Shown in pieces: positions 1-64,000 of a DNA stretch of 64,000 nt. The stretch's first letter is position 1, and each line of letters begins with the position of its first letter. The translations under genes were made by a program, and so were the position numbers. The DNA comes from Bifidobacterium asteroides (lineage in GTDB: Bacteria > Actinomycetota > Actinomycetes > Actinomycetales > Bifidobacteriaceae), in NCBI RefSeq assembly GCF_003202755.1, contig NZ_QGLK01000004.1, positions 62,001 to 126,000 of the forward strand, in the 5' to 3' direction. Below the pieces are notes generated by a model. That model ran no database searches, had not been told where the DNA came from, and saw only the letters and a program-made list of their open reading frames with translations.

Positions 1-192
1 GACCAGAGCGCTGATGCGCAGTCCACTTCCGTCCGATAGATCCAGCTGGTCCCCATTCTTCAGCCTCATGGAGCCCAGGGCATGGCGACGGATGCGCTCG
101 GGCAGGGTCAGGCGCCAGCCTGTATGGAGCTCATCGCTGGCCAATGGGGAATCATCATGGTCGGGATCCAGCAGGAAGAGGGGTGCAGTCAT
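1..192 (-). CDS. rsmE: 16S rRNA m3U1498 methyltransferase RsmE, N-terminal part
   Basis: The gene runs off the left edge; only its first 64 codons are present, starting at the ATG at 192. RsmE methylates N3 of U1498 in 16S rRNA using SAM. What can be seen is the N-terminal PUA-like RNA-binding domain: a short lead-in, then LTLPERIRRHALGSMRLKNG (about residues 28-47) followed by DGSG, the usual spacing of basic residues and the DG turn at the start of this family. The SPOUT catalytic domain lies outside the window, so the call rests on this domain alone. Bifidobacteria commonly place this gene beside a tRNA, as here. Confidence 0.7.
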   Translation of the reverse strand, partial: MTAPLFLLDPDHDDSPLASDELHTGWRLTLPERIRRHALGSMRLKNGDQLDLSDGSGLRISALV

Positions 193-310
193 GGTGTTAG
201 GCTACAGCTCGCCACCGAAAAGCACTCTCGATGACGACACGCTCCTCCAATCGCCCAGTGCGCGATGCCGCCCAAGATGCTATGATTATCTCCGTTGCGA
301 TTACGCACCT

Positions 311-399
311 GTCCGGGTGGCGGAATGGTAGACGCGCTAGCTTGAGGTGCTAGTGCCTATATATATACAGGCGTACGGGTTCAACTCCCGTTCCGGACA
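311..399 (+). tRNA. tRNA-Leu(GAG)
   Basis: The sequence folds as a class II tRNA. The acceptor stem GTCCGGG (311-317) pairs with TCCGGAC (392-398), with A399 as discriminator. The anticodon stem CTAGC/GCTAG encloses the loop TTGAGGT, giving anticodon GAG, which reads CUC and CUU. A long variable arm (GTGCC ... GGCGT) and the T-arm with GGTTCAACTCC are clear. The 3' CCA is not encoded, so it must be added enzymatically. Confidence 0.95.
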
Positions 400-651
400 C
401 TCAATCTCCCCTCGATGGGAACTATCAAGGTTCACATCTGTCATGCTTTTTGCTTTTATTGAAAAAAAAAAAATATGTATGCTGACAATCGTTATTTTCA
501 CTAGTCCGGCTGACCAATACGGCTCTTTTGGACTCATTATTCGCATTCTTCATCAAAATGACCCATGCTTGATTTTCGGTTGTGCCACCTATGCTGTTGA
601 CAGAACAAGGCTCAGTCAGCGGTCCCAGGACCAGAAGGAGGAACGGCAGGC

Positions 652-1518
652 GTGCTCAGGGTGAGAATCGACTCCATCGAGGATGACAGAATCGAGGCTT
701 ATACCAGGCTGACCGAGCCGCAACTGCGCAATCGTCTGGAACCAGCTAAGGGCCTGTTCATCGCGGAGTCCCCCAAAGTCATCGCCCGTGCTCTGGATGC
801 CGGGGTTGAGCCCATCTCCTTCCTGGTGGAAGAACCCTGGCTGGAGGGGATGCGTTCAATGTTCGACCAGGTGGACGCAGCCTTCGGACACAACGTTCCC
901 GTCTACGTGGCCAGCCCTGCACAGCTCAAGACCATAACCGGGTACCGGCTTCATCGAGGCGCGCTGGCGGCCATGCGACGCTGGCCTTTGCCCACCGTTG
1001 AGCAAATCTGTCGACCGGCAAGGCGAGTGGCCGTCATGGAAAACATAGTTGATCACACCAACATCGGCGCCCTGATGCGTTCTGCGGCAGCCCTGCAGGT
1101 GGACGCGGTCCTGGTCACCCCCTCCTGCTCTGACCCCCTTTACCGCAGGGCCGCACGGGTCTCCATGGGCACGGTCTTTCAAGTTCCCTGGACTAGGATC
1201 GGCGGCGATGACATCCACGCCTGGCCCGATCAGGGCATGCACCAACTGCATGATCTGGGCTTCACCACGGCGGCCATGGCCCTGAACCGGGATGCCATCA
1301 GCCTGGATGAATTGGCTGAACGCCTAGGGCCAGGGCAGGACCAGATCGATCGCCTGGCCCTGATCTTCGGCACAGAAGGCGACGGGCTGAGCCAGAGGAC
1401 CATCGCCCGGGCGGACCTGACCGTGCGCATCCCCATGAGCCACGACGTGGACAGTCTGAACGTGGCTGCATCAAGCGCCGTGGCTTTCTATGCAACCAGA
1501 CCCGAACACGATAGCTGA
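652..1518 (+). CDS. SpoU/TrmH-family RNA 2'-O-methyltransferase
   Basis: This 288-residue protein is a SAM-dependent rRNA or tRNA ribose methyltransferase of the SPOUT superfamily. All three SpoU motifs are present in the C-terminal knotted domain: NIGALMRSA (137-145), GTEGDGLS (240-247) and IPMSHDVDSLNVAASSA (260-276). An N-terminal substrate-binding part precedes them (about residues 15-115). The GTG at 652 is chosen as start because AGAAGGAGG lies about 10 bases upstream; a second GTG at 661 is possible. The exact RNA target cannot be read from sequence. It is a single-gene unit between tRNA-Leu and the permease. Confidence 0.88.
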   Translation: MLRVRIDSIEDDRIEAYTRLTEPQLRNRLEPAKGLFIAESPKVIARALDAGVEPISFLVEEPWLEGMRSMFDQVDAAFGHNVPVYVASPAQLKTITGYRLHRGALAAMRRWPLPTVEQICRPARRVAVMENIVDHTNIGALMRSAAALQVDAVLVTPSCSDPLYRRAARVSMGTVFQVPWTRIGGDDIHAWPDQGMHQLHDLGFTTAAMALNRDAISLDELAERLGPGQDQIDRLALIFGTEGDGLSQRTIARADLTVRIPMSHDVDSLNVAASSAVAFYATRPEHDS

Positions 1519-1798
1519 GCCAAGTCTGGCAACTACGCCCAGACAGCCAGTTGAGCTCGTTAACAAACTGACCGAGCCGGCCAACTGATTCCTGCCAACC
1601 GACTGAACCCACCTAGCAACTGACCGGGCTAGTGAATTGGACCCATGCTACCTAGCGGATTCGTGGTGTCTCAGCCGCTTCACTCCATGACCGAGTCGAG
1701 TACTGAATACCGGACAACCATTGACATTCGGCGATACTTTTCAGCAGGCAACGTTCGAGAATCAGGCAACCACCGAGTGTCGGATGCCGTTGACGCGA
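1519..1798. other. Non-coding spacer with degenerate short repeats
   Basis: No gene is visible between the methyltransferase and the permease, which converge here. Bases 1545-1640 carry loosely repeated units built on CAACTG and AACTGACCG; AACTGACCG appears twice exactly. No convincing stem-loop terminator with a T-run was found. Confidence 0.4.
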
Positions 1799-3151
1799 TC
1801 AGCTCTGCTGGGAGGCGACCTGCGAATCCTCATGAATGTAGTCGTCCGGATCGATGGTCCCCCGCCAGCGGCCGACGGCCTTGAGACCGTGGTACATGAC
1901 CAGAGTGGCGACCGAGCCGATGGCGATGCCGTTGAAGCTGACCCCGGCCACCGCGAAGGTGAAGTCCGCGATGCCCACGATCATGACGACGGCGCCCACG
2001 GTCATGTTGACGGACTTACCGAAGTCCACCTTGTTCTCCACCCAGATACGGATGCCCAGCATGCCGATCATGCCATAGAGCATGGTGGTAACCCCGCCCA
2101 GAACGCCGGTGGGAATGGTGTTGATGATGGCCCCGAACTTGGGGCACAGGGAGAGCAGGAAGGCAAAGATGGCGGCGCACCAGTAGGCGGCCGTGGAGTA
2201 GACCTTGGTGGCGGCCATGACGCCGATGTTCTCTGCGTAAGTAGTGGTGCCCGAGCCTCCGCCCAGCCCGGCCAACGTGGTGCCCAGTCCGTCGGCCATC
2301 AGGGCGGTTCCGATCTGATCGTCATAATCACGGCCGGTCATCAGGGCCACAGACTTGACGTGACCGATGTTCTCGGCCACCAAGACCAACACTACCGGGA
2401 TGAACATGGCCAAGACAGACGGGTCGGCCTGAGGAGTGTGGAAGTGAGGTAGACCGAACCAGGCAGCCTTTTCCACAGCAGCGAAGTCCACCTGGCCCTG
2501 GGTGACTGCGAAGATGTAGCCGACAATGACGCCCAAAAGGATGTTGAGACGGCCGATCAGGCCCTTGAAGAGGACGGCTATCAGCATGACAGCCACCAGG
2601 GTGATCAGGGCGGTCAGCGGGGCGGATTTGAAGTTCTTCCAAGCCGAAGGGGCCAGGTTGAAGCCGATGATGGCCACAATGGCACCGTTGACCACCGGGG
2701 GCATGATCATATCGATCCATCGCGAGCCCGCAAAGTGGACGATCAGGCCGATCAGGAAGAGCAGGGCTCCGGTGACCATGATTCCGAAGGAGGCCACAGC
2801 CAGACCCTTATGGGCGGTGGTCACTGCCAGGACCGGGGCGATGAAGCCGAAGGAACTGCCCAGGTAGGAGGGCAGACGGTTGCGGTTGATCAGCAGGAAG
2901 AGGGCCGTGGACATGGCCGTGAAGAAGAGGGTGGTTGAGGGGTCGAATCCGGTCAGGATAGGAACCAGGAAGGTGGATCCGAACATGGCGATGACATGCT
3001 GGGCACCAATACCCGCTGTCCGTGGCCATGTGAGTCGCTCATCGGGTTCCACAACCTCACCCGGAGCCAATGTTTTCCCGTCGCCGTGCAGTTTCCAGCC
3101 CATGGACAATGCCATCTCACTGTGCTTTCTCTCGTGCGCCGTGCCGGTCAC
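1799..3151 (-). CDS. NCS2-family uracil/xanthine permease (UraA-like)
   Basis: This 450-residue integral membrane protein has the length and hydrophobic profile of nucleobase:cation symporter-2 carriers, about 14 membrane segments. It should import uracil or xanthine with protons. The two hallmark regions are present: VAENIGHVKS with Glu260, and GGSGTTTYAENIGVMA with Glu307, which correspond to the nucleobase-contacting glutamates of UraA. The first listed start is a GTG without a good Shine-Dalgarno site; the ATG at 3115 is a plausible alternative. A TATACT-like -10 lies at about 3171-3176. Uracil versus xanthine specificity is not decided; a xanthine phosphoribosyltransferase is encoded elsewhere in the window. 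Confidence 0.88.
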   Translation of the reverse strand: MTGTAHERKHSEMALSMGWKLHGDGKTLAPGEVVEPDERLTWPRTAGIGAQHVIAMFGSTFLVPILTGFDPSTTLFFTAMSTALFLLINRNRLPSYLGSSFGFIAPVLAVTTAHKGLAVASFGIMVTGALLFLIGLIVHFAGSRWIDMIMPPVVNGAIVAIIGFNLAPSAWKNFKSAPLTALITLVAVMLIAVLFKGLIGRLNILLGVIVGYIFAVTQGQVDFAAVEKAAWFGLPHFHTPQADPSVLAMFIPVVLVLVAENIGHVKSVALMTGRDYDDQIGTALMADGLGTTLAGLGGGSGTTTYAENIGVMAATKVYSTAAYWCAAIFAFLLSLCPKFGAIINTIPTGVLGGVTTMLYGMIGMLGIRIWVENKVDFGKSVNMTVGAVVMIVGIADFTFAVAGVSFNGIAIGSVATLVMYHGLKAVGRWRGTIDPDDYIHEDSQVASQQS

Positions 3152-3216
3152 GGCGGACCGGAATCATCAGTATATTCGCATGGGAGGACCCGAAGCGACC
3201 TATCAGGCAGATGGTC

Positions 3217-3939
3217 TTACTGATAGGTGGGCATGTTCTCGAAGTTGAAACCGATGGCGGCCAACTGCTCACGACCCTCAGGGGTGATCATGTCCAGGGT
3301 CCAGCGCGGCGACCAGGTCCAGTCGATGCGGAACTCCTCGACCAGGCCCGCCAGAACGCTGGCGCACTGATCCTCGATCAGGTCAGTCAGTGGGCAGGCT
3401 GGCGTGGTCAGGGTCATGGTGATGATGGCCCTTCCCAGTTCGTCGATTTCGATGCCATAGACCAGTCCCAGATCAACCACGTCAATACCCAGCTCGGGAT
3501 CGATGACCTGGTGCAGGGCCTCTCTGACATCCTCGGCTGTGGCCCGACCGATGTCGTCGACGGCCTTGAGGGGGATGGCCTCCTCAGCGGCGGCCTCAGC
3601 ATCAGCGGCATTCTGGTCTGCAGTTTTCTCGCTACCGGCAACCGACGCACTGGCCGAGGTTTGGTTATTCGAACCCTGGTCCGCAGACGCATCTTCAGGG
3701 GAAACTTCTGATGTAGCTTCTTGAGCATGCTGATCGTCGGACTTGGTCATATCGGGCTTCTTGTCCGCCTGGCCATCGACCTGACGCATGGAACCACCCT
3801 CGGCCGACTTCAGAACTGTTTCAGCACCCAAAGGATTACTGGCCAGCGCCTGTGCCGTGCCGGGATCGCTGATGGCTCTGCCCACTGAGGCCAGGATAGA
3901 GTCCTCGGGTTCGGGCACCAGATTCGTATTATCGCTCAT
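3217..3939 (-). CDS. sufT: SufT-type DUF59/MIP18 Fe-S assembly factor with acidic N-terminal extension
   Basis: The C-terminal third (about residues 133-235) is a DUF59/MIP18 domain with the signature DPELGIDVVDLGLVYGIEI (148-166) and the TTPACPLTD motif holding conserved Cys182. Such proteins support maturation of Fe-S proteins. It is the last gene of the suf operon and its ATG overlaps the sufU stop codon (ATGA). The first 120 residues are odd: low-complexity and rich in Ala, Asp, Glu, Ser and Gln, probably disordered, and much longer than the usual ~100-residue SufT. The family call is firm; the function of the extension is unknown. Confidence 0.85.
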   Translation of the reverse strand: MSDNTNLVPEPEDSILASVGRAISDPGTAQALASNPLGAETVLKSAEGGSMRQVDGQADKKPDMTKSDDQHAQEATSEVSPEDASADQGSNNQTSASASVAGSEKTADQNAADAEAAAEEAIPLKAVDDIGRATAEDVREALHQVIDPELGIDVVDLGLVYGIEIDELGRAIITMTLTTPACPLTDLIEDQCASVLAGLVEEFRIDWTWSPRWTLDMITPEGREQLAAIGFNFENMPTYQ

Positions 3940-4523
3940 ACCTGCTCCTCCTTCTCACCTTTGTCGCCTTCTTTTCCAGCTGACAGGGCTTGGGCTACTG
4001 AGGCCTTCATGCCTTCCCAGCCCAATAGGGCGCACTTGATTCGCATGGGGTACTTTGACACGCCCTGGAAGACCATGGCATCGCCAAGAGCGTCCTGGGC
4101 CTGCTCGTCCTCGAGTCCAGCTCCACGCGATTCCATGAGCTTGCGGAAGTCAGCAGCCAGGTCCATGGCATGATCAACGGTCTGCCCCTGGACCAAATCC
4201 ACCATGATGGACAGACTGGCCTGGCTGATTGAACAGCCTGAACCCTGCCAGACGATTCTCTGGATGAGGTCGGGGCCTCCCTGCTCGCCTTGCGCCACCT
4301 CCACATGGATGGTTGCCTGATCCCCGCAGGTGGGATTGAACTGATGGGACTCGGCAGCCAAGCAGGCCTCGTGCTCCACCCTGATGGTCACGCCGTCGCC
4401 ATCCGGGTCCTCCCCCGCATCAGCCTGATCTCCTACACGTCCGTGAGGTTTCCGGGCGGCGTCCAGGATCACCTCCTGGTACATCTGCTCCAGTTCCTCG
4501 TCATCCATCCCGAAATCCGCCAT
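3936..4523 (-). CDS. sufU: SufU zinc-dependent sulfur acceptor / scaffold-like protein
   Basis: SufU accepts persulfide sulfur from SufS in Gram-positive SUF systems. The 195-residue protein has the IscU-fold zinc-site residues Cys66 and Asp68 (NPTCGD), Cys97 (GSGCSIS) and Cys164 (KCALLGWE), and the ~20-residue insertion between the second and third cysteines that separates SufU from IscU is there. It follows sufS after 60 bases and overlaps sufT by four. An acidic insertion (residues 33-45) and a charged lysine/glutamate tail are extras. Conserved order with sufS supports the call. Confidence 0.92.
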   Translation of the reverse strand: MADFGMDDEELEQMYQEVILDAARKPHGRVGDQADAGEDPDGDGVTIRVEHEACLAAESHQFNPTCGDQATIHVEVAQGEQGGPDLIQRIVWQGSGCSISQASLSIMVDLVQGQTVDHAMDLAADFRKLMESRGAGLEDEQAQDALGDAMVFQGVSKYPMRIKCALLGWEGMKASVAQALSAGKEGDKGEKEEQV

Positions 4524-4583
4524 GTTCTTAAACCTACCAGTATGTCCTTGCTAAATCCGTCTATGCGCTGCCGGTGAATGCCC

Positions 4584-5858
4584 TCAGGCCACTCGGAAGA
4601 ACTTGCGGACTCCAGAGACGGCATCCAGCAGGGCATCCGTGTCGGCCACGGTATTGTAAACGCCGGTCGAGGCCCGGTTGGATGCCATCAAGCCAAAGTG
4701 ACGATGCACCGGTTGGGCGCAGTGGTGCCCTACGCGGATGGCAATGCCGCGCGAATCCACATACTGGCCCACGTCATGGGGATGAACACCTTGCACATCA
4801 AAGGCGACCGTGCCGATCCGGTCCTCTGGGGTGGTCGGTCCTAGGATGCGTACTCCGTCCAACTCCCCCAGCCTCAACAGACCGGCGGTGATGGCCTTCT
4901 CGTGTTCGGCCATGTTCTCCATGCCCAGATCCATCAGCCAATCGGCGGCTACCCCAGCACCGATCATCTGAGCCACCGGCTGGGTGCCGGCCTCGAACCG
5001 GGCTGGAGGATCCATGTAGCTGGCTGGGCGGTCCAGATAGGCCAGCTCCACCATGGATCCGCCGAACGAAGCAGGAGGCAGGGCCTCCAGCAACTCACGG
5101 CGGCCATAGAGGAAGCCTACGCCGGTGGGACCATACATCTTGTGGGCACTCCAGGCGGCGAAGTCCACGTCCATGGCGTGCAGGTCCACAGGCAGATGAG
5201 GCACCGACTGGCAAACGTCCAACACCACTAGGGCGCCCACCTGGTGGGCACGGCGGACGAGGGGTTTGATGTCTGTGATGGCACCGGTCACATTGCTGAC
5301 GTGGGTGACGGCGACCACCTTGGTCCGCTCCGTAATGACCTGATCGGCAGTATCGGCCAGAACGCGGCCCTCCGGATCCAGATCAAAGTACCTGAGGACC
5401 GCCCCGGTCCGGTAGCAAAGCTCCTGGAAGGGCAGGAGGACCGAGTGATGCTCAGCCTTGCTGACCACGACCTCATCCCCGGGCTTCAGAGCGAATCGAC
5501 GGGCCGCTTTGCCTCCGCGACCCAGGCTGGCATTGCCGAAGGCAGTGGCCAGCAGGTTCAGGGCGGCAGTGGCCCCGGCAGTGACCACGATCTCCTCGCC
5601 GCCCTCCTGGCTCTCCGCGCCGACCAGGGCGGCCACGCGGGAGCGGGCATGTTCGAAGGCCATGGTGCTGCGGGCTGCCAACTCATGAGCCCCCCGGTGC
5701 ACCCCGGCGTTGTCCTTCAAGTAGAAGTCCCGAACGGCATCGATGACCGCCAGGGGCTTCTGAGCCGTTGCGGCCGAATCCAGATAGACCAGAGGGTGGC
5801 CATGCACCTGCTGGTCCAGAATCGGAAACTGCTGCCGAATGCTGTCATCAATGACCAT
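4584..5858 (-). CDS. sufS: SufS group II cysteine desulfurase
   Basis: SufS is a PLP enzyme that takes sulfur from cysteine and passes it to SufU for cluster assembly. The 424-residue sequence shows YLDSAATAQKP near the N-terminus, the cofactor-stacking His region AEHHSV (135-140), the PLP lysine in SAHKMYGPTG (Lys240) and the persulfide-forming Cys380 in RVGHHCAQP, the group II arrangement. It sits between sufC and sufU in the operon; the ATG at 5858 is preceded by AAAGGT. Nothing looks broken. Confidence 0.95.
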   Translation of the reverse strand: MVIDDSIRQQFPILDQQVHGHPLVYLDSAATAQKPLAVIDAVRDFYLKDNAGVHRGAHELAARSTMAFEHARSRVAALVGAESQEGGEEIVVTAGATAALNLLATAFGNASLGRGGKAARRFALKPGDEVVVSKAEHHSVLLPFQELCYRTGAVLRYFDLDPEGRVLADTADQVITERTKVVAVTHVSNVTGAITDIKPLVRRAHQVGALVVLDVCQSVPHLPVDLHAMDVDFAAWSAHKMYGPTGVGFLYGRRELLEALPPASFGGSMVELAYLDRPASYMDPPARFEAGTQPVAQMIGAGVAADWLMDLGMENMAEHEKAITAGLLRLGELDGVRILGPTTPEDRIGTVAFDVQGVHPHDVGQYVDSRGIAIRVGHHCAQPVHRHFGLMASNRASTGVYNTVADTDALLDAVSGVRKFFRVA

Positions 5859-5889
5859 TGCGGACCTTTTCTCTTATCTTCTCTTATCC

Positions 5890-6669
5890 TCAGGCCAGGG
5901 CTGATTCAGAGTCGGCGCCCTCGGGCAGGTACTGGTCGTACCCGGTCTCCTCCAGGGTGTCGGCCAGCTCAGGGCCACCGGTCTTCACAAAGCGGCCATC
6001 GGCGAAAACGTGGACGATGTCAGGCTTGATGTACTTGAGAATCCTGGTGTAGTGGGTAACCATGAGCACACCCATGCCGGTATTCTCCTTGGCCCTGTTG
6101 ACCCCTTCGGAGACGATGCGCAGGGCATCCACGTCCAGACCGGAGTCGGTTTCGTCCAGGATGGCGAACTTAGGCTTGAGCAGCTCCAGCTGCAGGACCT
6201 CGGCACGCTTCTTCTCGCCGCCTGAGAAGCCCTCGTTGACCGAGCGCTGGGCAAACTTGGGATCCATGCGTAGCCGCTTCATGGCTTCATTCAGATCCTT
6301 GGTCCACTGACGGATGGCCGGGGCCTTGCCGTCGACCTCGGTCTTGGCGGTACGCAGGAAGTTGGTCATGGATACACCGGGCACCTCGACCGGGTACTGC
6401 ATGGCCAGGAAGAGCCCGGCCTTGGCTCGCTCGTCTGGGGTCATCTTGAGCAGATCCTGCCCATCCAGCAGGGCCTGGCCTGAATCCACCTCGTACTTGG
6501 GATGCCCGGCCAGGGTGTAGGCCAGGGTGGACTTCCCCGACCCGTTGGGACCCATGATGGCGTGGGTCTCGCCGGAGTGGACGGTCAGCGTGGCCCCCTT
6601 GAGGATCTGCTTGCGACCCTCCTTGGTCTCCACCGAGACGTGCAGATCCTTGATTTCCAATGTGGACAT
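5890..6669 (-). CDS. sufC: SufC Fe-S assembly ATPase
   Basis: SufC is the cytoplasmic ABC-type ATPase that drives the SufB-SufC2-SufD scaffold. Its 259 residues include Walker A GPNGSGKST (40-48), the SufC version of the signature, FSGGEKKRAEVLQ (148-160), and Walker B FAILDETDSGLD (168-179). The start lies one base after the sufD stop, with GAGGAG upstream. There are no membrane segments, in keeping with a non-transport ABC protein. The context leaves no real alternative. Confidence 0.96.
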   Translation of the reverse strand: MSTLEIKDLHVSVETKEGRKQILKGATLTVHSGETHAIMGPNGSGKSTLAYTLAGHPKYEVDSGQALLDGQDLLKMTPDERAKAGLFLAMQYPVEVPGVSMTNFLRTAKTEVDGKAPAIRQWTKDLNEAMKRLRMDPKFAQRSVNEGFSGGEKKRAEVLQLELLKPKFAILDETDSGLDVDALRIVSEGVNRAKENTGMGVLMVTHYTRILKYIKPDIVHVFADGRFVKTGGPELADTLEETGYDQYLPEGADSESALA

Positions 6670-6670
6670 G

Positions 6671-7897
6671 TCAGTTCTCCTCCAAAACGTGCTGCATCTC
6701 TTGATCCTCGCCGGCCGCCAGCCTGCGGTCGATGACCCCCATCAGGTGCCCGGAGACGCTGGGGACGTCGATCTCCTCCACCAGTTCGCCGAAGAAGCCC
6801 CGGACCACCAGCTTGCGGGCCTCCTGCTCGGGGATGCCTCGGGACTGCAAGTAGAAGAGCTCCTCGTCATCGAAGCGTCCAACCGAGCTCGCATGGCCCG
6901 CCCCGATGATGTCGCCGTTCTCGATTTCAAGGTTCGGCTCGGAATCGGCGATGGCCCCAGGGGTCAGAACCAGGTTCCGGTTGAGCTCGTATGAGTCGGT
7001 TCCAGGCGCAGTCGGCTGAATGAGCGCGTTGCCCACCCAGGTGGTGTGCGCGCCGATTCCGTCCAGGGCTCCCTTATAAACCACACGGGACTTGCAGTTG
7101 GGATGGTTGTGCACCACCATGGTCCGGTGTTCCATGTGCTGGCCGGGATCGACGAAGTAGATGCCCAGCATGTTCAAGTCGCCCTGCTCGCCGCCGAAGT
7201 CCTGGTCCATGCGCAGCCGCACGACATCGCCGCCCAGACTGACCACAGAGTGGCGTAGGGAGGCCTCGGCGCCCAGGTGAATGCGGTGGTTGCCTACATG
7301 CTTGCTGCTCTTGTCCCACTCCTGGATGAAGGTGGTCGACATCTGCGAATTGTCACCGATGTCGATTTCAACGCCCTCGGCCAAACGTGCCTGGCCCTGG
7401 TGCTCGACAACCAAATCGGCCTTGGTGCCAGCCTCTGCCTTGATGACCAGGTGGAAGGCGTCCAGTTCAGGGCCGCCTCCGTTGACACGGACCAGCACAG
7501 GCTGATCCAGGGTGCCTTTGAGGTTGACCACAGTCGCCTGTTTGCCGCTTGCCCATTCCACAGCGGCTGCGCGGTCGCTGGGCTTGAGGACGGTGCCGCA
7601 GGGGGCCTGATCCATGGGAATCTGGCTGTAGCTGACCTGATCTGAGGGCGGTTCAGACCCGTCGATCATGGAGACCGAGACCTTGGTCAGCCCGCTGGGT
7701 TTGAAGACGGTGAAGAACTCTTCCATCCGGTCGATAGGGGTGAACCGCCAGTCATCCTGCTTGCGGGTGGGCATGGGGAAGTCATCAGGGTTGAAGGAAC
7801 GTGGCTCCTTGTCGGCGCTGGATGGCATCGTAGCCGGGAAAGCATAGGGATCCTTAGGATCCGCATGCGGAATGGTTATTTCGCTGTTTTGTGACAT
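6671..7897 (-). CDS. sufD: SufD scaffold subunit
   Basis: This 408-residue protein is the SufD partner of SufB in the SufBC2D cluster scaffold. It shares the beta-helical core and C-terminal SufB/D pattern (ENGDIIGAGHASSVGRFDDE followed by LFYLQSRGIPEQEARKL), where the conserved His of SufD lies in GAGHASS. The N-terminal 90 residues are divergent, as usual. Its start codon overlaps the sufB stop by one base (TGATG), so translation of the two is probably coupled. Stoichiometric expression of the scaffold would follow. Confidence 0.94.
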   Translation of the reverse strand: MSQNSEITIPHADPKDPYAFPATMPSSADKEPRSFNPDDFPMPTRKQDDWRFTPIDRMEEFFTVFKPSGLTKVSVSMIDGSEPPSDQVSYSQIPMDQAPCGTVLKPSDRAAAVEWASGKQATVVNLKGTLDQPVLVRVNGGGPELDAFHLVIKAEAGTKADLVVEHQGQARLAEGVEIDIGDNSQMSTTFIQEWDKSSKHVGNHRIHLGAEASLRHSVVSLGGDVVRLRMDQDFGGEQGDLNMLGIYFVDPGQHMEHRTMVVHNHPNCKSRVVYKGALDGIGAHTTWVGNALIQPTAPGTDSYELNRNLVLTPGAIADSEPNLEIENGDIIGAGHASSVGRFDDEELFYLQSRGIPEQEARKLVVRGFFGELVEEIDVPSVSGHLMGVIDRRLAAGEDQEMQHVLEEN

Positions 7898-9396
7898 CAG
7901 CCTACCGAACCCTCCATCTGCAATTCGACCAAGCGGTTGAGCTCCAACGCGTACTCCATGGGCAGCTGCCGGGAGATGGGCTCTACGAACCCACGCACAA
8001 TCATGCCCATTGCCTCCTTCTCCTCCAGGCCGCGGCTCATCAGGTAGAAGAGCTGGTCCTCGGAGACCTTGGAGACGGTGGCCTCGTGGGCCATGGAGAC
8101 GTCGTCCTCGCGAACGTCCACGTGCGGGTAGGTGTCCGAGCGGGAGTAGTCGTCCACCAGCAGGGCGTCGCAGACCACCGAGGAGGAGGACTTCTCAGCC
8201 CCCTTGATGATCTTGACCAGGCCCCGGTATGCGGCCCTTCCACCGTTGCGGGAGATTGACTTGGAGACGATGGTGGAGGAGGTGTGGGGTGCCAGGTGGA
8301 TCATCTTGGCGCCCGTGTCCTGGTACTGTCCCTTGCCGGCGAAGCCCAGGGAGAGGGTCTCGGCCTTGGCATAGGGCTCGGCCAGGATGCAGGCAGGGTA
8401 CTTCATGGTCGCCTTGGACCCGATGTTGCCGTCCACCCATTCCATGGTGCCGCCCTCGCGCACGTAGGCACGCTGGGTGACCAGGTTGTAGACATTGTTG
8501 GACCAGTTCTGGACCGTGGTGTAACGCACACGGGCGTGAGGCTCTACCACAATCTCCACGTTGGCCGCATGCAGGGAATCAGTGGAGTAGATGGGTGCCG
8601 TGCAGCCCTCCACATAATGAACGTAGGAGCCCTCGTCGGCGATGATCAGCGTGCGCTCGAACTGGCCCATGTTGGGTGTGTTGATGCGGAAGTAGGCCTG
8701 TAGGGGGATGTCCACATGGACCCCCTTGGGCACGTAGACGAAGGAGCCACCCGACCATGCCGCCGTGTTCAGTGCGGCGAACTTATTGTCATCCGGAGGG
8801 ATGACCGTGGCGAAGTACTTGCGGAAGAGCTCCGGGTACTCTTTTAGGGCCGTGTCAGTATCCAAGAAGATGACCCCCTGCTTGCGCAGATCTTCACGGA
8901 TTGAGTTGTAAATGACCTCTGACTCGTACTGGGCGGCAACGCCGGAGACCAGCCGCTTCTTCTCGGCCTCGGGGATGCCCAGCCGGTCATAGGTGGTGCG
9001 GATGTCGTCGGGCAGGTCCTTCCAGTCCTTGGCCTGCTCTTTCAGAGGCTTGACGTAGTACTTGAAGTCGTCGGCATCGAACCCGCTCAAATCCACGCCC
9101 CACTTGGGCATGGGCTTCTCCATGAAGGCCCGATACCCCTTGAGGCGCATCTGCAGCATCCAGTCAGGCTCGCCCTTGTCGGCCGAGATGGCCCGGACCA
9201 CATCCTCGTCAATGCCCTTGTGGGCGTTGCGCCCGGCATCGTCGGAGTCATGCCAGCCATAGGTATAGTCGCCGAACTCGGAGATGATCTGGTCGTCTTT
9301 TTTGATTTTTTCTTCGTTGACGCGGGAGCGGTCAGCCACGTATTGGCTCATTTCCACATCCCGCGATGTGTCTGTCCGCTGCGAGGTGCTGTCCAC
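7897..9396 (-). CDS. sufB: SufB scaffold subunit, first gene of the suf operon
   Basis: SufB is the main subunit on which nascent Fe-S clusters form. The 499-residue length is typical. The cluster-site region is intact: [18 protein letters not shown] with Cys409, and [11 protein letters not shown] with a following His-Glu pair. The GTG at 9396 is taken as start because TTAGGAGGT lies about nine bases upstream. It is the promoter-proximal gene of sufB-sufD-sufC-sufS-sufU-sufT. No SufR-type repressor gene is adjacent, unlike many actinobacterial suf operons. Confidence 0.95.
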
Positions 9397-9420
9397 GAGC
9401 TGAGACCTCCTAACACACGC

Positions 9421-9441
9421 ACGGCCGCCATATGCGGCCGT
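9421..9441. promoter_or_regulatory. Inverted repeat just upstream of sufB
   Basis: ACGGCCGC and GCGGCCGT form a perfect 8-base inverted repeat around CATAT, 24 bases before the sufB start and just upstream of its ribosome-binding site. It could be an operator or a 5' leader hairpin. No T-run follows, so a terminator is unlikely. No regulator is assigned. Confidence 0.45.
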
Positions 9442-9546
9442 TCACACCATTACAGGATAACCGGGACCGTAGTGAACCGCCAGACCTGGGCTTACGCTCT
9501 CTAAGGAATCCGGCCCTTCCTCTTGACAGCAGTACCGATACGGACA

Positions 9547-9580
9547 ATCGCCCGCTTCCCATAAGAGGGAAACGGGCGAT
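9547..9580 (-). terminator. Hairpin downstream of pyrG
   Basis: ATCGCCCG (9547-9554) pairs perfectly with CGGGCGAT (9573-9580), with further TTCCC/GGGAA pairing inside. It begins 30 bases after the pyrG stop. The following T-richness is weak, so it may terminate imperfectly or protect the 3' end. Confidence 0.6.
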
Positions 9581-9610
9581 CATAGTCAACGTTTTGAAAA
9601 CGGATTGACC

Positions 9611-11275
<1,665 letters not shown>

Positions 11276-11340
11276 GGAACTTCAGCCTATCAGGCAGGAA
11301 CGACCAGAAAGCTGCCAACACTCGAGGAGGAGGGACGAAT

Positions 11341-13884
11341 TCAGGCACGCTTCAGATGCAGGTGGTCGGCCAGGTAGCGGCCGGTCACCGAATCCGGGTT
11401 GCGGGCCACTGATTCAGGGTCGCCCTGGGCCACGATTCTTCCGCCACGATCGCCACCGCCCGGGCCCATGTCGACCACATGGTCGGCGTTGGCGATCATG
11501 TCCAGATCGTGCTCGATGAAGACCACCGTGGCCCCCTTGCTGACCAGGCGCTCCAGCACCCCGATCAGGACGCGCACATCCAAGGGATGCAGGCCTGTGG
11601 TGGGCTCGTCCAGGACGAACATGGAGCCATTCTGCCTGCGGCCCAGCTCGTTGGACAGCTTCAGACGCTGGGCCTCCCCGCCAGACAGGGAGGGGGTGTC
11701 CTCCCCCAGGGTCAGGTAGTCCAGGCCCAGGTCCTTCAGTGTCTGCAGGCCTCGGCGGATGGCCGTGTACTCGCGGCCCTGCGCGAAGACCTCCAGGACC
11801 CGGCCCACCTCCATGGCCAGCAGATCGGGCAGGCTCATCGGCTCCGGGTGTGCCGGCGTGGACAGACGGTAGTGCTCGGCCTCCGGGCAGTATCGACGAC
11901 CATGGCAACTGGGGCAGGTGATGGGGATGTCCGGCAGGAACTGCACATCCAGGCTGATCTGGCCGGTGCCGTCGCACTGGGGACAGCGCAGCGATCCTGT
12001 GTTGTAGGAGAAAGCCGAAATGCCCAGCTTCTCCTTTTTCGCCTGGTCAGTGGCCGCGAAGAGGCGGCGCAGCCGGTCCATGAGCCCCGAGTAGGTGGCC
12101 ACCGTGGAGCGCACGTTGATGCCAATGGGCGAGGAGTCCACCAGGCGAACCCTGTCGATGCCGGCCGGGTCCAGACTGTGCACATGCTTGGGCATGGGGT
12201 CGCCCTGGATCCGGGCCTGCAGGGCCGGGACCAGGGACTCCAGGATCATGGTGGTCTTGCCTGAGCCGGAAACGCCGGTCACAGCCGTCATACACCCACG
12301 CGGAATGGCCAGGTCCAGAGGATGGACCGTGTGAATGGGCCCTGACTGCATGCGGATCCACTCATCCTCTGCAGGCATGGGATACCGGTCCCGTACCAAA
12401 ACGGATTCGCGTCCATCCAAAAAGCCGGCGATGCGTGAGTCCGAATTAGCGGCGATCTGTTCAGGGGCCCCCTGGGACAGAATCCTGCCGCCGCACTCCC
12501 CAGCTCCGGGACCCATTTCGATCAGATAATCGGCTGATTCCAGAACCTTGACGTCGTGGTCTACGAAAACCACCGAATTGCCGTCGGCCAGCAGATCGCG
12601 CATGACCCCTATCAGCCCCTCCAGATTGGCGGGATGCAGGCCGGTCGAGGGCTCATCCAGCACATAGAGCACGCCTGTGGTCTCATTGCGCACGGCCCTG
12701 GCCAGTTGGGCCCGTTGCCGCTCACCTGTGGACAGGGAGGCGCTGGAGCGGTCCAGGGTCAGATAGCTCAGTCCCAACTGAATCAACCGTCTGCCCATCT
12801 CATCCAGGGTCTTGCAGAGGGCCGAAGCCATGGGCCGCATTGGTCCGAGCAACGTGGGCGGCAGCTTCCGACTCCAGTCCAGCACCTTATCCAGGGGCCA
12901 GGAGGTGACCGTGGCCAGATTGTCACCGTTGATCTCGGGCATACGCGCCCGCTGGTTGAGCCGGGTGCCCTTGCAGTCCGGGCAGGTCCGTTCGGTCAGG
13001 AACTTGGCCACCTTGGCCAGTCGCTTGTCGTCGTTGGCCCTCTTGAGCTCCTCGGTCACAGTCAGCCGTGCGTTGCGGAAGGTGAAGTCCAGCTCGTGGA
13101 CACCCTTGATTGAAGTAATGGTGATGTGCTTCTTCTCAGCCGGCCCCTCGAAGACGATCTTCCGCTCCCGATCGGTCAGATCCCGCCAGGGCACGTCGGT
13201 GCGGACTCCGAACTCACGCACGATGTCGGGCTGGACGTTGAAGCCGAAGGTCCGCCAGGGCACCACGGCCCCCTGGTCGATGGTCAGGCTGTCATCGGGA
13301 ACCAGGGTGGCATCGTCCACCTCGCGCACGGTCCCGGTCCCCTGGCAGGTGGGGCAGGCCCCAAGAGAGTTGAAGGCCAGCTCCTCGGCGCTGGGGGGAT
13401 CCACCTTAGCGCCACAGACCGGGCAGTCGATGGGCATCTCAGCCGCCACTGCCAGGGTGGGCTCCTGACGATGACCATTGGGGCAGACGTGGCTGGCCAG
13501 ACGGGAGAACATCAGCCTGAGCACGTTGAGCAGCTCGGTGGCGGTGCCGAAGGTGGAGCGCATGCCGCCCACGCCCGGCCGTTGACGTAGAGCTAAAGCC
13601 GGCGGCAGGAAACGCACAGAGTCCACCTGGGGACGCTGGGCCTGGGTCATCCGCCTCCTGGTATAGGTGGACAGGGATTCCAAATAACGCCGGGACCCCT
13701 CGGCATAGAGGACCCCCAGAGCCAGGGAGGACTTGCCGGAGCCCGAGACCCCGGCAATGCCCACCAAGTGATTCAAAGGAATGTCGACATCCAGATTGCG
13801 CAGGTTGTGGACCCTGGCGCCGCGGACAAGGATGGCCTTGGGCGGTGCGGAGAGTTTCTTGCCGGTCTCTCCGCTCTCACTCAT
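11341..13884 (-). CDS. UvrA-like excinuclease ATPase, short class (UvrA2-type)
   Basis: This 847-residue protein is a tandem ABC ATPase of the UvrA family. It has a first Walker A GVSGSGKSSLALGVLYAEG, signature LSTGERQRAQLARAV and Walker B VLDEPSTGLHP, and a second set GVSGSGKTTMILESL, LSGGEAQRLKLSNEL and VLDEPTTGLHP. Cys-rich zinc elements CPVCGAK, CPTCQGTG, CPDCKGTR and CPQCDGTG are visible. It is about 100 residues shorter than canonical UvrA, consistent with the class that lacks the UvrB-binding region; such paralogues are linked to drug or DNA-adduct tolerance. The start overlaps the aroQ stop by four bases, so it rides at the end of the aro operon. Confidence 0.85.
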   Translation of the reverse strand: MSESGETGKKLSAPPKAILVRGARVHNLRNLDVDIPLNHLVGIAGVSGSGKSSLALGVLYAEGSRRYLESLSTYTRRRMTQAQRPQVDSVRFLPPALALRQRPGVGGMRSTFGTATELLNVLRLMFSRLASHVCPNGHRQEPTLAVAAEMPIDCPVCGAKVDPPSAEELAFNSLGACPTCQGTGTVREVDDATLVPDDSLTIDQGAVVPWRTFGFNVQPDIVREFGVRTDVPWRDLTDRERKIVFEGPAEKKHITITSIKGVHELDFTFRNARLTVTEELKRANDDKRLAKVAKFLTERTCPDCKGTRLNQRARMPEINGDNLATVTSWPLDKVLDWSRKLPPTLLGPMRPMASALCKTLDEMGRRLIQLGLSYLTLDRSSASLSTGERQRAQLARAVRNETTGVLYVLDEPSTGLHPANLEGLIGVMRDLLADGNSVVFVDHDVKVLESADYLIEMGPGAGECGGRILSQGAPEQIAANSDSRIAGFLDGRESVLVRDRYPMPAEDEWIRMQSGPIHTVHPLDLAIPRGCMTAVTGVSGSGKTTMILESLVPALQARIQGDPMPKHVHSLDPAGIDRVRLVDSSPIGINVRSTVATYSGLMDRLRRLFAATDQAKKEKLGISAFSYNTGSLRCPQCDGTGQISLDVQFLPDIPITCPSCHGRRYCPEAEHYRLSTPAHPEPMSLPDLLAMEVGRVLEVFAQGREYTAIRRGLQTLKDLGLDYLTLGEDTPSLSGGEAQRLKLSNELGRRQNGSMFVLDEPTTGLHPLDVRVLIGVLERLVSKGATVVFIEHDLDMIANADHVVDMGPGGGDRGGRIVAQGDPESVARNPDSVTGRYLADHLHLKRA

Positions 13885-14351
13885 GCGCTCTCCAACAGGT
13901 GGGCCACTGCTTCCAAAGCTAGCCGGTAGCCATAGAAGCCCATGCCTGTGATGGTGCCGGTGGCCACCGGTGAGATGACGCTACGTCGGCGGAAGGCCTC
14001 CCTGGATGCAGGATTGGAAATGTGGACCTCCATGAGCGGCAGCCCTGCCTGGGTAACCTGAACGGCGGCATCGGACAGCCCATAACTGTAGTGGGTGAAG
14101 GCGGCCGGGTTGAGCACCACTGCACTGCCCTGGTCCACCGCCTGATGCATCCAGCGAATGACCTGGCCCTCGTCGTCCGATTGTAGCACCTGAACATCCA
14201 GGCCCAGCTGCTGACCCCAGTTTTTGCAGTCCCGGGTCAGAGTCTCAAGATCCTGACGACCGTAGACATCAGGGTCGCGCACTCCCAGCCGACCCAGGTT
14301 GGGTCCGTTGACCACCAGAACCGTCTGCCTGCCCTTGTCGGCATCCGCCAT
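13881..14351 (-). CDS. aroQ: Type II 3-dehydroquinate dehydratase
   Basis: AroQ converts 3-dehydroquinate to 3-dehydroshikimate, step three of the shikimate pathway. The 156-residue length is that of the dodecameric type II enzyme. Landmarks are NGPNLGRLGVRDPDVYG with the catalytic Tyr, NPAAFTHYS with the substrate-binding Asn and His, and EVHISNPASREAFRRRS. It lies four bases after aroKB-coding sequence ends and overlaps the downstream UvrA-like gene, so it is part of the aroC-aroKB-aroQ operon. Confidence 0.95.
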   Translation of the reverse strand: MADADKGRQTVLVVNGPNLGRLGVRDPDVYGRQDLETLTRDCKNWGQQLGLDVQVLQSDDEGQVIRWMHQAVDQGSAVVLNPAAFTHYSYGLSDAAVQVTQAGLPLMEVHISNPASREAFRRRSVISPVATGTITGMGFYGYRLALEAVAHLLESA

Positions 14352-14354
14352 CTG

Positions 14355-15986
14355 TCATTCCTCCTTGCGTATGGCCTGGAAGGCCTCCTTGAGCGCCGAA
14401 ACCGGCGGGTCGTCCAGGTGGGTGGGTTTGCCCAAACCATCAAGAATGATAAACCGCAACTTGTTGCCGCGGGCCTTTTTGTCCCGATGCATGAGGGCCA
14501 GCACCTGGTCGAAGTCTCCCCCATTCCACCAGGTTCGCAAGCCTAAGGAGGAAAGAAGCTGCCGGTGGTAGTCGACCTCCTCCTGATCCAGGTGGCCGGT
14601 GATCCTGGCCAGCTCGGCTGCGAAGACCATGCCTACAGACACGGCCTGGCCATGCCGCCAGGTGAAGTGTTCGATCTTCTCAATGGCGTGGCCCAGGGTG
14701 TGACCATAGTTCAGGAACTCCCGCAAGCCGGATTCCTTGAGGTCCACTGAGACGTGCCGGGCCTTGACCTCTACGGTACGTTCGATCAGTTCCTGGACAA
14801 CCGTGCCGAGCCACTGGTCGGACTCCCGTCCGTCGAAGGCGCGCAGGGACTCGGCCCGCTCCTCCAGCTCACGCAGGATGCCGCCGTCCATGATGAATCC
14901 GGACTTGGCCACCTCGCCCAGACCCTCTACAAAGATCTCATTGGGCAGGGTCCGCAGGGTCCGCAGGTCAGCCAGGACGCCGGCAGGGGTATAGAAGCTG
15001 CCGACCAGATTCTTGCCCTGCTCGAGGTTGATGCCGGTTTTGCCGCCGGTGGAGGCATCGACCATGGCCAGCAGGGAGGTGGGGCAGTTCACATAGCGAA
15101 TGCCGCGCATCCAGGTGGCGGCGATGAACCCGGCCTGGTCTGTGGCCGCTCCCCCGCCCAGTCCCACAACCGCGTCGGAACGGGTGAAGCCCTCGGTGGC
15201 CAGACGTTCCCAGATGCCCTGGCTGACCTGGATGGTCTTGCCGGCCTCCGCGTCGGGAATGGTCAGATCCACCACCTGATACCCTGCCTGGCGAAGCAGG
15301 GCCCGGGCATGGTCGGAATGGCGCTGGACCGGCTGGGTGTGAATCAGGGCCACCCTCATGGTCTGGTCGCCGAGCAGCTCATGCAGTCGCCCGGTCACCC
15401 CGGCGCCGATCCTCACATCGTAGGGATCGGGACCGCTGACGTGAACCACCCGCTCAGTCAAGGCATCGGCCAGCCTTCGGGCCAGGGCACGGGGGGTGGT
15501 GTTCCTGGATTTGAGGGTGATGGTGGCCAGCTCCTGGTAGACGCTGCGCCGCTCGCGATAGAGGGCCATCCAGCGCTCCGATGCGCCGCCGCGAAGAAGG
15601 GGGCGGTGATCCGAGCGAGCCGCCCGGCTTACGCCCTCCTCAGGGTCGATCTGCAGGTAGACCACAGCACCGCCTGCCCGCCGATAGTCCTGGAGCGCCT
15701 GGAAGACACCGGTACTCATGGGTGCGCCTCCACCCAGGGACAGGATGCCGCCGGGGAAATCCTTCAGGAGGTCCAGGACCGCCCGGGTCTCCATGTCACG
15801 GAAAGCCTGCTCACCCTGAGTGTCGAAGATCTCACTGACCGACCGACCTGCTTCTTCCTCGATGCACTGGTCCGTATCCCGGAAGGGCGCCTTGATCAGG
15901 GCGGCCGTCTCCCTGCCCAGACGGGTCTTGCCCGCGCCGGGCATGCCGATGACGACGGCCTTGGGCATACTGCTGCTTTCAATCAT
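14355..15986 (-). CDS. aroKB: Bifunctional shikimate kinase / 3-dehydroquinate synthase (AroK-AroB fusion)
   Basis: One 543-residue chain carries two shikimate pathway enzymes. Residues up to about 170 are shikimate kinase: P-loop [11 protein letters not shown], the DTDQCIEEE substrate motif and the LGGGAPM segment. From about residue 190 it is dehydroquinate synthase: [37 protein letters not shown], and the metal-ligand stretch [13 protein letters not shown] with later HTLGHAIE. The fusion is typical of bifidobacteria. It starts 13 bases after aroC and its start is chosen for the GAGGGGCGG upstream. The two activities are not consecutive steps, so channelling between them is unlikely. Confidence 0.94.
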
Positions 15987-15999
15987 GCAAGACCGCCCC

Positions 16000-17193
16000 T
16001 CACCGCAGATGCTCGGGCCAGGACTGGAGGTAGGCCTGGGCGTTGCGCCGAACCTCCTCGAGCGAGTCGCCGCCGAACTTCTCCAAAGCGAATCGGGCCA
16101 GGGTCAGGTTCATCATGGCTTCGCCGATCACTGCGGCGGCAGGCACGGCGGTCACATCGGAACGCTGATGGATGGCCTGGGCAGGCTGGCCGGTGGCCAC
16201 ATCCACCGTGCGCAGGGCCCGCGGCACCGAGGAGATGGGCTTCATGGCGGCCCTCACCCTGATGGGCTGGCCGTTGGAGGTGCCGCCCTCCAGCCCGCCT
16301 GCGTGGTTGCTGAGCCTGCGGATCGTGCCGTCCGGACCGGGCTCCATCTCGTCATGGGCCTGTGAACCAGGGCGATCAGCCTCCCTGAATCCGTCGCCGA
16401 TCTCCACGCCCTTGATGGCCTGAATGCCCATGAAGGCGGCGGCCAGGGCCGCATCCAGACGCCGGTCGTCCTCCACATAGGTGCCCAGGCCTGCAGGCAC
16501 GCCATAGGCGATGACCTCGAAGACCCCGCCGGCGGTGTCGCCGTCCTTCTTGATCTGGTCGATCCTGGCCATCATCCGCTTTTCGGCGTCCTTGTCCAGG
16601 GTCCTGACCGGCGAGGCATCCAGAGCTGGCCCGTCTTCAGGACCGGGCGTGGCTTCATGACCTTCCAGGCCGACACCGGCGATGGAGATGACATGGGAGA
16701 CGGTCCGTATTCCCAGGGCCTGCCGCAGGAAGTCGGCGGCCACCGACCCCAGGGCCACCCGGGAGGCGGTCTCCCTGGCTGAAGAGCGTTCAAGGACGGG
16801 ACGCGCATCCGTAAATCCGTACTTGCGCATGCCGGTCAGATCGGCGTGGCCGGGCCTGGGCCTGGTCAGCGGGGCGTTGCGACCGGTCGCCGGGGGCTCC
16901 TGATCGGCGGGCAGCTCGTCCACGCTCATGATCCGCTCCCACTTGGGCCACTCCGTGTTGCCGATCTCGATGGCCACCGGTGAACCGAGCGTCCGTCCAT
17001 GCCTGACACCGGTTAGCAGACGAACCTTGTCCTGCTCAAAGCCCATCCTGGCCCCGCGACCATAGCCCAACCGACGACGGGCCAGAGCCGATTCGATGTC
17101 CTTAGTGGACACGGCGACCCCTGCGGGCAGACCCTCCATCATGGCCACCAGGGCCTGTCCGTGGGATTCCCCTGCCGTCTGCCAGCGCAACAT
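16000..17193 (-). CDS. aroC: Chorismate synthase
   Basis: AroC makes chorismate from EPSP with a reduced flavin cofactor. The 397-residue protein begins [12 protein letters not shown], the classic N-terminus, and has the [13 protein letters not shown] region, the [14 protein letters not shown] motif and [14 protein letters not shown]. The ATG at 17193 is preferred to the TTG at 17199 because it gives the expected MLRW start and a GAGGAG about eight bases upstream. It is the first gene of the aroC-aroKB-aroQ-uvrA-like operon. Confidence 0.95.
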
Positions 17194-17255
17194 ATTCAAG
17201 CTCCTCGTTCGTTCCTCGTTTGCCAGGTTAGGGCTACGTATGATTATCTTAGGAG

Positions 17256-17729
17256 ATGGTCTACCTCATCCCAGCGCCGGGACTGCTGACTGCGCTCCTC
17301 CTGGCCCTGATCGACATCCGCTCCCGGCGAGTCCCGCGTCTTTTGGTGCTCTTGGGACTGGCGTTGCAGACCATAACGCTGCTGGTCTTTTCCCTGATCC
17401 AGGCCCGGCCGATGCTACTCGCGCAGTGCCTGTTGCTGACTCTGGCCTCTGCAGGCCTTCAGCTTCTGCTGGCCCTGGTCCGACCCGGCGCGCTGGGACT
17501 GGGCGACGTGACCGCTACGGGTCTGGTCGCCCTGACTCTATCAGTTCTGGGGTGGACAGCCATCCTCATCTGGTGGCTGATGATGGGCCTGCTGGGGCTG
17601 GTTGCACTCGCTCTGGTCTGGTTGGCTCGTCGCCGTAGACCCGACAGAACGAACAACCCTCTCTCACTGGCCTACGTCCCGGTCATCCTCGTCGCAGCGG
17701 TGGTGACCCTGATCATTGATGCCCTCTAG
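17256..17729 (+). CDS. Stand-alone A24 prepilin peptidase (TadV-like)
   Basis: This 157-residue, strongly hydrophobic protein (about five membrane segments) has the two catalytic aspartates of A24 aspartic prepilin peptidases: Asp20 in [11 protein letters not shown] and Asp84 in [12 protein letters not shown] (the GxGD motif). It lacks the N-terminal cysteine methylase domain of PilD, so it is the short TadV/CpaA type that trims Flp-like pilins. No pilin or tad gene is in this window. It is transcribed alone, divergent from aroC and convergent with mltG. Confidence 0.78.
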
Positions 17730-17759
17730 GACCGGCAACTGAGTTCCAGGGAAAAGGCA

Positions 17760-18956
17760 CTACTGGCTCTGCTGGTTGTGCTTGGACTCCCAGGCCTTGT
17801 ACTCCTTGACATCGCGGTTGAACTGATCAGGGTTGTCGCTGAACCTGGTCTCTCCCGTGTCCATGTTGACGGTCACGAAATAGAGCCAGTCACCCGACTC
17901 AGGATGCATGACCGCCTGGATAGCCTCGTCCCCAGGGCTACCGATGGGGCCTGGTGGCAGACCCTGGTGGATCCTGGTGTTGTAGGGGTCGTTGGCATTC
18001 TTCAGCATGGCATCGGTCAGCTTCAAGGCCGAGACATTGTTGGAGTAGGCCACGGTGCTGTCCATGCCCAAGGGCATTCCCTTGGCCAATCGGTTTTCGA
18101 TGACCCTTGCCACCTTGCTGTAGTATTCCGACTTGTTGACCTCGGCCTCGGTGATGGAGGCCGTGTTCAGTATGGTCTGCCGATCCTGGCCGCCGGGCAC
18201 GCCCAACTGGTTCAGGTGCTCGATCCGCTTGGAGACCAGATTGCTCAGAATGGCCTTGGCCGACCCAGCCTTGCGCACATCGTACTCGCCAGGTTGCAGC
18301 CATCCCTCAAAATTACCCTGTGCCTCCTGTGGCAGGATGTCTTCGCCCTTGGCTTGGATCAAGGCGTCGAATTCGCTCTGCGGAACTCCGGAAAGTTGAG
18401 CGGCCCGGACGACCACATCGCGGACCCGTTCGCCCGCCCTCACCTGCAGGAAGCCTCCGGCCTTGCTCCGGTCGGTCAAAATGGCCACCACATCCGAGGC
18501 CTTCATCCGGAGCCGCAGATCGAAAGTGCCAGGCAGGAGCCTTGATTCGGACTGGGTGCTGGTTATGGCGTGCAGGAAGGCAGCCGTGGACTTAACCACT
18601 CCAGCCTTGACTAGATTGGCACCCACCTGATCAGCCCCCTGGCCGCTCTCGACTGTGAACTCCAAGGGCTGTCCGCCGGGACCTGGATAGTCGGGAGCGA
18701 CCTCCTTGGTGGCTACGATTCTAGGGGCGCCATGGCGCAGCCCGCCTACCAGAATCACCACGCAGGAGGTGGCCAGCGCAACAGCCAGGGCGATGATGAC
18801 GATCATGATCTGCTTGCGATGCTTGCGCCTTTCGCGCCGACGGCGCATCTCACGACGTGAACGGGGAGGACGCGGCGGCATAGCAGAAACCGGGGCCTGC
18901 CCATCGGCAACCCATTGGACTTTATCCTGGAAGAATTCCTGCATGTTGTCGGCCAA
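17760..18956 (-). CDS. mltG: MltG-type endolytic murein transglycosylase
   Basis: MltG cleaves nascent peptidoglycan and sets glycan length. The 398-residue protein has a cytoplasmic basic N-terminus (Arg/Lys-rich, about 31-48), one membrane segment (about 49-73) and an extracellular YceG-like domain with the catalytic Glu270 in TASITEAEVNK, followed by the conserved LGMDSTVAYS and GLPPGPIGSPG motifs. The TTG at 18956 abuts the ruvX stop and has AAGGAG at good distance; the ATG at 18944 is too far from it. The ruvX-mltG pairing is a common actinobacterial arrangement. Confidence 0.9.
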   Translation of the reverse strand: MADNMQEFFQDKVQWVADGQAPVSAMPPRPPRSRREMRRRRERRKHRKQIMIVIIALAVALATSCVVILVGGLRHGAPRIVATKEVAPDYPGPGGQPLEFTVESGQGADQVGANLVKAGVVKSTAAFLHAITSTQSESRLLPGTFDLRLRMKASDVVAILTDRSKAGGFLQVRAGERVRDVVVRAAQLSGVPQSEFDALIQAKGEDILPQEAQGNFEGWLQPGEYDVRKAGSAKAILSNLVSKRIEHLNQLGVPGGQDRQTILNTASITEAEVNKSEYYSKVARVIENRLAKGMPLGMDSTVAYSNNVSALKLTDAMLKNANDPYNTRIHQGLPPGPIGSPGDEAIQAVMHPESGDWLYFVTVNMDTGETRFSDNPDQFNRDVKEYKAWESKHNQQSQ

Positions 18957-19439
18957 TTAGCACTCCTTGTCGGCACGTTGATCGTCCAAGGCTGACTGCA
19001 ACAGCACAACAGCGGACTGCTGATCGACCATGGGACGATGTCTTCGCCCGTCCACGCGGGCATCGTAGAGCTGACGATGGGCGCTGACGGTCGTCAGTCG
19101 TTCGTCTCGCAATACTACACTTGGCAGCTGCTCTGGAGCAATTTCGATATCCTGGGCAGCTTCCTGCAGGCGTCCAGTCAGGGCACGCACCCAACGGGCC
19201 GCCTTTTTGGCACTGCGTCCAGCCTGACCGCTCAGAAGCAAGGGGTGGCCGACTACGACTCGGGACACGCACTTGTCCATAATCAGGTCTTCCACCTGGT
19301 CCAGGGCTTGAAAGTAGTCGCCCTGAACCCTGATGTTGCCAGCGGGGAAGGCCAGAGTCAGCCCAGGGTCCGACAGGGCCAGACCCACCCTGGCTTCACC
19401 AAGATCCACCCCCAGCCACACAGCTGTCTGTGATCCCAC
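18957..19439 (-). CDS. ruvX: RuvX/YqgF-type putative Holliday junction resolvase
   Basis: This 160-residue RNase H-fold protein shows the YqgF motifs LGVDLGEARVGLALSD at the N-terminus, VVVGHPLLLSG in the middle and DERLTTVSAHRQL toward the end, with the acidic residues needed for metal binding. The family acts on Holliday junctions or in pre-16S rRNA 5' processing; the latter is well supported in E. coli. The start is a GTG seven bases after the alaS stop, indicating translation with alaS. Confidence 0.9.
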   Translation of the reverse strand: MGSQTAVWLGVDLGEARVGLALSDPGLTLAFPAGNIRVQGDYFQALDQVEDLIMDKCVSRVVVGHPLLLSGQAGRSAKKAARWVRALTGRLQEAAQDIEIAPEQLPSVVLRDERLTTVSAHRQLYDARVDGRRHRPMVDQQSAVVLLQSALDDQRADKEC

Positions 19440-19446
19440 GGGAAGC

Positions 19447-22128
<2,682 letters not shown>

Positions 22129-22295
22129 GCTGCTTCTGCTCCTTCAGACCCGGTGAACGCCGACTGGATTGCGGGTTGTCCAAATGACTCGGTTGTCCGG
22201 GGGTGCGAACAGGTCGCCCACACTCCGGACTGATAGCTGAATATGGTGATTTTACATCGGCCAGACGCATCTGTCCTGGCCTGTCCGCCCCAGGC

Positions 22296-22535
22296 TCAGC
22301 CCTGGAAACGGTCCAAATAGCGGCGGTCCAGCTCGTCCTGCCGCTGGTGCATTGTCTGGGTGAACTGGCGTACCAGTCCGGACAGGGTCCGTGAGGCCAC
22401 CTGATCCTGGTCCTCGCCCAGCACGAATTCCCTCGCACGCTTGGGGGTATTGGCCCTCACATAGGCCTCGGCCTTGGTCACCAGGACCACGCCTGCCGTG
22501 ACGCCCAGACCCATCCAGAAGATCCGTTTGAACAT
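22296..22535 (-). CDS. Small membrane-anchored protein of the alaS neighbourhood (DUF6167-like)
   Basis: The 79-residue protein begins with one hydrophobic segment (MFKRIFWMGLGVTAGVVLVT, residues 1-20) followed by a charged helical part. Actinobacteria often carry such a protein between a DUF948 protein and alaS, and the position here is the same. Its start overlaps the DUF948 stop by one base. The biochemical role is unknown. Homology was judged from memory of the family, so the domain name is tentative. Confidence 0.65.
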   Translation of the reverse strand: MFKRIFWMGLGVTAGVVLVTKAEAYVRANTPKRAREFVLGEDQDQVASRTLSGLVRQFTQTMHQRQDELDRRYLDRFQG

Positions 22536-22966
22536 CAGCGGGTCCCCCCCTCGTTCCCTTGGCCGTCATCGGCCTTTTTTGCTGTGGAGGGCTTGGATTC
22601 GGCGCTGTCGCGACCTCCTGAAAGGAATGACGAGATCGTCTTGCGCAGGGCATAGAGGAAGGCTGCCACTTTGATGACCGGCTTGCCCAGCATCGATCCG
22701 TACAGATCGGTCAGGGCGCCGACGTTGCCTGCTGTGGTTGAGGCCGCTGCGGAGATGCGATTGACGTCGGTCAGGGTCTGGTTGAGCTGGGTGACCGTGC
22801 TGGCGGACTCGTCCAAGGTAGGCACGACATGGTCGCCCGCCTGCTTGATGGTCTGCGCCAGCTGATCGAAGAGCTTCCCCAGACGAATCAGGGGATAGAT
22901 CAGAAACCCCGCCAGGATAGCGAAGGCAATGGCCGCTATCAGGCCGGCAATCTGTCCTACGTCCAT
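22535..22966 (-). CDS. DUF948 membrane protein
   Basis: This 143-residue protein starts with an N-terminal membrane segment (AGLIAAIAFAILAGFLIYP, about 8-26), then a heptad-like region (LGKLFDQLAQTIKQAGDHV ... LNQTLTDVNRIS) typical of DUF948, related to methyl-accepting-like coiled coils, and ends in a charged disordered tail. It is coupled to the next small gene through a TGATG overlap. Function is unknown; a cell-surface or envelope role is inferred from its membrane anchor. Confidence 0.8.
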   Translation of the reverse strand: MDVGQIAGLIAAIAFAILAGFLIYPLIRLGKLFDQLAQTIKQAGDHVVPTLDESASTVTQLNQTLTDVNRISAAASTTAGNVGALTDLYGSMLGKPVIKVAAFLYALRKTISSFLSGGRDSAESKPSTAKKADDGQGNEGGTR

Positions 22967-23058
22967 CTGCTACCTCTCTTCCATTGGTACGATACTGGGG
23001 ACAACGCTAGCACGCGCTGTCTATCAGTCCAGGCCATGACCGGCCTGTTGAAGCCGGC

Positions 23059-23727
23059 TCATTGATTAAAAGACCGAACCTGCAGGGTGCGCTCAAAAGG
23101 GGCCTCCGTATCGAAGTCGAATATGGTGACGCTTCCGTTGCTCGGGCGGCTGCTGGTGTCATAACGCCCGCCGCCGAATCGGTTGACCAGGCTGAGCAGG
23201 GTGTTGCCGTGCGAGATCAGCAGGACACGGTCGCCATCTTTCAGATGCGGGTCGGCGGCAATCAGTGCGAATCCGCCGGCAATGCGCGTCCAGTACTCGC
23301 TGTCGGACTCCGCATCACCGAAGGGATCGGCCTCCTTGAGGAAGTCCCTGGTGGCGGACAGACCGAACTGGTCCACAATCTGTTGGTAGGTGCCTGCTCC
23401 ATGGGGCGCGCCTGCAGCCCACCAGGCCATGGCCATGTCCTGCCCCTCGAAGTAGCCGTAGAACTGCTCTCGAAAGTGGCTGTCGCTGACCGGTTCAGGC
23501 TTGTTCTCAGACTGGTTCTGGGCCAGGATCCTGCGGACTGTCTCCTGGGCCCGGGTGGTGTCCGAGCAGTAGGCTGCCGCGAAGCTCACCTTGGTTAATT
23601 TACGACCTGCACGGTCGGCATCCTCCAGCCCCGATGAAGTCAAGGGCGAGTTGGACCAGCCCTGAAGACGGTTGTAGCGATTGAAATAGGTCTGCCCATG
23701 GCGGACGGCATACAGATGGAGCAACAT
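23059..23727 (-). CDS. Histidine phosphatase (phosphoglycerate mutase-like)
   Basis: The 222-residue protein has the phosphate-accepting AVRHGQT motif (His10) near its start, a second conserved His in LLISHGNTL (His173), and an acidic EGQD element. This is the broad histidine phosphatase fold, so it may be a phosphatase of a small sugar phosphate or nucleotide rather than glycolytic mutase. The ATG at 23727 is chosen: a longer open frame continues upstream through the rpsD terminator and into the antisense frame of rpsD, which is not credible coding. It is separated from rpsD by a strong terminator. Confidence 0.8.
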   Translation of the reverse strand: MLLHLYAVRHGQTYFNRYNRLQGWSNSPLTSSGLEDADRAGRKLTKVSFAAAYCSDTTRAQETVRRILAQNQSENKPEPVSDSHFREQFYGYFEGQDMAMAWWAAGAPHGAGTYQQIVDQFGLSATRDFLKEADPFGDAESDSEYWTRIAGGFALIAADPHLKDGDRVLLISHGNTLLSLVNRFGGGRYDTSSRPSNGSVTIFDFDTEAPFERTLQVRSFNQ

Positions 23728-23781
23728 GCCCCTATTATCCCACCCATACCCCAGTAGGGGCGGCAGATCCTGACATGCAAA

Positions 23782-23804
23782 GGGCCCCGGACGAACCGGG
23801 GCCC
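23782..23804 (-). terminator. rpsD terminator hairpin
   Basis: GGGCCCCGG and CCGGGGCCC form a perfect 9-base stem with a five-base loop, 15 bases after the rpsD stop, followed by a short T stretch on the minus strand. It isolates rpsD from the phosphatase gene. Confidence 0.85.
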
Positions 23805-23819
23805 CAAAGTTCCTAGTAC

Positions 23820-24446
23820 TCAGCGAGCGTAGAACTCGACCACGTACTGGATGTTGATCTGAACCGGGATCTCCTCCGGCTCGGGCTTGCGGACCAGGCT
23901 GGCCTTCAGGGAGGCCAGGTCCACATCCAGGTAGCCGGGGACTGCGGGCAGCACATCCCGGTGGACGCCTTCGGCGGCAATCTGGAAGGGTACCATGGTC
24001 TGGCTCTTGGGCTTGACCTGAATGGTCTGGCCGGGCTTGACCCTGTAGGAGGGACGGTCCACGATGTTGCCATCGACCAGGATGTGGCGGTGAACCACGT
24101 ACTGACGGGCCTGGGCGGTGGTACGGGCGATGCCGGCGCGCAGGACCAGGTTGTCCAGGCGGCACTCCAGCTCACGAAGCATGGCGGCACCGGTCTGGCC
24201 GGACTCGTGGGTGCCCCGCTCATAGGCGGCACGCAGCTGCTTCTCGGAAACGCCGTACTGGGCGCGCAGCCTCTGCTTCTCACGCAGACGGACGGCGTAG
24301 TCGGACTCGGTGCGACGGCGGCTGCGGCCGTGCTCGCCGGGGCCATAGGGGCGCTTCTCGAACAGGCGCTGGGCCTTGGGAGTCAGGGCGATGCCCAGAG
24401 CGCGGGACAGGCGAACCTGGCGACGCGCACGCTGAATGTTAGTCAT
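23820..24446 (-). CDS. rpsD: 30S ribosomal protein S4
   Basis: S4 nucleates small-subunit assembly on 16S rRNA. The 208-residue protein carries the N-terminal S4 domain and the S4 RNA-binding motif ECRLDNLVLRAGIA with RQYVVHRHILVDG. It has only one cysteine and so is the zinc-independent form. The gene is monocistronic, with its own terminator, and its leader lies in the 318-base gap to the TetR gene. Confidence 0.97.
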   Translation of the reverse strand: MTNIQRARRQVRLSRALGIALTPKAQRLFEKRPYGPGEHGRSRRRTESDYAVRLREKQRLRAQYGVSEKQLRAAYERGTHESGQTGAAMLRELECRLDNLVLRAGIARTTAQARQYVVHRHILVDGNIVDRPSYRVKPGQTIQVKPKSQTMVPFQIAAEGVHRDVLPAVPGYLDVDLASLKASLVRKPEPEEIPVQINIQYVVEFYAR

Positions 24447-24764
24447 TGATGCAATCCTTACTTGCTTCTGTCGTTATCTGAACGAAGACGGCCGAAACCG
24501 TCGAGTCAGGCCTCTCCAATGCTTCACCGTGCCAAGCACGAACGACCTTGCGGCCGCCGACCCATTGATGGGCTGAGACTCCAGATAGGTTCGCGCACAG
24601 ATGCGCAAACCAAGTGTTTATTAAACCACATGAGCGCGACCTACAGCAGAGCGTATGTTGTGATATATTCATACCAACGGTCGGTATGTAATTGATCCAA
24701 GGCATGAAGACTCCCCCAACCGATCAATGACGATTCAACTCAGCGACCTGAAAGGAAGACGACC
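24447..24764. other. Divergent intergenic region rpsD / tetR-MFS
   Basis: No gene is seen. It holds the rpsD leader and promoter on the minus strand and the tetR promoter and operator (24664-24688) on the plus strand. A GCGCA/TGCGC hairpin lies in the rpsD leader near 24592-24605; its meaning is unknown. Confidence 0.6.
24670..24688. promoter_or_regulatory. TetR operator palindrome at the tetR-MFS promoter
   Basis: CATACC and GGTATG flank a 7-base centre, giving a 19-base palindrome with one mismatched pair. It begins right after a TATATT -10 element at 24664-24669, so a bound repressor would cover the transcription start. The TetR gene follows 76 bases later, as expected for autoregulation. 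Confidence 0.7.
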
Positions 24765-25451
24765 ATGGCCCGCAACGCACACCCCGAGCTGACCCAGGAG
24801 CGGATCATCAAAGCCGCCACTGAGCTCTTCACCAGCCAGGGCTACGACAAAACCAGCATGCAGGACATCATCAATGCGACAGCAGGCTTGAGCAAGGGAG
24901 CCGTCTACCATCACTTCCGGTCCAAGGAAGATCTCTTCGACGCCGTGGCCAATAGGTTGATGAACACCATGAGCGAGGCGACCGGCAAAGGCCAAACCCC
25001 GTCGAAGCAAGGCACGGCTTTGGAGCAGCTGCAGTCGCTCTTCTCCCCTGAGCGAGCGCGAAAGAGACTGGAGGCCGCGGATCTGATGTTCCGCAAATTC
25101 AATCCAAAAGCCAATCCCAAGATGATCGGCATGGAATTCACCGCCGTGGTGGACGAGCGGGACGACTTTGTCGACCTCTTGGAACAGGGCAACCAGGACG
25201 GCTCACTGCATGTGGAACACGTCGAACAAGCCGCAGAGATCCTCCGCCTACTGGCCAACATGTGGCTGCTGCCCTTCTTTCGCCGGGGCGCGCAGGCAGA
25301 ACTGCGCACCAGAGCCGCCTGTTTCTTCTCGATCATGCAAGGCTTGGGCATCCCCCTGCAAGATCAGGGATTCTCCGACCTATTGGCCTCCTTCGGCACC
25401 GACACCAAGGGCAACAAGAAGGAAAAGACCGAAAGCGAAGTCGCGATATGA
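24765..25451 (+). CDS. TetR-family regulator (drug efflux control)
   Basis: The 228-residue protein has an N-terminal TetR helix-turn-helix: TQERIIKAATELFTSQGYDK followed by TSMQDIINAT and the recognition helix LSKGAVYHHFRSKEDLF (about residues 43-59). The C-terminal domain is a ligand-binding helical bundle without recognisable ligand specificity. It overlaps the MFS gene start by four bases (ATGA) and follows the palindromic operator at 24670-24688, so the simplest model is a repressor of its own operon with the efflux pump, relieved by a substrate. Confidence 0.88.
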   Translation: MARNAHPELTQERIIKAATELFTSQGYDKTSMQDIINATAGLSKGAVYHHFRSKEDLFDAVANRLMNTMSEATGKGQTPSKQGTALEQLQSLFSPERARKRLEAADLMFRKFNPKANPKMIGMEFTAVVDERDDFVDLLEQGNQDGSLHVEHVEQAAEILRLLANMWLLPFFRRGAQAELRTRAACFFSIMQGLGIPLQDQGFSDLLASFGTDTKGNKKEKTESEVAI

Positions 25452-26725
25452 ACCCGCCCGCTCACGACCAAGACTCAGGTAGGGGCCGCTCCAAGGGCAG
25501 GGGGCTGCTGACACTGCCGTTCATTGCTCTTCTGACGACTGAGATTCTCTCCAATCTAGGGCAAACATGCTTGGTCTTCGCCCTGCCGCTTCACCTGCTC
25601 AATATTTCAGGATCGGCATCCCTCTATGGCATGGCATCCGCTCTGGCAGTCCTTCCATCCATACTCCTGACCCCTCTGGGCGGAGCTCTGGCCGACCGGC
25701 TGCACAAGCAGTCCACCATGGCGGTTTTGGACATTCTGTCGGCATTGACAGCACTCTTGTACATCCTGATCAGCCGCAAGATCGACCCGGTTTTTTTGAC
25801 CGTGGCTTGCATGATGCTGGTCAATGCCTATAGGGCCTGTTACAGCCCAACGGTGCAAGCAGCCCTCCACTGCCTGGTAGACAAAAAAGACTTGACCCGC
25901 GCATCAGCCCTGGTGTCCCAGGCGATCTCCCTAGTAGGAATGATCGGACCAGTATTGGCCGGCATGGTCATGGGATTATTCGGAATCATGCAAGTGGTCG
26001 GGGTTGCCGCCTTGGTCTGTCTTCTTTCTGCCGTCTGGATCAAAATCGCCGTCAGGATTCCCGAACCAGCGCAGGGCCCCTCACAAGGCCCAAGAGCGCT
26101 GGTTAGCCACCTGGCCGAGGACACCAAAGCCGCTGCACAATTTCTGGTCAGACATGGCAACCTCAAAGTGGTCATAGGACTCAGCCTGGCGGCCAACCTG
26201 ATCTTTGCCTCCTACATCAACGTGGCCTTGCCATATATGGTCACTCGCACGCTGGGTCTGAGCAATGCCATGCAGGGGCTGGCCGAAGGAATACTGGCCT
26301 GCGGGAGCCTGCTTGGAGCCATCTTGGTTTCCATCCGTCCAAACTGGTTCTATCTGCAACGGATACCCATACTGCTCTCGAGCAGCGCCCTGGTTCTCCT
26401 GCCCATTGCGGCAGGACTGCTTTTGCATCTGCATACATATGCCCTCTTCGCCCTGGTAACCGGGTGCATGGCTCTGGCTGCGGGAATAGTGCAGACGGTC
26501 AACATCACTTCCATGTCCTATGAGCAGATTCATACCCCTGCAATGCTGATAGGCAAGGTGATAGGGTTGACCAACAGTCTATGCATGTGTGCGATTCCGC
26601 TGGGACAGGCCGCCTTCGGCCCACTAATCGACCACTGCCCCATGACCTTGATCATCACTGGTGTTGTCATGGTGACACTGCTGACATGTCTGATTGCCAG
26701 ACTGGCCATGAAGCCGGATGAATAA
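25448..26725 (+). CDS. MFS efflux transporter
   Basis: Translation starts at the ATG overlapping the TetR stop, giving about 425 residues. About twelve membrane segments are present, beginning LPFIALLTTEILSNLGQTCL, with the loop 2-3 motif LGGALADRLHKQS typical of MFS drug/proton antiporters. Substrate is not readable. Coupled expression with a TetR regulator suggests inducible drug efflux. A weak GCCG/CGGC hairpin followed by a T-run at about 26751-26770 could end the operon. Confidence 0.82.
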   Translation: MNPPAHDQDSGRGRSKGRGLLTLPFIALLTTEILSNLGQTCLVFALPLHLLNISGSASLYGMASALAVLPSILLTPLGGALADRLHKQSTMAVLDILSALTALLYILISRKIDPVFLTVACMMLVNAYRACYSPTVQAALHCLVDKKDLTRASALVSQAISLVGMIGPVLAGMVMGLFGIMQVVGVAALVCLLSAVWIKIAVRIPEPAQGPSQGPRALVSHLAEDTKAAAQFLVRHGNLKVVIGLSLAANLIFASYINVALPYMVTRTLGLSNAMQGLAEGILACGSLLGAILVSIRPNWFYLQRIPILLSSSALVLLPIAAGLLLHLHTYALFALVTGCMALAAGIVQTVNITSMSYEQIHTPAMLIGKVIGLTNSLCMCAIPLGQAAFGPLIDHCPMTLIITGVVMVTLLTCLIARLAMKPDE

Positions 26726-26839
26726 TCAAGGAGGCAAAGGCCTTTTGAATGCCGCGCCGGCGCTTTTTCGCCATTGACGACCAAGGATCCATCGCTTAGC
26801 GGCATAGACACAAAAGCGTCTCGATAAAGCTGACAGGCC

Positions 26840-27411
26840 TTACTTTGCTGAGGGGACTGTCTCGCAAATCCTCCGAGTGAAGGCTTGGCGGCGTTCAGGC
26901 GTATCAACCTTCGAGTCGATGCGGCCCAGAATGCTGGCTCCAGTGAATTTGATACCGCAGAATTTTAGGATGGAGTACTTCCATCGGGTCACAGTGGAAC
27001 CATACATCTTGGAGACGAAGGCCGGGCCATGACTGCTGCTGATGATTTGTGCGGTCTTGCCCTTGAGCAGCCCCTCCGATTTGAGGCTGCTCTCATACCG
27101 ATAGGCAAATTGTGGCGTGAGTACCCTATCCACCCAGCCCTTGAGGATGGCCGGCTCACCCGCCCACCAAATGGGAAAACAAAGACCAGATGATCGGCTC
27201 GGGCGACCATACCTTGATAACGCTTGGGGGCTGATTCGTCCTCCATGTGCTTGGCGTAGCCGTAGCGAAGCACCGGGTCAAAGTCTTCCTGGCTGAGGTC
27301 GATCATTTCGACCTTGTGACCCTTGCGCCGGGCGGCTTGTGCATAAGCCTGGGCGTTGGCATGGCTAAAACTACCGCCATAGGGTGATCCTTGAATAACA
27401 AGTATGTTCAT
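26840..27411 (-). pseudogene. NAD(P)H quinone oxidoreductase-like flavoprotein, frameshifted
   Basis: Two frames on the minus strand together make one flavodoxin-fold quinone/NAD(P)H oxidoreductase. The first frame begins MNILVIQGSPYGGSFSHANA and runs to HLVFVFP; the second resumes with DRVLTPQFAYRYESSLKSEG and ends ETVPSAK. Joining them needs one extra base at a G run at 27173-27175 (CCC on the coding strand), restoring the family's WWAGEPAILKGW segment. The whole would be about 190 residues, the usual size. The gene lies alone between the MFS gene and the ABC exporter. A sequencing error in the short homopolymer cannot be excluded. Confidence 0.75.
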
Positions 27412-27530
27412 ATCATTTACTTCTTCAGTTATGCCGCATTTGGTTTTATCTATTGTCCAAAATAGTTTTATATTCGATAGATTACCGTATGCAAAACCGC
27501 TGACAGAAAGATGATATGAATACAGGAAAG

Positions 27531-28868
27531 CTACCCGATCATACTGGGGTCGGAGCTGACAGGAGCGACCAGGGTGGCCCGGGTGCGTGTCAGGCGGGAG
27601 ACCATGAGACCGACACAGGCATAAGCCAGAGCGAACAAGGCAACCACAGTCAGCGGAAGGCCCCAGGAGGCCAAACCTGTTGTGCTTGAATCCATGATTG
27701 ATTGGACTGCAGTGTTGTACCACCAACCCGGCGTCAGTTTGCCGATGGTCTGCATGACCGGAGGCAGCAAGCCGCCGGAACTGGACCCGGAGGTGAACAT
27801 AACCACCAGGCCGAAGATGACCCCTACCGAGTTTATGAGCGAAGAGGAGGGATTGAACTGGGCAAGCATGAATCCAAAGGATGCCGCCGACAAAGCGAAT
27901 ACCAGCATGGCGAAAAAGCTCAGCAGTACCCTTCCCCAGCCCAGTGACGCCAGGGAAACCCCCGATGCCGCCATGCTGAAGGCAACGAGTGCCACATAGT
28001 ATGCCCAGGAGATGCCTGCCAGAATGAGGGCTGCCATGAGCTCCTGTATATTCAGGCTGCTTGATCGCATTGGAGAGGCAAGCAGGCGTCGATGTCGGTC
28101 AGGAGAAATGAAAGCTCCGAAGAGCGTGGCAACGCAGACCGTCAATGCCGTCATTAAGGGAAAAGCAGCCAGGCCGACTGTCGTAGCGAAGCCTTTCAAC
28201 AGGGCTCCGTGGCCATCAGTCTTCGGGCTGGCATGGATGCCCACATGTGGCTGGTTACCGGAATAGTGGGCCACTGCATAAGCAGCAGCATCCTTAACCG
28301 CCGTAGACGAATGCAGATCCATCGAACCGTTTTGGCCCAGACCCGTAAGCAAGGCAGTACGAAGAGCATCAAAATAACTGTCCACCTGCAATTGTGCCAG
28401 ACTGCCACGGCTGGAATTATAGGAGGCAGCCGTTTCAACTTTAGGAAAATCAGACGTCTTACCGCCGCTGTGAGCTTGGGCAGCAGTGTCTTCAAGCGCC
28501 ACAAGGAACCGTTGTCCATATCCCTTAGGAATGATGACAGTTAAATCACTTTTGCCGGATACGTTGGCATCCTGCAGAGCCTGAGGTTTATCTTCGACTG
28601 TCTCCAGATGGGCCGACTTGCCCAGATACTTCTTCAGACCCTGGCCCAGCTCGCAACCAGCCTGGTTACCGCTATCCCTATTGATGACGACCACCTTCGC
28701 ACGTGCGGGTTCAAAACGACCAACCGAGCTTGAGGCATTGGCACGCACCGCGGCCTGCATATTCGCGGAACCGACGACAATCATGATCAGGCTCATGCCC
28801 ACCAGGTACAGGAGGAGGTAGAACTTATGTGCCCAGATGACGCGCAGTGCAGTTTTACAAGTATTCAT
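27531..28868 (-). CDS. ABC-2 type exporter permease, second subunit
   Basis: This 445-residue protein has an N-terminal membrane segment (LLLYLVGMSLIMIVVGSAN), a long extracytoplasmic domain (about residues 40-240), and a cluster of five or so membrane segments in the C-terminal half, the layout of ABC-2 / YhgE-like permeases. It overlaps the upstream permease gene by 14 bases. With its partner permease and ATPase it forms an exporter, perhaps for drugs, peptides or lipids. No substrate is readable. Confidence 0.78.
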   Translation of the reverse strand: MNTCKTALRVIWAHKFYLLLYLVGMSLIMIVVGSANMQAAVRANASSSVGRFEPARAKVVVINRDSGNQAGCELGQGLKKYLGKSAHLETVEDKPQALQDANVSGKSDLTVIIPKGYGQRFLVALEDTAAQAHSGGKTSDFPKVETAASYNSSRGSLAQLQVDSYFDALRTALLTGLGQNGSMDLHSSTAVKDAAAYAVAHYSGNQPHVGIHASPKTDGHGALLKGFATTVGLAAFPLMTALTVCVATLFGAFISPDRHRRLLASPMRSSSLNIQELMAALILAGISWAYYVALVAFSMAASGVSLASLGWGRVLLSFFAMLVFALSAASFGFMLAQFNPSSSLINSVGVIFGLVVMFTSGSSSGGLLPPVMQTIGKLTPGWWYNTAVQSIMDSSTTGLASWGLPLTVVALFALAYACVGLMVSRLTRTRATLVAPVSSDPSMIG

Positions 28869-30048
28869 ACCGTTGTTTCCTTAGGAGCAGACCACAGGTG
28901 GTCAGGAAGAGGGCGGCCATAATGGCCAGGATGCCGCAGGTGCGGGCGAAGGGTGCCAGGCTGTCGTAGTAGACAATGTCGTAGAAGAGGTTGGAGACCT
29001 GCTTGACTGGGTTGAGCAGGTGAAGGATAGGAGCATGCTCCTGGATGGCGTTGTTGAGATCCATAGTCATGCTGCCGTAGAGGCCGATAAAGGTACTCAG
29101 GGTGCAGTCGATGCCTATGACCAGGCCAACCTTCGTTTCGGTGGGGAGTTTGGGAATCGCGCCCATCATAGAGCCGAAAGCGGTGGCCATAAAGGTGCCC
29201 ACGGCGATGGCTATGAGGGCTATTAGGTCACGACCACCGGTTTGCACGCCGCAAACTGTGCGGACGAAGATGTAGGCGACCAGGAGGCTGACTGCGGAGA
29301 CGAGCCAGGAGGCCAGGAAGGCGCCCGCTGCCTGCCTCCACTTGGGGCTGGGCGAGCTGGCCCGTCGGGCTCCTAGGGCTGAAAGGTTGGGCTGAGTCTT
29401 GGCTATCATCTCGGCGGCGGTGCTGGCACCGATAAGGCAGGCCATAGCGAGCACAGCGAAGAAGTAGGGTGCAGTCATTGAAGGGTGGATGTGCGTCAGG
29501 CGGATCTGCTTTGTGTAGATTTGCCCGCCGGATTGCAGCAGAATTTGGTTGCTTGGTGAGGCAATGGCTGCCCTTGCGGAGTTGGCCTGGTTGAAGCTGC
29601 CCAGCGAGGCGGACAAAATGGAGACCGCGATGCCTTCGGAGGCGGTTGCATCGGATTGGATACTGGCGGCTTCGCGGTCGGACAGGACCATGTTGACCAG
29701 TCCGTCAGGGCCCGCGTACAGGTAGCCAATATCCTTCCGGCTATCCAGACGCGTATTTGCTTCGTCCCGGGAAGCTACTGTCGTCGGGACAAGCAGCTGA
29801 GTGTCCTCGGATCCTGCCTTGGGTTTCTTCGATAGTGAGGAAACCAACTCGTCAGTACCTGGGTTGGCTTTCCAGTTAGCGTCCGAAACAATGGCGAAGT
29901 GCTGTGCCTCGGCGGTGTAACTGTCTTGCAGATTGCCCATGATGCCCAGCATCAGAGCGGCCAGAATGACTGGGAAGGCCAGGACCCAGAAGAGAGAGGA
30001 AGTGTTGCGTATCGAGGTCTTGACGTTGATCAGGAATGAGTTCCACAT
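28855..30048 (-). CDS. ABC-2 type exporter permease, first subunit
   Basis: The 397-residue protein starts with a membrane segment (SLFWVLAFPVILAALMLGIM), carries an external loop of about 150 residues, and then five or six more segments, matching ABC-2 permeases. AAGGAG precedes its ATG. It is the middle gene of an ATPase-permease-permease operon running from 31046 to 27531, and 41 bases separate it from the ATPase gene. The two permeases probably form a heterodimer. Confidence 0.78.
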   Translation of the reverse strand: MWNSFLINVKTSIRNTSSLFWVLAFPVILAALMLGIMGNLQDSYTAEAQHFAIVSDANWKANPGTDELVSSLSKKPKAGSEDTQLLVPTTVASRDEANTRLDSRKDIGYLYAGPDGLVNMVLSDREAASIQSDATASEGIAVSILSASLGSFNQANSARAAIASPSNQILLQSGGQIYTKQIRLTHIHPSMTAPYFFAVLAMACLIGASTAAEMIAKTQPNLSALGARRASSPSPKWRQAAGAFLASWLVSAVSLLVAYIFVRTVCGVQTGGRDLIALIAIAVGTFMATAFGSMMGAIPKLPTETKVGLVIGIDCTLSTFIGLYGSMTMDLNNAIQEHAPILHLLNPVKQVSNLFYDIVYYDSLAPFARTCGILAIMAALFLTTCGLLLRKQRYEYL

Positions 30049-30089
30049 AGATAGGTGCTCCTTACGGCAATTGAGCCTTGGGACCGCGC

Positions 30090-31046
30090 TCAGTCGCGCA
30101 GTTCCTTGCCGGTCAGTTCCAGGAACACGTCGTTCAGGGATGGCGGACGACTGGTCAGGTGGCCGTAGCTGGTCTTGGTGGATTCCAGGACCGTCAGCAC
30201 GTCCTGAAGGTTGTGCTCGCCCTGGCGACAGTGGATGACCAGTTCCTTGCCGTCATAGTCGACGGATTGGGTCAGGGGCAGGGCACGAATCCGGGCTAGG
30301 GTGGAGTCCTGCAGATCCAGAGTCTCGACGGTGACCTGCTCGCCGACCTGGACCATGCCTTTGAGCTCCTCGGCAGTGCCCAGGGCAATTTGACGACCGT
30401 GGTCCATGATCATGATGCGCGTACAGATCTCCTCCACCTCTTCCATGTAATGGCTGGTGTAAACCACCGTGGCCCCTTGGGCGTTCAGCCGTTCGATGCC
30501 TTCCAGGATGGCGTTGCGGCTCTGGGGGTCAACGGCGACGGTGGGCTCGTCGAAAAAGATGAGGTCGGGCTGATGGGCGATGCCACAGGCGATGTTGAGC
30601 CTGCGCAGCAGACCGCCCGACAATTTGCCGGGACGGAACTTTCGAAAGTCGCCCAGTCCCACGAAGTCAATGGCCTGCTCAACCAGATCCTTGCGGTCGG
30701 CCTTCTTGGGCACATAGAGGGAGCAGAAATAGTCGATGTTCTCCTGCACGCTCAGTTCGTTGAAGACGGCCACATTCTGTGGAACCACGCCTATATGACT
30801 TTTAAGGTCGTAGGAGGTCGGGGTCATCTCCTGCCCGAATATCCGAACCGTCCCCGATTCAAAGCTGAGCAGGGCCAGTATGCAGTTGATGGCGGTTGAC
30901 TTGCCTGAACCATTGGGGCCAAGCAGTCCAAATACCTCACCTCGGCTGACTTCCATGTCGAAGTGGTCCAAGGCCACCATGTCGCCGTAGCGCTTCACCA
31001 ATGCGCTGACCTGCAAGGCTGGCTCTTGCTCACGTGAACTGTTCAT
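30090..31046 (-). CDS. ABC exporter ATPase (drug/bacteriocin type)
   Basis: The 318-residue ATPase has Walker A GPNGSGKST, the Q-loop region, signature LSGGLLRRLNIACGIAHQP, Walker B LIFFDEPTVAVD and the H-loop YTSHYMEE. A C-terminal domain of about 80 residues follows, as in DrrA-like drug exporters. Its promoter region is shared with a divergent two-component system, and two inverted repeats between them suggest control by it. Confidence 0.9.
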   Translation of the reverse strand: MNSSREQEPALQVSALVKRYGDMVALDHFDMEVSRGEVFGLLGPNGSGKSTAINCILALLSFESGTVRIFGQEMTPTSYDLKSHIGVVPQNVAVFNELSVQENIDYFCSLYVPKKADRKDLVEQAIDFVGLGDFRKFRPGKLSGGLLRRLNIACGIAHQPDLIFFDEPTVAVDPQSRNAILEGIERLNAQGATVVYTSHYMEEVEEICTRIMIMDHGRQIALGTAEELKGMVQVGEQVTVETLDLQDSTLARIRALPLTQSVDYDGKELVIHCRQGEHNLQDVLTVLESTKTSYGHLTSRPPSLNDVFLELTGKELRD

Positions 31047-31081
31047 GATTCCATCATCCCAGCTAGGGCTGGCCCAACACC

Positions 31082-31095
31082 ATGACAGCCGTCAT
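31082..31095. promoter_or_regulatory. First ATGAC-N4-GTCAT inverted repeat
   Basis: ATGAC and GTCAT are separated by AGCC, giving a perfect inverted repeat in the divergent promoter region between the ABC exporter operon and the histidine kinase gene. It has the spacing of NarL/LuxR-family response regulator sites. Its partner site lies 43 bases away, centre to centre, and has the same arms. Confidence 0.55.
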
Positions 31096-31124
31096 CAATG
31101 TTGTAGACGGTCAAATCACAACTT

Positions 31125-31138
31125 ATGACATTTGTCAT
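31125..31138. promoter_or_regulatory. Second ATGAC-N4-GTCAT inverted repeat
   Basis: ATGACATTTGTCAT has arms ATGAC and GTCAT around ATTT, with additional A/T pairing inside, so it is the stronger of the two sites. It lies between the ABC ATPase start (31046) and the kinase start (31227). The 43-base separation from the first site is about four helical turns, so both would face the same side. Confidence 0.6.
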
Positions 31139-31226
31139 GGGTAGTCTTGCCTGCGCTTAGGCTCAGGAACGGGTAGCCCGACAATTACTATTTGAGACAA
31201 TAGAGCAACAGGGCGAGGAGACATTC

Positions 31227-32489
31227 ATGGGCAGGATAGCTGGCTGGCTGGTCCTGCTTGGCCTGGGGACCTTATGCGGATCATGGTATGGTTCAGGGGT
31301 ATCAGGCACCCTGATCGCTGGCCTTTTGGCCTCAGTAGCCGCAGGAGCCCTGTGTGAATGGCTGCTGCCTGCGCCAGGTTCCATGTGGGGCGGCGCTCTG
31401 GTATCGCTTTTGGCAACGTTCATACCAGACTGGCTCTTCTTCCTGCCAGCCCTGGCCTTTGAGGCGGGCGTCGGACTCGGAACCATGGTTCCAGTCACCA
31501 GGTCAGTCGGCATGAAAGATCCCCAAGCCAAGAACTCCGGACTGGCCTGGCCCAGGCTGCTCTTGGCCTTGTTGCCGTCATTCTTTTGGTTGATACCTGC
31601 CATGGCCGACCTCATACTCTTCAGAGGCCTCCCCCAACGCTATGCCCTGCTGGCTTTATTAACCTCGGCACTGGCGCAAGGCGGCGGACTGACTTGTGCA
31701 CACTTGGCCGTGGCCAAGTGTCGCGTATGGCAGATTGAAGACACCGAGCGCTACAGGATTCGCCAACTGCATGGCCGCATCAGCGATCTGGACGAGGAGA
31801 GAGCCCAGGCGACCCGGATGGCGCACTTATCGGAGCGGACCCGGATCGCCCGAGATATTCATGACAATGTGGGCCACCTGCTCACCCGAGCCATCATGCA
31901 GACCCAGGCTGGCCGGGTGGTTGCTCAGAGCAAGGGCGATCAGAGTACCGAGCAAGTCTTTGATAGTGTCGGAAAGACTTTAGACGAAGCCATGACCACA
32001 ATTCGTCGTTCGGTGCATGACTTGGAGGATGAGGGCACCGACTTCGCATCCCAGATGGAAGCTGCCAGCTCCGAGGCTTCTATGGGGCAGCTACAGGTCG
32101 ATCTGAACAACGGCATTGAGACAGCGCCTGCACCAGTGTGCCGTTGCCTGACCAGCATTGTTCGCGAGGCCCTTACCAATACGGTCCGCCATTCTTCAGC
32201 AAGGTCGGCACAGGTCATTCTGCGCGATCTACCGGCCTTCTGGCAGATGGTGGTGCAGGATGACGGTGGAATTCAGCACTCGCAGCCTGACAGCTCGCGT
32301 CATAAGAAACCAGAGCTCCAGCGCGGCATGGGGCTGGCCGATATAGAGGCCAGGGCCAGAGCCCTGGGCGGCACAACCAACAGCGGACCCAATCGAAAAG
32401 GATGGAAGGTCTTCGTATCCTTGCCAAAGGAGCCCTGGTTCAACCGCAGTGCAACTGAGCACGTAGAGGATAGGAAGGTAATGGCATGA
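31227..32489 (+). CDS. NarL-type sensor histidine kinase
   Basis: The 420-residue kinase has about five membrane segments in residues 1-160 and little extracellular domain, so it probably senses an envelope signal within the membrane. A coiled linker leads to the HisKA_3 phosphoacceptor His212 in ERTRIARDIHDNVGHLL. The C-terminal HATPase has REALTNTVRHSSA and VVQDDGG; the GxGL motif is present as RGMGLADIEARA. GAGGAG precedes the ATG. It overlaps the response regulator start by four bases (ATGA). Confidence 0.87.
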   Translation: MGRIAGWLVLLGLGTLCGSWYGSGVSGTLIAGLLASVAAGALCEWLLPAPGSMWGGALVSLLATFIPDWLFFLPALAFEAGVGLGTMVPVTRSVGMKDPQAKNSGLAWPRLLLALLPSFFWLIPAMADLILFRGLPQRYALLALLTSALAQGGGLTCAHLAVAKCRVWQIEDTERYRIRQLHGRISDLDEERAQATRMAHLSERTRIARDIHDNVGHLLTRAIMQTQAGRVVAQSKGDQSTEQVFDSVGKTLDEAMTTIRRSVHDLEDEGTDFASQMEAASSEASMGQLQVDLNNGIETAPAPVCRCLTSIVREALTNTVRHSSARSAQVILRDLPAFWQMVVQDDGGIQHSQPDSSRHKKPELQRGMGLADIEARARALGGTTNSGPNRKGWKVFVSLPKEPWFNRSATEHVEDRKVMA

Positions 32490-33139
32490 AAGTCGCTATC
32501 GCTGATGACGATCCGATCGTCTGCTCGTCCCTGTCAACGATTCTGACCGCAACCGGCACTGCAGACGTGCTCTGGACCGCCAGTGACGGCCAGTCAACCC
32601 TGGATTGTTACCAGGCCGCTGGTGGCAGGCCTGACGTACTGCTGCTTGACGTGCAGATGCCTGGTATGGACGGCCTGGAGGCGGCGGAGCGCATCATCGC
32701 CATGGATTCGACTGCCCGTGTACTCTTTCTGACCACCTTTGCCGACAAGGAGTATATTTCCCGTGCCTTGGCCTTGGGTGCCAAGGGCTATGTAATCAAG
32801 CAGGACGTGGCTTCTGTGGTGCCGGCCCTGCAAGCTGTGATGGCTGGGCAGACGGTTCTTGGCGCTGAAGCAGTGGCTAATCTCTCACTTGGCAAGCAGG
32901 AGGAGCAGACACGAAAAGACCCAGCAGAACCTGTTACCCGGCGCTTCCAAACACTGACCGACCGCGAACAGGAAATCGTCGCTCTGGTGGCCGACGGCCT
33001 CGACAACCAGGCCATCGCCAGGCGGCTCTATCTCAGTGAGGGCACCGTCCGCAATCACATCTCAGCCATCCTGGCCAAGACCAACCTGGCCAACCGCACC
33101 CAACTCGCCGTGGAATGGCTGTCCTCGCAAGAGTCGTGA
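32486..33139 (+). CDS. NarL/LuxR-family response regulator
   Basis: The 217-residue regulator has a receiver domain with the acid pair Asp8/Asp9, phosphorylated Asp55 in LLLDVQMPGMDG and Lys105 in GYVIKQD, and a C-terminal LuxR helix-turn-helix: LTDREQEIVALVADGLDNQA, then LYLSEGTVRNHISAILAK. Translation is coupled to the cognate kinase. The nearby ATGAC-N4-GTCAT repeats upstream are good candidate targets, which would make the divergent ABC exporter its regulated operon. Confidence 0.92.
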   Translation: MKVAIADDDPIVCSSLSTILTATGTADVLWTASDGQSTLDCYQAAGGRPDVLLLDVQMPGMDGLEAAERIIAMDSTARVLFLTTFADKEYISRALALGAKGYVIKQDVASVVPALQAVMAGQTVLGAEAVANLSLGKQEEQTRKDPAEPVTRRFQTLTDREQEIVALVADGLDNQAIARRLYLSEGTVRNHISAILAKTNLANRTQLAVEWLSSQES

Positions 33140-33166
33140 GCATACAGCTTTTGGAGTCTCGATCGT

Positions 33167-35683
33167 TCAGAGCTTTTCGATCGGAGCCAAGCGCAGCATC
33201 AGCCTCTTGGTCCCCTCGGAGCCAAAGTCCACTGTCAGAACCGAGTTGTGACCCTTGTCCTGAATGTCAACAACCTTGCCCAGGCCATACTGATCGTGGG
33301 CCACCCTGTCTCCCAGGGAGAAATCCTGAATGGACAGGCCATTCGACTTGGGCTGGGCCGAGGCCCTGCCAGCGTGTGCGGAGGACGATGAGCTTGCTGT
33401 GCTCCTCCTGGTTGTAACTCTTCCGCTTCTGGAGGAGGAGTTACGAGAGCCGTACCCGGAAGAACCGAATGACCGCTGTGCGGAGGCCCGCGAACGCCCA
33501 TACCCATTGCGGGAAGAGCCAAAACCGCCGAATGAACGGTGACCGAATGCGCGGCCATCGCTTTCATCCTCGAAGCCTCCGAATTCGTCCTCGTCGCCAC
33601 CCAGGTCCCAGCCTGCGCGCATCCGCTCGTTGCCGGCCTGCCGACGCTTCCAGTCGATCAGATCGTCAGGGATGTCATCCAGGAACTGGCTGGGCAGCAT
33701 CTCATTGACCTGCCCCCATTGAGACCGGACGGCCGCCCGGGTCAGGTAGAGACGCCTCTTGGCACGGGTTACGCCCACATAGGCCAGTCGACGCTCCTCC
33801 TGCATCTCATCGGCATCCTCCAGGCAGCGGGAGTGAGGGAAGGTCCCCTGCTCCATGCCGGTCAGGAAGACCACCGGATACTCCAGGCCCTTGGCCGTGT
33901 GCAGGGTCATCAGCGTCACCTTGCCTGAGTCGTCCCCCAGGCCCGGCAGCTGGTCCGAGTCGGCCACCAGTGCCGTGGTCTCCAGGAAACCGGCCAGCGT
34001 AGCGTCGGGAGTCTTCTGCTCGAATTCGGCAGCCACGGACTGCAGCTGGCCAAGGTTCTCCAGTCGGGAGGCATCCTGCGGATCGACCGACTTGCGAAGC
34101 TCATCCAGCATGCCGGATTCCTCCAGCACCTTCTCAACAATCTGAGACGGCTTGGTATTGTGCTCTGCGGCAAAGTCGGTCAAAGAGGCAATCAGATCCC
34201 TGAAGGCCTTCATCCGCTTGACCATCAGCGTGGAGGCCCCGGGTACCTCCTCAATATGCTGCACGCCCTCCCAGAAGGAGACCTGATGAAGATCCGCATA
34301 GGAGGTCGCCGCCGCCTCGGCGCGTGCGGCCAGGCCGCGCTTGGGCACGTTGAGTATCCGGCGCATGTTCACGTCGTCCTGGGGATTGGCGATGGCGTGC
34401 AGGTAGGCCAGGGCGTCCTTGATCTCCTTACGCTCGTAGAAGCGGGTCCCGCCCACCAGCTGATAAGGCAGACCGGCGTTGATCAGCCCCTCCTCCAGGG
34501 CGCGGGACTGGGCGTTGGCCCGGTACATGATGGCCATGTCGGAGTATGGAATGCCCTCCTCGCTGCGCAGTCGGGCGATCTCGGTGGCAATCCAGGCGGC
34601 CTCCTGCTGGGCGTTGTCGGCTGCATAGCCCACGATGGGCTCCCCCTTGCCCAGTGCGGTCCAGAGTTTCTTGGGCTTGCGGCCCTCGTTCTTGACGATG
34701 ATGGCATTGGCCGCATCCAGAATGGTCTGGGTGGAACGGTAGTTCTGCTCCAGAAGGATGGTCCGGGCTCCGGGGAAGTCCTTCTCGAAGTCCCTGATGT
34801 TGCTGATGTCGGCCCCTCGGAAGGCATAGATGGATTGGTCCGAATCGCCCACCACGGTGATCCAGGCCTGGTCCTGTTTGCCGGCATCTGCACCGGCCAG
34901 CTCGCGCATGAGCACGTACTGGGCATGGTTGGTGTCCTGGTACTCGTCCACCAGCACGTAGCGGAAGCGATGGTGGTAATACTGCGCCACCATCGGGGAC
35001 TGCTGGAGCAACTGGACCGTACGTACGATCAGATCGTCGAAATCGACAGCATTGGCCTGAGCCAGCCGATGCTCATACTCGGCGTAGATTACGGAGTAGA
35101 GCTCCTCCTCGTTGCCGAAGCGGGCGGTGATCTGCTGGCCGCGCTGACCGGGCCGGTAGTCGGGGGCGTACTCCTGCAGCTGCGTGCGCCAATCCTGCAG
35201 GTTGTTCTTGTAGTCAGATATATGGCTCAGAATGTTTCTTGGGGTGTAGCGCTTCAGATCGATGTTGAGATCCTTGCCGATCAGCTTGATCAGGCGCTCG
35301 GAATCGGCCGTGTCATAGATGGTGAAGCCCGACCGCAAGCCGATCTCCTTGCCGTCCCGCCTCAGAATACGCACGCAGGCCGAGTGGAAGGTAGACACCC
35401 ACATGCGGTCGGCCACGGGCCCAATCAACCTGCGCAGACGTTCGCGCATCTCAGAAGCCGCCTTGTTGGTGAAGGTGATGGCCAGAATCTGACTGGGCCA
35501 GGCGCCAAACTGACTGAGGATCCAGGCGATTCTGCGGGTCAGCACCCTGGTCTTGCCCGAGCCTGCGCCTGCTCCGATCAGCAGGGCCTGCCCCTGGTAT
35601 TGCACTGCCTCGGCCTGCCGATCGTTGAGTCCCTTGAGCAGTTCCTTGGCGCTGCGCTGGATCAAGTCCGGTTCCTCGTTCAC
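33167..35683 (-). CDS. pcrA: UvrD/PcrA-type DNA helicase
   Basis: This 838-residue superfamily 1A helicase unwinds DNA 3' to 5' during repair and replication of rolling-circle DNA. Seen motifs include Walker A GAGAGSGKTRVL, VDEYQDTNHAQ, QNYRSTQTI and VYVGVTRAKRRLYL-type motifs (YVGVTRAKRRLYLT). The C-terminus ends in a Tudor-like domain that contacts RNA polymerase (SLGDRVAHDQYGLGKVVDI). Between them is an unusual Ser/Arg/Gly-rich linker (about residues 690-790). The start is GTG with GAGGTGG upstream. Confidence 0.94.
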   Translation of the reverse strand: MNEEPDLIQRSAKELLKGLNDRQAEAVQYQGQALLIGAGAGSGKTRVLTRRIAWILSQFGAWPSQILAITFTNKAASEMRERLRRLIGPVADRMWVSTFHSACVRILRRDGKEIGLRSGFTIYDTADSERLIKLIGKDLNIDLKRYTPRNILSHISDYKNNLQDWRTQLQEYAPDYRPGQRGQQITARFGNEEELYSVIYAEYEHRLAQANAVDFDDLIVRTVQLLQQSPMVAQYYHHRFRYVLVDEYQDTNHAQYVLMRELAGADAGKQDQAWITVVGDSDQSIYAFRGADISNIRDFEKDFPGARTILLEQNYRSTQTILDAANAIIVKNEGRKPKKLWTALGKGEPIVGYAADNAQQEAAWIATEIARLRSEEGIPYSDMAIMYRANAQSRALEEGLINAGLPYQLVGGTRFYERKEIKDALAYLHAIANPQDDVNMRRILNVPKRGLAARAEAAATSYADLHQVSFWEGVQHIEEVPGASTLMVKRMKAFRDLIASLTDFAAEHNTKPSQIVEKVLEESGMLDELRKSVDPQDASRLENLGQLQSVAAEFEQKTPDATLAGFLETTALVADSDQLPGLGDDSGKVTLMTLHTAKGLEYPVVFLTGMEQGTFPHSRCLEDADEMQEERRLAYVGVTRAKRRLYLTRAAVRSQWGQVNEMLPSQFLDDIPDDLIDWKRRQAGNERMRAGWDLGGDEDEFGGFEDESDGRAFGHRSFGGFGSSRNGYGRSRASAQRSFGSSGYGSRNSSSRSGRVTTRRSTASSSSSAHAGRASAQPKSNGLSIQDFSLGDRVAHDQYGLGKVVDIQDKGHNSVLTVDFGSEGTKRLMLRLAPIEKL

Positions 35684-35812
35684 AAGCCACCTCTTGCCAT
35701 CTGGTCTCGGTCACCGTCACAGGCCGGATGGCGCACACCCGGCAACCAACCATTTCTACCACAAAGAGGTGTCATCGACCTTGGCTCACGGGTTAGCCAG
35801 CAGACATAAAAG

Positions 35813-35848
35813 ACCCCGCCCGCTTCTGAGAGGGAAAGCGAACGGGGT
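35813..35848 (-). terminator. Terminator of the LEA-like gene
   Basis: ACCCCG (35813-35818) pairs with CGGGGT (35843-35848), with CGCTT/AAGCG extending the stem inside. On the minus strand it is followed by CTTTT. It lies 28 bases after the stop of the LEA-like gene and upstream of the pcrA start. Confidence 0.75.
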
Positions 35849-35875
35849 TTAGTCGGGGAAGTCGAGATGACCCAG

Positions 35876-36169
35876 TCAGTTGCGCACTTGATCCTTGGCG
35901 TTGTTGACAGCCTCGGTGGCGCCCTGCTCAGCCTTGGCCTTGCCGACCTTTGCATCGGCCTTGGCCTGGTCCATCTTGTCGGAGGCGGCGTCCTTGGCGT
36001 CACCCAGCTTGTCCTGGGCAGCGTCCTTTGCATCGCCCATCTTGTCGGCAACGGCGTCCTTGGCATCGGATGCCTTGTCCATAACGGTGTCTTTTACATC
36101 GCCTGCGACGTCGGAAATCTTCTCGCCGGCAGACTTCATGGCATCCTTTGCATCATCCAGAATCCCCAT
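35876..36169 (-). CDS. Small LEA-like protein with 11-residue repeats
   Basis: The ATG at 36169 is preceded by AAGGAGG and gives a 97-residue, very hydrophilic, Lys/Asp/Ala-rich protein. Four near-perfect 11-mers run from about residue 31 to 74, with the pattern DKMGDAKDAAQ. This 11-residue periodicity is the hallmark of group 3 LEA (late embryogenesis abundant) proteins, which protect proteins and membranes under drying or osmotic stress; the composition also resembles CsbD-like stress proteins. There are no Cys, Trp, Tyr or Phe. A longer upstream frame is rejected because it lacks a ribosome-binding site. Confidence 0.75.
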   Translation of the reverse strand: MGILDDAKDAMKSAGEKISDVAGDVKDTVMDKASDAKDAVADKMGDAKDAAQDKLGDAKDAASDKMDQAKADAKVGKAKAEQGATEAVNNAKDQVRN

Positions 36170-36416
36170 ATGGTCCTCCTTAGGTCCTTTAACGCACCGC
36201 GACGATGCGTGACCATTGCGGTCAATTTTCACTGTAACAGTCAGGGCCTTGAATCCGCGGATTGACGGGCTGACACGCCAGGAAGACACTCCAATCCGCT
36301 GGCGGTGAAACCTGACGGATCAGAGCAGTCTGACGACAGTCGCTGAACCGGGTTATCTTGGTTTTTATCCGTCGGGACCATAGGGGCCCCGCTTTCATGA
36401 CGACGAGGACGATGAC

Positions 36417-37007
36417 ATGCAGGAACTTGAGGAGCGAATCCGCCGCCAGGGCACGGTCAAGCCTGGCAATGTACTCAAGGTGGACGCCTTCCTCAACCAT
36501 CAGTGCGACGTGCGGCTCTTCGACCACATGGGCGCTGAATGGGCCCGCCTGTTCGCCGGTCACCAAATTGACAAGATTCTGACCATCGAGGCATCCGGCA
36601 TCGGCATCGCCTGCCTGGCCGCCCGTCACTTCGGCGACGTCCCAGTGGTCTTCGCCAAAAAGACCCAGTCCATCAACCTTGACGGCGACCAGTACACAGC
36701 CCGTATCTACTCCTTCACCAAGCAGCGGGAGTACCCCGTCATCGTGGCTAAGCGCTTTCTCAAGGAAGGCGAGCATGTGCTGATCCTTGACGACTTTCTG
36801 GCCAAGGGCAACGCCCTGCACGGTCTGATTGACATCTGCCAGGACGCCAAAGTCATCGTAGAGGGCATCGGCATCGCCGTGGAGAAGGGCTTCCAGGAGG
36901 GTGGCCGCACCCTGCGCAAAGAGGGCTACAACCTCAAATCTTTGGCCATCGTGGAAAGCATGGACCCGGACCAGGGCACCATCACCTTTGCTCACAATCC
37001 CGCCTGA
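36417..37007 (+). CDS. xpt: Xanthine phosphoribosyltransferase
   Basis: Xpt makes XMP from xanthine and PRPP, feeding GMP synthesis. The 196-residue protein has the PRPP-binding loop [14 protein letters not shown] (121-134) with the purine-salvage pattern, and its length and N-terminal [20 protein letters not shown] match Xpt closely. It stands alone and divergent from the LEA-like gene. No purine riboswitch core could be recognised in the 247-base upstream gap. The gene pairs functionally with guaA and perhaps the UraA-like permease in this window. Confidence 0.9.
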
Positions 37008-37046
37008 GAAGGTCGACGCCCGGTCCGGGTCACAGGAACAATAGCG

Positions 37047-38039
37047 TCAGTCTACCTGATGCTCGCTAGTGCCGCCCTCCAGGATGGCCTTTACATCGTT
37101 CAGGGAGATGTTGACCATGGCGGTCACGGCGGCATCGGTGTAGAAGCCGATGTGAGGCGAGACCTCCACGTTGGGCATGGCCTTGAGGGTCTCCAGGGCC
37201 TGGTTGTCGACCTTGGTCCCGCTCAGATTCTTTTCGAAGATGCCGGCCTCCCCTTCGATGGTGTCGATGGCAGCACCGGCGATGGACTTGGTCTGCAGGG
37301 CCTCAATCAGGGCCAGTGTGTCCACAATAGGGCCGCGGGCGGCGTTGATCAGGAAGGCCGAGGGCTTCATGGCATCCAGTGTCTGGGCATTGATCAGATG
37401 ATGGGTGGTATCGTCCAGCGGCGTATGAACGGTGACGATGTCGGCCCGCTTCAAAAGGGTGGGCAGATCCACGTAATCCAGGGTGTCTGCCAGCTCGGGG
37501 CGATGGACCGGATCGTTGGCGATGACGGTGGAGCCCAGGGCCCGGAAGATTCTGGCCACGGCCGATCCAATCTTGCCGGCTCCGATGATCCCCACGGTCA
37601 GGTTGTGGATCTCGTGGGCCTGAAGCCCATCCCAGGTATAGTCGTCCTTGGCCTCGCGAGCGCTGGCCTCCCCCAAATGCCGAACCAGACGCATGACCTG
37701 GGCCAGAACCAGTTCGGAGACCGACCGGGGCGAGTAGGCAGGTACGTTGGTGACGACCAACCCGTTCTCCCGAGCGGCCTGCAGATTGACGATGTCATAC
37801 CCGGTGATTCGCAGGGTCAGTTGCTTGAGACCATACTCCTTGAGCCGCTGGTAGAGCTCAGGCTCGGGCAGAGCCGCGCGCTGCTGGATGACGATTCCGT
37901 CGTATCCCTTGATCATGTCAACAGTGTTCATCCCCAGATCGTGGTCAGTGGTATCCACTTGAATGTCATTGGCTTGCGCCCAGGCCTGAATGGCCTCCTG
38001 CTCGTCGGGACGTACTGAATACATAAGAATGCTGGTCAT
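37047..38039 (-). CDS. D-2-hydroxyacid dehydrogenase (D-lactate dehydrogenase-like)
   Basis: The 330-residue NAD-dependent enzyme reduces 2-oxo acids to D-2-hydroxy acids. It shows the dinucleotide motif GIIGAGKIGSAVARIF (150-165), the Asp of the NAD selectivity loop (ANDPVHR), and the catalytic triad Arg235 (NAARGPIVD), Glu264 (GEAGIF) and His296 (SPHIGFY). The sequence resembles lactobacillar D-lactate and D-2-hydroxyisocaproate dehydrogenases; lactate, phenylpyruvate or branched oxo acids are possible substrates. It is 68 bases downstream of an aminotransferase gene in the same direction. Confidence 0.86.
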   Translation of the reverse strand: MTSILMYSVRPDEQEAIQAWAQANDIQVDTTDHDLGMNTVDMIKGYDGIVIQQRAALPEPELYQRLKEYGLKQLTLRITGYDIVNLQAARENGLVVTNVPAYSPRSVSELVLAQVMRLVRHLGEASAREAKDDYTWDGLQAHEIHNLTVGIIGAGKIGSAVARIFRALGSTVIANDPVHRPELADTLDYVDLPTLLKRADIVTVHTPLDDTTHHLINAQTLDAMKPSAFLINAARGPIVDTLALIEALQTKSIAGAAIDTIEGEAGIFEKNLSGTKVDNQALETLKAMPNVEVSPHIGFYTDAAVTAMVNISLNDVKAILEGGTSEHQVD

Positions 38040-38107
38040 TTTTCCTGTCCTTGGTAACTGTCTTCATTGATGGTTTTTGCCGGCTGTCGGATGAATCGCC
38101 AGATGAG

Positions 38108-39277
38108 TCATCCGCGATTCTGACGCATATAGTCGCCGATCCGCTCCACGGCGGTGTGCAGGTCCTCCATGGAGGCCGCGTAGGAGATGCGGACGTAGCC
38201 CTCGCCCCCGGGCCCAAAGCTTGCCCCGGGGATTACAGCCACCTTGGCCTTGCGAGCCAGGTCATAGACGAAGCTCCAGCTGTCGCGCATGCCCTCGGGC
38301 AGCTGGGCGAAGATATAGAAGGCGCCCTTGGGATCAATGACGTCCAGCCCGACCTCAGGCAGGGCCTTGACCAGATAGTCCCGCCGTTTACGATATGCTT
38401 CGCGCATTGGGTCCGTGTCATTCATACCCTTGGTCAGAGCCTCCTGGGCCGCATACTGGGCGTTGGTGGTCACCGAGGTAATAGTGAACTCGTTGACCTT
38501 GCTGATCTGATCAATCACGTCGGCGGGGCCAGCGGCGATGCCGACCCGCCATCCAGTCATGGCGTGGGACTTGGAAACCCCGCCAAGAACGATCGTCTGC
38601 TCGGGAAGGATAGTGCCCATGGATACATGAGTGCCCTGGTAGGTAAGCTCGGCGTAGATCTCATCGCTGAGCACGAAGAAGCCATGCTTGCGTGCCACCT
38701 GGGCCAGGGCCTCCAGATCCTCTCGGGCATAGGTCACGCCAGTAGGGTTGGTCGGATAGTTGAGCACCAGGGCCTTGACTGGACCATCACTGTTTTCGAT
38801 GGCGGCCTCCAGCTTGTTCGGCTTAAGAATGAAGCCGTCATCGGATGTGTCGACGAAGACGGTCTTGGCGCCGCTCAGCTGGGCGATTGGAATATAGAGA
38901 GGGAAAATAGGCGTTGGCAGAATGACCGTATCACCCGGGTTGATCATGGCGGTAAGGCCCGAGAAGATGCCCCCTGTGGCCCCGGCTGTGATCACAATCT
39001 GGCTGTCAGGGTTGTAGTCCAGCCCGTACTTGGCGTGAAGATAGTCGGCAGCCGCCTTACGAAGACTGGGCATGCCGCGACTCTCGGTGTAATGACTGTG
39101 GTTGTCTTGGATGGCCTGGATACCCGCCTGCTTGACGTGCTCTGGGGTGAAGAAGTCAGGCTCACCAAGAGTCAGCTTCACGATGCCGTCTATTCCGGCG
39201 ATCTCCTTGTTGAACTCGAGTATGTCGCTCGGCGCCAGAGCTTTGACCCTGGCATTCATATGATCCGCCAATGTCAT
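38108..39277 (-). CDS. Class I/II aminotransferase (PatA/AraT-like)
   Basis: The 389-residue PLP enzyme has the internal aldimine lysine (Lys236 counting from the chosen start) in GGVSKSHAMTGWRVG, the conserved Asn of YPTNPTGV, and Asp/Tyr of LSDEIYAEL. The ATG at 39277 is chosen over 39295 because AAAGGAC lies upstream of it. Such enzymes transaminate aromatic or other amino acids to oxo acids. Its neighbour downstream reduces oxo acids, so the pair could make D-2-hydroxy acids such as phenyllactate. Confidence 0.85.
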   Translation of the reverse strand: MTLADHMNARVKALAPSDILEFNKEIAGIDGIVKLTLGEPDFFTPEHVKQAGIQAIQDNHSHYTESRGMPSLRKAAADYLHAKYGLDYNPDSQIVITAGATGGIFSGLTAMINPGDTVILPTPIFPLYIPIAQLSGAKTVFVDTSDDGFILKPNKLEAAIENSDGPVKALVLNYPTNPTGVTYAREDLEALAQVARKHGFFVLSDEIYAELTYQGTHVSMGTILPEQTIVLGGVSKSHAMTGWRVGIAAGPADVIDQISKVNEFTITSVTTNAQYAAQEALTKGMNDTDPMREAYRKRRDYLVKALPEVGLDVIDPKGAFYIFAQLPEGMRDSWSFVYDLARKAKVAVIPGASFGPGGEGYVRISYAASMEDLHTAVERIGDYMRQNRG

Positions 39278-40026
39278 TGGCTTGTCCTTTCCCATGCGGT
39301 TACTACAACCACTGTTGTTGGTGCTGCCTTACCGACTATGCGGTGACGATGCATGGGAAATGCTGTCGACGACTGCAGGGCCGGTGGGTTCCGATCCGTG
39401 CAACCGTTCCTACAAGGCACCCGGCGTCACAGATCGAATCCGTGCCACCAATAGGTAAATCGCGTGCCCTGCATGCTGAAACCTCCTGTGGAATCTACAA
39501 TCAGCATTGGTAATAAGCGTACAGCGAAGCTCCAGCAATCCAATGAACGCGACCACTATTTGACCAGGTTCTTCCATTTGCGGACGCCACAAGCATCCAA
39601 AATAAACGTGCCTATGGCAAGACAGGCGAAGCCAGACGAGATTGATCTCAAATTTTCCGAGATTTATCTTGAGGTTCCTTTGGGATGTTTCCTCGAATCG
39701 CTCATTCACCATCCTAGCGAATCGCAACCCACGAATCCGTAATCAGCATATTCAGATAGCCCCCCCTACAAGCTTCCATTCCATCCCGAAGCTTTGCTCG
39801 CTTGTATCCTAAGCTCAATCTCTTCACTACTGTCTGCAAGATATGGTCGGCAAGGACGAATTCAGGTTAAAGTCTTGTCAAAGTTGTGTCGCAAAACCAA
39901 ACTCGGACGCGAGATTGGCATTATCCGACTGTTGCGCCCATGCATTGAGGTCTCTGTCATATACTTTGCCTCAAAGACAAGCAAGAGACAGAATTCTTGG
40001 ATGTGTCGGCCAAAAGGGGTGAGGAA
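39278..40026. other. Gene-free 0.75-kb region between the aminotransferase and SDR genes
   Basis: No convincing gene is present on either strand; short frames here lack ribosome-binding sites and family motifs. The sequence is AT-richer than the flanks. It must hold the promoters of both divergent genes. A direct repeat with a GAGATTNATCT core occurs at 39638-39649 and 39659-39672, 21 bases apart. Confidence 0.5.
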
Positions 40027-40851
40027 ATGACTAATCGAGTAGCACTCGTCACTGGAGCCACCAGCGGCATAGGGTATGAAACTACTCGACTTCTCGCCGA
40101 CCGTGGATACCAGGTATATGCGGTAGGACGACGTGTCGAACGACTGAAGCAGCTTGGCAACAAGGGGGTGACGGCTGTGCAGATGGATCTGACCGATTCT
40201 GCATCCATCGAGAAGGCTGTCGCACGAATTCTGCAGAAGGAACAGCGCGTCGACCTGCTGGTCAACAACGCCGGCTACGGCTCCTATGGCCCGGTCGAGC
40301 AGGTCTCCATCGAAGAGGTCCGTCGGCAATTCGAGGTCAACCTCTTCGGCCTTGCCCGCTTGACCCAGCTGGTACTGCCCGCCATGCGCCGAGCCAGACG
40401 CGGCCGGGTCGTCAACACCTCATCCATGGCGGGCCGGATGGTCACCTATATGGGTGCCTGGTACCATGCCACCAAGTATGCCCTTGAAGCCTTCAGCGAC
40501 GCATTGCGTATGGAGATGCGGCCCTTCGGCATCGACGTGATCTTGATCGAGCCTGGGGCCATCGCCACCAACTGGGGTGCGATCGCCGCCGACCATCTTC
40601 AGTCAGTCACCCGCAAAAGCGCCTATCAAAAGTCGGGGTTTCGAGCTGCTAACGGACTGCGCAAGCTCTATTGCAGCAGACATTTGACCCAGCCATCCGT
40701 TATCGCCAGGGCCATTGTCCATGCCTCGATAGTACGCCATCCTCGTCCACGCTACCTTCTGGGCTTCGGAGCCAAACCCTTGATCGCCCTTCATTCCCTG
40801 CTCCCCACCCGTGCCTGGGACTACCTGATGGTCCATGCCAAGGACCTCTAA
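40027..40851 (+). CDS. Short-chain dehydrogenase/reductase
   Basis: The 274-residue protein is a classical SDR: cofactor motif TGATSGIG (9-16), structural NNAG (80-83), catalytic Ser133, Tyr146 and Lys150 in TSSMAG and AWYHATKYALEAFSDAL. The Arg at 36-37 region (GRRVERL) suggests NADPH preference. The start is the ATG at 40027, close after AGGGGTGAGG; an earlier TTG has no support. C-terminal positively charged residues suggest membrane association or substrate binding. The substrate is unknown; lipid or steroid-like oxidoreductases share this architecture. Confidence 0.85.
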   Translation: MTNRVALVTGATSGIGYETTRLLADRGYQVYAVGRRVERLKQLGNKGVTAVQMDLTDSASIEKAVARILQKEQRVDLLVNNAGYGSYGPVEQVSIEEVRRQFEVNLFGLARLTQLVLPAMRRARRGRVVNTSSMAGRMVTYMGAWYHATKYALEAFSDALRMEMRPFGIDVILIEPGAIATNWGAIAADHLQSVTRKSAYQKSGFRAANGLRKLYCSRHLTQPSVIARAIVHASIVRHPRPRYLLGFGAKPLIALHSLLPTRAWDYLMVHAKDL

Positions 40852-41096
40852 CGCTAAACTATATGCCAGAGCGGTACACAATTAAAGCCAGATGTGCGCA
40901 AGGAAGTTTAAGTTTAGTGAGATAAAATTCTGACCTAGCTACTGTGGAATACCAAGAGTCTGATATACCTCACTTTCCTTGCCTAAGGCTGCTGTTGATG
41001 AGGGCAGCCGTGTGAACGACGTTGGGTTGGGGTATTGCAAGTACTTTGCCGTGCCAATTCGCTGATATTTGTCTTAGTTACTGACTTCCCCCAAAC

Positions 41097-41110
41097 AAAG
41101 CAATTGCTTT
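41097..41110. promoter_or_regulatory. Perfect 14-base palindrome upstream of the unknown cassette
   Basis: AAAGCAATTGCTTT is an exact palindrome. It ends 24 bases before the TATAAT at 41135, so it overlaps the -35 position. There is no good -35 hexamer at that place. An activator or repressor site is plausible. Confidence 0.5.
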
Positions 41111-41134
41111 AAGTGCCTTTGAGCAATGGACGGT

Positions 41135-41140
41135 TATAAT
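41135..41140 (+). promoter_or_regulatory. Candidate -10 element of the unknown cassette
   Basis: TATAAT matches the sigma-70-type consensus exactly and lies 61 bases before the TTG start of the cassette. No clear -35 was found 15-19 bases upstream, which fits a regulated promoter. Confidence 0.45.
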
Positions 41141-41200
41141 CTAATTAATTATCGTCAGTTATTAGCGTGCAGCCGGCATGTCTTTCGATAGGGGGTTTCG

Positions 41201-42208
41201 TTGAAGCCTGAAGAATCTGAGTTCAGCGCCGATCCGGACTCGCCCTTGGCATTTTTCCGGAACGGAATAAGGAATGGCATCTCTAAAAGCAATACCGCCA
41301 TTAAAGACATGGTTCATGCACTGGAACGTGAATCCTCCGAATTTGCCTTGGCTCATAAAGCCATGAATAACGATTTTCGTCTGGTGGTAGATGTTCCAAA
41401 AAATACTCTCGATGCCATCGCTAATGGTGACATCAAGCTAACTACCGATAGAGCAGGCAACACCTTTGCCCAACTTTTAGATCCTAACGGGCGATATGGA
41501 AAGAAATTGCCCATCAAGCGCGAGGATTTCAGCGAGGGAGTTGATCCCTTTCAAGCGGCGAACGCAATACAACTCAGGGCAATTCAAGGTCAGCTTGAAG
41601 ACATCGCCCGCCAAATTGCAGTCATAGATGTGCGCGTGCAGGAAGTTCTCGAGGGGCAACAGAACGACAGGCTCGGCATCCTACAGAGCGGTATGCGCCT
41701 TTATCTGCAAGCCCGTGAAGTTGACGATGAAACTCTTAGAAAGCTCCTTATATCTCAGGCCTTGCGCGCTCTATCGGACGCAGAGGCCCAACTCGAGTTG
41801 GAAATGGAGTCTGACGTAAAATATCTCGCTAATGGCGACTACGAGCATGAAAAAGGCAGACGTACAAAACTCATCGATGAAAGAATGGAGAGCATCAACG
41901 GTTGCTTTCCTGCCATACACAAGGCGTCAATTGCCAGAGCAGCCATTTTTTGCGAGCAAGGAGAGCCCAAGGCCATGGCGAAAGCCTTGGAAACATATTC
42001 GCACTTTATCAAGTCGACTGTGGGAGACAATGCCGGCCTTCTAGCAGAATGCGATCGCTCCGATACAGGAACAGAACAGGGAATTTGGCGATCTCGAGCC
42101 GCACTTCAACTTGACGTTTCCAATCTAAGCAAATCCCTAGCATTGCCCGAGAAGCACTTGTACCTTAAGTTATCTGCTGAAACGGATGAGATCCATGAAG
42201 AGCGTTAG
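41201..42208 (+). CDS. Uncharacterised helical protein, first gene of an AT-richer cassette
   Basis: I do not recognise this 335-residue protein. The TTG start has a GGGGG site upstream. No membrane segment or signal peptide is visible. Residues about 10-60 look helical, 65-110 resemble a small beta/alpha region (VVDVPKNTLDAIANGDIKL), 125-160 form a likely coiled coil (LRAIQGQLEDIARQIAVIDV and on), and the rest is acidic and helical (SDAEAQLELEMESDVKYLAN). No catalytic motif is seen. The gene overlaps a zinc-ribbon gene. Codons ending in A/T are more frequent than in neighbours, suggesting acquired DNA. Confidence 0.7.
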   Translation: MKPEESEFSADPDSPLAFFRNGIRNGISKSNTAIKDMVHALERESSEFALAHKAMNNDFRLVVDVPKNTLDAIANGDIKLTTDRAGNTFAQLLDPNGRYGKKLPIKREDFSEGVDPFQAANAIQLRAIQGQLEDIARQIAVIDVRVQEVLEGQQNDRLGILQSGMRLYLQAREVDDETLRKLLISQALRALSDAEAQLELEMESDVKYLANGDYEHEKGRRTKLIDERMESINGCFPAIHKASIARAAIFCEQGEPKAMAKALETYSHFIKSTVGDNAGLLAECDRSDTGTEQGIWRSRAALQLDVSNLSKSLALPEKHLYLKLSAETDEIHEER

Positions 42209-42521
42209 AGGTTGCACCAACCAGGAATGTGACTCTTACAAAGAGAACGTCCATTATAAAAAAGACTTCGATTACTGTCCGAAATGCGGCTCACAACTGA
42301 TGGCCGTATGCAGATCCCGTAGTTGCCACACTTTCCTCGATAACCCGGATGGTATTTACTGTGCTCGCTGTCTAGCAAAAAGAAAAGACAGCGCAGATCA
42401 TGCGAAGAAAAACATCACCGCCATCGGCGGAGGCTTGTTGGTAGCTGGTAGTTTCGTCGCAAAAAATAGCAAGACAATTATTTCAGTTGCAGCGAAAGCG
42501 ATCAAATTTCTTCCAAAATAA
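42186..42521 (+). CDS. Small zinc-ribbon protein with hydrophobic tail
   Basis: The 111-residue protein has four Cys pairs: CTNQEC, CPKCG, CRSRSC and CARC, enough for two zinc sites in about 55 residues. A hydrophobic, glycine-containing segment follows (AIGGGLLVAGSFVA, about residues 78-91), possibly membrane inserting, and the C-terminus is basic. It overlaps the upstream gene by 23 bases; a second ATG at 42195 could be the true start. The two genes are probably translated together. Function is unknown; zinc ribbons with membrane tails often serve as adaptors. Confidence 0.68.
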   Translation: MRSMKSVRGCTNQECDSYKENVHYKKDFDYCPKCGSQLMAVCRSRSCHTFLDNPDGIYCARCLAKRKDSADHAKKNITAIGGGLLVAGSFVAKNSKTIISVAAKAIKFLPK

Positions 42522-42675
42522 GGGTTCACGCAAACACGGTATTCGTCAAACATCTGCTTTCACAGTTGTCAAAGTACCGCTATAAGTATGACTGAACCTA
42601 TAACCTGTATAAACCCCCAAACACAGAAGTCCCACTTTGTGAAGTCGCCAAGACTGTGAAGCTAAACAAGTAGCT

Positions 42676-42730
42676 AGCCAAGGGACCTTGTCGGACGGGA
42701 ATGGTATCCATTCGACAAGGTTCCTTGGCT
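42676..42730. terminator. Long hairpin between convergent genes
   Basis: A 20-base arm at 42676-42695 pairs with 42711-42730 with two mismatches (both G-T wobbles in RNA). It contains a nested GAATGG/CCATTC alternative. It lies between the convergent zinc-ribbon and fucosidase genes and could terminate both, 22 bases after the fucosidase stop. The T-run is weak. Confidence 0.55.
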
Positions 42731-42751
42731 GATTCATAGAATTCCGATTCC

Positions 42752-43780
42752 TTAGGCCTCCAAAGCTCGCGCTCCCAGTAGTGCTTGCTCAGCAGCCATG
42801 GGAACTCGTCCCAATCCATCCAGACCGACGTTGAGCAGATAGTTGATGCCGTACTTGTTCAGATGGGCCTTGTAATCGTGAATGGTCTGCGGGCTCTTCC
42901 AGTTTTGGTCATGATATGAGAATCCCCAGGAATCGTTGATGGTCCCGGCGGTCTCGTAGAGGTCAAGCTTTGAGGGCTTGAATCCTTCGATCGAGTTGTA
43001 ATCGACATTTCCATCCGAGACGGCCTTGTCGCTGGCATCCGAATCTTCAGGAATCTCGTTGTCCCCCAAAGAGACATAGTCATAGCGGCCGTTGCCCAGC
43101 CTGGAATTGATCAGACAGTCGGGCTGCAGGCGCTTGACTGTATCGTAGATGGTCTGGCTCTGCTCGTCGCTGAGGGTCATGGGAACATCAAACCAGGCAA
43201 CCGATATCTCTCCATAGTTGCTCATGATCTCTTCGATCTGGGGCATGATCTTGTGTTCGAATGCCCGGTCGTAGTTCTTCTCCCCTGTGAAGTCCCAGCT
43301 GTTGTCCCAGGTGGTGCCCGCCGTCTCGATGTCGTTTGAGAGGTATCCGCCGCCATCCGGTTCGTGCCAGTCCAGGTCCTGCGAATAGTAGAGACCAAAT
43401 CGCAGACCAGCCTCGCGGCAGGCCAATGACAGCTCGCCGATCACATCCCTGTGGAAGGGCGTCGCATCATAGACATTGTAAGGATCCACCAGCGACCGGT
43501 ACATGGCGAAGCCGTCATGGTGCTTTGTTGTGACGACCAGGTACTGCATGCCGCAGCGCTTGGCCAGGTCAACTATGGCATCCGCGTCGAAATAAATGGG
43601 GTTGAAGGCCTGGGTCAGGCGTTCGTACTCCTTGTTGGGGATCTGGAGCTTGGATTGGATCCATTCCGCATAGTTGCTAGACGACTTCCCCTGGTACTCC
43701 CCTCCCAGGAGTGAATAGAGACCCCAGTGAATCATCATTCCGTACTTGGCTTGCTTGAACCATTCCACGGTATCGCTCAT
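42752..43780 (-). CDS. GH29-family alpha-L-fucosidase, intracellular
   Basis: The 342-residue enzyme has the GH29 catalytic barrel: MMIHWGLYSLLG near the start, TTKHHDGFAMY (84-94), nucleophile Asp198 in VAWFDVPM, and Glu276 in LYETAGTINDSWGF as a likely acid/base. No signal peptide is present, so it acts in the cytosol on imported glycans. It is shorter than GH29 enzymes with a C-terminal beta-sandwich, which is normal for intracellular fucosidases acting on Fuc-GlcNAc-type compounds. It shares an operon with an MFS transporter, 47 bases downstream of it. Confidence 0.88.
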   Translation of the reverse strand: MSDTVEWFKQAKYGMMIHWGLYSLLGGEYQGKSSSNYAEWIQSKLQIPNKEYERLTQAFNPIYFDADAIVDLAKRCGMQYLVVTTKHHDGFAMYRSLVDPYNVYDATPFHRDVIGELSLACREAGLRFGLYYSQDLDWHEPDGGGYLSNDIETAGTTWDNSWDFTGEKNYDRAFEHKIMPQIEEIMSNYGEISVAWFDVPMTLSDEQSQTIYDTVKRLQPDCLINSRLGNGRYDYVSLGDNEIPEDSDASDKAVSDGNVDYNSIEGFKPSKLDLYETAGTINDSWGFSYHDQNWKSPQTIHDYKAHLNKYGINYLLNVGLDGLGRVPMAAEQALLGARALEA

Positions 43781-43827
43781 TATTTACCTCTGTTTCTGTT
43801 GATTGATACGAGTCGCAATGACCACTC

Positions 43828-45027
43828 TCAGATGGTCAGCTTGTCCTTCTTGACGACGAAGGCATCATAAAGGGCCAGAATCACGTAGCAGATACCTGCG
43901 CACATGATCATGAAACCTGGGTCTTTATTGCCAAGCACCCCGCCCAAGGCTTGGAAAAAGTAGGGAGCCACCAGGGAGCCGATGTTGATGCCGATTAGGA
44001 TGATCGAAGTGGTCAGGTTCATGGAGCCCTTGGGCGAATAGGCCACCATGCGGGCAGTCAGAGCTGGATTGATGATGCCATTGCAGAACCCTGCCACCAG
44101 GACCAGAACCAGCAAGATCGGAATGGAGTTGGTGAAGGGCATAGCGATCATGACCACTGCCGTCAGAACCTCGAAGATGAAGACGGTGTATCGTCCGCAC
44201 CACTTGGCGAGCTGTTCGAAGGCGATGCCTGAGATGATCGAGCAGAGTACCAGGAAGCCGAAGATCCTGGTGGCATCAGCTGCAGAGCCTATGTGTGAAT
44301 CGACCATATGGCTGGCCAGTTTCAGGGAGATAGCCGAATAGAAGAGGCAGACGAAGAGGAAGAGGATGGCCAGCTGGATGACGCCGCCGTTGGTAGACGG
44401 CTTGATGGAAGTGTCTTCCTCAACCTCCTTGCCATCCTCCACGATGACTCGGTCAAGCCGCTTGGGGACGAAAAGGGAGACGAGGACGATTGGAACGATC
44501 AGGAAGAGGAAGACCAGATAAGTGGCATGCCAGGAGATATTGATCAGGAATCCTGCAATGAAGAGCATGATCGAATCGCCGATGGCGCCGACGGAGTTCC
44601 TCCAACCCAAAAGCCTGTTCCTGATTTTCTCAGGGAAGACATCAGTGATGTAGGAGACGCTTAGCGGGGTGAAGATGCCCATGCCCACGCCGAACATGGC
44701 CCTCGACAGGAAAATGGCTGGGTAGTTGTAGAAGAAAGCAGGGATGACTCCGAAGACCAAGGAGACGATGAGCCCCAAAAGGACCGTGTACTTCTTGCCC
44801 AGCTTGTTGGATATGAGGCCGCTGACCACTGTTCCCAGCAGGACGCCTCCCGTGGGGATGACGACCAATAGCTCTACGTTGGCCTCCGAGATGTTGGAGA
44901 AGTACTCCTTCATCAGCGGGATGGTCCCCGAGACGGCGTTCGAAACCGACATCAGGAATGATATGGATAAGATGCCCAACATCAAAATCGGTGAACTGGT
45001 GTTCACCTGTTTCTCTTTTGACTCCAT
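43828..45027 (-). CDS. MFS transporter, candidate glycoamino acid importer
   Basis: This 399-residue protein has about twelve membrane segments, with the MFS loop motif GLISNKLGKKYTVL and the second-half equivalent. It is the first gene of the transporter-fucosidase operon and is divergent from glycosylasparaginase across a 554-base regulatory gap. In Lactobacillus casei an MFS permease (AlfH) of fucosyl-GlcNAc-Asn use has the same neighbours, so the likely substrate is a fucosylated GlcNAc-asparagine. That assignment is inference from context, not from the protein itself. Confidence 0.75.
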   Translation of the reverse strand: MESKEKQVNTSSPILMLGILSISFLMSVSNAVSGTIPLMKEYFSNISEANVELLVVIPTGGVLLGTVVSGLISNKLGKKYTVLLGLIVSLVFGVIPAFFYNYPAIFLSRAMFGVGMGIFTPLSVSYITDVFPEKIRNRLLGWRNSVGAIGDSIMLFIAGFLINISWHATYLVFLFLIVPIVLVSLFVPKRLDRVIVEDGKEVEEDTSIKPSTNGGVIQLAILFLFVCLFYSAISLKLASHMVDSHIGSAADATRIFGFLVLCSIISGIAFEQLAKWCGRYTVFIFEVLTAVVMIAMPFTNSIPILLVLVLVAGFCNGIINPALTARMVAYSPKGSMNLTTSIILIGINIGSLVAPYFFQALGGVLGNKDPGFMIMCAGICYVILALYDAFVVKKDKLTI

Positions 45028-45581
45028 GAAAGTCCCTTCCTCGGAACTGTCATCGCATTCGCATTTACGATGGCGAGCACTTGATTAACTCATGTACTGC
45101 ACACAACTAGATTCAATGAACCATCTTGGTCCCGAACTATTTCAATAGATAATAGTTTGTTAATAGTATATATCAAATTGGAAACTGTACATGCCGAAGG
45201 TGTTGCGTCACGCAGAATCGGCCGGATCTGCCATCCAGCGTTCACCAAACAAATTGTTGGAACTCGGCCTTTTAAGCCTGCCTTAAGGTATGTACGCAAA
45301 AGCTGATGCTGATAAAACAATAGGAGCGCTGGCAAGACATTCCGAAACAAAAGTATCTTTATTAATTATCATTGACAGAAGAGATAAGGCAGAGGACATC
45401 GTTGCTGTCTGCATGCGGGCGAGGTAAGCCCGCTACTGACGGCTGTCCCCTCAGGAGCATGGTCCATCAGCTCGATCATTCATCGACCGGCTGAGGTCTC
45501 GCCTGCTCTTCTGCTTAAAAACAGTTTTTGTGATCCACCCAAGAGCAGTCAACGACCGCACCGATAGAAAGAACCAAGGAA
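45028..45581. other. Divergent regulatory region of the glycan locus
   Basis: No gene is present. It separates the transporter-fucosidase operon from glycosylasparaginase. A perfect 11-base palindrome TGCGTCACGCA lies at 45204-45214, and a GCGGGC/GCCCGC hairpin at 45415-45433. The first is a possible operator. The T-rich stretch around 45150-45170 may hold the MFS promoter. Nothing was identified with confidence. Confidence 0.5.
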
Positions 45582-46577
45582 ATGAGTGATTCATCCTCAC
45601 AGATAGTCAGCCACGATCAATCCACATGGGCCTCTATTGCCACATGGCGGATGGCCTATGAAGGGATGGTCAAGTCAAATTCCGATCTTGAAGAGGATGG
45701 CCATGCGGGCGATGCTGTTGAGACACTGATCCGTGAGGTTGAGGCCAACCCCGATTACACCTCCGTCGGTTATGGTGCTTTGCCCAATCGGGAAGGTGAG
45801 ATGGAGATGGACGCCGCCTTCATGGACGGGAACAGCATGGCTTTGGGAGCCGTGGCCGGCATCCAGCATGTACTCCACCCCATATCCGTGGCCAGGCAGC
45901 TGAGTCGACGCCATACCAGCAGCTTTCTGGTCGGGCAGGGGGCGACTCGTTACGCCCAGGTCAGCGGGTTCGAAATGCGCAATATGCTGACGGACAGGGC
46001 CAGAAAGCGCTGGGAGCTGGAAGCCGCCAAGACCACAACACCGGAGTCTGCCGGCCCCTATCGAGGGCACGATACGGTCGGGGCCATCTCCTTGGATACG
46101 CAGGGTTCTATGGCTGCTGGCACATCGACATCAGGTCTCTTTATGAAGGAGCCGGGCAGAGTAGGCGATTCTCCCCTACCCGGCTCTGGCTTCTACGTGG
46201 ACAGTGCCATCGGGGGGGCAGCCGCCACCGGGCTGGGAGAAGACATCATGAAAGGGTGCCTCTCCTATCGGATCGTCGCCCTGATGGGAAGCGGCTTGAG
46301 CCCGCAGGAAGCCTGCGATTCTGCAGTCTACAAATTTGACGACCTCCTGAGGAACCGCTACGGCAAAGTAGGCGAGATCTCAATGATCGCTCTCAACAAG
46401 AGAGGGGAATGGGGGGTCGCCACAAACGTAGAATTCACCTTCTGCACAGCTAAGAAAGACGAGCAAATACGAATACTCATGGCCAATCCGGACGGCGAGG
46501 GCGGAACACGAATCGAACCAGTGACCAAGGAATGGTTGCAGGAATATGAACGCTCGCTCAAGGCGTCCATCAAATAA
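45582..46577 (+). CDS. N4-(beta-N-acetylglucosaminyl)-L-asparaginase
   Basis: This 331-residue Ntn-hydrolase cleaves the GlcNAc-Asn bond of glycoasparagines, giving aspartate and 1-amino-GlcNAc (then GlcNAc). The self-processing site is intact: nucleophile Thr165 in GHDTVGAISLD, preceded by the cleavage Asp. Downstream the substrate-binding stretch TSTSGLFMKEPGRVGDSPLP and GAAATGLGEDIMK match the family closely. No signal peptide is seen, so it acts in the cytosol. AAGGAA precedes the ATG. It sits opposite the fucosidase-transporter operon. Confidence 0.9.
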   Translation: MSDSSSQIVSHDQSTWASIATWRMAYEGMVKSNSDLEEDGHAGDAVETLIREVEANPDYTSVGYGALPNREGEMEMDAAFMDGNSMALGAVAGIQHVLHPISVARQLSRRHTSSFLVGQGATRYAQVSGFEMRNMLTDRARKRWELEAAKTTTPESAGPYRGHDTVGAISLDTQGSMAAGTSTSGLFMKEPGRVGDSPLPGSGFYVDSAIGGAAATGLGEDIMKGCLSYRIVALMGSGLSPQEACDSAVYKFDDLLRNRYGKVGEISMIALNKRGEWGVATNVEFTFCTAKKDEQIRILMANPDGEGGTRIEPVTKEWLQEYERSLKASIK

Positions 46578-46590
46578 CCATTTATCATTC

Positions 46591-46606
46591 TTGACTGATT
46601 AGTCAA
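46591..46606. promoter_or_regulatory. TetR-type operator palindrome
   Basis: TTGACT-GATT-AGTCAA is a perfect inverted repeat 21 bases before the start of a TetR gene and 14 bases after the glycosylasparaginase stop. A TACTAT -10-like hexamer follows at 46611, so the transcript would be nearly leaderless. Autoregulation by the short TetR protein is the simplest reading. Confidence 0.6.
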
Positions 46607-46626
46607 TTAATACTATCTTGACGGGC

Positions 46627-47046
46627 ATGGGTCGCAAGAGAAGTTTCGATGATGATGAGGTACTTGCCCGTGCCCGCGAGGTTTTCCTGGAGCATGGCTA
46701 TGAGGGCACATCGATTGATGCTCTCGTCAAGGCCACGGGTCTGCTCCGGGGCAGTCTCTACGGTGCCTTCGGCAGCAAGCGCGGCATGTTCGTGGCTGCG
46801 TTACGTGATGCAACGGATTCTGAGTCGGGCGATTCAGGAGTGCTCAATCTGGTATTGGTGGCACTCATGGAGCTGTCAGATCATGATCTTGAGGTTCGTG
46901 GGCTGGTCAGGGATTACCTTGCGAAGCTGTCCAGCTCGGGATATGACGATACTAATGCTGTGGCCCTTGATATCGCCACGCTCCTTGGCGAGACGCTGCT
47001 GCAGCGTGCACATATTCGTCTGCAGCCTGATGACGAAAGAAGATAA
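46627..47046 (+). CDS. Short TetR-family regulator
   Basis: Counting from the ATG at 46627, this is 139 residues, shorter than the usual 190-220. The N-terminal helix-turn-helix is complete: DDEVLARAREVFLEHGYEGT, then TSIDALVKATG and recognition helix LLRGSLYGAFGSKRGMF. The C-terminal ligand domain is reduced to about four helices and may be dimer-only. It is followed after three bases by a PH-like protein gene, so the two form an operon. The earlier TTG at 46618 is less likely. Confidence 0.78.
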   Translation: MGRKRSFDDDEVLARAREVFLEHGYEGTSIDALVKATGLLRGSLYGAFGSKRGMFVAALRDATDSESGDSGVLNLVLVALMELSDHDLEVRGLVRDYLAKLSSSGYDDTNAVALDIATLLGETLLQRAHIRLQPDDERR

Positions 47047-47049
47047 GTC

Positions 47050-47406
47050 ATGAACAACAAGGTGGCAATTGTCGGGCGGACGCTGGAAGTTGAACCGCAG
47101 GGTTTGGATAAGATGTGGTCGTTCACAGGGAAACTGGTGGTGCCGCTCGAGCATGTTCTGGGTGCGAGCGAGGATCCGGGCATTCTTGATGATGCCAAAG
47201 GCCTGCGTGCGCCCGGCCTTCATGTTCCCGGTAAATGGGCCGGCACATACATTGAGCATGGGGAAAAGACATTCTGGAATGTCACCAGACCGGAAAGCCC
47301 CATTGTCATCCAACTCAAGGGTGAGCGCTATGACCGACTGGTGCTCGGGGTGGAACAACCCCGCGAGCTGGTCAACCAGATTAACGCGGCCATCACAAAG
47401 CAGTAA
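47050..47406 (+). CDS. Small PH-like domain protein
   Basis: The 118-residue protein, co-transcribed with the short TetR gene, has a beta-rich pattern (WSFTGKLVVPLEHVLGASED, then IEHGEKTFWNV, IVIQLKGERYDRLVL and a final helix VEQPRELVNQINAAI) like bacterial PH-domain-like proteins. No catalytic motif is visible. Its partner regulator suggests that its own expression is repressed until a signal arrives. Function is unknown. Confidence 0.6.
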   Translation: MNNKVAIVGRTLEVEPQGLDKMWSFTGKLVVPLEHVLGASEDPGILDDAKGLRAPGLHVPGKWAGTYIEHGEKTFWNVTRPESPIVIQLKGERYDRLVLGVEQPRELVNQINAAITKQ

Positions 47407-47491
47407 ACCACAAAGCAGTAAACAATGAATTGCAGCACCTGAGTTCTTCTATCGACTATCTGAATTCAATAGCCCGAGAACCAAATAACTG

Positions 47492-47551
47492 GGCCGACAA
47501 GTCATATGTGACTATACTGTCTTCGACGTATTGCCATATGGCTTGTCGGCC
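47492..47551. terminator. Bidirectional hairpin between convergent genes
   Basis: GGCCGACAAG and CTTGTCGGCC pair perfectly over ten bases, extended by CATATG/CATATG after one T-G wobble, with a 26-base loop. It lies between the PH-like gene and guaA, which converge, eight bases after the guaA stop. Confidence 0.65.
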
Positions 47552-47558
47552 TAGATGC

Positions 47559-49121
47559 TCACTCCCACTCGATGGTTGCCGGCGGCTTGGATGTGCAATC
47601 CAGGACCACACGGTTGATGCCCGGGCACTCGTTGGTAATGCGTGTGGAAATAGTGGCCAGCACGTCATAGGGCAGACGTGTCCAGTCGGCAGTCATGGCA
47701 TCCTCAGAGGAAACCGGACGCAGCACGATCGGCGAGCCATAGGTGCGCTCGTCGCCCTGCACACCTACCGAATGCACATTGGCCAGCAGCACCACCGGGC
47801 ACTGCCAGATCTGCCGGTCCAGCCCAGCCTTGGACAGCTCTTCGCGGGCAATGGCGTCCGCCTCGCGCAGGGTCTCCAGACGTTCCCGGGTAATCTCGCC
47901 GATGATGCGGATTCCCAGACCAGGGCCGGGGAAGGGTTGACGCCAGACAATCTGGTCAGGCAGGCCCAGTTCGGTACCGATGGCCCGTACCTCATCCTTG
48001 AAGAGGGTGCGCAGAGGCTCGATCAGCTGGAACTTGACGTCCTTGGGCAGACCGCCCACATTGTGGTGGGACTTGATATTGGCCGCTCCATCTCCGCCGC
48101 CCGACTCGACCACGTCAGGGTAGAGTGTGCCCTGCACAAGGAACTTGACTTCCTTGCCGGTCTTGCCTGCCTCCTCAATCACCTGCCGCTGGGCTTTTTC
48201 AAAAGTGCGGATAAACTTCTCGCCGATGATCTTGCGCTTGCGCTCGGGCTCGGAAACGCCCTTGAGGGCGGTCAGGAAATCCTGCGAGGCATCCACGGCT
48301 ATCAGCTTGATGCCAGTGGCGGCCACAAAATCATGCTTGACCTGCTCGGCCTCCCCCTTGCGCAACAGGCCATGATCTACGAAGACGCAAGTCAGCTGGT
48401 CCCCGACGGCCCTGTGGACCAGAGCGGCCGCCACAGCTGAATCAACGCCGCCTGACAGGCCACAAATGACCTGGTCGTCACCCACCGTGCGACGGATCTT
48501 CTCCACCTGTTGCCCGATGATGCCTGAGGCGTTCCAGTCCGACGGCAGTCCGGCGCACTGGTGCAGGAAGCGGTCAATCAGATCCTGTCCCAAAGGGGTG
48601 TTGGTCACCTCGGGATGCCACTGGACTCCGTACAGCCCCCGGGAAGGATCCTGCATGGCCGCCACCGGAGCACCTTCGGTATGCGCCAGAACCTCAAAGC
48701 CCTTAGGCGCACGATTGACGGCAACGCCATGGCTCATCCATACATCCTGACGGTCGGGCGAATCCTGTAGTATTCCCTTAGCGCTGTCGATGAAGGCCTC
48801 GGTCTTGCCGTACTCCCCCAGAGCCGCCTTGTCCACCTCACCGCCCAGCTCATGGGCCATGACCTGGAAGCCGTAGCAGATGCCCAGAACGGGCACCCCC
48901 GCCTCGAAAATTCTCTTATCTATGTTGGGCGCCCCGTCCACGTAGACAGAGGCCGGGCCGCCGGAAAGAATGACCGCCTTGGGATCCTTAGCCAGCATCT
49001 GGTCCAAGCTCATCGAATGAGGCACCAGCTCGGAGTAGACCCCCGCCTCCCTGACTCGACGAGCGATCAGCTGGGCGTACTGTGCACCGAAATCGACCAC
49101 CAGGACGGGACCCTGTGCCAT
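47559..49121 (-). CDS. guaA: GMP synthase (glutamine-hydrolysing)
   Basis: GuaA converts XMP to GMP. From the ATG at 49121 (preceded by AAGGAG) the protein has 520 residues: a class I glutamine amidotransferase with Cys82 in [10 protein letters not shown], the HPEV motif region, and an ATP pyrophosphatase with [12 protein letters not shown], plus the C-terminal dimerisation domain. A longer upstream frame is rejected as it has no ribosome-binding site and lacks family similarity. It is divergent from xfp. Confidence 0.96.
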
Positions 49122-49454
49122 AAGACTCCTTATATGTATGCTGTATCTGCCATGGATGCCCGAGAGCGACGATTCGAGGCCCTCGAACAAGTCCAGTATG
49201 GTTGCAGTTTTCGACAATGCTACCGTCATTGAGCCCAGATCGGCAGCCCCAATGGAAGTTCATATCTGCAAGCAGACAATTCCCTCGCATTTTCTCACAA
49301 GAGCGAACACACACTGCAAGAAAACGTTCAGAAAAGTCTGCTCGTTCACGTACCATGTAGGCATTGGGTACGGACCCGACAGATGCCTGGAATGACACTG
49401 TACAAGCCCGTAACCGAGGTAAATAAACAATCGCACTAAAGTGCAGGAGTACAC
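49122..49454. other. Divergent region guaA / xfp
   Basis: No gene is present. It must hold the promoters of guaA and of the very highly expressed xfp. A perfect inverted repeat TTCGAG-GCC-CTCGAA lies at 49173-49187, near the guaA side. Confidence 0.55.
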
Positions 49455-51929
49455 ATGACGAATCCTGTTATCGGCACCCCTTGGGCGAAGCTGGAGACCC
49501 CAATCGCCGAGGAGACCCTCGAGGCCGTCGACAAGTATTGGCGGGCGGCCAACTATCTTTCCATCGGACAGATTTATCTTCGCAGCAACCCCCTGATGAA
49601 GGAGCCCTTCACTCGGGAGGATGTCAAGCATCGTCTGGTCGGCCACTGGGGCACCACCCCCGGCCTGAACTTCCTGCTGGGCCATATCAACCGTCTGATC
49701 GCCGACCATCAACAGAACACCGTGATCATCATGGGCCCCGGCCACGGCGGCCCCGCCGGCACTTCGCAGTCCTACCTGGATGGCACCTACAGCGAGTACT
49801 ACCCCAAGATCACCAACGATGAGGCTGGCCTGCAGAAGTTCTTCCGCCAGTTCTCTTACCCGGGCGGCATCCCCTCCCACTTCGCGCCTGAGACCCCCGG
49901 GTCCATCCACGAGGGCGGCGAGCTGGGCTATGCCCTCTCCCACGCTTATGGCGCCATCATGAACAACCCCAGCCTCTTCGTGCCCTGCATCGTGGGCGAC
50001 GGCGAGGCCGAGACCGGCCCTCTGGCCACCGGCTGGCAGTCCAACAAGCTGGTCAACCCCCGCACCGACGGCATCGTCCTGCCCATCCTGCACCTGAACG
50101 GCTACAAGATCGCCAACCCGACCATTCTCTCGCGCATCTCTGACGAAGAGCTGCATGAGTACTTCCATGGCATGGGTTATGAGCCCTTCGAGTTCGTTGC
50201 CGGATTCGACGACGAGGATCATCTGTCCATCCACCGCCGCTTCGCCGACATGCTGGAGACCGTCTTCGACAAGATCTGCGACATCAAGGCCCGGGCCGAA
50301 ACCGACGACATGACTCGTCCCTTCTACCCCATGATCATCTTCCGCACACCCAAGGGCTGGACCTGCCCCAAGTTCATCGACGGCAAGAAGACCGAGGGAT
50401 CCTGGCGCGCCCACCAGGTGCCGCTGACCTCCGCCCGCGACACCGAGGCCCACTTCCAGATCCTCAAGAACTGGTTGGCCTCCTACAAGCCCGAGGAGCT
50501 CTTCGACGAGAAGGGCGCCGTGCGTCCCGAGGTCACCAGCTTCATGCCCAAGGGCGACCTACGCATCGGCGAGAACCCCAACGCCAATGGCGGCCGGCTG
50601 CTCAAGCCCCTGGAGCTGCCCGACATCCACGACTACGAGATCGACATCAAGAAGCACGGCCACGGCTGGGGCGCCACCGAGGCCACCCGCGTCCTGGGCT
50701 ACTACACCCGCGACGTACTGGCCAAGAACCCCACCGACTTCCGCATCTTCGGACCTGACGAGACGGCCTCCAACCGTCTGGCCGCCGCCTATGAGGTGAC
50801 CAACAAGCAGTGGGATGCCGACTACCTGTCGGAGCTGACCGACGAGCACATGGCCCACACCGGCCAGGTCATCGAGCAGCTCTCCGAGCACCAGATGGAA
50901 GGCTTCCTGGAGGGCTACCTGCTGACCGGACGCCACGGCATCTGGAGCTCCTATGAGTCCTTCGTGCACGTCATCGACTCCATGATCAATCAGCACGCCA
51001 AGTGGCTGGAGGCCACCGTCCGCGAGATCCCGTGGCGCAAGCCCATCGCCGGACTGAACCTCCTGGTCACCTCGCACGTCTGGCGTCAGGACCACAACGG
51101 GTTCTCCCACCAGGATCCCGGCTTCGTCGACATCCTGCTGAACAAGAACTTCAACAACGATCACGTGGTCAACATCTACTTCCCCGCCGATGCCAACATG
51201 CTGCTGAACGTGGGCGAGCGTTGCTACAAGTCGACCAACTGCATCAACGCCATCTTCGCCGGCAAGCAGCCCGCCGCCACCTATCAGAGCGTGGACGAGG
51301 CCGCCGCCGAGTTGGAGAAGGGGGCCGCCCGCTGGGATTGGGCCTCCAACGCCAAGAATGCCGAGGATGCTGATGTCGTCATCGCCACTGCAGGCGACAT
51401 CCCCACCCAAGAGGCCCTGGCCGCCGACGACATGCTGCAGAAGCTGGGCGTGAAGGTCCAGTTCGTCAACGTGGTCGACCTGTTGAAGATCCAGGACACC
51501 GAGGAAAACGATCAGGCCCTGTCCGATGAGGAGTTCACCGAGCTCTTCAGCAAGGACAAGCCGGTCCTGTTCGCCTTCCACGCATACCCCGGCTCCATCT
51601 ACCGCCTGATCCACGGACGTCCCAACCACGACAACTTCTCCGTGCACGGCTACGAGGAGCAGGGCTCCACCACCACGCCGTTCGACATGGTGCGCGTCAA
51701 CAACATGGATCGCTGGTGCCTGGCCGCCTCCGCCCTGAAGCTGGTGGATGCCGGCAAGTACGCCGACCAGATCGACAAGTGGACCAAGTTCCGCGACGAG
51801 GCCTTCCAGTTCGCCGTGGACAAGGGCTACGACCACCCCGATTACACCGATTGGGTCTGGCCCGATGCCAACCGCGCCGGCCAGGAGACCATCTCCGCCA
51901 CCGCCGCGACCGCCGGAGACAACGAGTGA
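49455..51929 (+). CDS. xfp: Xylulose-5-phosphate/fructose-6-phosphate phosphoketolase
   Basis: Xfp is the key enzyme of the bifid shunt: it splits fructose-6-P or xylulose-5-P with phosphate to acetyl-phosphate and erythrose-4-P or glyceraldehyde-3-P. The 824-residue protein has the thiamine diphosphate motif [18 protein letters not shown] (181-198), catalytic His64 and His97 ([17 protein letters not shown]) and the family length. Codon use is strongly biased to G/C-ending optimal codons, as for a very abundant protein. GGAG precedes the ATG; its own terminator follows. Confidence 0.97.
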
Positions 51930-51948
51930 TACGCTGATCCGACCCTGA

Positions 51949-51985
51949 AACCGCCCGTCATGCGCAGCCCGCATGGCGGGCGGTT
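51949..51985 (+). terminator. xfp terminator
   Basis: AACCGCCCG pairs with CGGGCGGTT, and an ATGCG/CGCAT pairing lies inside; TTTCTGT follows on the plus strand. It starts 20 bases after the xfp stop, so pta is probably transcribed from its own promoter or by partial readthrough. Confidence 0.85.
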
Positions 51986-52055
51986 TCTGTATACTGGACA
52001 AGGTTGTGAACAAAGCAGTCATCAAGCCAACCAAGTCCGGACAGGAGAAGACACA

Positions 52056-53744
52056 GTGAGTCTTGCAAGCATCACCATCATCAGCCCAGAAGCCGCCAAC
52101 GGCCGCAACGTCGTGGCCTACGGCCTGACCAGGGCCTTGAGCGCCAAAGCCAAAACGGCCGTATTCAGACCAATCGCCTGCAGGAAGCACCCATTGACCC
52201 CGGAACTGGTTGCAGCCAGTTCATTCCCGGATATGGATCCGGAAATCTGCCGCGGCAAGTGCCCCGGTCAAGCTACTGAGGACCCCATGCAGACCCGGGC
52301 CGATGTCCTCAACGCCTATGACGAGCTGGTGGAGGCCACCCATCCCGAGCGTGTCCTGGTTGTGGGAAGCGATGCCTCAAAGCTCTTTGACCCAGGTCTG
52401 TTTGCTCTGAATGCACAGATCGCGGCGGACCTGAGGTCCCCGGTCATGCTGGCCGTCTGCACCATCGGCAGGGAACCCGGCCAGGTCATGAAGACCGTGG
52501 CCGCCTGCCGACGAACCATCGAGGCCCAGGGAGCCGTACTTGCCGGTGTCTTCATCACCGGATGCCAGCCCGAGCAGAAAGCGCCACTTACCGAGGCCTT
52601 CCAGGAATACGACCTGCCGACCTGGACCGTCTCCAAGATGGACTTCGACACGGATCCGTCCGCCGATCAGGCCCGCCAGGCCACCAGCCAGACATTTCAG
52701 CAGGAGGTGGATGTCGACCAGGTGCTGAAGGCCGCCGAAGCCGCCAGCCCCAAGGCCACCACGCCTGTGGCCTTCCAGAACGATCTGCTGGCCAAAGCCA
52801 AGGCTGACAAGAAGACCATAGTTCTGCCCGAGGGTGGCGAGGACCGCATCATCAAGGCTGCCGACTACCTGCTGGAACGCGACATCGTCGACCTGATCAT
52901 CGTAGGCGACAAGGATTCCATTCTGGCGCGGGGCAAGGAGCTTGGCCTCAACAACTTGGGTAAGGCCTCCTTCCAGCCCATGGATGACGAGCAGGTGCTG
53001 GTCCCCATGGTCGATCGCCTCTGCCAGCTGCGCGCCAAGAAGGGCATGACCCCGGAGCAGGCACGCAAGCAGCTGGCGGATCCTTCATACTTCGGCACCA
53101 TGCTGGTGGTGTTGGGCAAGGCCGACGGCCTGGTATCCGGCTCGATCAACTCCACAGCCAACACGGTCCGTCCCGCTCTTCAGGTGATCAAGACCAAGCC
53201 GGGTGCCTCGCTGGTCTCCGGAGCCTTCCTCATGTGCTTCCCTGACCATGTGGCGGTCTTCGCCGACTGCGCTATCAACCTCAACCCGTCCTCGGAACAA
53301 CTGGCAGACATTGCTATTCAGTCAGCCCAAACCGCTCGCTCCTTCGGCGTGGACGCGCGCGTGGGCATGCTCTCCTACTCCACCTTGGGCTCAGGCAAGG
53401 GCCCGGATGTCGACCTGGTCGAAGAGGCCACCCGCTTGGCCAAGGAGAAGGCGCCGGACCTGCCCATCGTGGGCCCCATTCAATTCGACGCAGCCTGGTC
53501 CCCCACTGTGGCAGCCACCAAGGCCAAAGGCGATCCGGTTGCCGGAAAGGTCAATGTATTCGTCTTCCCCAGCCTGAGCGCAGGCAACATCGGCTATAAG
53601 GCCGTACAGCGCACCTCGGGCGCCCTAGCCATCGGACCTGTCCTGCAGGGTCTGAACAAGCCGGTCAACGACCTCTCACGCGGCGCCCTGGTGGCCGACA
53701 TCATCAACACGGTGGCCCTGACCGCCGTCGAGGCCCAGGACTGA
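52056..53744 (+). CDS. pta: Phosphate acetyltransferase
   Basis: Pta interconverts acetyl-phosphate and acetyl-CoA. The GTG at 52056 is chosen because AGGAGAAG lies about eight bases upstream, giving 562 residues. An N-terminal P-loop/DRTGG-like regulatory part (about 1-220) precedes the catalytic PTA_PTB domain with KTIVLPEGGEDRIIKAADYL, LVSGSINSTANTVRPAL and the late SLSAGNIGYKAVQR. It is placed between xfp and ackA as usual in bifidobacteria. A strong hairpin follows. Confidence 0.95.
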   Translation: MSLASITIISPEAANGRNVVAYGLTRALSAKAKTAVFRPIACRKHPLTPELVAASSFPDMDPEICRGKCPGQATEDPMQTRADVLNAYDELVEATHPERVLVVGSDASKLFDPGLFALNAQIAADLRSPVMLAVCTIGREPGQVMKTVAACRRTIEAQGAVLAGVFITGCQPEQKAPLTEAFQEYDLPTWTVSKMDFDTDPSADQARQATSQTFQQEVDVDQVLKAAEAASPKATTPVAFQNDLLAKAKADKKTIVLPEGGEDRIIKAADYLLERDIVDLIIVGDKDSILARGKELGLNNLGKASFQPMDDEQVLVPMVDRLCQLRAKKGMTPEQARKQLADPSYFGTMLVVLGKADGLVSGSINSTANTVRPALQVIKTKPGASLVSGAFLMCFPDHVAVFADCAINLNPSSEQLADIAIQSAQTARSFGVDARVGMLSYSTLGSGKGPDVDLVEEATRLAKEKAPDLPIVGPIQFDAAWSPTVAATKAKGDPVAGKVNVFVFPSLSAGNIGYKAVQRTSGALAIGPVLQGLNKPVNDLSRGALVADIINTVALTAVEAQD

Positions 53745-53776
53745 TCACCGTCCCTATAACGTCTATATAAACCTCT

Positions 53777-53824
53777 GGGGCTGCTGCTGGATCCTATCTC
53801 CAAAACCGATCCAGTAGCAGCCCC
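53777..53824 (+). terminator. pta terminator
   Basis: A 17-base arm starting GGGGCTGCTGCTGG pairs with 53808-53824 with one G-T wobble, around a 14-base loop. It begins 32 bases after the pta stop and is followed by AAAATC, so the T-run is weak on the plus strand. Confidence 0.7.
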
Positions 53825-53934
53825 AAAATCATGTCGGCCTGGCAATATACCGCGCCTTGTAAGGGCCGACGAGTAATCTTGAAGACTGATTGAGGAGCGC
53901 AGGCTCTATACAAGCACATCAGGAGGATGCCCCA

Positions 53935-55161
53935 ATGGCGAAAACCGTCCTAGTCATCAATTCGGGTTCAAGCTCGATCAAGTACCAGCTGGTCGATCTG
54001 GAGACCAGCCAGAGCCTGGCCTCGGGTCTGGTCGAGAAGATCGGTGAGCCCACCGACGGCCATTACAAGCACGAGGTCAACGGCGAGAAGCATGAGCTTG
54101 AGGAGCCCATCCACGATCATGAGGTCGGGCTCAAGCGTGTCCTGGGTTTCTTCAAGGAGTATGGTCCTGATTTGGACAAGGCCGGCATCATCGCCGTTGG
54201 CCACCGTGTCGTCCAGGGTGGAGCCATCTTCCCCAAGCCTGCACTCCTGACTAAGAAGACCCTGAGTCAGGTTAAGGATCTGGCTGTGCTGGCCCCTCTG
54301 CACAACGGACCAGAGGCAGAGGGCGCCGAAGTCATGAGCCGGCTGATGCCCCAGACCCCGCAGGTCTTCGTCTTCGACTCCTCCTTCTTCTTCGAACTGC
54401 CCAAGAAGGCCTCCACTTACGCTCTCAACAAGGACATTGCCAAGCAGTACCATATCCGTCGTTACGGCGCCCACGGCACCAGCCACCAGTATGTGGGCCA
54501 GCTGGTTCCCGGTCTGCTGGGCAAGCCTGCAGAAGGTCTGCGGCAGATCGTCCTACACATCGGCAACGGTGCTTCCGCTTCAGCGCAGGTCTCCGGGCAT
54601 CCCGTCGAGACCTCCATGGGTCTGACCCCACTGGAGGGCCTGGTCATGGGCGGCCGCACCGGCGACATCGACCCTGCCGTTGTCTTCCACCTGATCCGCA
54701 ACGCCCACATGAGCGTGGATGAGCTGGACACCCTCTTCAACAAGCGTTCCGGCATGACCGGCCTGACCGGACATGGCGACATGCGCGAGGTCCATAAGCT
54801 GATCGCCGAGGGCGATGAGGACGCCAAGCTGGCCCTGGATATCTACATCCACCGCATCGTCGGCTACATCGGCAACTACACGGCCCAGATGGGCGGCCTG
54901 GACGCTATCACCTTCACGGCCGGCGTTGGAGAGAATGATGAAATCGTGCGTCGCCGGGTCATCGAGCAGTTGGAGTCCTTCGGTGTGAAACTGGACCAGG
55001 AGAAGAACGACCAGCGGTCCAAGGAGGCCCGAATCATCTCCACCCCCGACAGCACGGTCGCCGTCTGCGTCATCCCCACCAACGAGGAACTCTCCATCGC
55101 GCGTCAGGCCGAGGTCGTCGCCAACCAGGGCGACGCCTACGGCAACAAGTTCCAGGCCTGA
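53935..55161 (+). CDS. ackA: Acetate kinase
   Basis: AckA makes ATP and acetate from acetyl-phosphate, the energy-yielding end step of the bifid shunt. The 408-residue protein begins MAKTVLVINSGSSSIKYQL, the ASKHA phosphate-1 signature, and has the His-containing HGTSHQYV, the ETSMGLTPLEGLVMGGRTGD segment and the late TFTAGVGEND motif. The ATG at 53935 follows AGGAGG by eight bases. A strong bidirectional terminator follows. Confidence 0.97.
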   Translation: MAKTVLVINSGSSSIKYQLVDLETSQSLASGLVEKIGEPTDGHYKHEVNGEKHELEEPIHDHEVGLKRVLGFFKEYGPDLDKAGIIAVGHRVVQGGAIFPKPALLTKKTLSQVKDLAVLAPLHNGPEAEGAEVMSRLMPQTPQVFVFDSSFFFELPKKASTYALNKDIAKQYHIRRYGAHGTSHQYVGQLVPGLLGKPAEGLRQIVLHIGNGASASAQVSGHPVETSMGLTPLEGLVMGGRTGDIDPAVVFHLIRNAHMSVDELDTLFNKRSGMTGLTGHGDMREVHKLIAEGDEDAKLALDIYIHRIVGYIGNYTAQMGGLDAITFTAGVGENDEIVRRRVIEQLESFGVKLDQEKNDQRSKEARIISTPDSTVAVCVIPTNEELSIARQAEVVANQGDAYGNKFQA

Positions 55162-55255
55162 CCGCTGACTTTACCTATCCTCAAAAATTTGAATAACGAT
55201 TGCAGGATGGATGATTGTGATTGGGGTCTGGTTCTAAGAACTTGCTCTCGAAACG

Positions 55256-55301
55256 AAGAAGGTCGGTGACCACAGCAATGCATGTGGTCACCGACCTTCT
55301 T
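55256..55301. terminator. Bidirectional terminator of ackA and hisN
   Basis: AAGAAGGTCGGTGACCACA pairs perfectly with its complement 83-301 (19-base stem, 8-base loop). It lies between two convergent genes and has A/T tracts on both sides, so it should terminate both strands. Confidence 0.9.
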
Positions 55302-55308
55302 GTATATG

Positions 55309-56109
55309 TCAATCCCCGAGGGCCGCCAAGGCCTCCTTGTGCAGAAGACTGTTGCTGGCCAGACCATTGCCTCCCCAGGGACCCTGGTTGCCTGCCAGGT
55401 CGGTGAAGCTGCCCCCTGCCTCGGTCACGATGGGGACCAGCGCACCCATGTCGTAGAGGTCCAGTTCCGGCTCGGCCGCCAGGTCGATGGCCCCCTGGGC
55501 CAGGAGCATGTACTGCCAGAAGTCGCCGAATCCACGCAGGCGCCAGATCCGATCGGTCAGGTCCAGAAGCCGCTCCCGTCGGCCTATGGCCTTCCAGCCG
55601 GTCAGCGATGACAAGGACATGGAAGCGTCTTCCATCCGGTCCACTCCTGATACGTGGATGACCTTGGGGGCTTCGCCCTGACGCGCCATGTAGGCTCCCT
55701 GACCCTGTGCAGCGTACCAGCGTGTGCCCAGCATAGGGGCCGATACCGCGCCGACCACCATCTGATGGTCTGCCTCCAAGCCGATCAGGGTCGCCCAGAC
55801 GGGGACTCCGCGCACATAGTTCTTGGTCCCGTCAATCGGATCGATGATCCACCGTCTGCCGTTGGACTCCTGCTTTCCCAACTCCTCGGCATAGATGGTA
55901 TCGTTCGGTCTAGCTCGGGCAAGGACGCGACGAATTACCGCCTCCGCCTCTTTGTCGGCCTGGGTGACCGGGGTATTGTCCGCCTTGCGTTCCACCTTAA
56001 GATCTGGCGACTTGAAGTAACCCATGGTGACCTGATCGGCCTGATCGGCCATGGCGATGGCCAGATCCAGATCCTCCTGCCAGGTCTGCCTTTCATCCTC
56101 GATGCTCAT
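55309..56109 (-). CDS. hisN: Histidinol-phosphatase, inositol monophosphatase family
   Basis: HisN removes phosphate from histidinol phosphate in histidine synthesis; inositol monophosphatases share the fold. The 266-residue protein shows the metal-binding motifs: Glu-Glu in IYAEELGKQE, IDPIDGTKNYVRGVPVWATL and the late DLYDMGALVPIVTEAGG. The ATG at 56109, with AAGGAG upstream, replaces an in-frame extension. It lies 32 bases after aroA, so it may share its transcript. The exact substrate is inferred from actinobacterial annotation habits. Confidence 0.78.
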   Translation of the reverse strand: MSIEDERQTWQEDLDLAIAMADQADQVTMGYFKSPDLKVERKADNTPVTQADKEAEAVIRRVLARARPNDTIYAEELGKQESNGRRWIIDPIDGTKNYVRGVPVWATLIGLEADHQMVVGAVSAPMLGTRWYAAQGQGAYMARQGEAPKVIHVSGVDRMEDASMSLSSLTGWKAIGRRERLLDLTDRIWRLRGFGDFWQYMLLAQGAIDLAAEPELDLYDMGALVPIVTEAGGSFTDLAGNQGPWGGNGLASNSLLHKEALAALGD

Positions 56110-56141
56110 AACACGGCTCCTTTCGCTTGAATCGCTCTGGT

Positions 56142-57500
56142 TCAGCCTTGAACCTCGCCTGCCAGCATTCGCTTCCACATTCCCGGGAAGTCAGGCATGG
56201 TCTTGGCCGTGGTACCGATGTTACGCACCCGGATGCCGGGTATCTTAAGACCAATCATGGCGGCGAAAGTAGCCATGCGATGGTCGGCATAGGTCTCCAT
56301 GACGGCCCCGTGCATACGCTGAGTCGGCACAGGCTCAATGGCCAGGCCATCATCCAGTTCGCGGGCTCGACCTCCTATTCTGGTGATTTCCGTGGCCAGC
56401 GCCTTCAGCCGGTTGGTCTCATGACCACGCAGGTGGCCGATGCCGTGCAGGCGACTGGGCCCGTCCGCAAAAACCAGGATGGCTGCAATAGATGGCACAA
56501 TCTCCCCCGCGGGAGACAGATCGAAGTCGCCGAGTCCATGGATGGCCTCCCCGCCGGTCACCCTGCATGTGGCGCTACCCTGCACGTCGCGAACCCTGTT
56601 TACCTTCGCGCCCATAATCTCCAGATACCTGGGCAGCAAGCCACCTGGCTGTGTGGTCCGGTCTGGCCAGTTGGGCACACTGACTTGCCCACCTCCTATC
56701 AAAGCCGCTCCCAGGAAAGGGGCCGCATTTGACAGGTCGGGCTCCACCTGGACCTGATCAGGCAGCTGCGTCCCACCAGTTCCTCTACCTTCAACGCTCC
56801 ACCTGCAGCGGTCGGGATTGGCCTGAACCTGGACTCCGGCCTGACGTAGGTCTTCAACGGTCATGGCAATATGAGGAAGACTGGGGAGATGCTGGCCAGA
56901 GTGAACGATGGTCATAGTGCCATCAGCCCTGGCAGCCAGCAGCAGAAGGCCAGAAATGAACTGCGAGGATGCCGAGGAGTCTATGGTCACCTCTCTGCCA
57001 ACTAGATGAGTCGGCGGCGTGAGCACAAAGGGCAGGAAGCCCTCTTGGCCCAGGTACTCGATCCTGGCTCCCAGCTGGGTCAGGCCGTCCAACAGGGGCC
57101 TCATAGGGCGCCGATAGGCCTGCTGGTCTCCGTAGAAGTGTGTGGGGCCGTCAGCCAGCATGGCCAGGCCCGGCACGAAACGCATGACGGTTCCAGCCAG
57201 TCCGCAGTCCACCCGGGCGCTGCCGCGGAAACGGCCACCTGCCGGTGGAATGACCGTTACATTCGTAGGGTCGTCCAAATCAACCCGACAGTCCACGCCG
57301 AGAGCCTCCAGGGCCCCGATCATCAGGTCCGTATCACGCGACCTGAGCAGACCGGTCAGCCTGACGGGGCGGCTTCCCAGGGCCGCCAGAATCAGATACC
57401 TGTTCGAGAGGGACTTGCTTCCCGGTATGGTCACCGTTGCATCCAAGGGGCCATCGGCTTGCGGCGCCGCCCATATCTCTTCCACTGTCATGGTCACCAT
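56142..57500 (-). CDS. aroA: 3-phosphoshikimate 1-carboxyvinyltransferase (EPSP synthase)
   Basis: AroA joins shikimate-3-phosphate and phosphoenolpyruvate. The 452-residue protein has the IPGSKSLSNR N-terminal motif, DCGLAGTVMRFVPGLAM, the QQAYRRPMRPLLDGL phosphate clamp and C-terminal GHETNRLKALATEI. The classic catalytic Asp region reads SPAGEIVPSIAAI, the form usual in actinobacteria. The start is uncertain because no Shine-Dalgarno site is visible at either ATG (57500 or 57491). It and the aroC-aroKB-aroQ operon cover much of the shikimate pathway. Confidence 0.93.
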   Translation of the reverse strand: MVTMTVEEIWAAPQADGPLDATVTIPGSKSLSNRYLILAALGSRPVRLTGLLRSRDTDLMIGALEALGVDCRVDLDDPTNVTVIPPAGGRFRGSARVDCGLAGTVMRFVPGLAMLADGPTHFYGDQQAYRRPMRPLLDGLTQLGARIEYLGQEGFLPFVLTPPTHLVGREVTIDSSASSQFISGLLLLAARADGTMTIVHSGQHLPSLPHIAMTVEDLRQAGVQVQANPDRCRWSVEGRGTGGTQLPDQVQVEPDLSNAAPFLGAALIGGGQVSVPNWPDRTTQPGGLLPRYLEIMGAKVNRVRDVQGSATCRVTGGEAIHGLGDFDLSPAGEIVPSIAAILVFADGPSRLHGIGHLRGHETNRLKALATEITRIGGRARELDDGLAIEPVPTQRMHGAVMETYADHRMATFAAMIGLKIPGIRVRNIGTTAKTMPDFPGMWKRMLAGEVQG

Positions 57501-57615
57501 GGTAACCGCAGGCGCAGAGCTGTTTCCGCTCCCTGCTCACCCCTAGAGGTCCAGTGGGGACCCGACCCTGTGCTATATTGATACATTGTGCCCATACGGT
57601 GATACTGATGGGCGC

Positions 57616-57689
57616 CGGGCTATAGCGCAGCTTGGTAGCGCGCCTGCTTTGGGTGCAGGATGTCGCCGGTTCAAATCCGGCTAGCCCGA
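57616..57689 (+). tRNA. tRNA-Pro(TGG)
   Basis: The acceptor CGGGCTA (57616-57622) pairs with TAGCCCG (57682-57688), with A57689 as discriminator. The anticodon stem CCTGC/GCAGG holds the loop TTTGGGT, anticodon TGG. The T-arm GCCGG/CCGGC with TTCAAAT is normal. No encoded CCA. The stop of a gene on the opposite strand lies inside its 3' half. Confidence 0.96.
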
Positions 57690-58966
57690 CTTTTGCTTTT
57701 AGCCCATTCGGGAGTCGGATCCTTGGCGTTCATGCCCAGCAATCCCATAAGAAAAATCACGAGAGCCAGAAGGCCGGTAAGGCTCGCATAAATCGACATG
57801 GTGATGGCGATGCCGACCAGATTTCCCAGCGTTAGAAAAAACATCTGCCCCAGAGGCGCCCCTATCATCATGACAGTCTGTACCACTCCCATAGTTGCAG
57901 CCAGGTGGTCCTCACCCACTGTGCTGATGAGCATGGTCATGAACCGAGGGTTGATCTTGCCCAAAAGATAGTTCATGACCAGGAGCGGAAGGAAGAGCAG
58001 TGCAGGAATGTGCAGCCAGACCAAGTTGACCCCCACCATGGCGGCTGCGACCATGACTCCGGTCAGCAGGTGTGCCATGGGCAACCGCCGGAGCGGATCT
58101 GCGGCGAGAAGTGCACCGAGGATGAGTCCCAGGGAAGAGATGCCGTTGACAGCGGCTATGGTCGTGCCATAGCTTCCCCACCAGACCCCAGGCATGGAGA
58201 TAAGCCCCAGATTGAGCAGGGGCTGCAGAGCTGTCCCCAGAAGGTTGACCAGACAGCCGAAGCCCACCATCAGGACCAGGAATGTAGAGCTGCGGAACTC
58301 CCCCAAGGCCATACGGAGGCTGGATGCCAGGCCCGAAGGCTTGTCTGCCGGTGAACCATTGCTCGCAACCTCAACCCTCGTGAATTCTCGATAGCCGATG
58401 GCCACCAGAATCCCCGCCAGAAGGAAGGTGGCGGCGTTGATCAGCGCAAATACAGCGAATCTGTTGCCCAGGAGGGCAATCAACACTGCGCCTCCGCCTG
58501 CACTGATGACGGCCGCAACACTGGAGGCGGCCGAGGTGATCGAAGTAGCCTGGTGAAGCTGGCCAGGCAGGACCAGATGTTTGAGGACAGGCATCCACAG
58601 ACTGCCTGCATACCCCTCCAGCATGGAGGATGCCATGTCCATGGCTACCAACAGCAGAAAGACAGGCAGGCTCTTGGACCTGCCAATCGTCATGGCCATG
58701 ACAAGATAGACACATACCTGAATCAGCTTGATCACCAGCTGCATCCGCGTCTTGTGCACGGTCCTGTCGGCCAGGTATCCGGTCAGGATGGCCGTCAGGG
58801 CTGGAGCCACCCAGGCCATTGAGGCTATGGAGACAGCCAGTCCGGCAAAGGGCATGGTCTGGGCATAGACGATGAAGACGATGTTGAAGAGCTCGCCTCC
58901 GGCCGTATTCAACAGACTGGCCAGAACCATGGTCACAAAGGGCTTGTTCTTCAGAAGCTCCTGCAT
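57671..58966 (-). CDS. MFS transporter ending inside tRNA-Pro
   Basis: From the ATG at 58966 (GGGGGC upstream) the protein has about 431 residues and eleven or twelve membrane segments, with the loop motif LTGYLADRTVHKTRM, as in MFS drug exporters. Its last six codons and stop are antisense to the 3' part of tRNA-Pro (57671-57689), so its natural C-terminus may have been replaced. It is the last gene of the MFS-permease-ATPase group under an operator-linked TetR regulator. Confidence 0.8.
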   Translation of the reverse strand: MQELLKNKPFVTMVLASLLNTAGGELFNIVFIVYAQTMPFAGLAVSIASMAWVAPALTAILTGYLADRTVHKTRMQLVIKLIQVCVYLVMAMTIGRSKSLPVFLLLVAMDMASSMLEGYAGSLWMPVLKHLVLPGQLHQATSITSAASSVAAVISAGGGAVLIALLGNRFAVFALINAATFLLAGILVAIGYREFTRVEVASNGSPADKPSGLASSLRMALGEFRSSTFLVLMVGFGCLVNLLGTALQPLLNLGLISMPGVWWGSYGTTIAAVNGISSLGLILGALLAADPLRRLPMAHLLTGVMVAAAMVGVNLVWLHIPALLFLPLLVMNYLLGKINPRFMTMLISTVGEDHLAATMGVVQTVMMIGAPLGQMFFLTLGNLVGIAITMSIYASLTGLLALVIFLMGLLGMNAKDPTPEWAKSKSRASRI

Positions 58967-58979
58967 GGTCAGCCCCCGA

Positions 58980-59675
58980 TCAGGGCAGTTCAATATTCAT
59001 AAGGGTGCGGTGAAGCAGCCACCAGGCCGGCAGAGAGGCCAGAAAGATGATCAGCAGCACCAGCGCAGACAACAACGGGGAGAGGGAGAGCAGGTTGCTA
59101 ACCACAGCGTCAAGCAAGAGCAGGACTGTAAACATGATAGGCAGCGAGCGCTTCCAGAAGCCTATAGAAAGGGCTATGCCTACAAGCCCCACCAGTCCCG
59201 CAAGACTGATAACCATCATGAGGAGAACCCGTCCGAACAGACTGCCTGGCGAACCCATCCCGAGCGAACCCACAAGGCGGTCGACCAGCAGCAAGACGGT
59301 CAGGGTAATGGCCGTCCCCGCCAGGTAGGACAGGGACGTGAAGAAGCCGACGAAGATCAGCTTGGCCAGCAGGATTCGGTCCCGCGAAATAGGGCACGAC
59401 AGGGTGAGCGCCAGATTCCTCCCCGTGTAGGGGTCAATGAAGACCAGGTTGCAGAGGGCAGCGGCCACCAAAGAGAAACCCACCAGAAGGATGACCATGG
59501 TCATCTGCAGCACGAAGGCCAGGCTGGACAGTCGAGGATCAGATCGGCCGCTCGTGTGGCCAATGGCCAGGAACATGCCTCCCAGGGCCAAGGCTGCGGC
59601 TACAACTGCCAGCCCTCCAAGGATGCAGGGCCAGAGTCTCGTCTTTTTCAGCTCCAATTTCAGCAGCGTTTTCAT
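58980..59675 (-). CDS. ABC-2 type permease
   Basis: The 231-residue protein has six predicted membrane segments: IPLAILGGLAVVAAALALGG-like first segment (about 18-38), then five more ending near residue 225. This is the small ABC-2 permease pattern for a bacitracin/lantibiotic-type exporter. It follows the ATPase by one base and precedes the MFS gene by 13 bases. Its partner ATPase and TetR regulator suggest drug or peptide extrusion. Confidence 0.78.
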   Translation of the reverse strand: MKTLLKLELKKTRLWPCILGGLAVVAAALALGGMFLAIGHTSGRSDPRLSSLAFVLQMTMVILLVGFSLVAAALCNLVFIDPYTGRNLALTLSCPISRDRILLAKLIFVGFFTSLSYLAGTAITLTVLLLVDRLVGSLGMGSPGSLFGRVLLMMVISLAGLVGLVGIALSIGFWKRSLPIMFTVLLLLDAVVSNLLSLSPLLSALVLLIIFLASLPAWWLLHRTLMNIELP

Positions 59676-59676
59676 A

Positions 59677-60408
59677 TCAGCTCTCCATAGCCTTGATCAA
59701 GGTCTGCTCGGCACTCTCCTGGCCCTTACTGAGGAGCTCCGGTACGCTGGCCCGCAGGCTTACCCTGCCGCCCGCTATGACCATGACACGGTCGGCAGTG
59801 TGCAACACCTCGGAGAGGATGTGGCTGGAAAAGAGGATTGCACTCCCCTGGGCAGCCAGATTTCGCAGGCTGTCTCGCAGCTGTCCGATAGCTATCGGGT
59901 CCAGCCCATTGAGCGGCTCGTCCAGTAGATAAAGGTCGGGATGATGGCCCATGCATCTGGCCAGGGCCAGCCTCTGCCTCATACCCGTGGAATACCTGCC
60001 AACGGGCGTGGCTGAATCTGCAGTCAATCCAACCTTCTCCAAAAGTTGGCTGACCCCGGTGATCTCGGCGGCCCTACGCCCCCCGTCTGCCAGCGCGAGG
60101 TAGGCCAGATCAATCTCCAGGTTCTCCCTGGCATTGAGGGACTCGTAGAAGACGGGCCCGTTGATGGACACCCCCATCCTGGCAAGGATGCCCGGGTAGC
60201 CTTCGCTAAGAGGCTTGCCCAGAAAGCGGACCCGACCGCCGACGGGCCTTTGCATTCCGGTCAGGATCTTCAAGAGCGTGGACTTACCGGCCCCGTTGGC
60301 ACCCAACAAGCCCAGAACCTCGCCCTGCACCAGGGTCAGGTCCAGTCCGGACAGCACCTCCCTGCCTTCGAATACTTGGACGATACCGTCCGCCTCCAGC
60401 ACTTTCAT
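59677..60408 (-). CDS. ABC transporter ATPase (bacitracin/lantibiotic type)
   Basis: The 243-residue ATPase starts at the ATG at 60408, preceded by AAAGGAG. It has Walker A GANGAGKST, signature YSTGMRQRLALARCMG, Walker B LYLLDEPLNGLDP and H-loop SSHILSE. The family is the BcrA/DrrA type with a short C-terminus. It is the first gene of an ATPase-permease-MFS group, and the operator at 60425-60437 sits 17 bases upstream of its start. Confidence 0.9.
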   Translation of the reverse strand: MKVLEADGIVQVFEGREVLSGLDLTLVQGEVLGLLGANGAGKSTLLKILTGMQRPVGGRVRFLGKPLSEGYPGILARMGVSINGPVFYESLNARENLEIDLAYLALADGGRRAAEITGVSQLLEKVGLTADSATPVGRYSTGMRQRLALARCMGHHPDLYLLDEPLNGLDPIAIGQLRDSLRNLAAQGSAILFSSHILSEVLHTADRVMVIAGGRVSLRASVPELLSKGQESAEQTLIKAMES

Positions 60409-60424
60409 GAAACTCCTTTCAAAA

Positions 60425-60437
60425 ATACCACTGGTAT
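60425..60437. promoter_or_regulatory. Operator palindrome of the ABC operon
   Basis: ATACCACTGGTAT is a perfect 13-base palindrome around a central C. The same sequence, with the following GTT (16 identical bases), recurs at 61316. Here it lies just upstream of the ribosome-binding site of the ATPase gene. A further palindrome CACTC-GTT-GAGTG lies at 60461-60473. Confidence 0.75.
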
Positions 60438-60525
60438 GTTTGATGGAAACAAAAATCATACACTCGTTGAGTGCCCGAATCTTGCCAGTAGCCGGAGCCC
60501 TCTTGCCTTAAGAAATCCATCGGCT

Positions 60526-61239
60526 CTAAGCGACCCTTTGATCCTGATTCAGGTCAGATTCCACTTGCGTGGACTCCCCACCGGTCGCAGTCAGAGGATT
60601 GCTCTTCAGATGTGCATGCAAGTGCACAGCTGCGCGAATGACCCGATGATCGATGACCGGAGCCCCTATTCCCTTGAGCATATCGGCCAGCAGGGTGAAC
60701 TTGGAGACCACCTGGTCCCGGGTCATGGTAGAGAATCGGATCCCTATCCACATGTTGAGCAGGATGTAGAGCACTTGGGCCAGATCCTCGGGATTGCAAG
60801 GGGCGATGGAACCGTCCTCCACACCTTCCCGGACGTAGGGGGTAATCACGTCCACAATCCTGTCCATGGATTTCAGGTACATCTCCCCTACCATGCGGGG
60901 ACTCTTCAACAGGGTTCTGGCTGAAAAGGTCACATCGAGACGCGAGTAGGCCGACAGGGAGGCGATCAGCTCGTTGCGCAGCTTGTCCAGGCCAGTTTTC
61001 CCGGGCCATTGCCCCAGCCAGTCCCCCTGGGATGAGGAGGAAGCCATGCGCTCGGTAACCGCACGGAAAATGGCCGTCTTGGAAGGAAAATGGTAGTAGA
61101 CCGCCCCCTTCGTCATACCGCCCAGACCATCGACGATGTCCTGGATGCTTGTCCCGTCATATCCCTTTTCCAGGAAGAGCCGCTGGGCCACATCAAGGAT
61201 CTGATTGCGATGCCCTTCGGGATCCTTCGGCGTGCCCAT
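60526..61239 (-). CDS. TetR-family regulator of the ABC operon
   Basis: The ATG at 61239 follows GGGGAG and gives 237 residues. The N-terminal helix-turn-helix is complete: HRNQILDVAQRLFLEKGYDG, TSIQDIVDGLGG and the recognition helix MTKGAVYYHFPSKTAIF. The C-terminal ligand domain is of normal size. Two identical operators flank the gene, one in its own promoter and one before the ABC ATPase. Regulator, pump and MFS transporter thus form one efflux module. Confidence 0.88.
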   Translation of the reverse strand: MGTPKDPEGHRNQILDVAQRLFLEKGYDGTSIQDIVDGLGGMTKGAVYYHFPSKTAIFRAVTERMASSSSQGDWLGQWPGKTGLDKLRNELIASLSAYSRLDVTFSARTLLKSPRMVGEMYLKSMDRIVDVITPYVREGVEDGSIAPCNPEDLAQVLYILLNMWIGIRFSTMTRDQVVSKFTLLADMLKGIGAPVIDHRVIRAAVHLHAHLKSNPLTATGGESTQVESDLNQDQRVA

Positions 61240-61315
61240 ATGGTGCTCCCCTTCCTGTCGGCGCATCAAAGCTTGACCATCCTGGCCCGACCATCCTGTC
61301 CGACAAAAAGCTATC

Positions 61316-61328
61316 ATACCACTGGTAT
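61316..61328. promoter_or_regulatory. Operator palindrome in the tetR promoter
   Basis: ATACCACTGGTAT, extended to CATACCACTGGTATG (61315-61329), occurs 76 bases upstream of the TetR start and overlaps a TATGAT -10-like hexamer on the minus strand. It matches the operator at 60425 over 16 bases, so TetR should repress itself and the exporter. Confidence 0.75.
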
Positions 61329-61365
61329 GTTCTGCTTAGCCAATCGGGAACTTTATGCCTTGACC

Positions 61366-62049
61366 TTAATTCTTCTGCAGGCGACGGATGGCCTCATGCT
61401 GGATGGCCACCACAGCCTTGGCATCGGCGACTCCAGCTGCACAAAGCTCCTGCCAGGAGACCCAGGCCGACTGGATATGCTCGCCCGGGTCAAAGTCGGT
61501 GGGCCCCTGATGCCAACGACGCAGATGTAGGACCATGATGTGTCCAAGCTCGTCGCTCATGCCCAGGGAGGAGTAGACATCGGGAGCGGCATCGATCCAG
61601 CCGTCCGCCGGATCCAGATGGCTTTCGCAACCCCGAGCGCCCTCGGGCCCGGGCACCAGACCCGTCTCTTCACGCAACTCGCGCAGGACGGCCTTGACCG
61701 GGCTCTCCCCCGGGTCGATGAAGCCGGCTGGCAGGCCGAAGACGTAGGCCTGGGCGCCCACCCGGTACTCGCGGGTCAGCAGATAGGCATCGGCAGCGCA
61801 GTCGTGCACCAGCATGACCACGCAGGGTGCGTGGCGGATGAGCTGCCTATCGATGGTTTCCTTGGAACCGTCGCGCCGGAACATAGCCACCTGCTGCTGG
61901 TCGATAACGAATATCGGGCCACGGAAGACCTCCCTGTCATCCATCAGCTCGGGAGCGCGGGTCATATCGATGCCCTTGGGCCCCTGACCATCCCGGCCTG
62001 CCAGTCTGGCGGCCAATCGTGCCTGCAGATCCTGTGCTTCGTCGCTCAT
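61366..62049 (-). CDS. NUDIX hydrolase (ADP-ribose pyrophosphatase-like)
   Basis: The ATG at 62049 has GAGGAGG nine bases upstream and gives 227 residues. The NUDIX box is intact: GFIDPGESPVKAVLRELREE (with TGLV following), matching GX5EX7REUXEEXGU. The N-terminal beta region (VFRGPIFVIDQQQVAMFRRD) resembles ADP-ribose pyrophosphatases. It would clear ADP-ribose or related nucleotide sugars. It is followed in the same direction on the minus strand by the TetR gene and preceded by a NIF3-family gene. Confidence 0.82.
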   Translation of the reverse strand: MSDEAQDLQARLAARLAGRDGQGPKGIDMTRAPELMDDREVFRGPIFVIDQQQVAMFRRDGSKETIDRQLIRHAPCVVMLVHDCAADAYLLTREYRVGAQAYVFGLPAGFIDPGESPVKAVLRELREETGLVPGPEGARGCESHLDPADGWIDAAPDVYSSLGMSDELGHIMVLHLRRWHQGPTDFDPGEHIQSAWVSWQELCAAGVADAKAVVAIQHEAIRRLQKN

Positions 62050-62084
62050 GCAATCATTCCTCCTCAACCACCGACCCTCGGCAG

Positions 62085-63002
62085 TCAGCGCACCACCATG
62101 ATCCAGGGATCGGTGACGATGGATGAGACCTCCACCTGTGGACGAACACCGGTAGCCGTCTCCAGGGCCCTGGCAATATCCCCCTTGGCGTAACGGAACC
62201 AGAGGCTCTCGATGGCCGAGTGCGGGGTGTTGATCAGCATGGGTCTGGGCTGATTGGGCCGACCGGTCATCCTGGCCTCGTAGAGGGCCTGCTGGTAGGC
62301 ATCCGTGGCAGGGTGATGGCGCAAATCGCTGGTGATGTAGACATCGGCCCCCGTGGATCGAACCAGATCGAACTCGGAGTCCCCCGAGCCAGGCAGCAGG
62401 GCGACTGTGGAGACCATGGCCCCGGACGGACCGACCGCCTGAACACCCAGAGTCGTCCTGGGCAAGAGGCCCGCCACTGTATGGACCAAATCCTCAAAAG
62501 GCGTGGGCTTGGGAAGCCTTCCCCAACGACCCAGGCCTACCTGAATCCCCTGATCGGCATGCAGGTCGCGCCTAGAGACCGGCTGAGGAGCCAACGGTCT
62601 CGCATCCTGCAGGTCCAGGGCATCGGCAGCCGCCTGGGCCACGCCACGGTAGGCGGCATCAGCGTTGGTATGCCCCACCCAGAGCCCGCAGTGGCACTCG
62701 ATCAGCCTGGTTATCATGTCCCCCCGGAAGTCCAGGCCGGAGACCTGGTGGACCGACCTGAAGAAGAGCGGATGATGGGTGATCAGTAGGTCGGCCTTGT
62801 GGTCCAGAGCCTCCTGGACCACATCGGGCCTAGGGTCCACAGCGCACCAGATCCGCCTAACCGGCCAGGACGGATCCCCCGCCACCAGACCCGGATGGTC
62901 CCAGTCCTCCGCGTAATCCAGAGGGTAGAGCCCCTCCAGCAGATCCACCACCTGACCCAGGAGCACTGAACGCCCCTGAACCTCATCCTGTCGGTCAGAC
63001 AT
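62085..63002 (-). CDS. NIF3/YbgI-family dinuclear metal protein
   Basis: The 305-residue protein has the conserved metal-binding motifs of the NIF3 family: DHKADLLITHHPLFFRSV with paired His, and WVGHTNADAAYRG, plus later His/Glu near GSGDSEFDLVRSTGADVYIT. These hexameric proteins may act as GTP cyclohydrolase-like or phosphohydrolase enzymes; function is poorly known. The ATG at 63002 follows GAGGAGGG. It is co-directional with polA, 48 bases downstream of it, and with the NUDIX gene. Confidence 0.82.
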   Translation of the reverse strand: MSDRQDEVQGRSVLLGQVVDLLEGLYPLDYAEDWDHPGLVAGDPSWPVRRIWCAVDPRPDVVQEALDHKADLLITHHPLFFRSVHQVSGLDFRGDMITRLIECHCGLWVGHTNADAAYRGVAQAAADALDLQDARPLAPQPVSRRDLHADQGIQVGLGRWGRLPKPTPFEDLVHTVAGLLPRTTLGVQAVGPSGAMVSTVALLPGSGDSEFDLVRSTGADVYITSDLRHHPATDAYQQALYEARMTGRPNQPRPMLINTPHSAIESLWFRYAKGDIARALETATGVRPQVEVSSIVTDPWIMVVR

Positions 63003-63050
63003 GACGATCCCTCCTCGGATCCTGCTGGTCCCGGGCCACTCCATGTCAGG

Positions 63051-64000
63051 TCAGTGAGCAGCCAGCTCCCAGTCCTGGCCGATGCCGGTGGATACGTCCA
63101 GGGGCACAGCCAATTCAACGGCATGTTCCATGGAATCCTTGACCAGTTTGGTGGCCTTGTCGGTCTCTCCGGGAGCTATTTCCACCAGCAGTTCATCGTG
63201 AATCTGCAGGGAGATGCGGCTCTTCAGCCCCTGGTCGGACAAGGCACGGCTGGCCTTGATCATGGCGATCTTCATGATGTCCGCAGCCGATCCCTGGATG
63301 GGCGCGTTGAGGGCGGCCCTCTCGGCGGCCTCGCGGGTGGGACGACGCTTGGAGCGCAGCCCAGGGAAGTAGCGCCTCCGGCCGAACATGGTCTCGGTGT
63401 AGCCCTTCTCACGGGCATCGGCCACCAGGGACTCCAAGTACTCATGGACCTTACCGAAGGTGGCGAAGTACTTGGCGCGCAGAACGTCAGCCGCAGCCGG
63501 GCTGATCTTGAGTTGCTGGGCCAGGCCATATGTGCTCAGTCCATAGGCCAGGCCGTAGCTCATGGCCTTCACGTGGGAACGCTGGTCCCCGGTGACCTCC
63601 TCCATGGGGATGTCGTAGACCAGGCTGGCCACGTACCGATGGAAGTCGGCGCCCGACTTGAAGGCGTCGATCAGGGCCTGGTCCCCGGAAAGATGGGCCA
63701 TGATCCGCAACTCAACCTGGGAGTAGTCCGAGGAGAGCAGCGCCTCATACCCGCTGCCGGGCACGAAGGCCGAGCGGATCTCGCGGCCCCGGGCATCCCG
63801 GTTGGGTATGTTCTGCAGGTTGGGATCGACCGAGCTCAGCCGGCCGGTGGCGGCCACGGTCTGCTCGTAGGTGGTGTGCAGCCGCCCATCCCGGGGGTTG
63901 ACGGCCTCGCGCAGGGTCTGCACGATCTGCTTGAGCTTGTTGGTCTCCCTGTGTTTGAGCAGGGCGCCCAGGAAGTCGTTGGCCCGCTCGTTGTTGACCG
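63051..64000 (-). CDS. polA: DNA polymerase I, C-terminal part
   Basis: The gene leaves the window at the right edge, so about 316 C-terminal codons are present. Polymerase motifs A (SSDYSQVELRIMAHLSGD), B (RSHVKAMSYGLAYGLSTYG, the O helix with Arg, Lys and Tyr) and C (LQIHDELLVE) are complete. The TVAATGRLSSVDPNLQNIPN segment precedes them. It is the Klenow-type polymerase domain; the 5' nuclease part lies outside. No truncation inside the window. Confidence 0.95.
   Translation of the reverse strand, partial: VNNERANDFLGALLKHRETNKLKQIVQTLREAVNPRDGRLHTTYEQTVAATGRLSSVDPNLQNIPNRDARGREIRSAFVPGSGYEALLSSDYSQVELRIMAHLSGDQALIDAFKSGADFHRYVASLVYDIPMEEVTGDQRSHVKAMSYGLAYGLSTYGLAQQLKISPAAADVLRAKYFATFGKVHEYLESLVADAREKGYTETMFGRRRYFPGLRSKRRPTREAAERAALNAPIQGSAADIMKIAMIKASRALSDQGLKSRISLQIHDELLVEIAPGETDKATKLVKDSMEHAVELAVPLDVSTGIGQDWELAAH

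Follow-up and report, generated by a model that had tools for sequence, protein, structure and literature searches.

The closest described counterpart of the locus studied here is the alf-2 cluster of Lactobacillus casei BL23 (Becerra et al. 2020, PMC6960285); what we say of it draws on portions of that paper. There, knockouts showed that efficient use of the substrate depends on alfH, alfC, asnA2, asdA and sugK, and AsnA2 is reported to undergo autoproteolysis and to be active on GlcNAc-Asn. The backbone named in those portions does not include alfR2, pepV, asdA or sugK, and asdA is absent from L. rhamnosus too. The legend of Fig. 7 of the same paper places alf-2 clusters in Bifidobacterium asteroides Bin2 and B. 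actinocoloniiforme, and its authors suggest that the bifidobacterial alf-2 was transferred from Lactobacillus. The presence of the pathway in bifidobacteria is thus already published, and the finding that we describe is sound, not new. At the enzyme level, the fucosidase BaGH29 of B. asteroides has been reported, in the parts of PMC11189522 used here, to act on 6FN, to be alpha-1,6-specific, and to be inactive on IgG glycan, IgG glycoprotein, PLA2 N-glycan and PLA2 glycoprotein.

The window that we analysed is a 64,000-nucleotide stretch of B. asteroides DNA, in which three genes occupy positions 42752-46577. An alfC-type GH29 alpha-1,6-L-fucosidase of 342 amino acids, predicted to be cytosolic, is encoded on the minus strand (42752-43780; Alpha_L_fucos, 7.7e-62), and directly upstream on the same strand lies a gene for an alfH-type MFS permease of 399 amino acids (43828-45027; MFS_1, 6.5e-35). 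Across a 554-bp intergenic region (45028-45581), an asnA2-type glycosylasparaginase of 331 amino acids, an N-terminal nucleophile hydrolase with predicted nucleophile T165, is encoded on the plus strand (45582-46577; Asparaginase_2, 2.1e-68). The open reading frames and the Pfam matches, all three above cut-off, therefore agree with the divergent arrangement given in a preliminary description of this DNA. That description had also assigned no signal peptide to the proteins, which is in line with the hydropathy of the two soluble ones: no hydrophobic N-terminus was found in the first 45 residues of either, the maximal 19-residue Kyte-Doolittle mean being 0.23 in the fucosidase and -0.06 in the asparaginase. 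Hydrophobic segments are numerous in the MFS protein. All three genes adjoin in six of 27 genomes of the genus, the window genome included, and they also occur together in some Lactobacillales, so the gene arrangement is not due to chance.

The fucosidase is the best anchored member of the trio. It is 98% identical (335/342) to BaGH29 (PDB 8P1S), 77% identical to L. casei AlfC (PDB 6O18) and 76% identical to the protein of Lacticaseibacillus chiayiensis, a member of the casei group. It keeps the nucleophile D198, the proposed acid/base D240, Y37 and I264 (numbering in the BaGH29 paper is +20), and so carries the residues by which BaGH29 and cluster 26 of the GH29 similarity network are described in the parts of that paper used here. 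In a quick tree, the window protein falls in a Bifidobacterium group (SH-aLRT 98), which itself lies inside a group of 21 rows that is otherwise made up of Lactobacillaceae (SH-aLRT 98). Both the identity to L. casei AlfC and this position mark it as an AlfC-type alpha-1,6 fucosidase, and the linkage preference that had been proposed for it is in print for the 98% identical BaGH29, which is active on 6FN (PMC11189522).

For the permease and the asparaginase we used the L. chiayiensis cluster (L063) as a casei-group proxy for L. casei BL23 AlfH and AsnA2. The permease is 73% identical to the MFS protein in the alfH position of L. chiayiensis and 74% identical to that of Agrilactobacillus (L060), which marks the gene beside alfC as an alfH orthologue. 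One could instead suppose that the protein exports a drug or fucose, and several efflux models do appear among its weak, sub-cut-off NCBIfam matches; none of the 23 models listed reaches its own cut-off, however, and the 73-74% identity is to MFS proteins that sit in alf-2 clusters. The substrate stayed in the medium with an L. casei alfH mutant (PMC6960285, in the portions used), and an exporter is the least probable of the alternatives that we weighed. The earlier expectation that the protein would not group with drug exporters thus appears correct from its orthology to alfH-position proteins; an MFS tree of 15 rows, three of them very distant and with weak inner support, was set aside as evidence.

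The asparaginase is 64% identical to L. chiayiensis AsnA2, and its best PDB match is the bacterial glycosylasparaginase 1P4K (8e-56). W22, T165, R193, D196, T216 and G217 are identical across 12 aligned homologues that we fetched. We take these to be the equivalents of glycosylasparaginase W11, R180, D183, T203 and G204 together with the threonine nucleophile that follows an aspartate, and with D164-T165 the alignment contains the residue set of EC 3.5.1.26. As in the Elizabethkingia (Flavobacterium) meningosepticum enzyme 1P4K, the catalytic threonine and, presumably, the substrate-binding residues are in place; in contrast to it, no signal peptide is evident in the window protein, which has Met in place of F13 and Leu in place of H205. 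Further matches, to isoaspartyl peptidase/asparaginase PDB chains (3.2e-39 at best) and to the NCBIfam beta-aspartyl-peptidase model PRK10226, would suit a beta-aspartyl peptidase or plant-type asparaginase that takes no part in the use of glycoamino acids. However, the PRK10226 score of 130.5 bits is below the model's cut-off of 567, the glycosylasparaginase leads the PDB matches, W22 and the other presumed glycosylasparaginase residues are kept, and in a tree of 14 rows the protein groups with AsnA of the Lacticaseibacillus and Agrilactobacillus alf-2 clusters, all of which makes that assignment very improbable. The tree and alignment omit L057 and L144, whose aligned pieces contain a stop. 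The in-frame stops in AsnA of G007 and L057 are not read as decay: the first falls at 318 and 321 of 331, and only the end is lost.

Around the trio the gene set is trimmed. No alfR2, pepV, asdA or sugK was found beside it among the open reading frames and Pfam matches at the locus. The best match in the genome to the L. chiayiensis AlfR2, a GntR/UTRA-type protein, is 27% identical, adjoins a transport-type gene (neighbours judged by eye) and has different boxes, and we do not regard it as an orthologue. A TetR gene (46618-47046) and the reading frame at 47050-47406 were rejected as cluster members, being in the same place in relatives that have only remnants or only AlfC intact (L135, L138-L140, L058), and an SDR gene at 39997 is unlikely to be a fucose dehydrogenase, since L136-L140, where asnA remnants are all that is left, retain it. 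ROK proteins are encoded outside the locus; contig C1 groups a ROK gene with nagA and nagB, and this separate nag locus could handle GlcNAc. No match to GH85 or GH18 was found in the genome, and the organism therefore probably scavenges its substrate.

Within the intergenic region, the block 45155-45198 is invariant across five aligned species. Two putative motifs were picked after inspection: the box TGATATATACTA, which lies about 148 bp upstream of alfH, and the inverted repeat AACTATT-N9-AATAGTT at 45135-45157. A promoter scan returned five promoter-like sites against 3.1 expected, and no Rfam family matched at its gathering score within 40000-50000.

In the bee clade the locus occupies a single chromosomal site, and many relatives have it in broken form. 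Among the 27 genus genomes, all three genes are present in seven (split in one), part of the set in two and only remnants in seven; the other 11 gave no match at the thresholds used. The full trio occurs at nine of 80 fetched AlfC loci, all nine from Lactobacillales or Bifidobacterium; at least one side is cut off in 46 of these 80 loci. B. apousia and B. mizhiense are examples of species with the trio. The genes can part company, since some relatives (L058 and L059, the latter B. polysaccharolyticum, which lacks an intact alfH) have AlfC but not an intact AlfH or AsnA. In comparisons with four close relatives that carry the trio, dN/dS is 0.02-0.03 for AlfC, 0.01-0.04 for AlfH and 0.10-0.15 for AsnA: all three genes are under purifying selection, with AsnA diverging faster than the other two. 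In one genome (G023) alfHC identity is 91%/89%, versus 79%/81% in B. xylocopae; a recent second transfer is not supported here, as synonymous sites are saturated or as diverged as those of a flanking gene (alfH dS 0.96, alfC pS 0.73; guaA dS 0.98).

We consider it likely, at roughly 80%, that the locus is a trimmed bifidobacterial alf-2 pathway for fucosyl-alpha-1,6-GlcNAc-asparagine. By analogy with L. casei, from which we extrapolate transport, the AsnA step, the fate of fucose and the physiology, AlfH would import this compound. In the cytosol, AlfC would take off the alpha-1,6 fucose, chemistry that others have demonstrated for the 98% identical enzyme, and AsnA2 would split the GlcNAc-Asn bond to yield aspartate and 1-amino-GlcNAc, which would decay to GlcNAc. 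Either of the two cuts may come first, because L. casei AsnA2 also cleaves the fucosylated form in vitro. A kinase, NagA and NagB, whose genes lie elsewhere, could then feed the GlcNAc into central metabolism, and fucose would probably be expelled. Against the pathway, the regulator, sugK and asdA are absent beside the genes, whereas L. casei needs sugK and asdA for efficient use; we also counted against it the faster divergence of AsnA, the relatives that have AlfC but not an intact AlfH or AsnA, and the inactivity of BaGH29 on IgG and PLA2 substrates.

A different division of labour would make a free 6'-fucosyl glycan (6'-fucosyl-GlcNAc or fucosylated chitobiose) the main nutrient, handled by AlfH and AlfC, with AsnA acting separately on unfucosylated GlcNAc-Asn. 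Without alfR2, L. casei relies on AlfH and AlfC to use 6'FN and N2F (PMC6960285, portions used), no alfR2 adjoins the bifidobacterial genes, and L058 has AlfC and no AsnA; but the adjoining trio in six of 27 genomes and the purifying selection on AsnA make this unlikely. A combined model is possible, though we hold it only tentatively: the bee-clade version would be a stripped, unregulated alf-2 module, always on like the L. casei alfR2 mutant, that takes up both free 6'-fucosyl glycans and 6'FN-Asn. A single gain, at one chromosomal site, would be followed by an ongoing loss of one gene after another in different species and perhaps by renewed spread through recombination, and bee-gut bifidobacteria would thus differ in eating host N-glycan stubs.

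Under the alf-2 pathway reading, the substrate would be the fucose-sugar-asparagine stub remaining from digested animal glycoproteins. Of the host or food source named in the preliminary description, an animal, perhaps bee, origin fits better; plant food is unlikely because core fucose in plants is alpha-1,3. The fit to an animal or bee source is tempered by the inactivity of BaGH29 on PLA2 N-glycan or glycoprotein (PMC11189522, parts used).

The value for the original observation is confirmation of a published prediction. The finding backs the published view that the glycoamino-acid scavenging of a human-gut lactobacillus also exists in insect gut symbionts, gained from Lactobacillaceae. Our additions are modest: the trimmed gene set, the separate nag locus, the lack of GH85/GH18 matches, and one site with patchy decay. 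The new angle is this patchiness, the route being intact, partial or ruined among closely related bee bifidobacteria, and it allows tests of how strains differ in their niches on host N-glycans.

Among known systems, BaGH29 26A (PDB 8P1S/8P1R, PMC11189522) is the nearest enzyme, with the same quoted active-site residues and seven substitutions in 342 residues relative to the window fucosidase. The proposed parallel with L. casei AlfH, AlfC and AsnA2 is borne out by 77% identity to L. casei for AlfC and, for the permease and asparaginase, by 73% and 64% to the alf-2-type cluster of L. chiayiensis; this comparison of sequences is what identifies the genes. Compared with BL23 alf-2 as described in the portions of PMC6960285 used here, alfHC is likewise divergent from asnA2, whereas the window has no adjacent asdA, alfR2, pepV or sugK and its GlcNAc genes lie elsewhere. 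Closest in lineage are the clusters of B. asteroides Bin2 and B. actinocoloniiforme, from the same genus, for which homologues of AlfC, AlfH and AsnA2 are reported in that paper.

The preliminary description had assigned three genes in the window (C4:62001-126000 of the 2.17-Mb, 7-contig genome) to the use of fucosyl-alpha-1,6-GlcNAc-asparagine, and we found all three open reading frames where it had placed them. An alfC-type GH29 fucosidase (342 aa; 42752..43780) and an alfH-type MFS permease (399 aa; 43828..45027) are encoded on the minus strand and an Asparaginase_2-family protein, AsnA (331 aa; 45582..46577), on the plus strand, each above its Pfam cut-off. The fucosidase and the asparaginase, both soluble proteins, lack a hydrophobic N-terminus, which is consistent with the absence of signal peptides stated in the preliminary description. 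Among named relatives, those closest at this locus belong to the B. asteroides group (B. apousia, B. mizhiense and others), from which the genus is taken to be Bifidobacterium. The pathway observation is correct and well reasoned, and the pathway is already described, this bacterial group included. In the sections of Becerra et al. (2020) drawn on here, it was demonstrated via L. casei knockouts, the Fig. 7 legend places the corresponding alf-2 clusters in B. asteroides Bin2 and B. actinocoloniiforme, and AsnA2 homologues among bifidobacteria are given only for B. actinocoloniiforme, B. asteroides and B. xylocopae (PMC6960285). Judged from titles and abstract openings, the open-licence papers listed by our searches included no growth study of the pathway in bifidobacteria. 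Our additions are modest: the trimmed layout of the cluster and the patchwork of its decay.

The fucosidase, the sole match to its family model in this genome, matched the crystallised B. asteroides fucosidase BaGH29 (PDB 8P1S) over its full length (5.3e-238), with 7 substitutions in 342 residues. According to the portions of its published description used here, BaGH29 is alpha-1,6-specific, cleaves 6FN and frees fucose from the FA2G2 N-glycan, and is inactive on IgG glycan, IgG glycoprotein, PLA2 N-glycan and PLA2 glycoprotein; its nucleophile, proposed acid/base, alpha-1,6-subsite Tyr and site-narrowing Ile are all retained in our protein, whose residue numbers are those of that paper minus 20 (PMC11189522). 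For AsnA, the best PDB match was a bacterial glycosylasparaginase (8e-56), with the isoaspartyl peptidase/asparaginase chains far behind (best 3.2e-39). The catalytic and substrate-binding residues of glycosylasparaginase include W11, T152, R180, D183, T203 and G204; the equivalents in our AsnA (W22, T165, R193, D196, T216 and G217) are identical in 12 of 12 other aligned homologues, and the T170 equivalent, T183, is Ser in 3 of the 12. Against four close relatives with the full trio at the same site (L055, L056, L144 and L057), simple Nei-Gojobori dN/dS was 0.02-0.03 for AlfC, 0.01-0.04 for AlfH and 0.10-0.15 for AsnA. All three proteins are constrained, AsnA most weakly.

We searched 27 genomes of the genus, the present one (G000) included, at E up to 0.001 for AsnA and up to 1e-30 for AlfC and the MFS protein. 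All three genes were present in 7 of the 27, lying together in G000, G005, G007, G013, G019 and G020 and at two places in G023. Partial sets were found in two genomes (AlfC, AsnA and alfH scraps in G009; AlfC and alfH scraps in G004) and remnants alone in seven (asnA pieces in G001, G010, G012, G016, G024 and G025; a broken alfC in G002), while 11 gave no match at these thresholds, which weaker short scraps would escape. Distant, other GH29 or MFS proteins are present in several genomes of the genus. In the 16 loci that we fetched, some of which stop short of one side or lack flanking genes towards it, the genes or remnants adjoin an aminotransferase/2-hydroxyacid dehydrogenase/SDR side, a TetR/guaA/xfp side, or both, with the exception of L143, the second locus of G023. 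In that genome asnA occupies the common chromosomal site (L142), about 235 kb from alfC and alfH, and the pathway is thus split across two loci.

In the flanking-gene tree (16 rows, five of them less than half filled), the starred branches require at least four changes of the label "full trio together", a count that mixes gains and losses, leaves out the 11 no-match genomes and concerns flanks that may recombine; no more changes were needed in 141 of 500 shuffles of the labels. The same asnA remnant (about residues 87-155) is carried by L138, L139 and L140, from G001, G024 and G016. These loci are not grouped on the tree, where starred branches require at least two changes, and their common remnant is a hint that the broken locus has recombined between species.

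A Lactobacillus origin for all three genes is suggested in the part of Becerra et al. drawn on here (PMC6960285), and our quick AlfC tree (52 sequences: those at or above 63% identity, and three distant ones) agrees with such a transfer to Bifidobacterium. All nine Bifidobacterium rows fall into a single group (SH-aLRT 98), nested in a 21-row group (SH-aLRT 98) whose remaining 12 rows are Lactobacillaceae; SH-aLRT is the sole support measure, forks inside the 21-row group are open and some far rows are long-branched. The AsnA tree (14 rows) has an unresolved fork at which the B. asteroides group meets the B. xylocopae/G023 pair, L. chiayiensis and Agrilactobacillus, so AsnA alone does not separate one transfer from two. 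Nine of the best 80 of 95 AlfC loci hold all three genes, all nine in Lactobacillales or Bifidobacterium; because 46 of the 80 are incomplete on at least one side, more may exist. Three bee-gut Lactobacillus loci (L074, L079 and L082) carry AlfC at 71-72% identity; up to 10 kb away (E up to 1e-10), tblastn gave no match to our AsnA, and none to the MFS protein exceeded 31%, so this AlfC may be fed another way. In Vagococcus (L070 and L081), AsnA lies near AlfC, and another importer may be used, as the stretch covered, short in L081, holds no match to our MFS protein.

The divergent gap between alfH and asnA measures 554 bp, and its block 45155-45198 is invariant across five aligned species. 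This block spans most of a promoter-like site directed at alfH, a weak signal given that 5 such sites were found in the region against 3.1 expected. A pattern search placed in the block, about 148 bp upstream of alfH, a box, TGATATATACTA, the sole match in the 64-kb window to the self-complementary TAGTATATACTA with at most 2 mismatches. The box occurs at -143 and -360, with a variant at -157, in Lacticaseibacillus chiayiensis (L063), and at -202, with a variant at -405, in Agrilactobacillus yilanensis (L060). In G023, B. xylocopae, L064, L065 and L066 the 600 bp upstream of alfH lack it, and it may therefore be no more than a -10 element or what is left of an AlfR2 site. The gap also holds an inverted repeat, AACTATT-N9-AATAGTT (45135-45157), which is intact in B. 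apousia and B. mizhiense; two other aligned species carry a disturbed form. For this repeat the pattern search found 1 against 0.01 expected, a chance figure that, like that for the box, is too flattering because the motifs were chosen by eye before testing. A perfect inverted repeat, TTGACT-GATT-AGTCAA (46591-46606), shortly precedes the TetR gene at 46618, which is followed by an unknown ORF at 47050. Its arms are exact or one change away in L055, L058, L059, L135 and L138, and with at most 2 mismatches it has 2 matches in the window against 1.25 expected; it may act in autoregulation of a TetR pair that is independent of the alf genes.

As the source of the substrate, the preliminary description had named host or food N-glycoproteins. 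Core fucose is alpha-1,3-linked in plant N-glycans and alpha-1,6-linked in animals, insects included (insect fut8 is the subject of a published paper), so that glycoproteins of the bee or other animals are a likelier source than pollen, and the proposal is best narrowed in that direction. The reported inactivity of BaGH29 on the PLA2 N-glycan counts against a direct bee source (PMC11189522, in the portions used here), an objection softened in that a cytosolic fucosidase would encounter the trimmed stub alone. Searches of the genome for two endoglycosidase families, GH85 and GH18, gave 0 matches, which suggests that the organism consumes stubs set free by others. On contig C1 (L149:5826-11766), nagA (241.8 bits against a cut-off of 225.65), nagB, a ROK protein gene and a GlcNAc 2-epimerase-family gene are consecutive and divergent from another ROK-family protein gene. 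This row is a probable amino-sugar use locus, and its products would act on GlcNAc from the alf pathway. For fucose, the sole MR_MLE_C match in the genome is a sub-cut-off, 442-residue frame, taken as enolase, so this search gave no sign of a fuconate dehydratase.

By ORF and Pfam inspection of the window, none of alfR2, pepV, asdA and sugK flanks the trio, and the closest protein in the genome to the L. chiayiensis AlfR2 is only 27% identical. Loss of alfR2 in L. casei is described as making other 6'-fucosyl glycans usable (PMC6960285, in the sections drawn on), and on that ground one reading, which we hold less likely than not, has the bifidobacterial module taking them too. The likeness to the L. 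casei proteins drawn in the preliminary description holds directly for AlfC (77% identity) and, for AlfH and AsnA, through a proxy in place of the BL23 proteins. The nearest such proxy was L. chiayiensis, a casei-group species, with identities of 76% for AlfC, 73% for the MFS protein and 64% for AsnA; the corresponding values for A. yilanensis were 81%, 74% and 62%. Around the L. chiayiensis alfC, ROK, asnA2, M20 peptidase and GntR/UTRA genes diverge from the MFS gene and alfC, which, minus asdA, is the layout described for L. casei in the sections of Becerra et al. drawn on here (PMC6960285).
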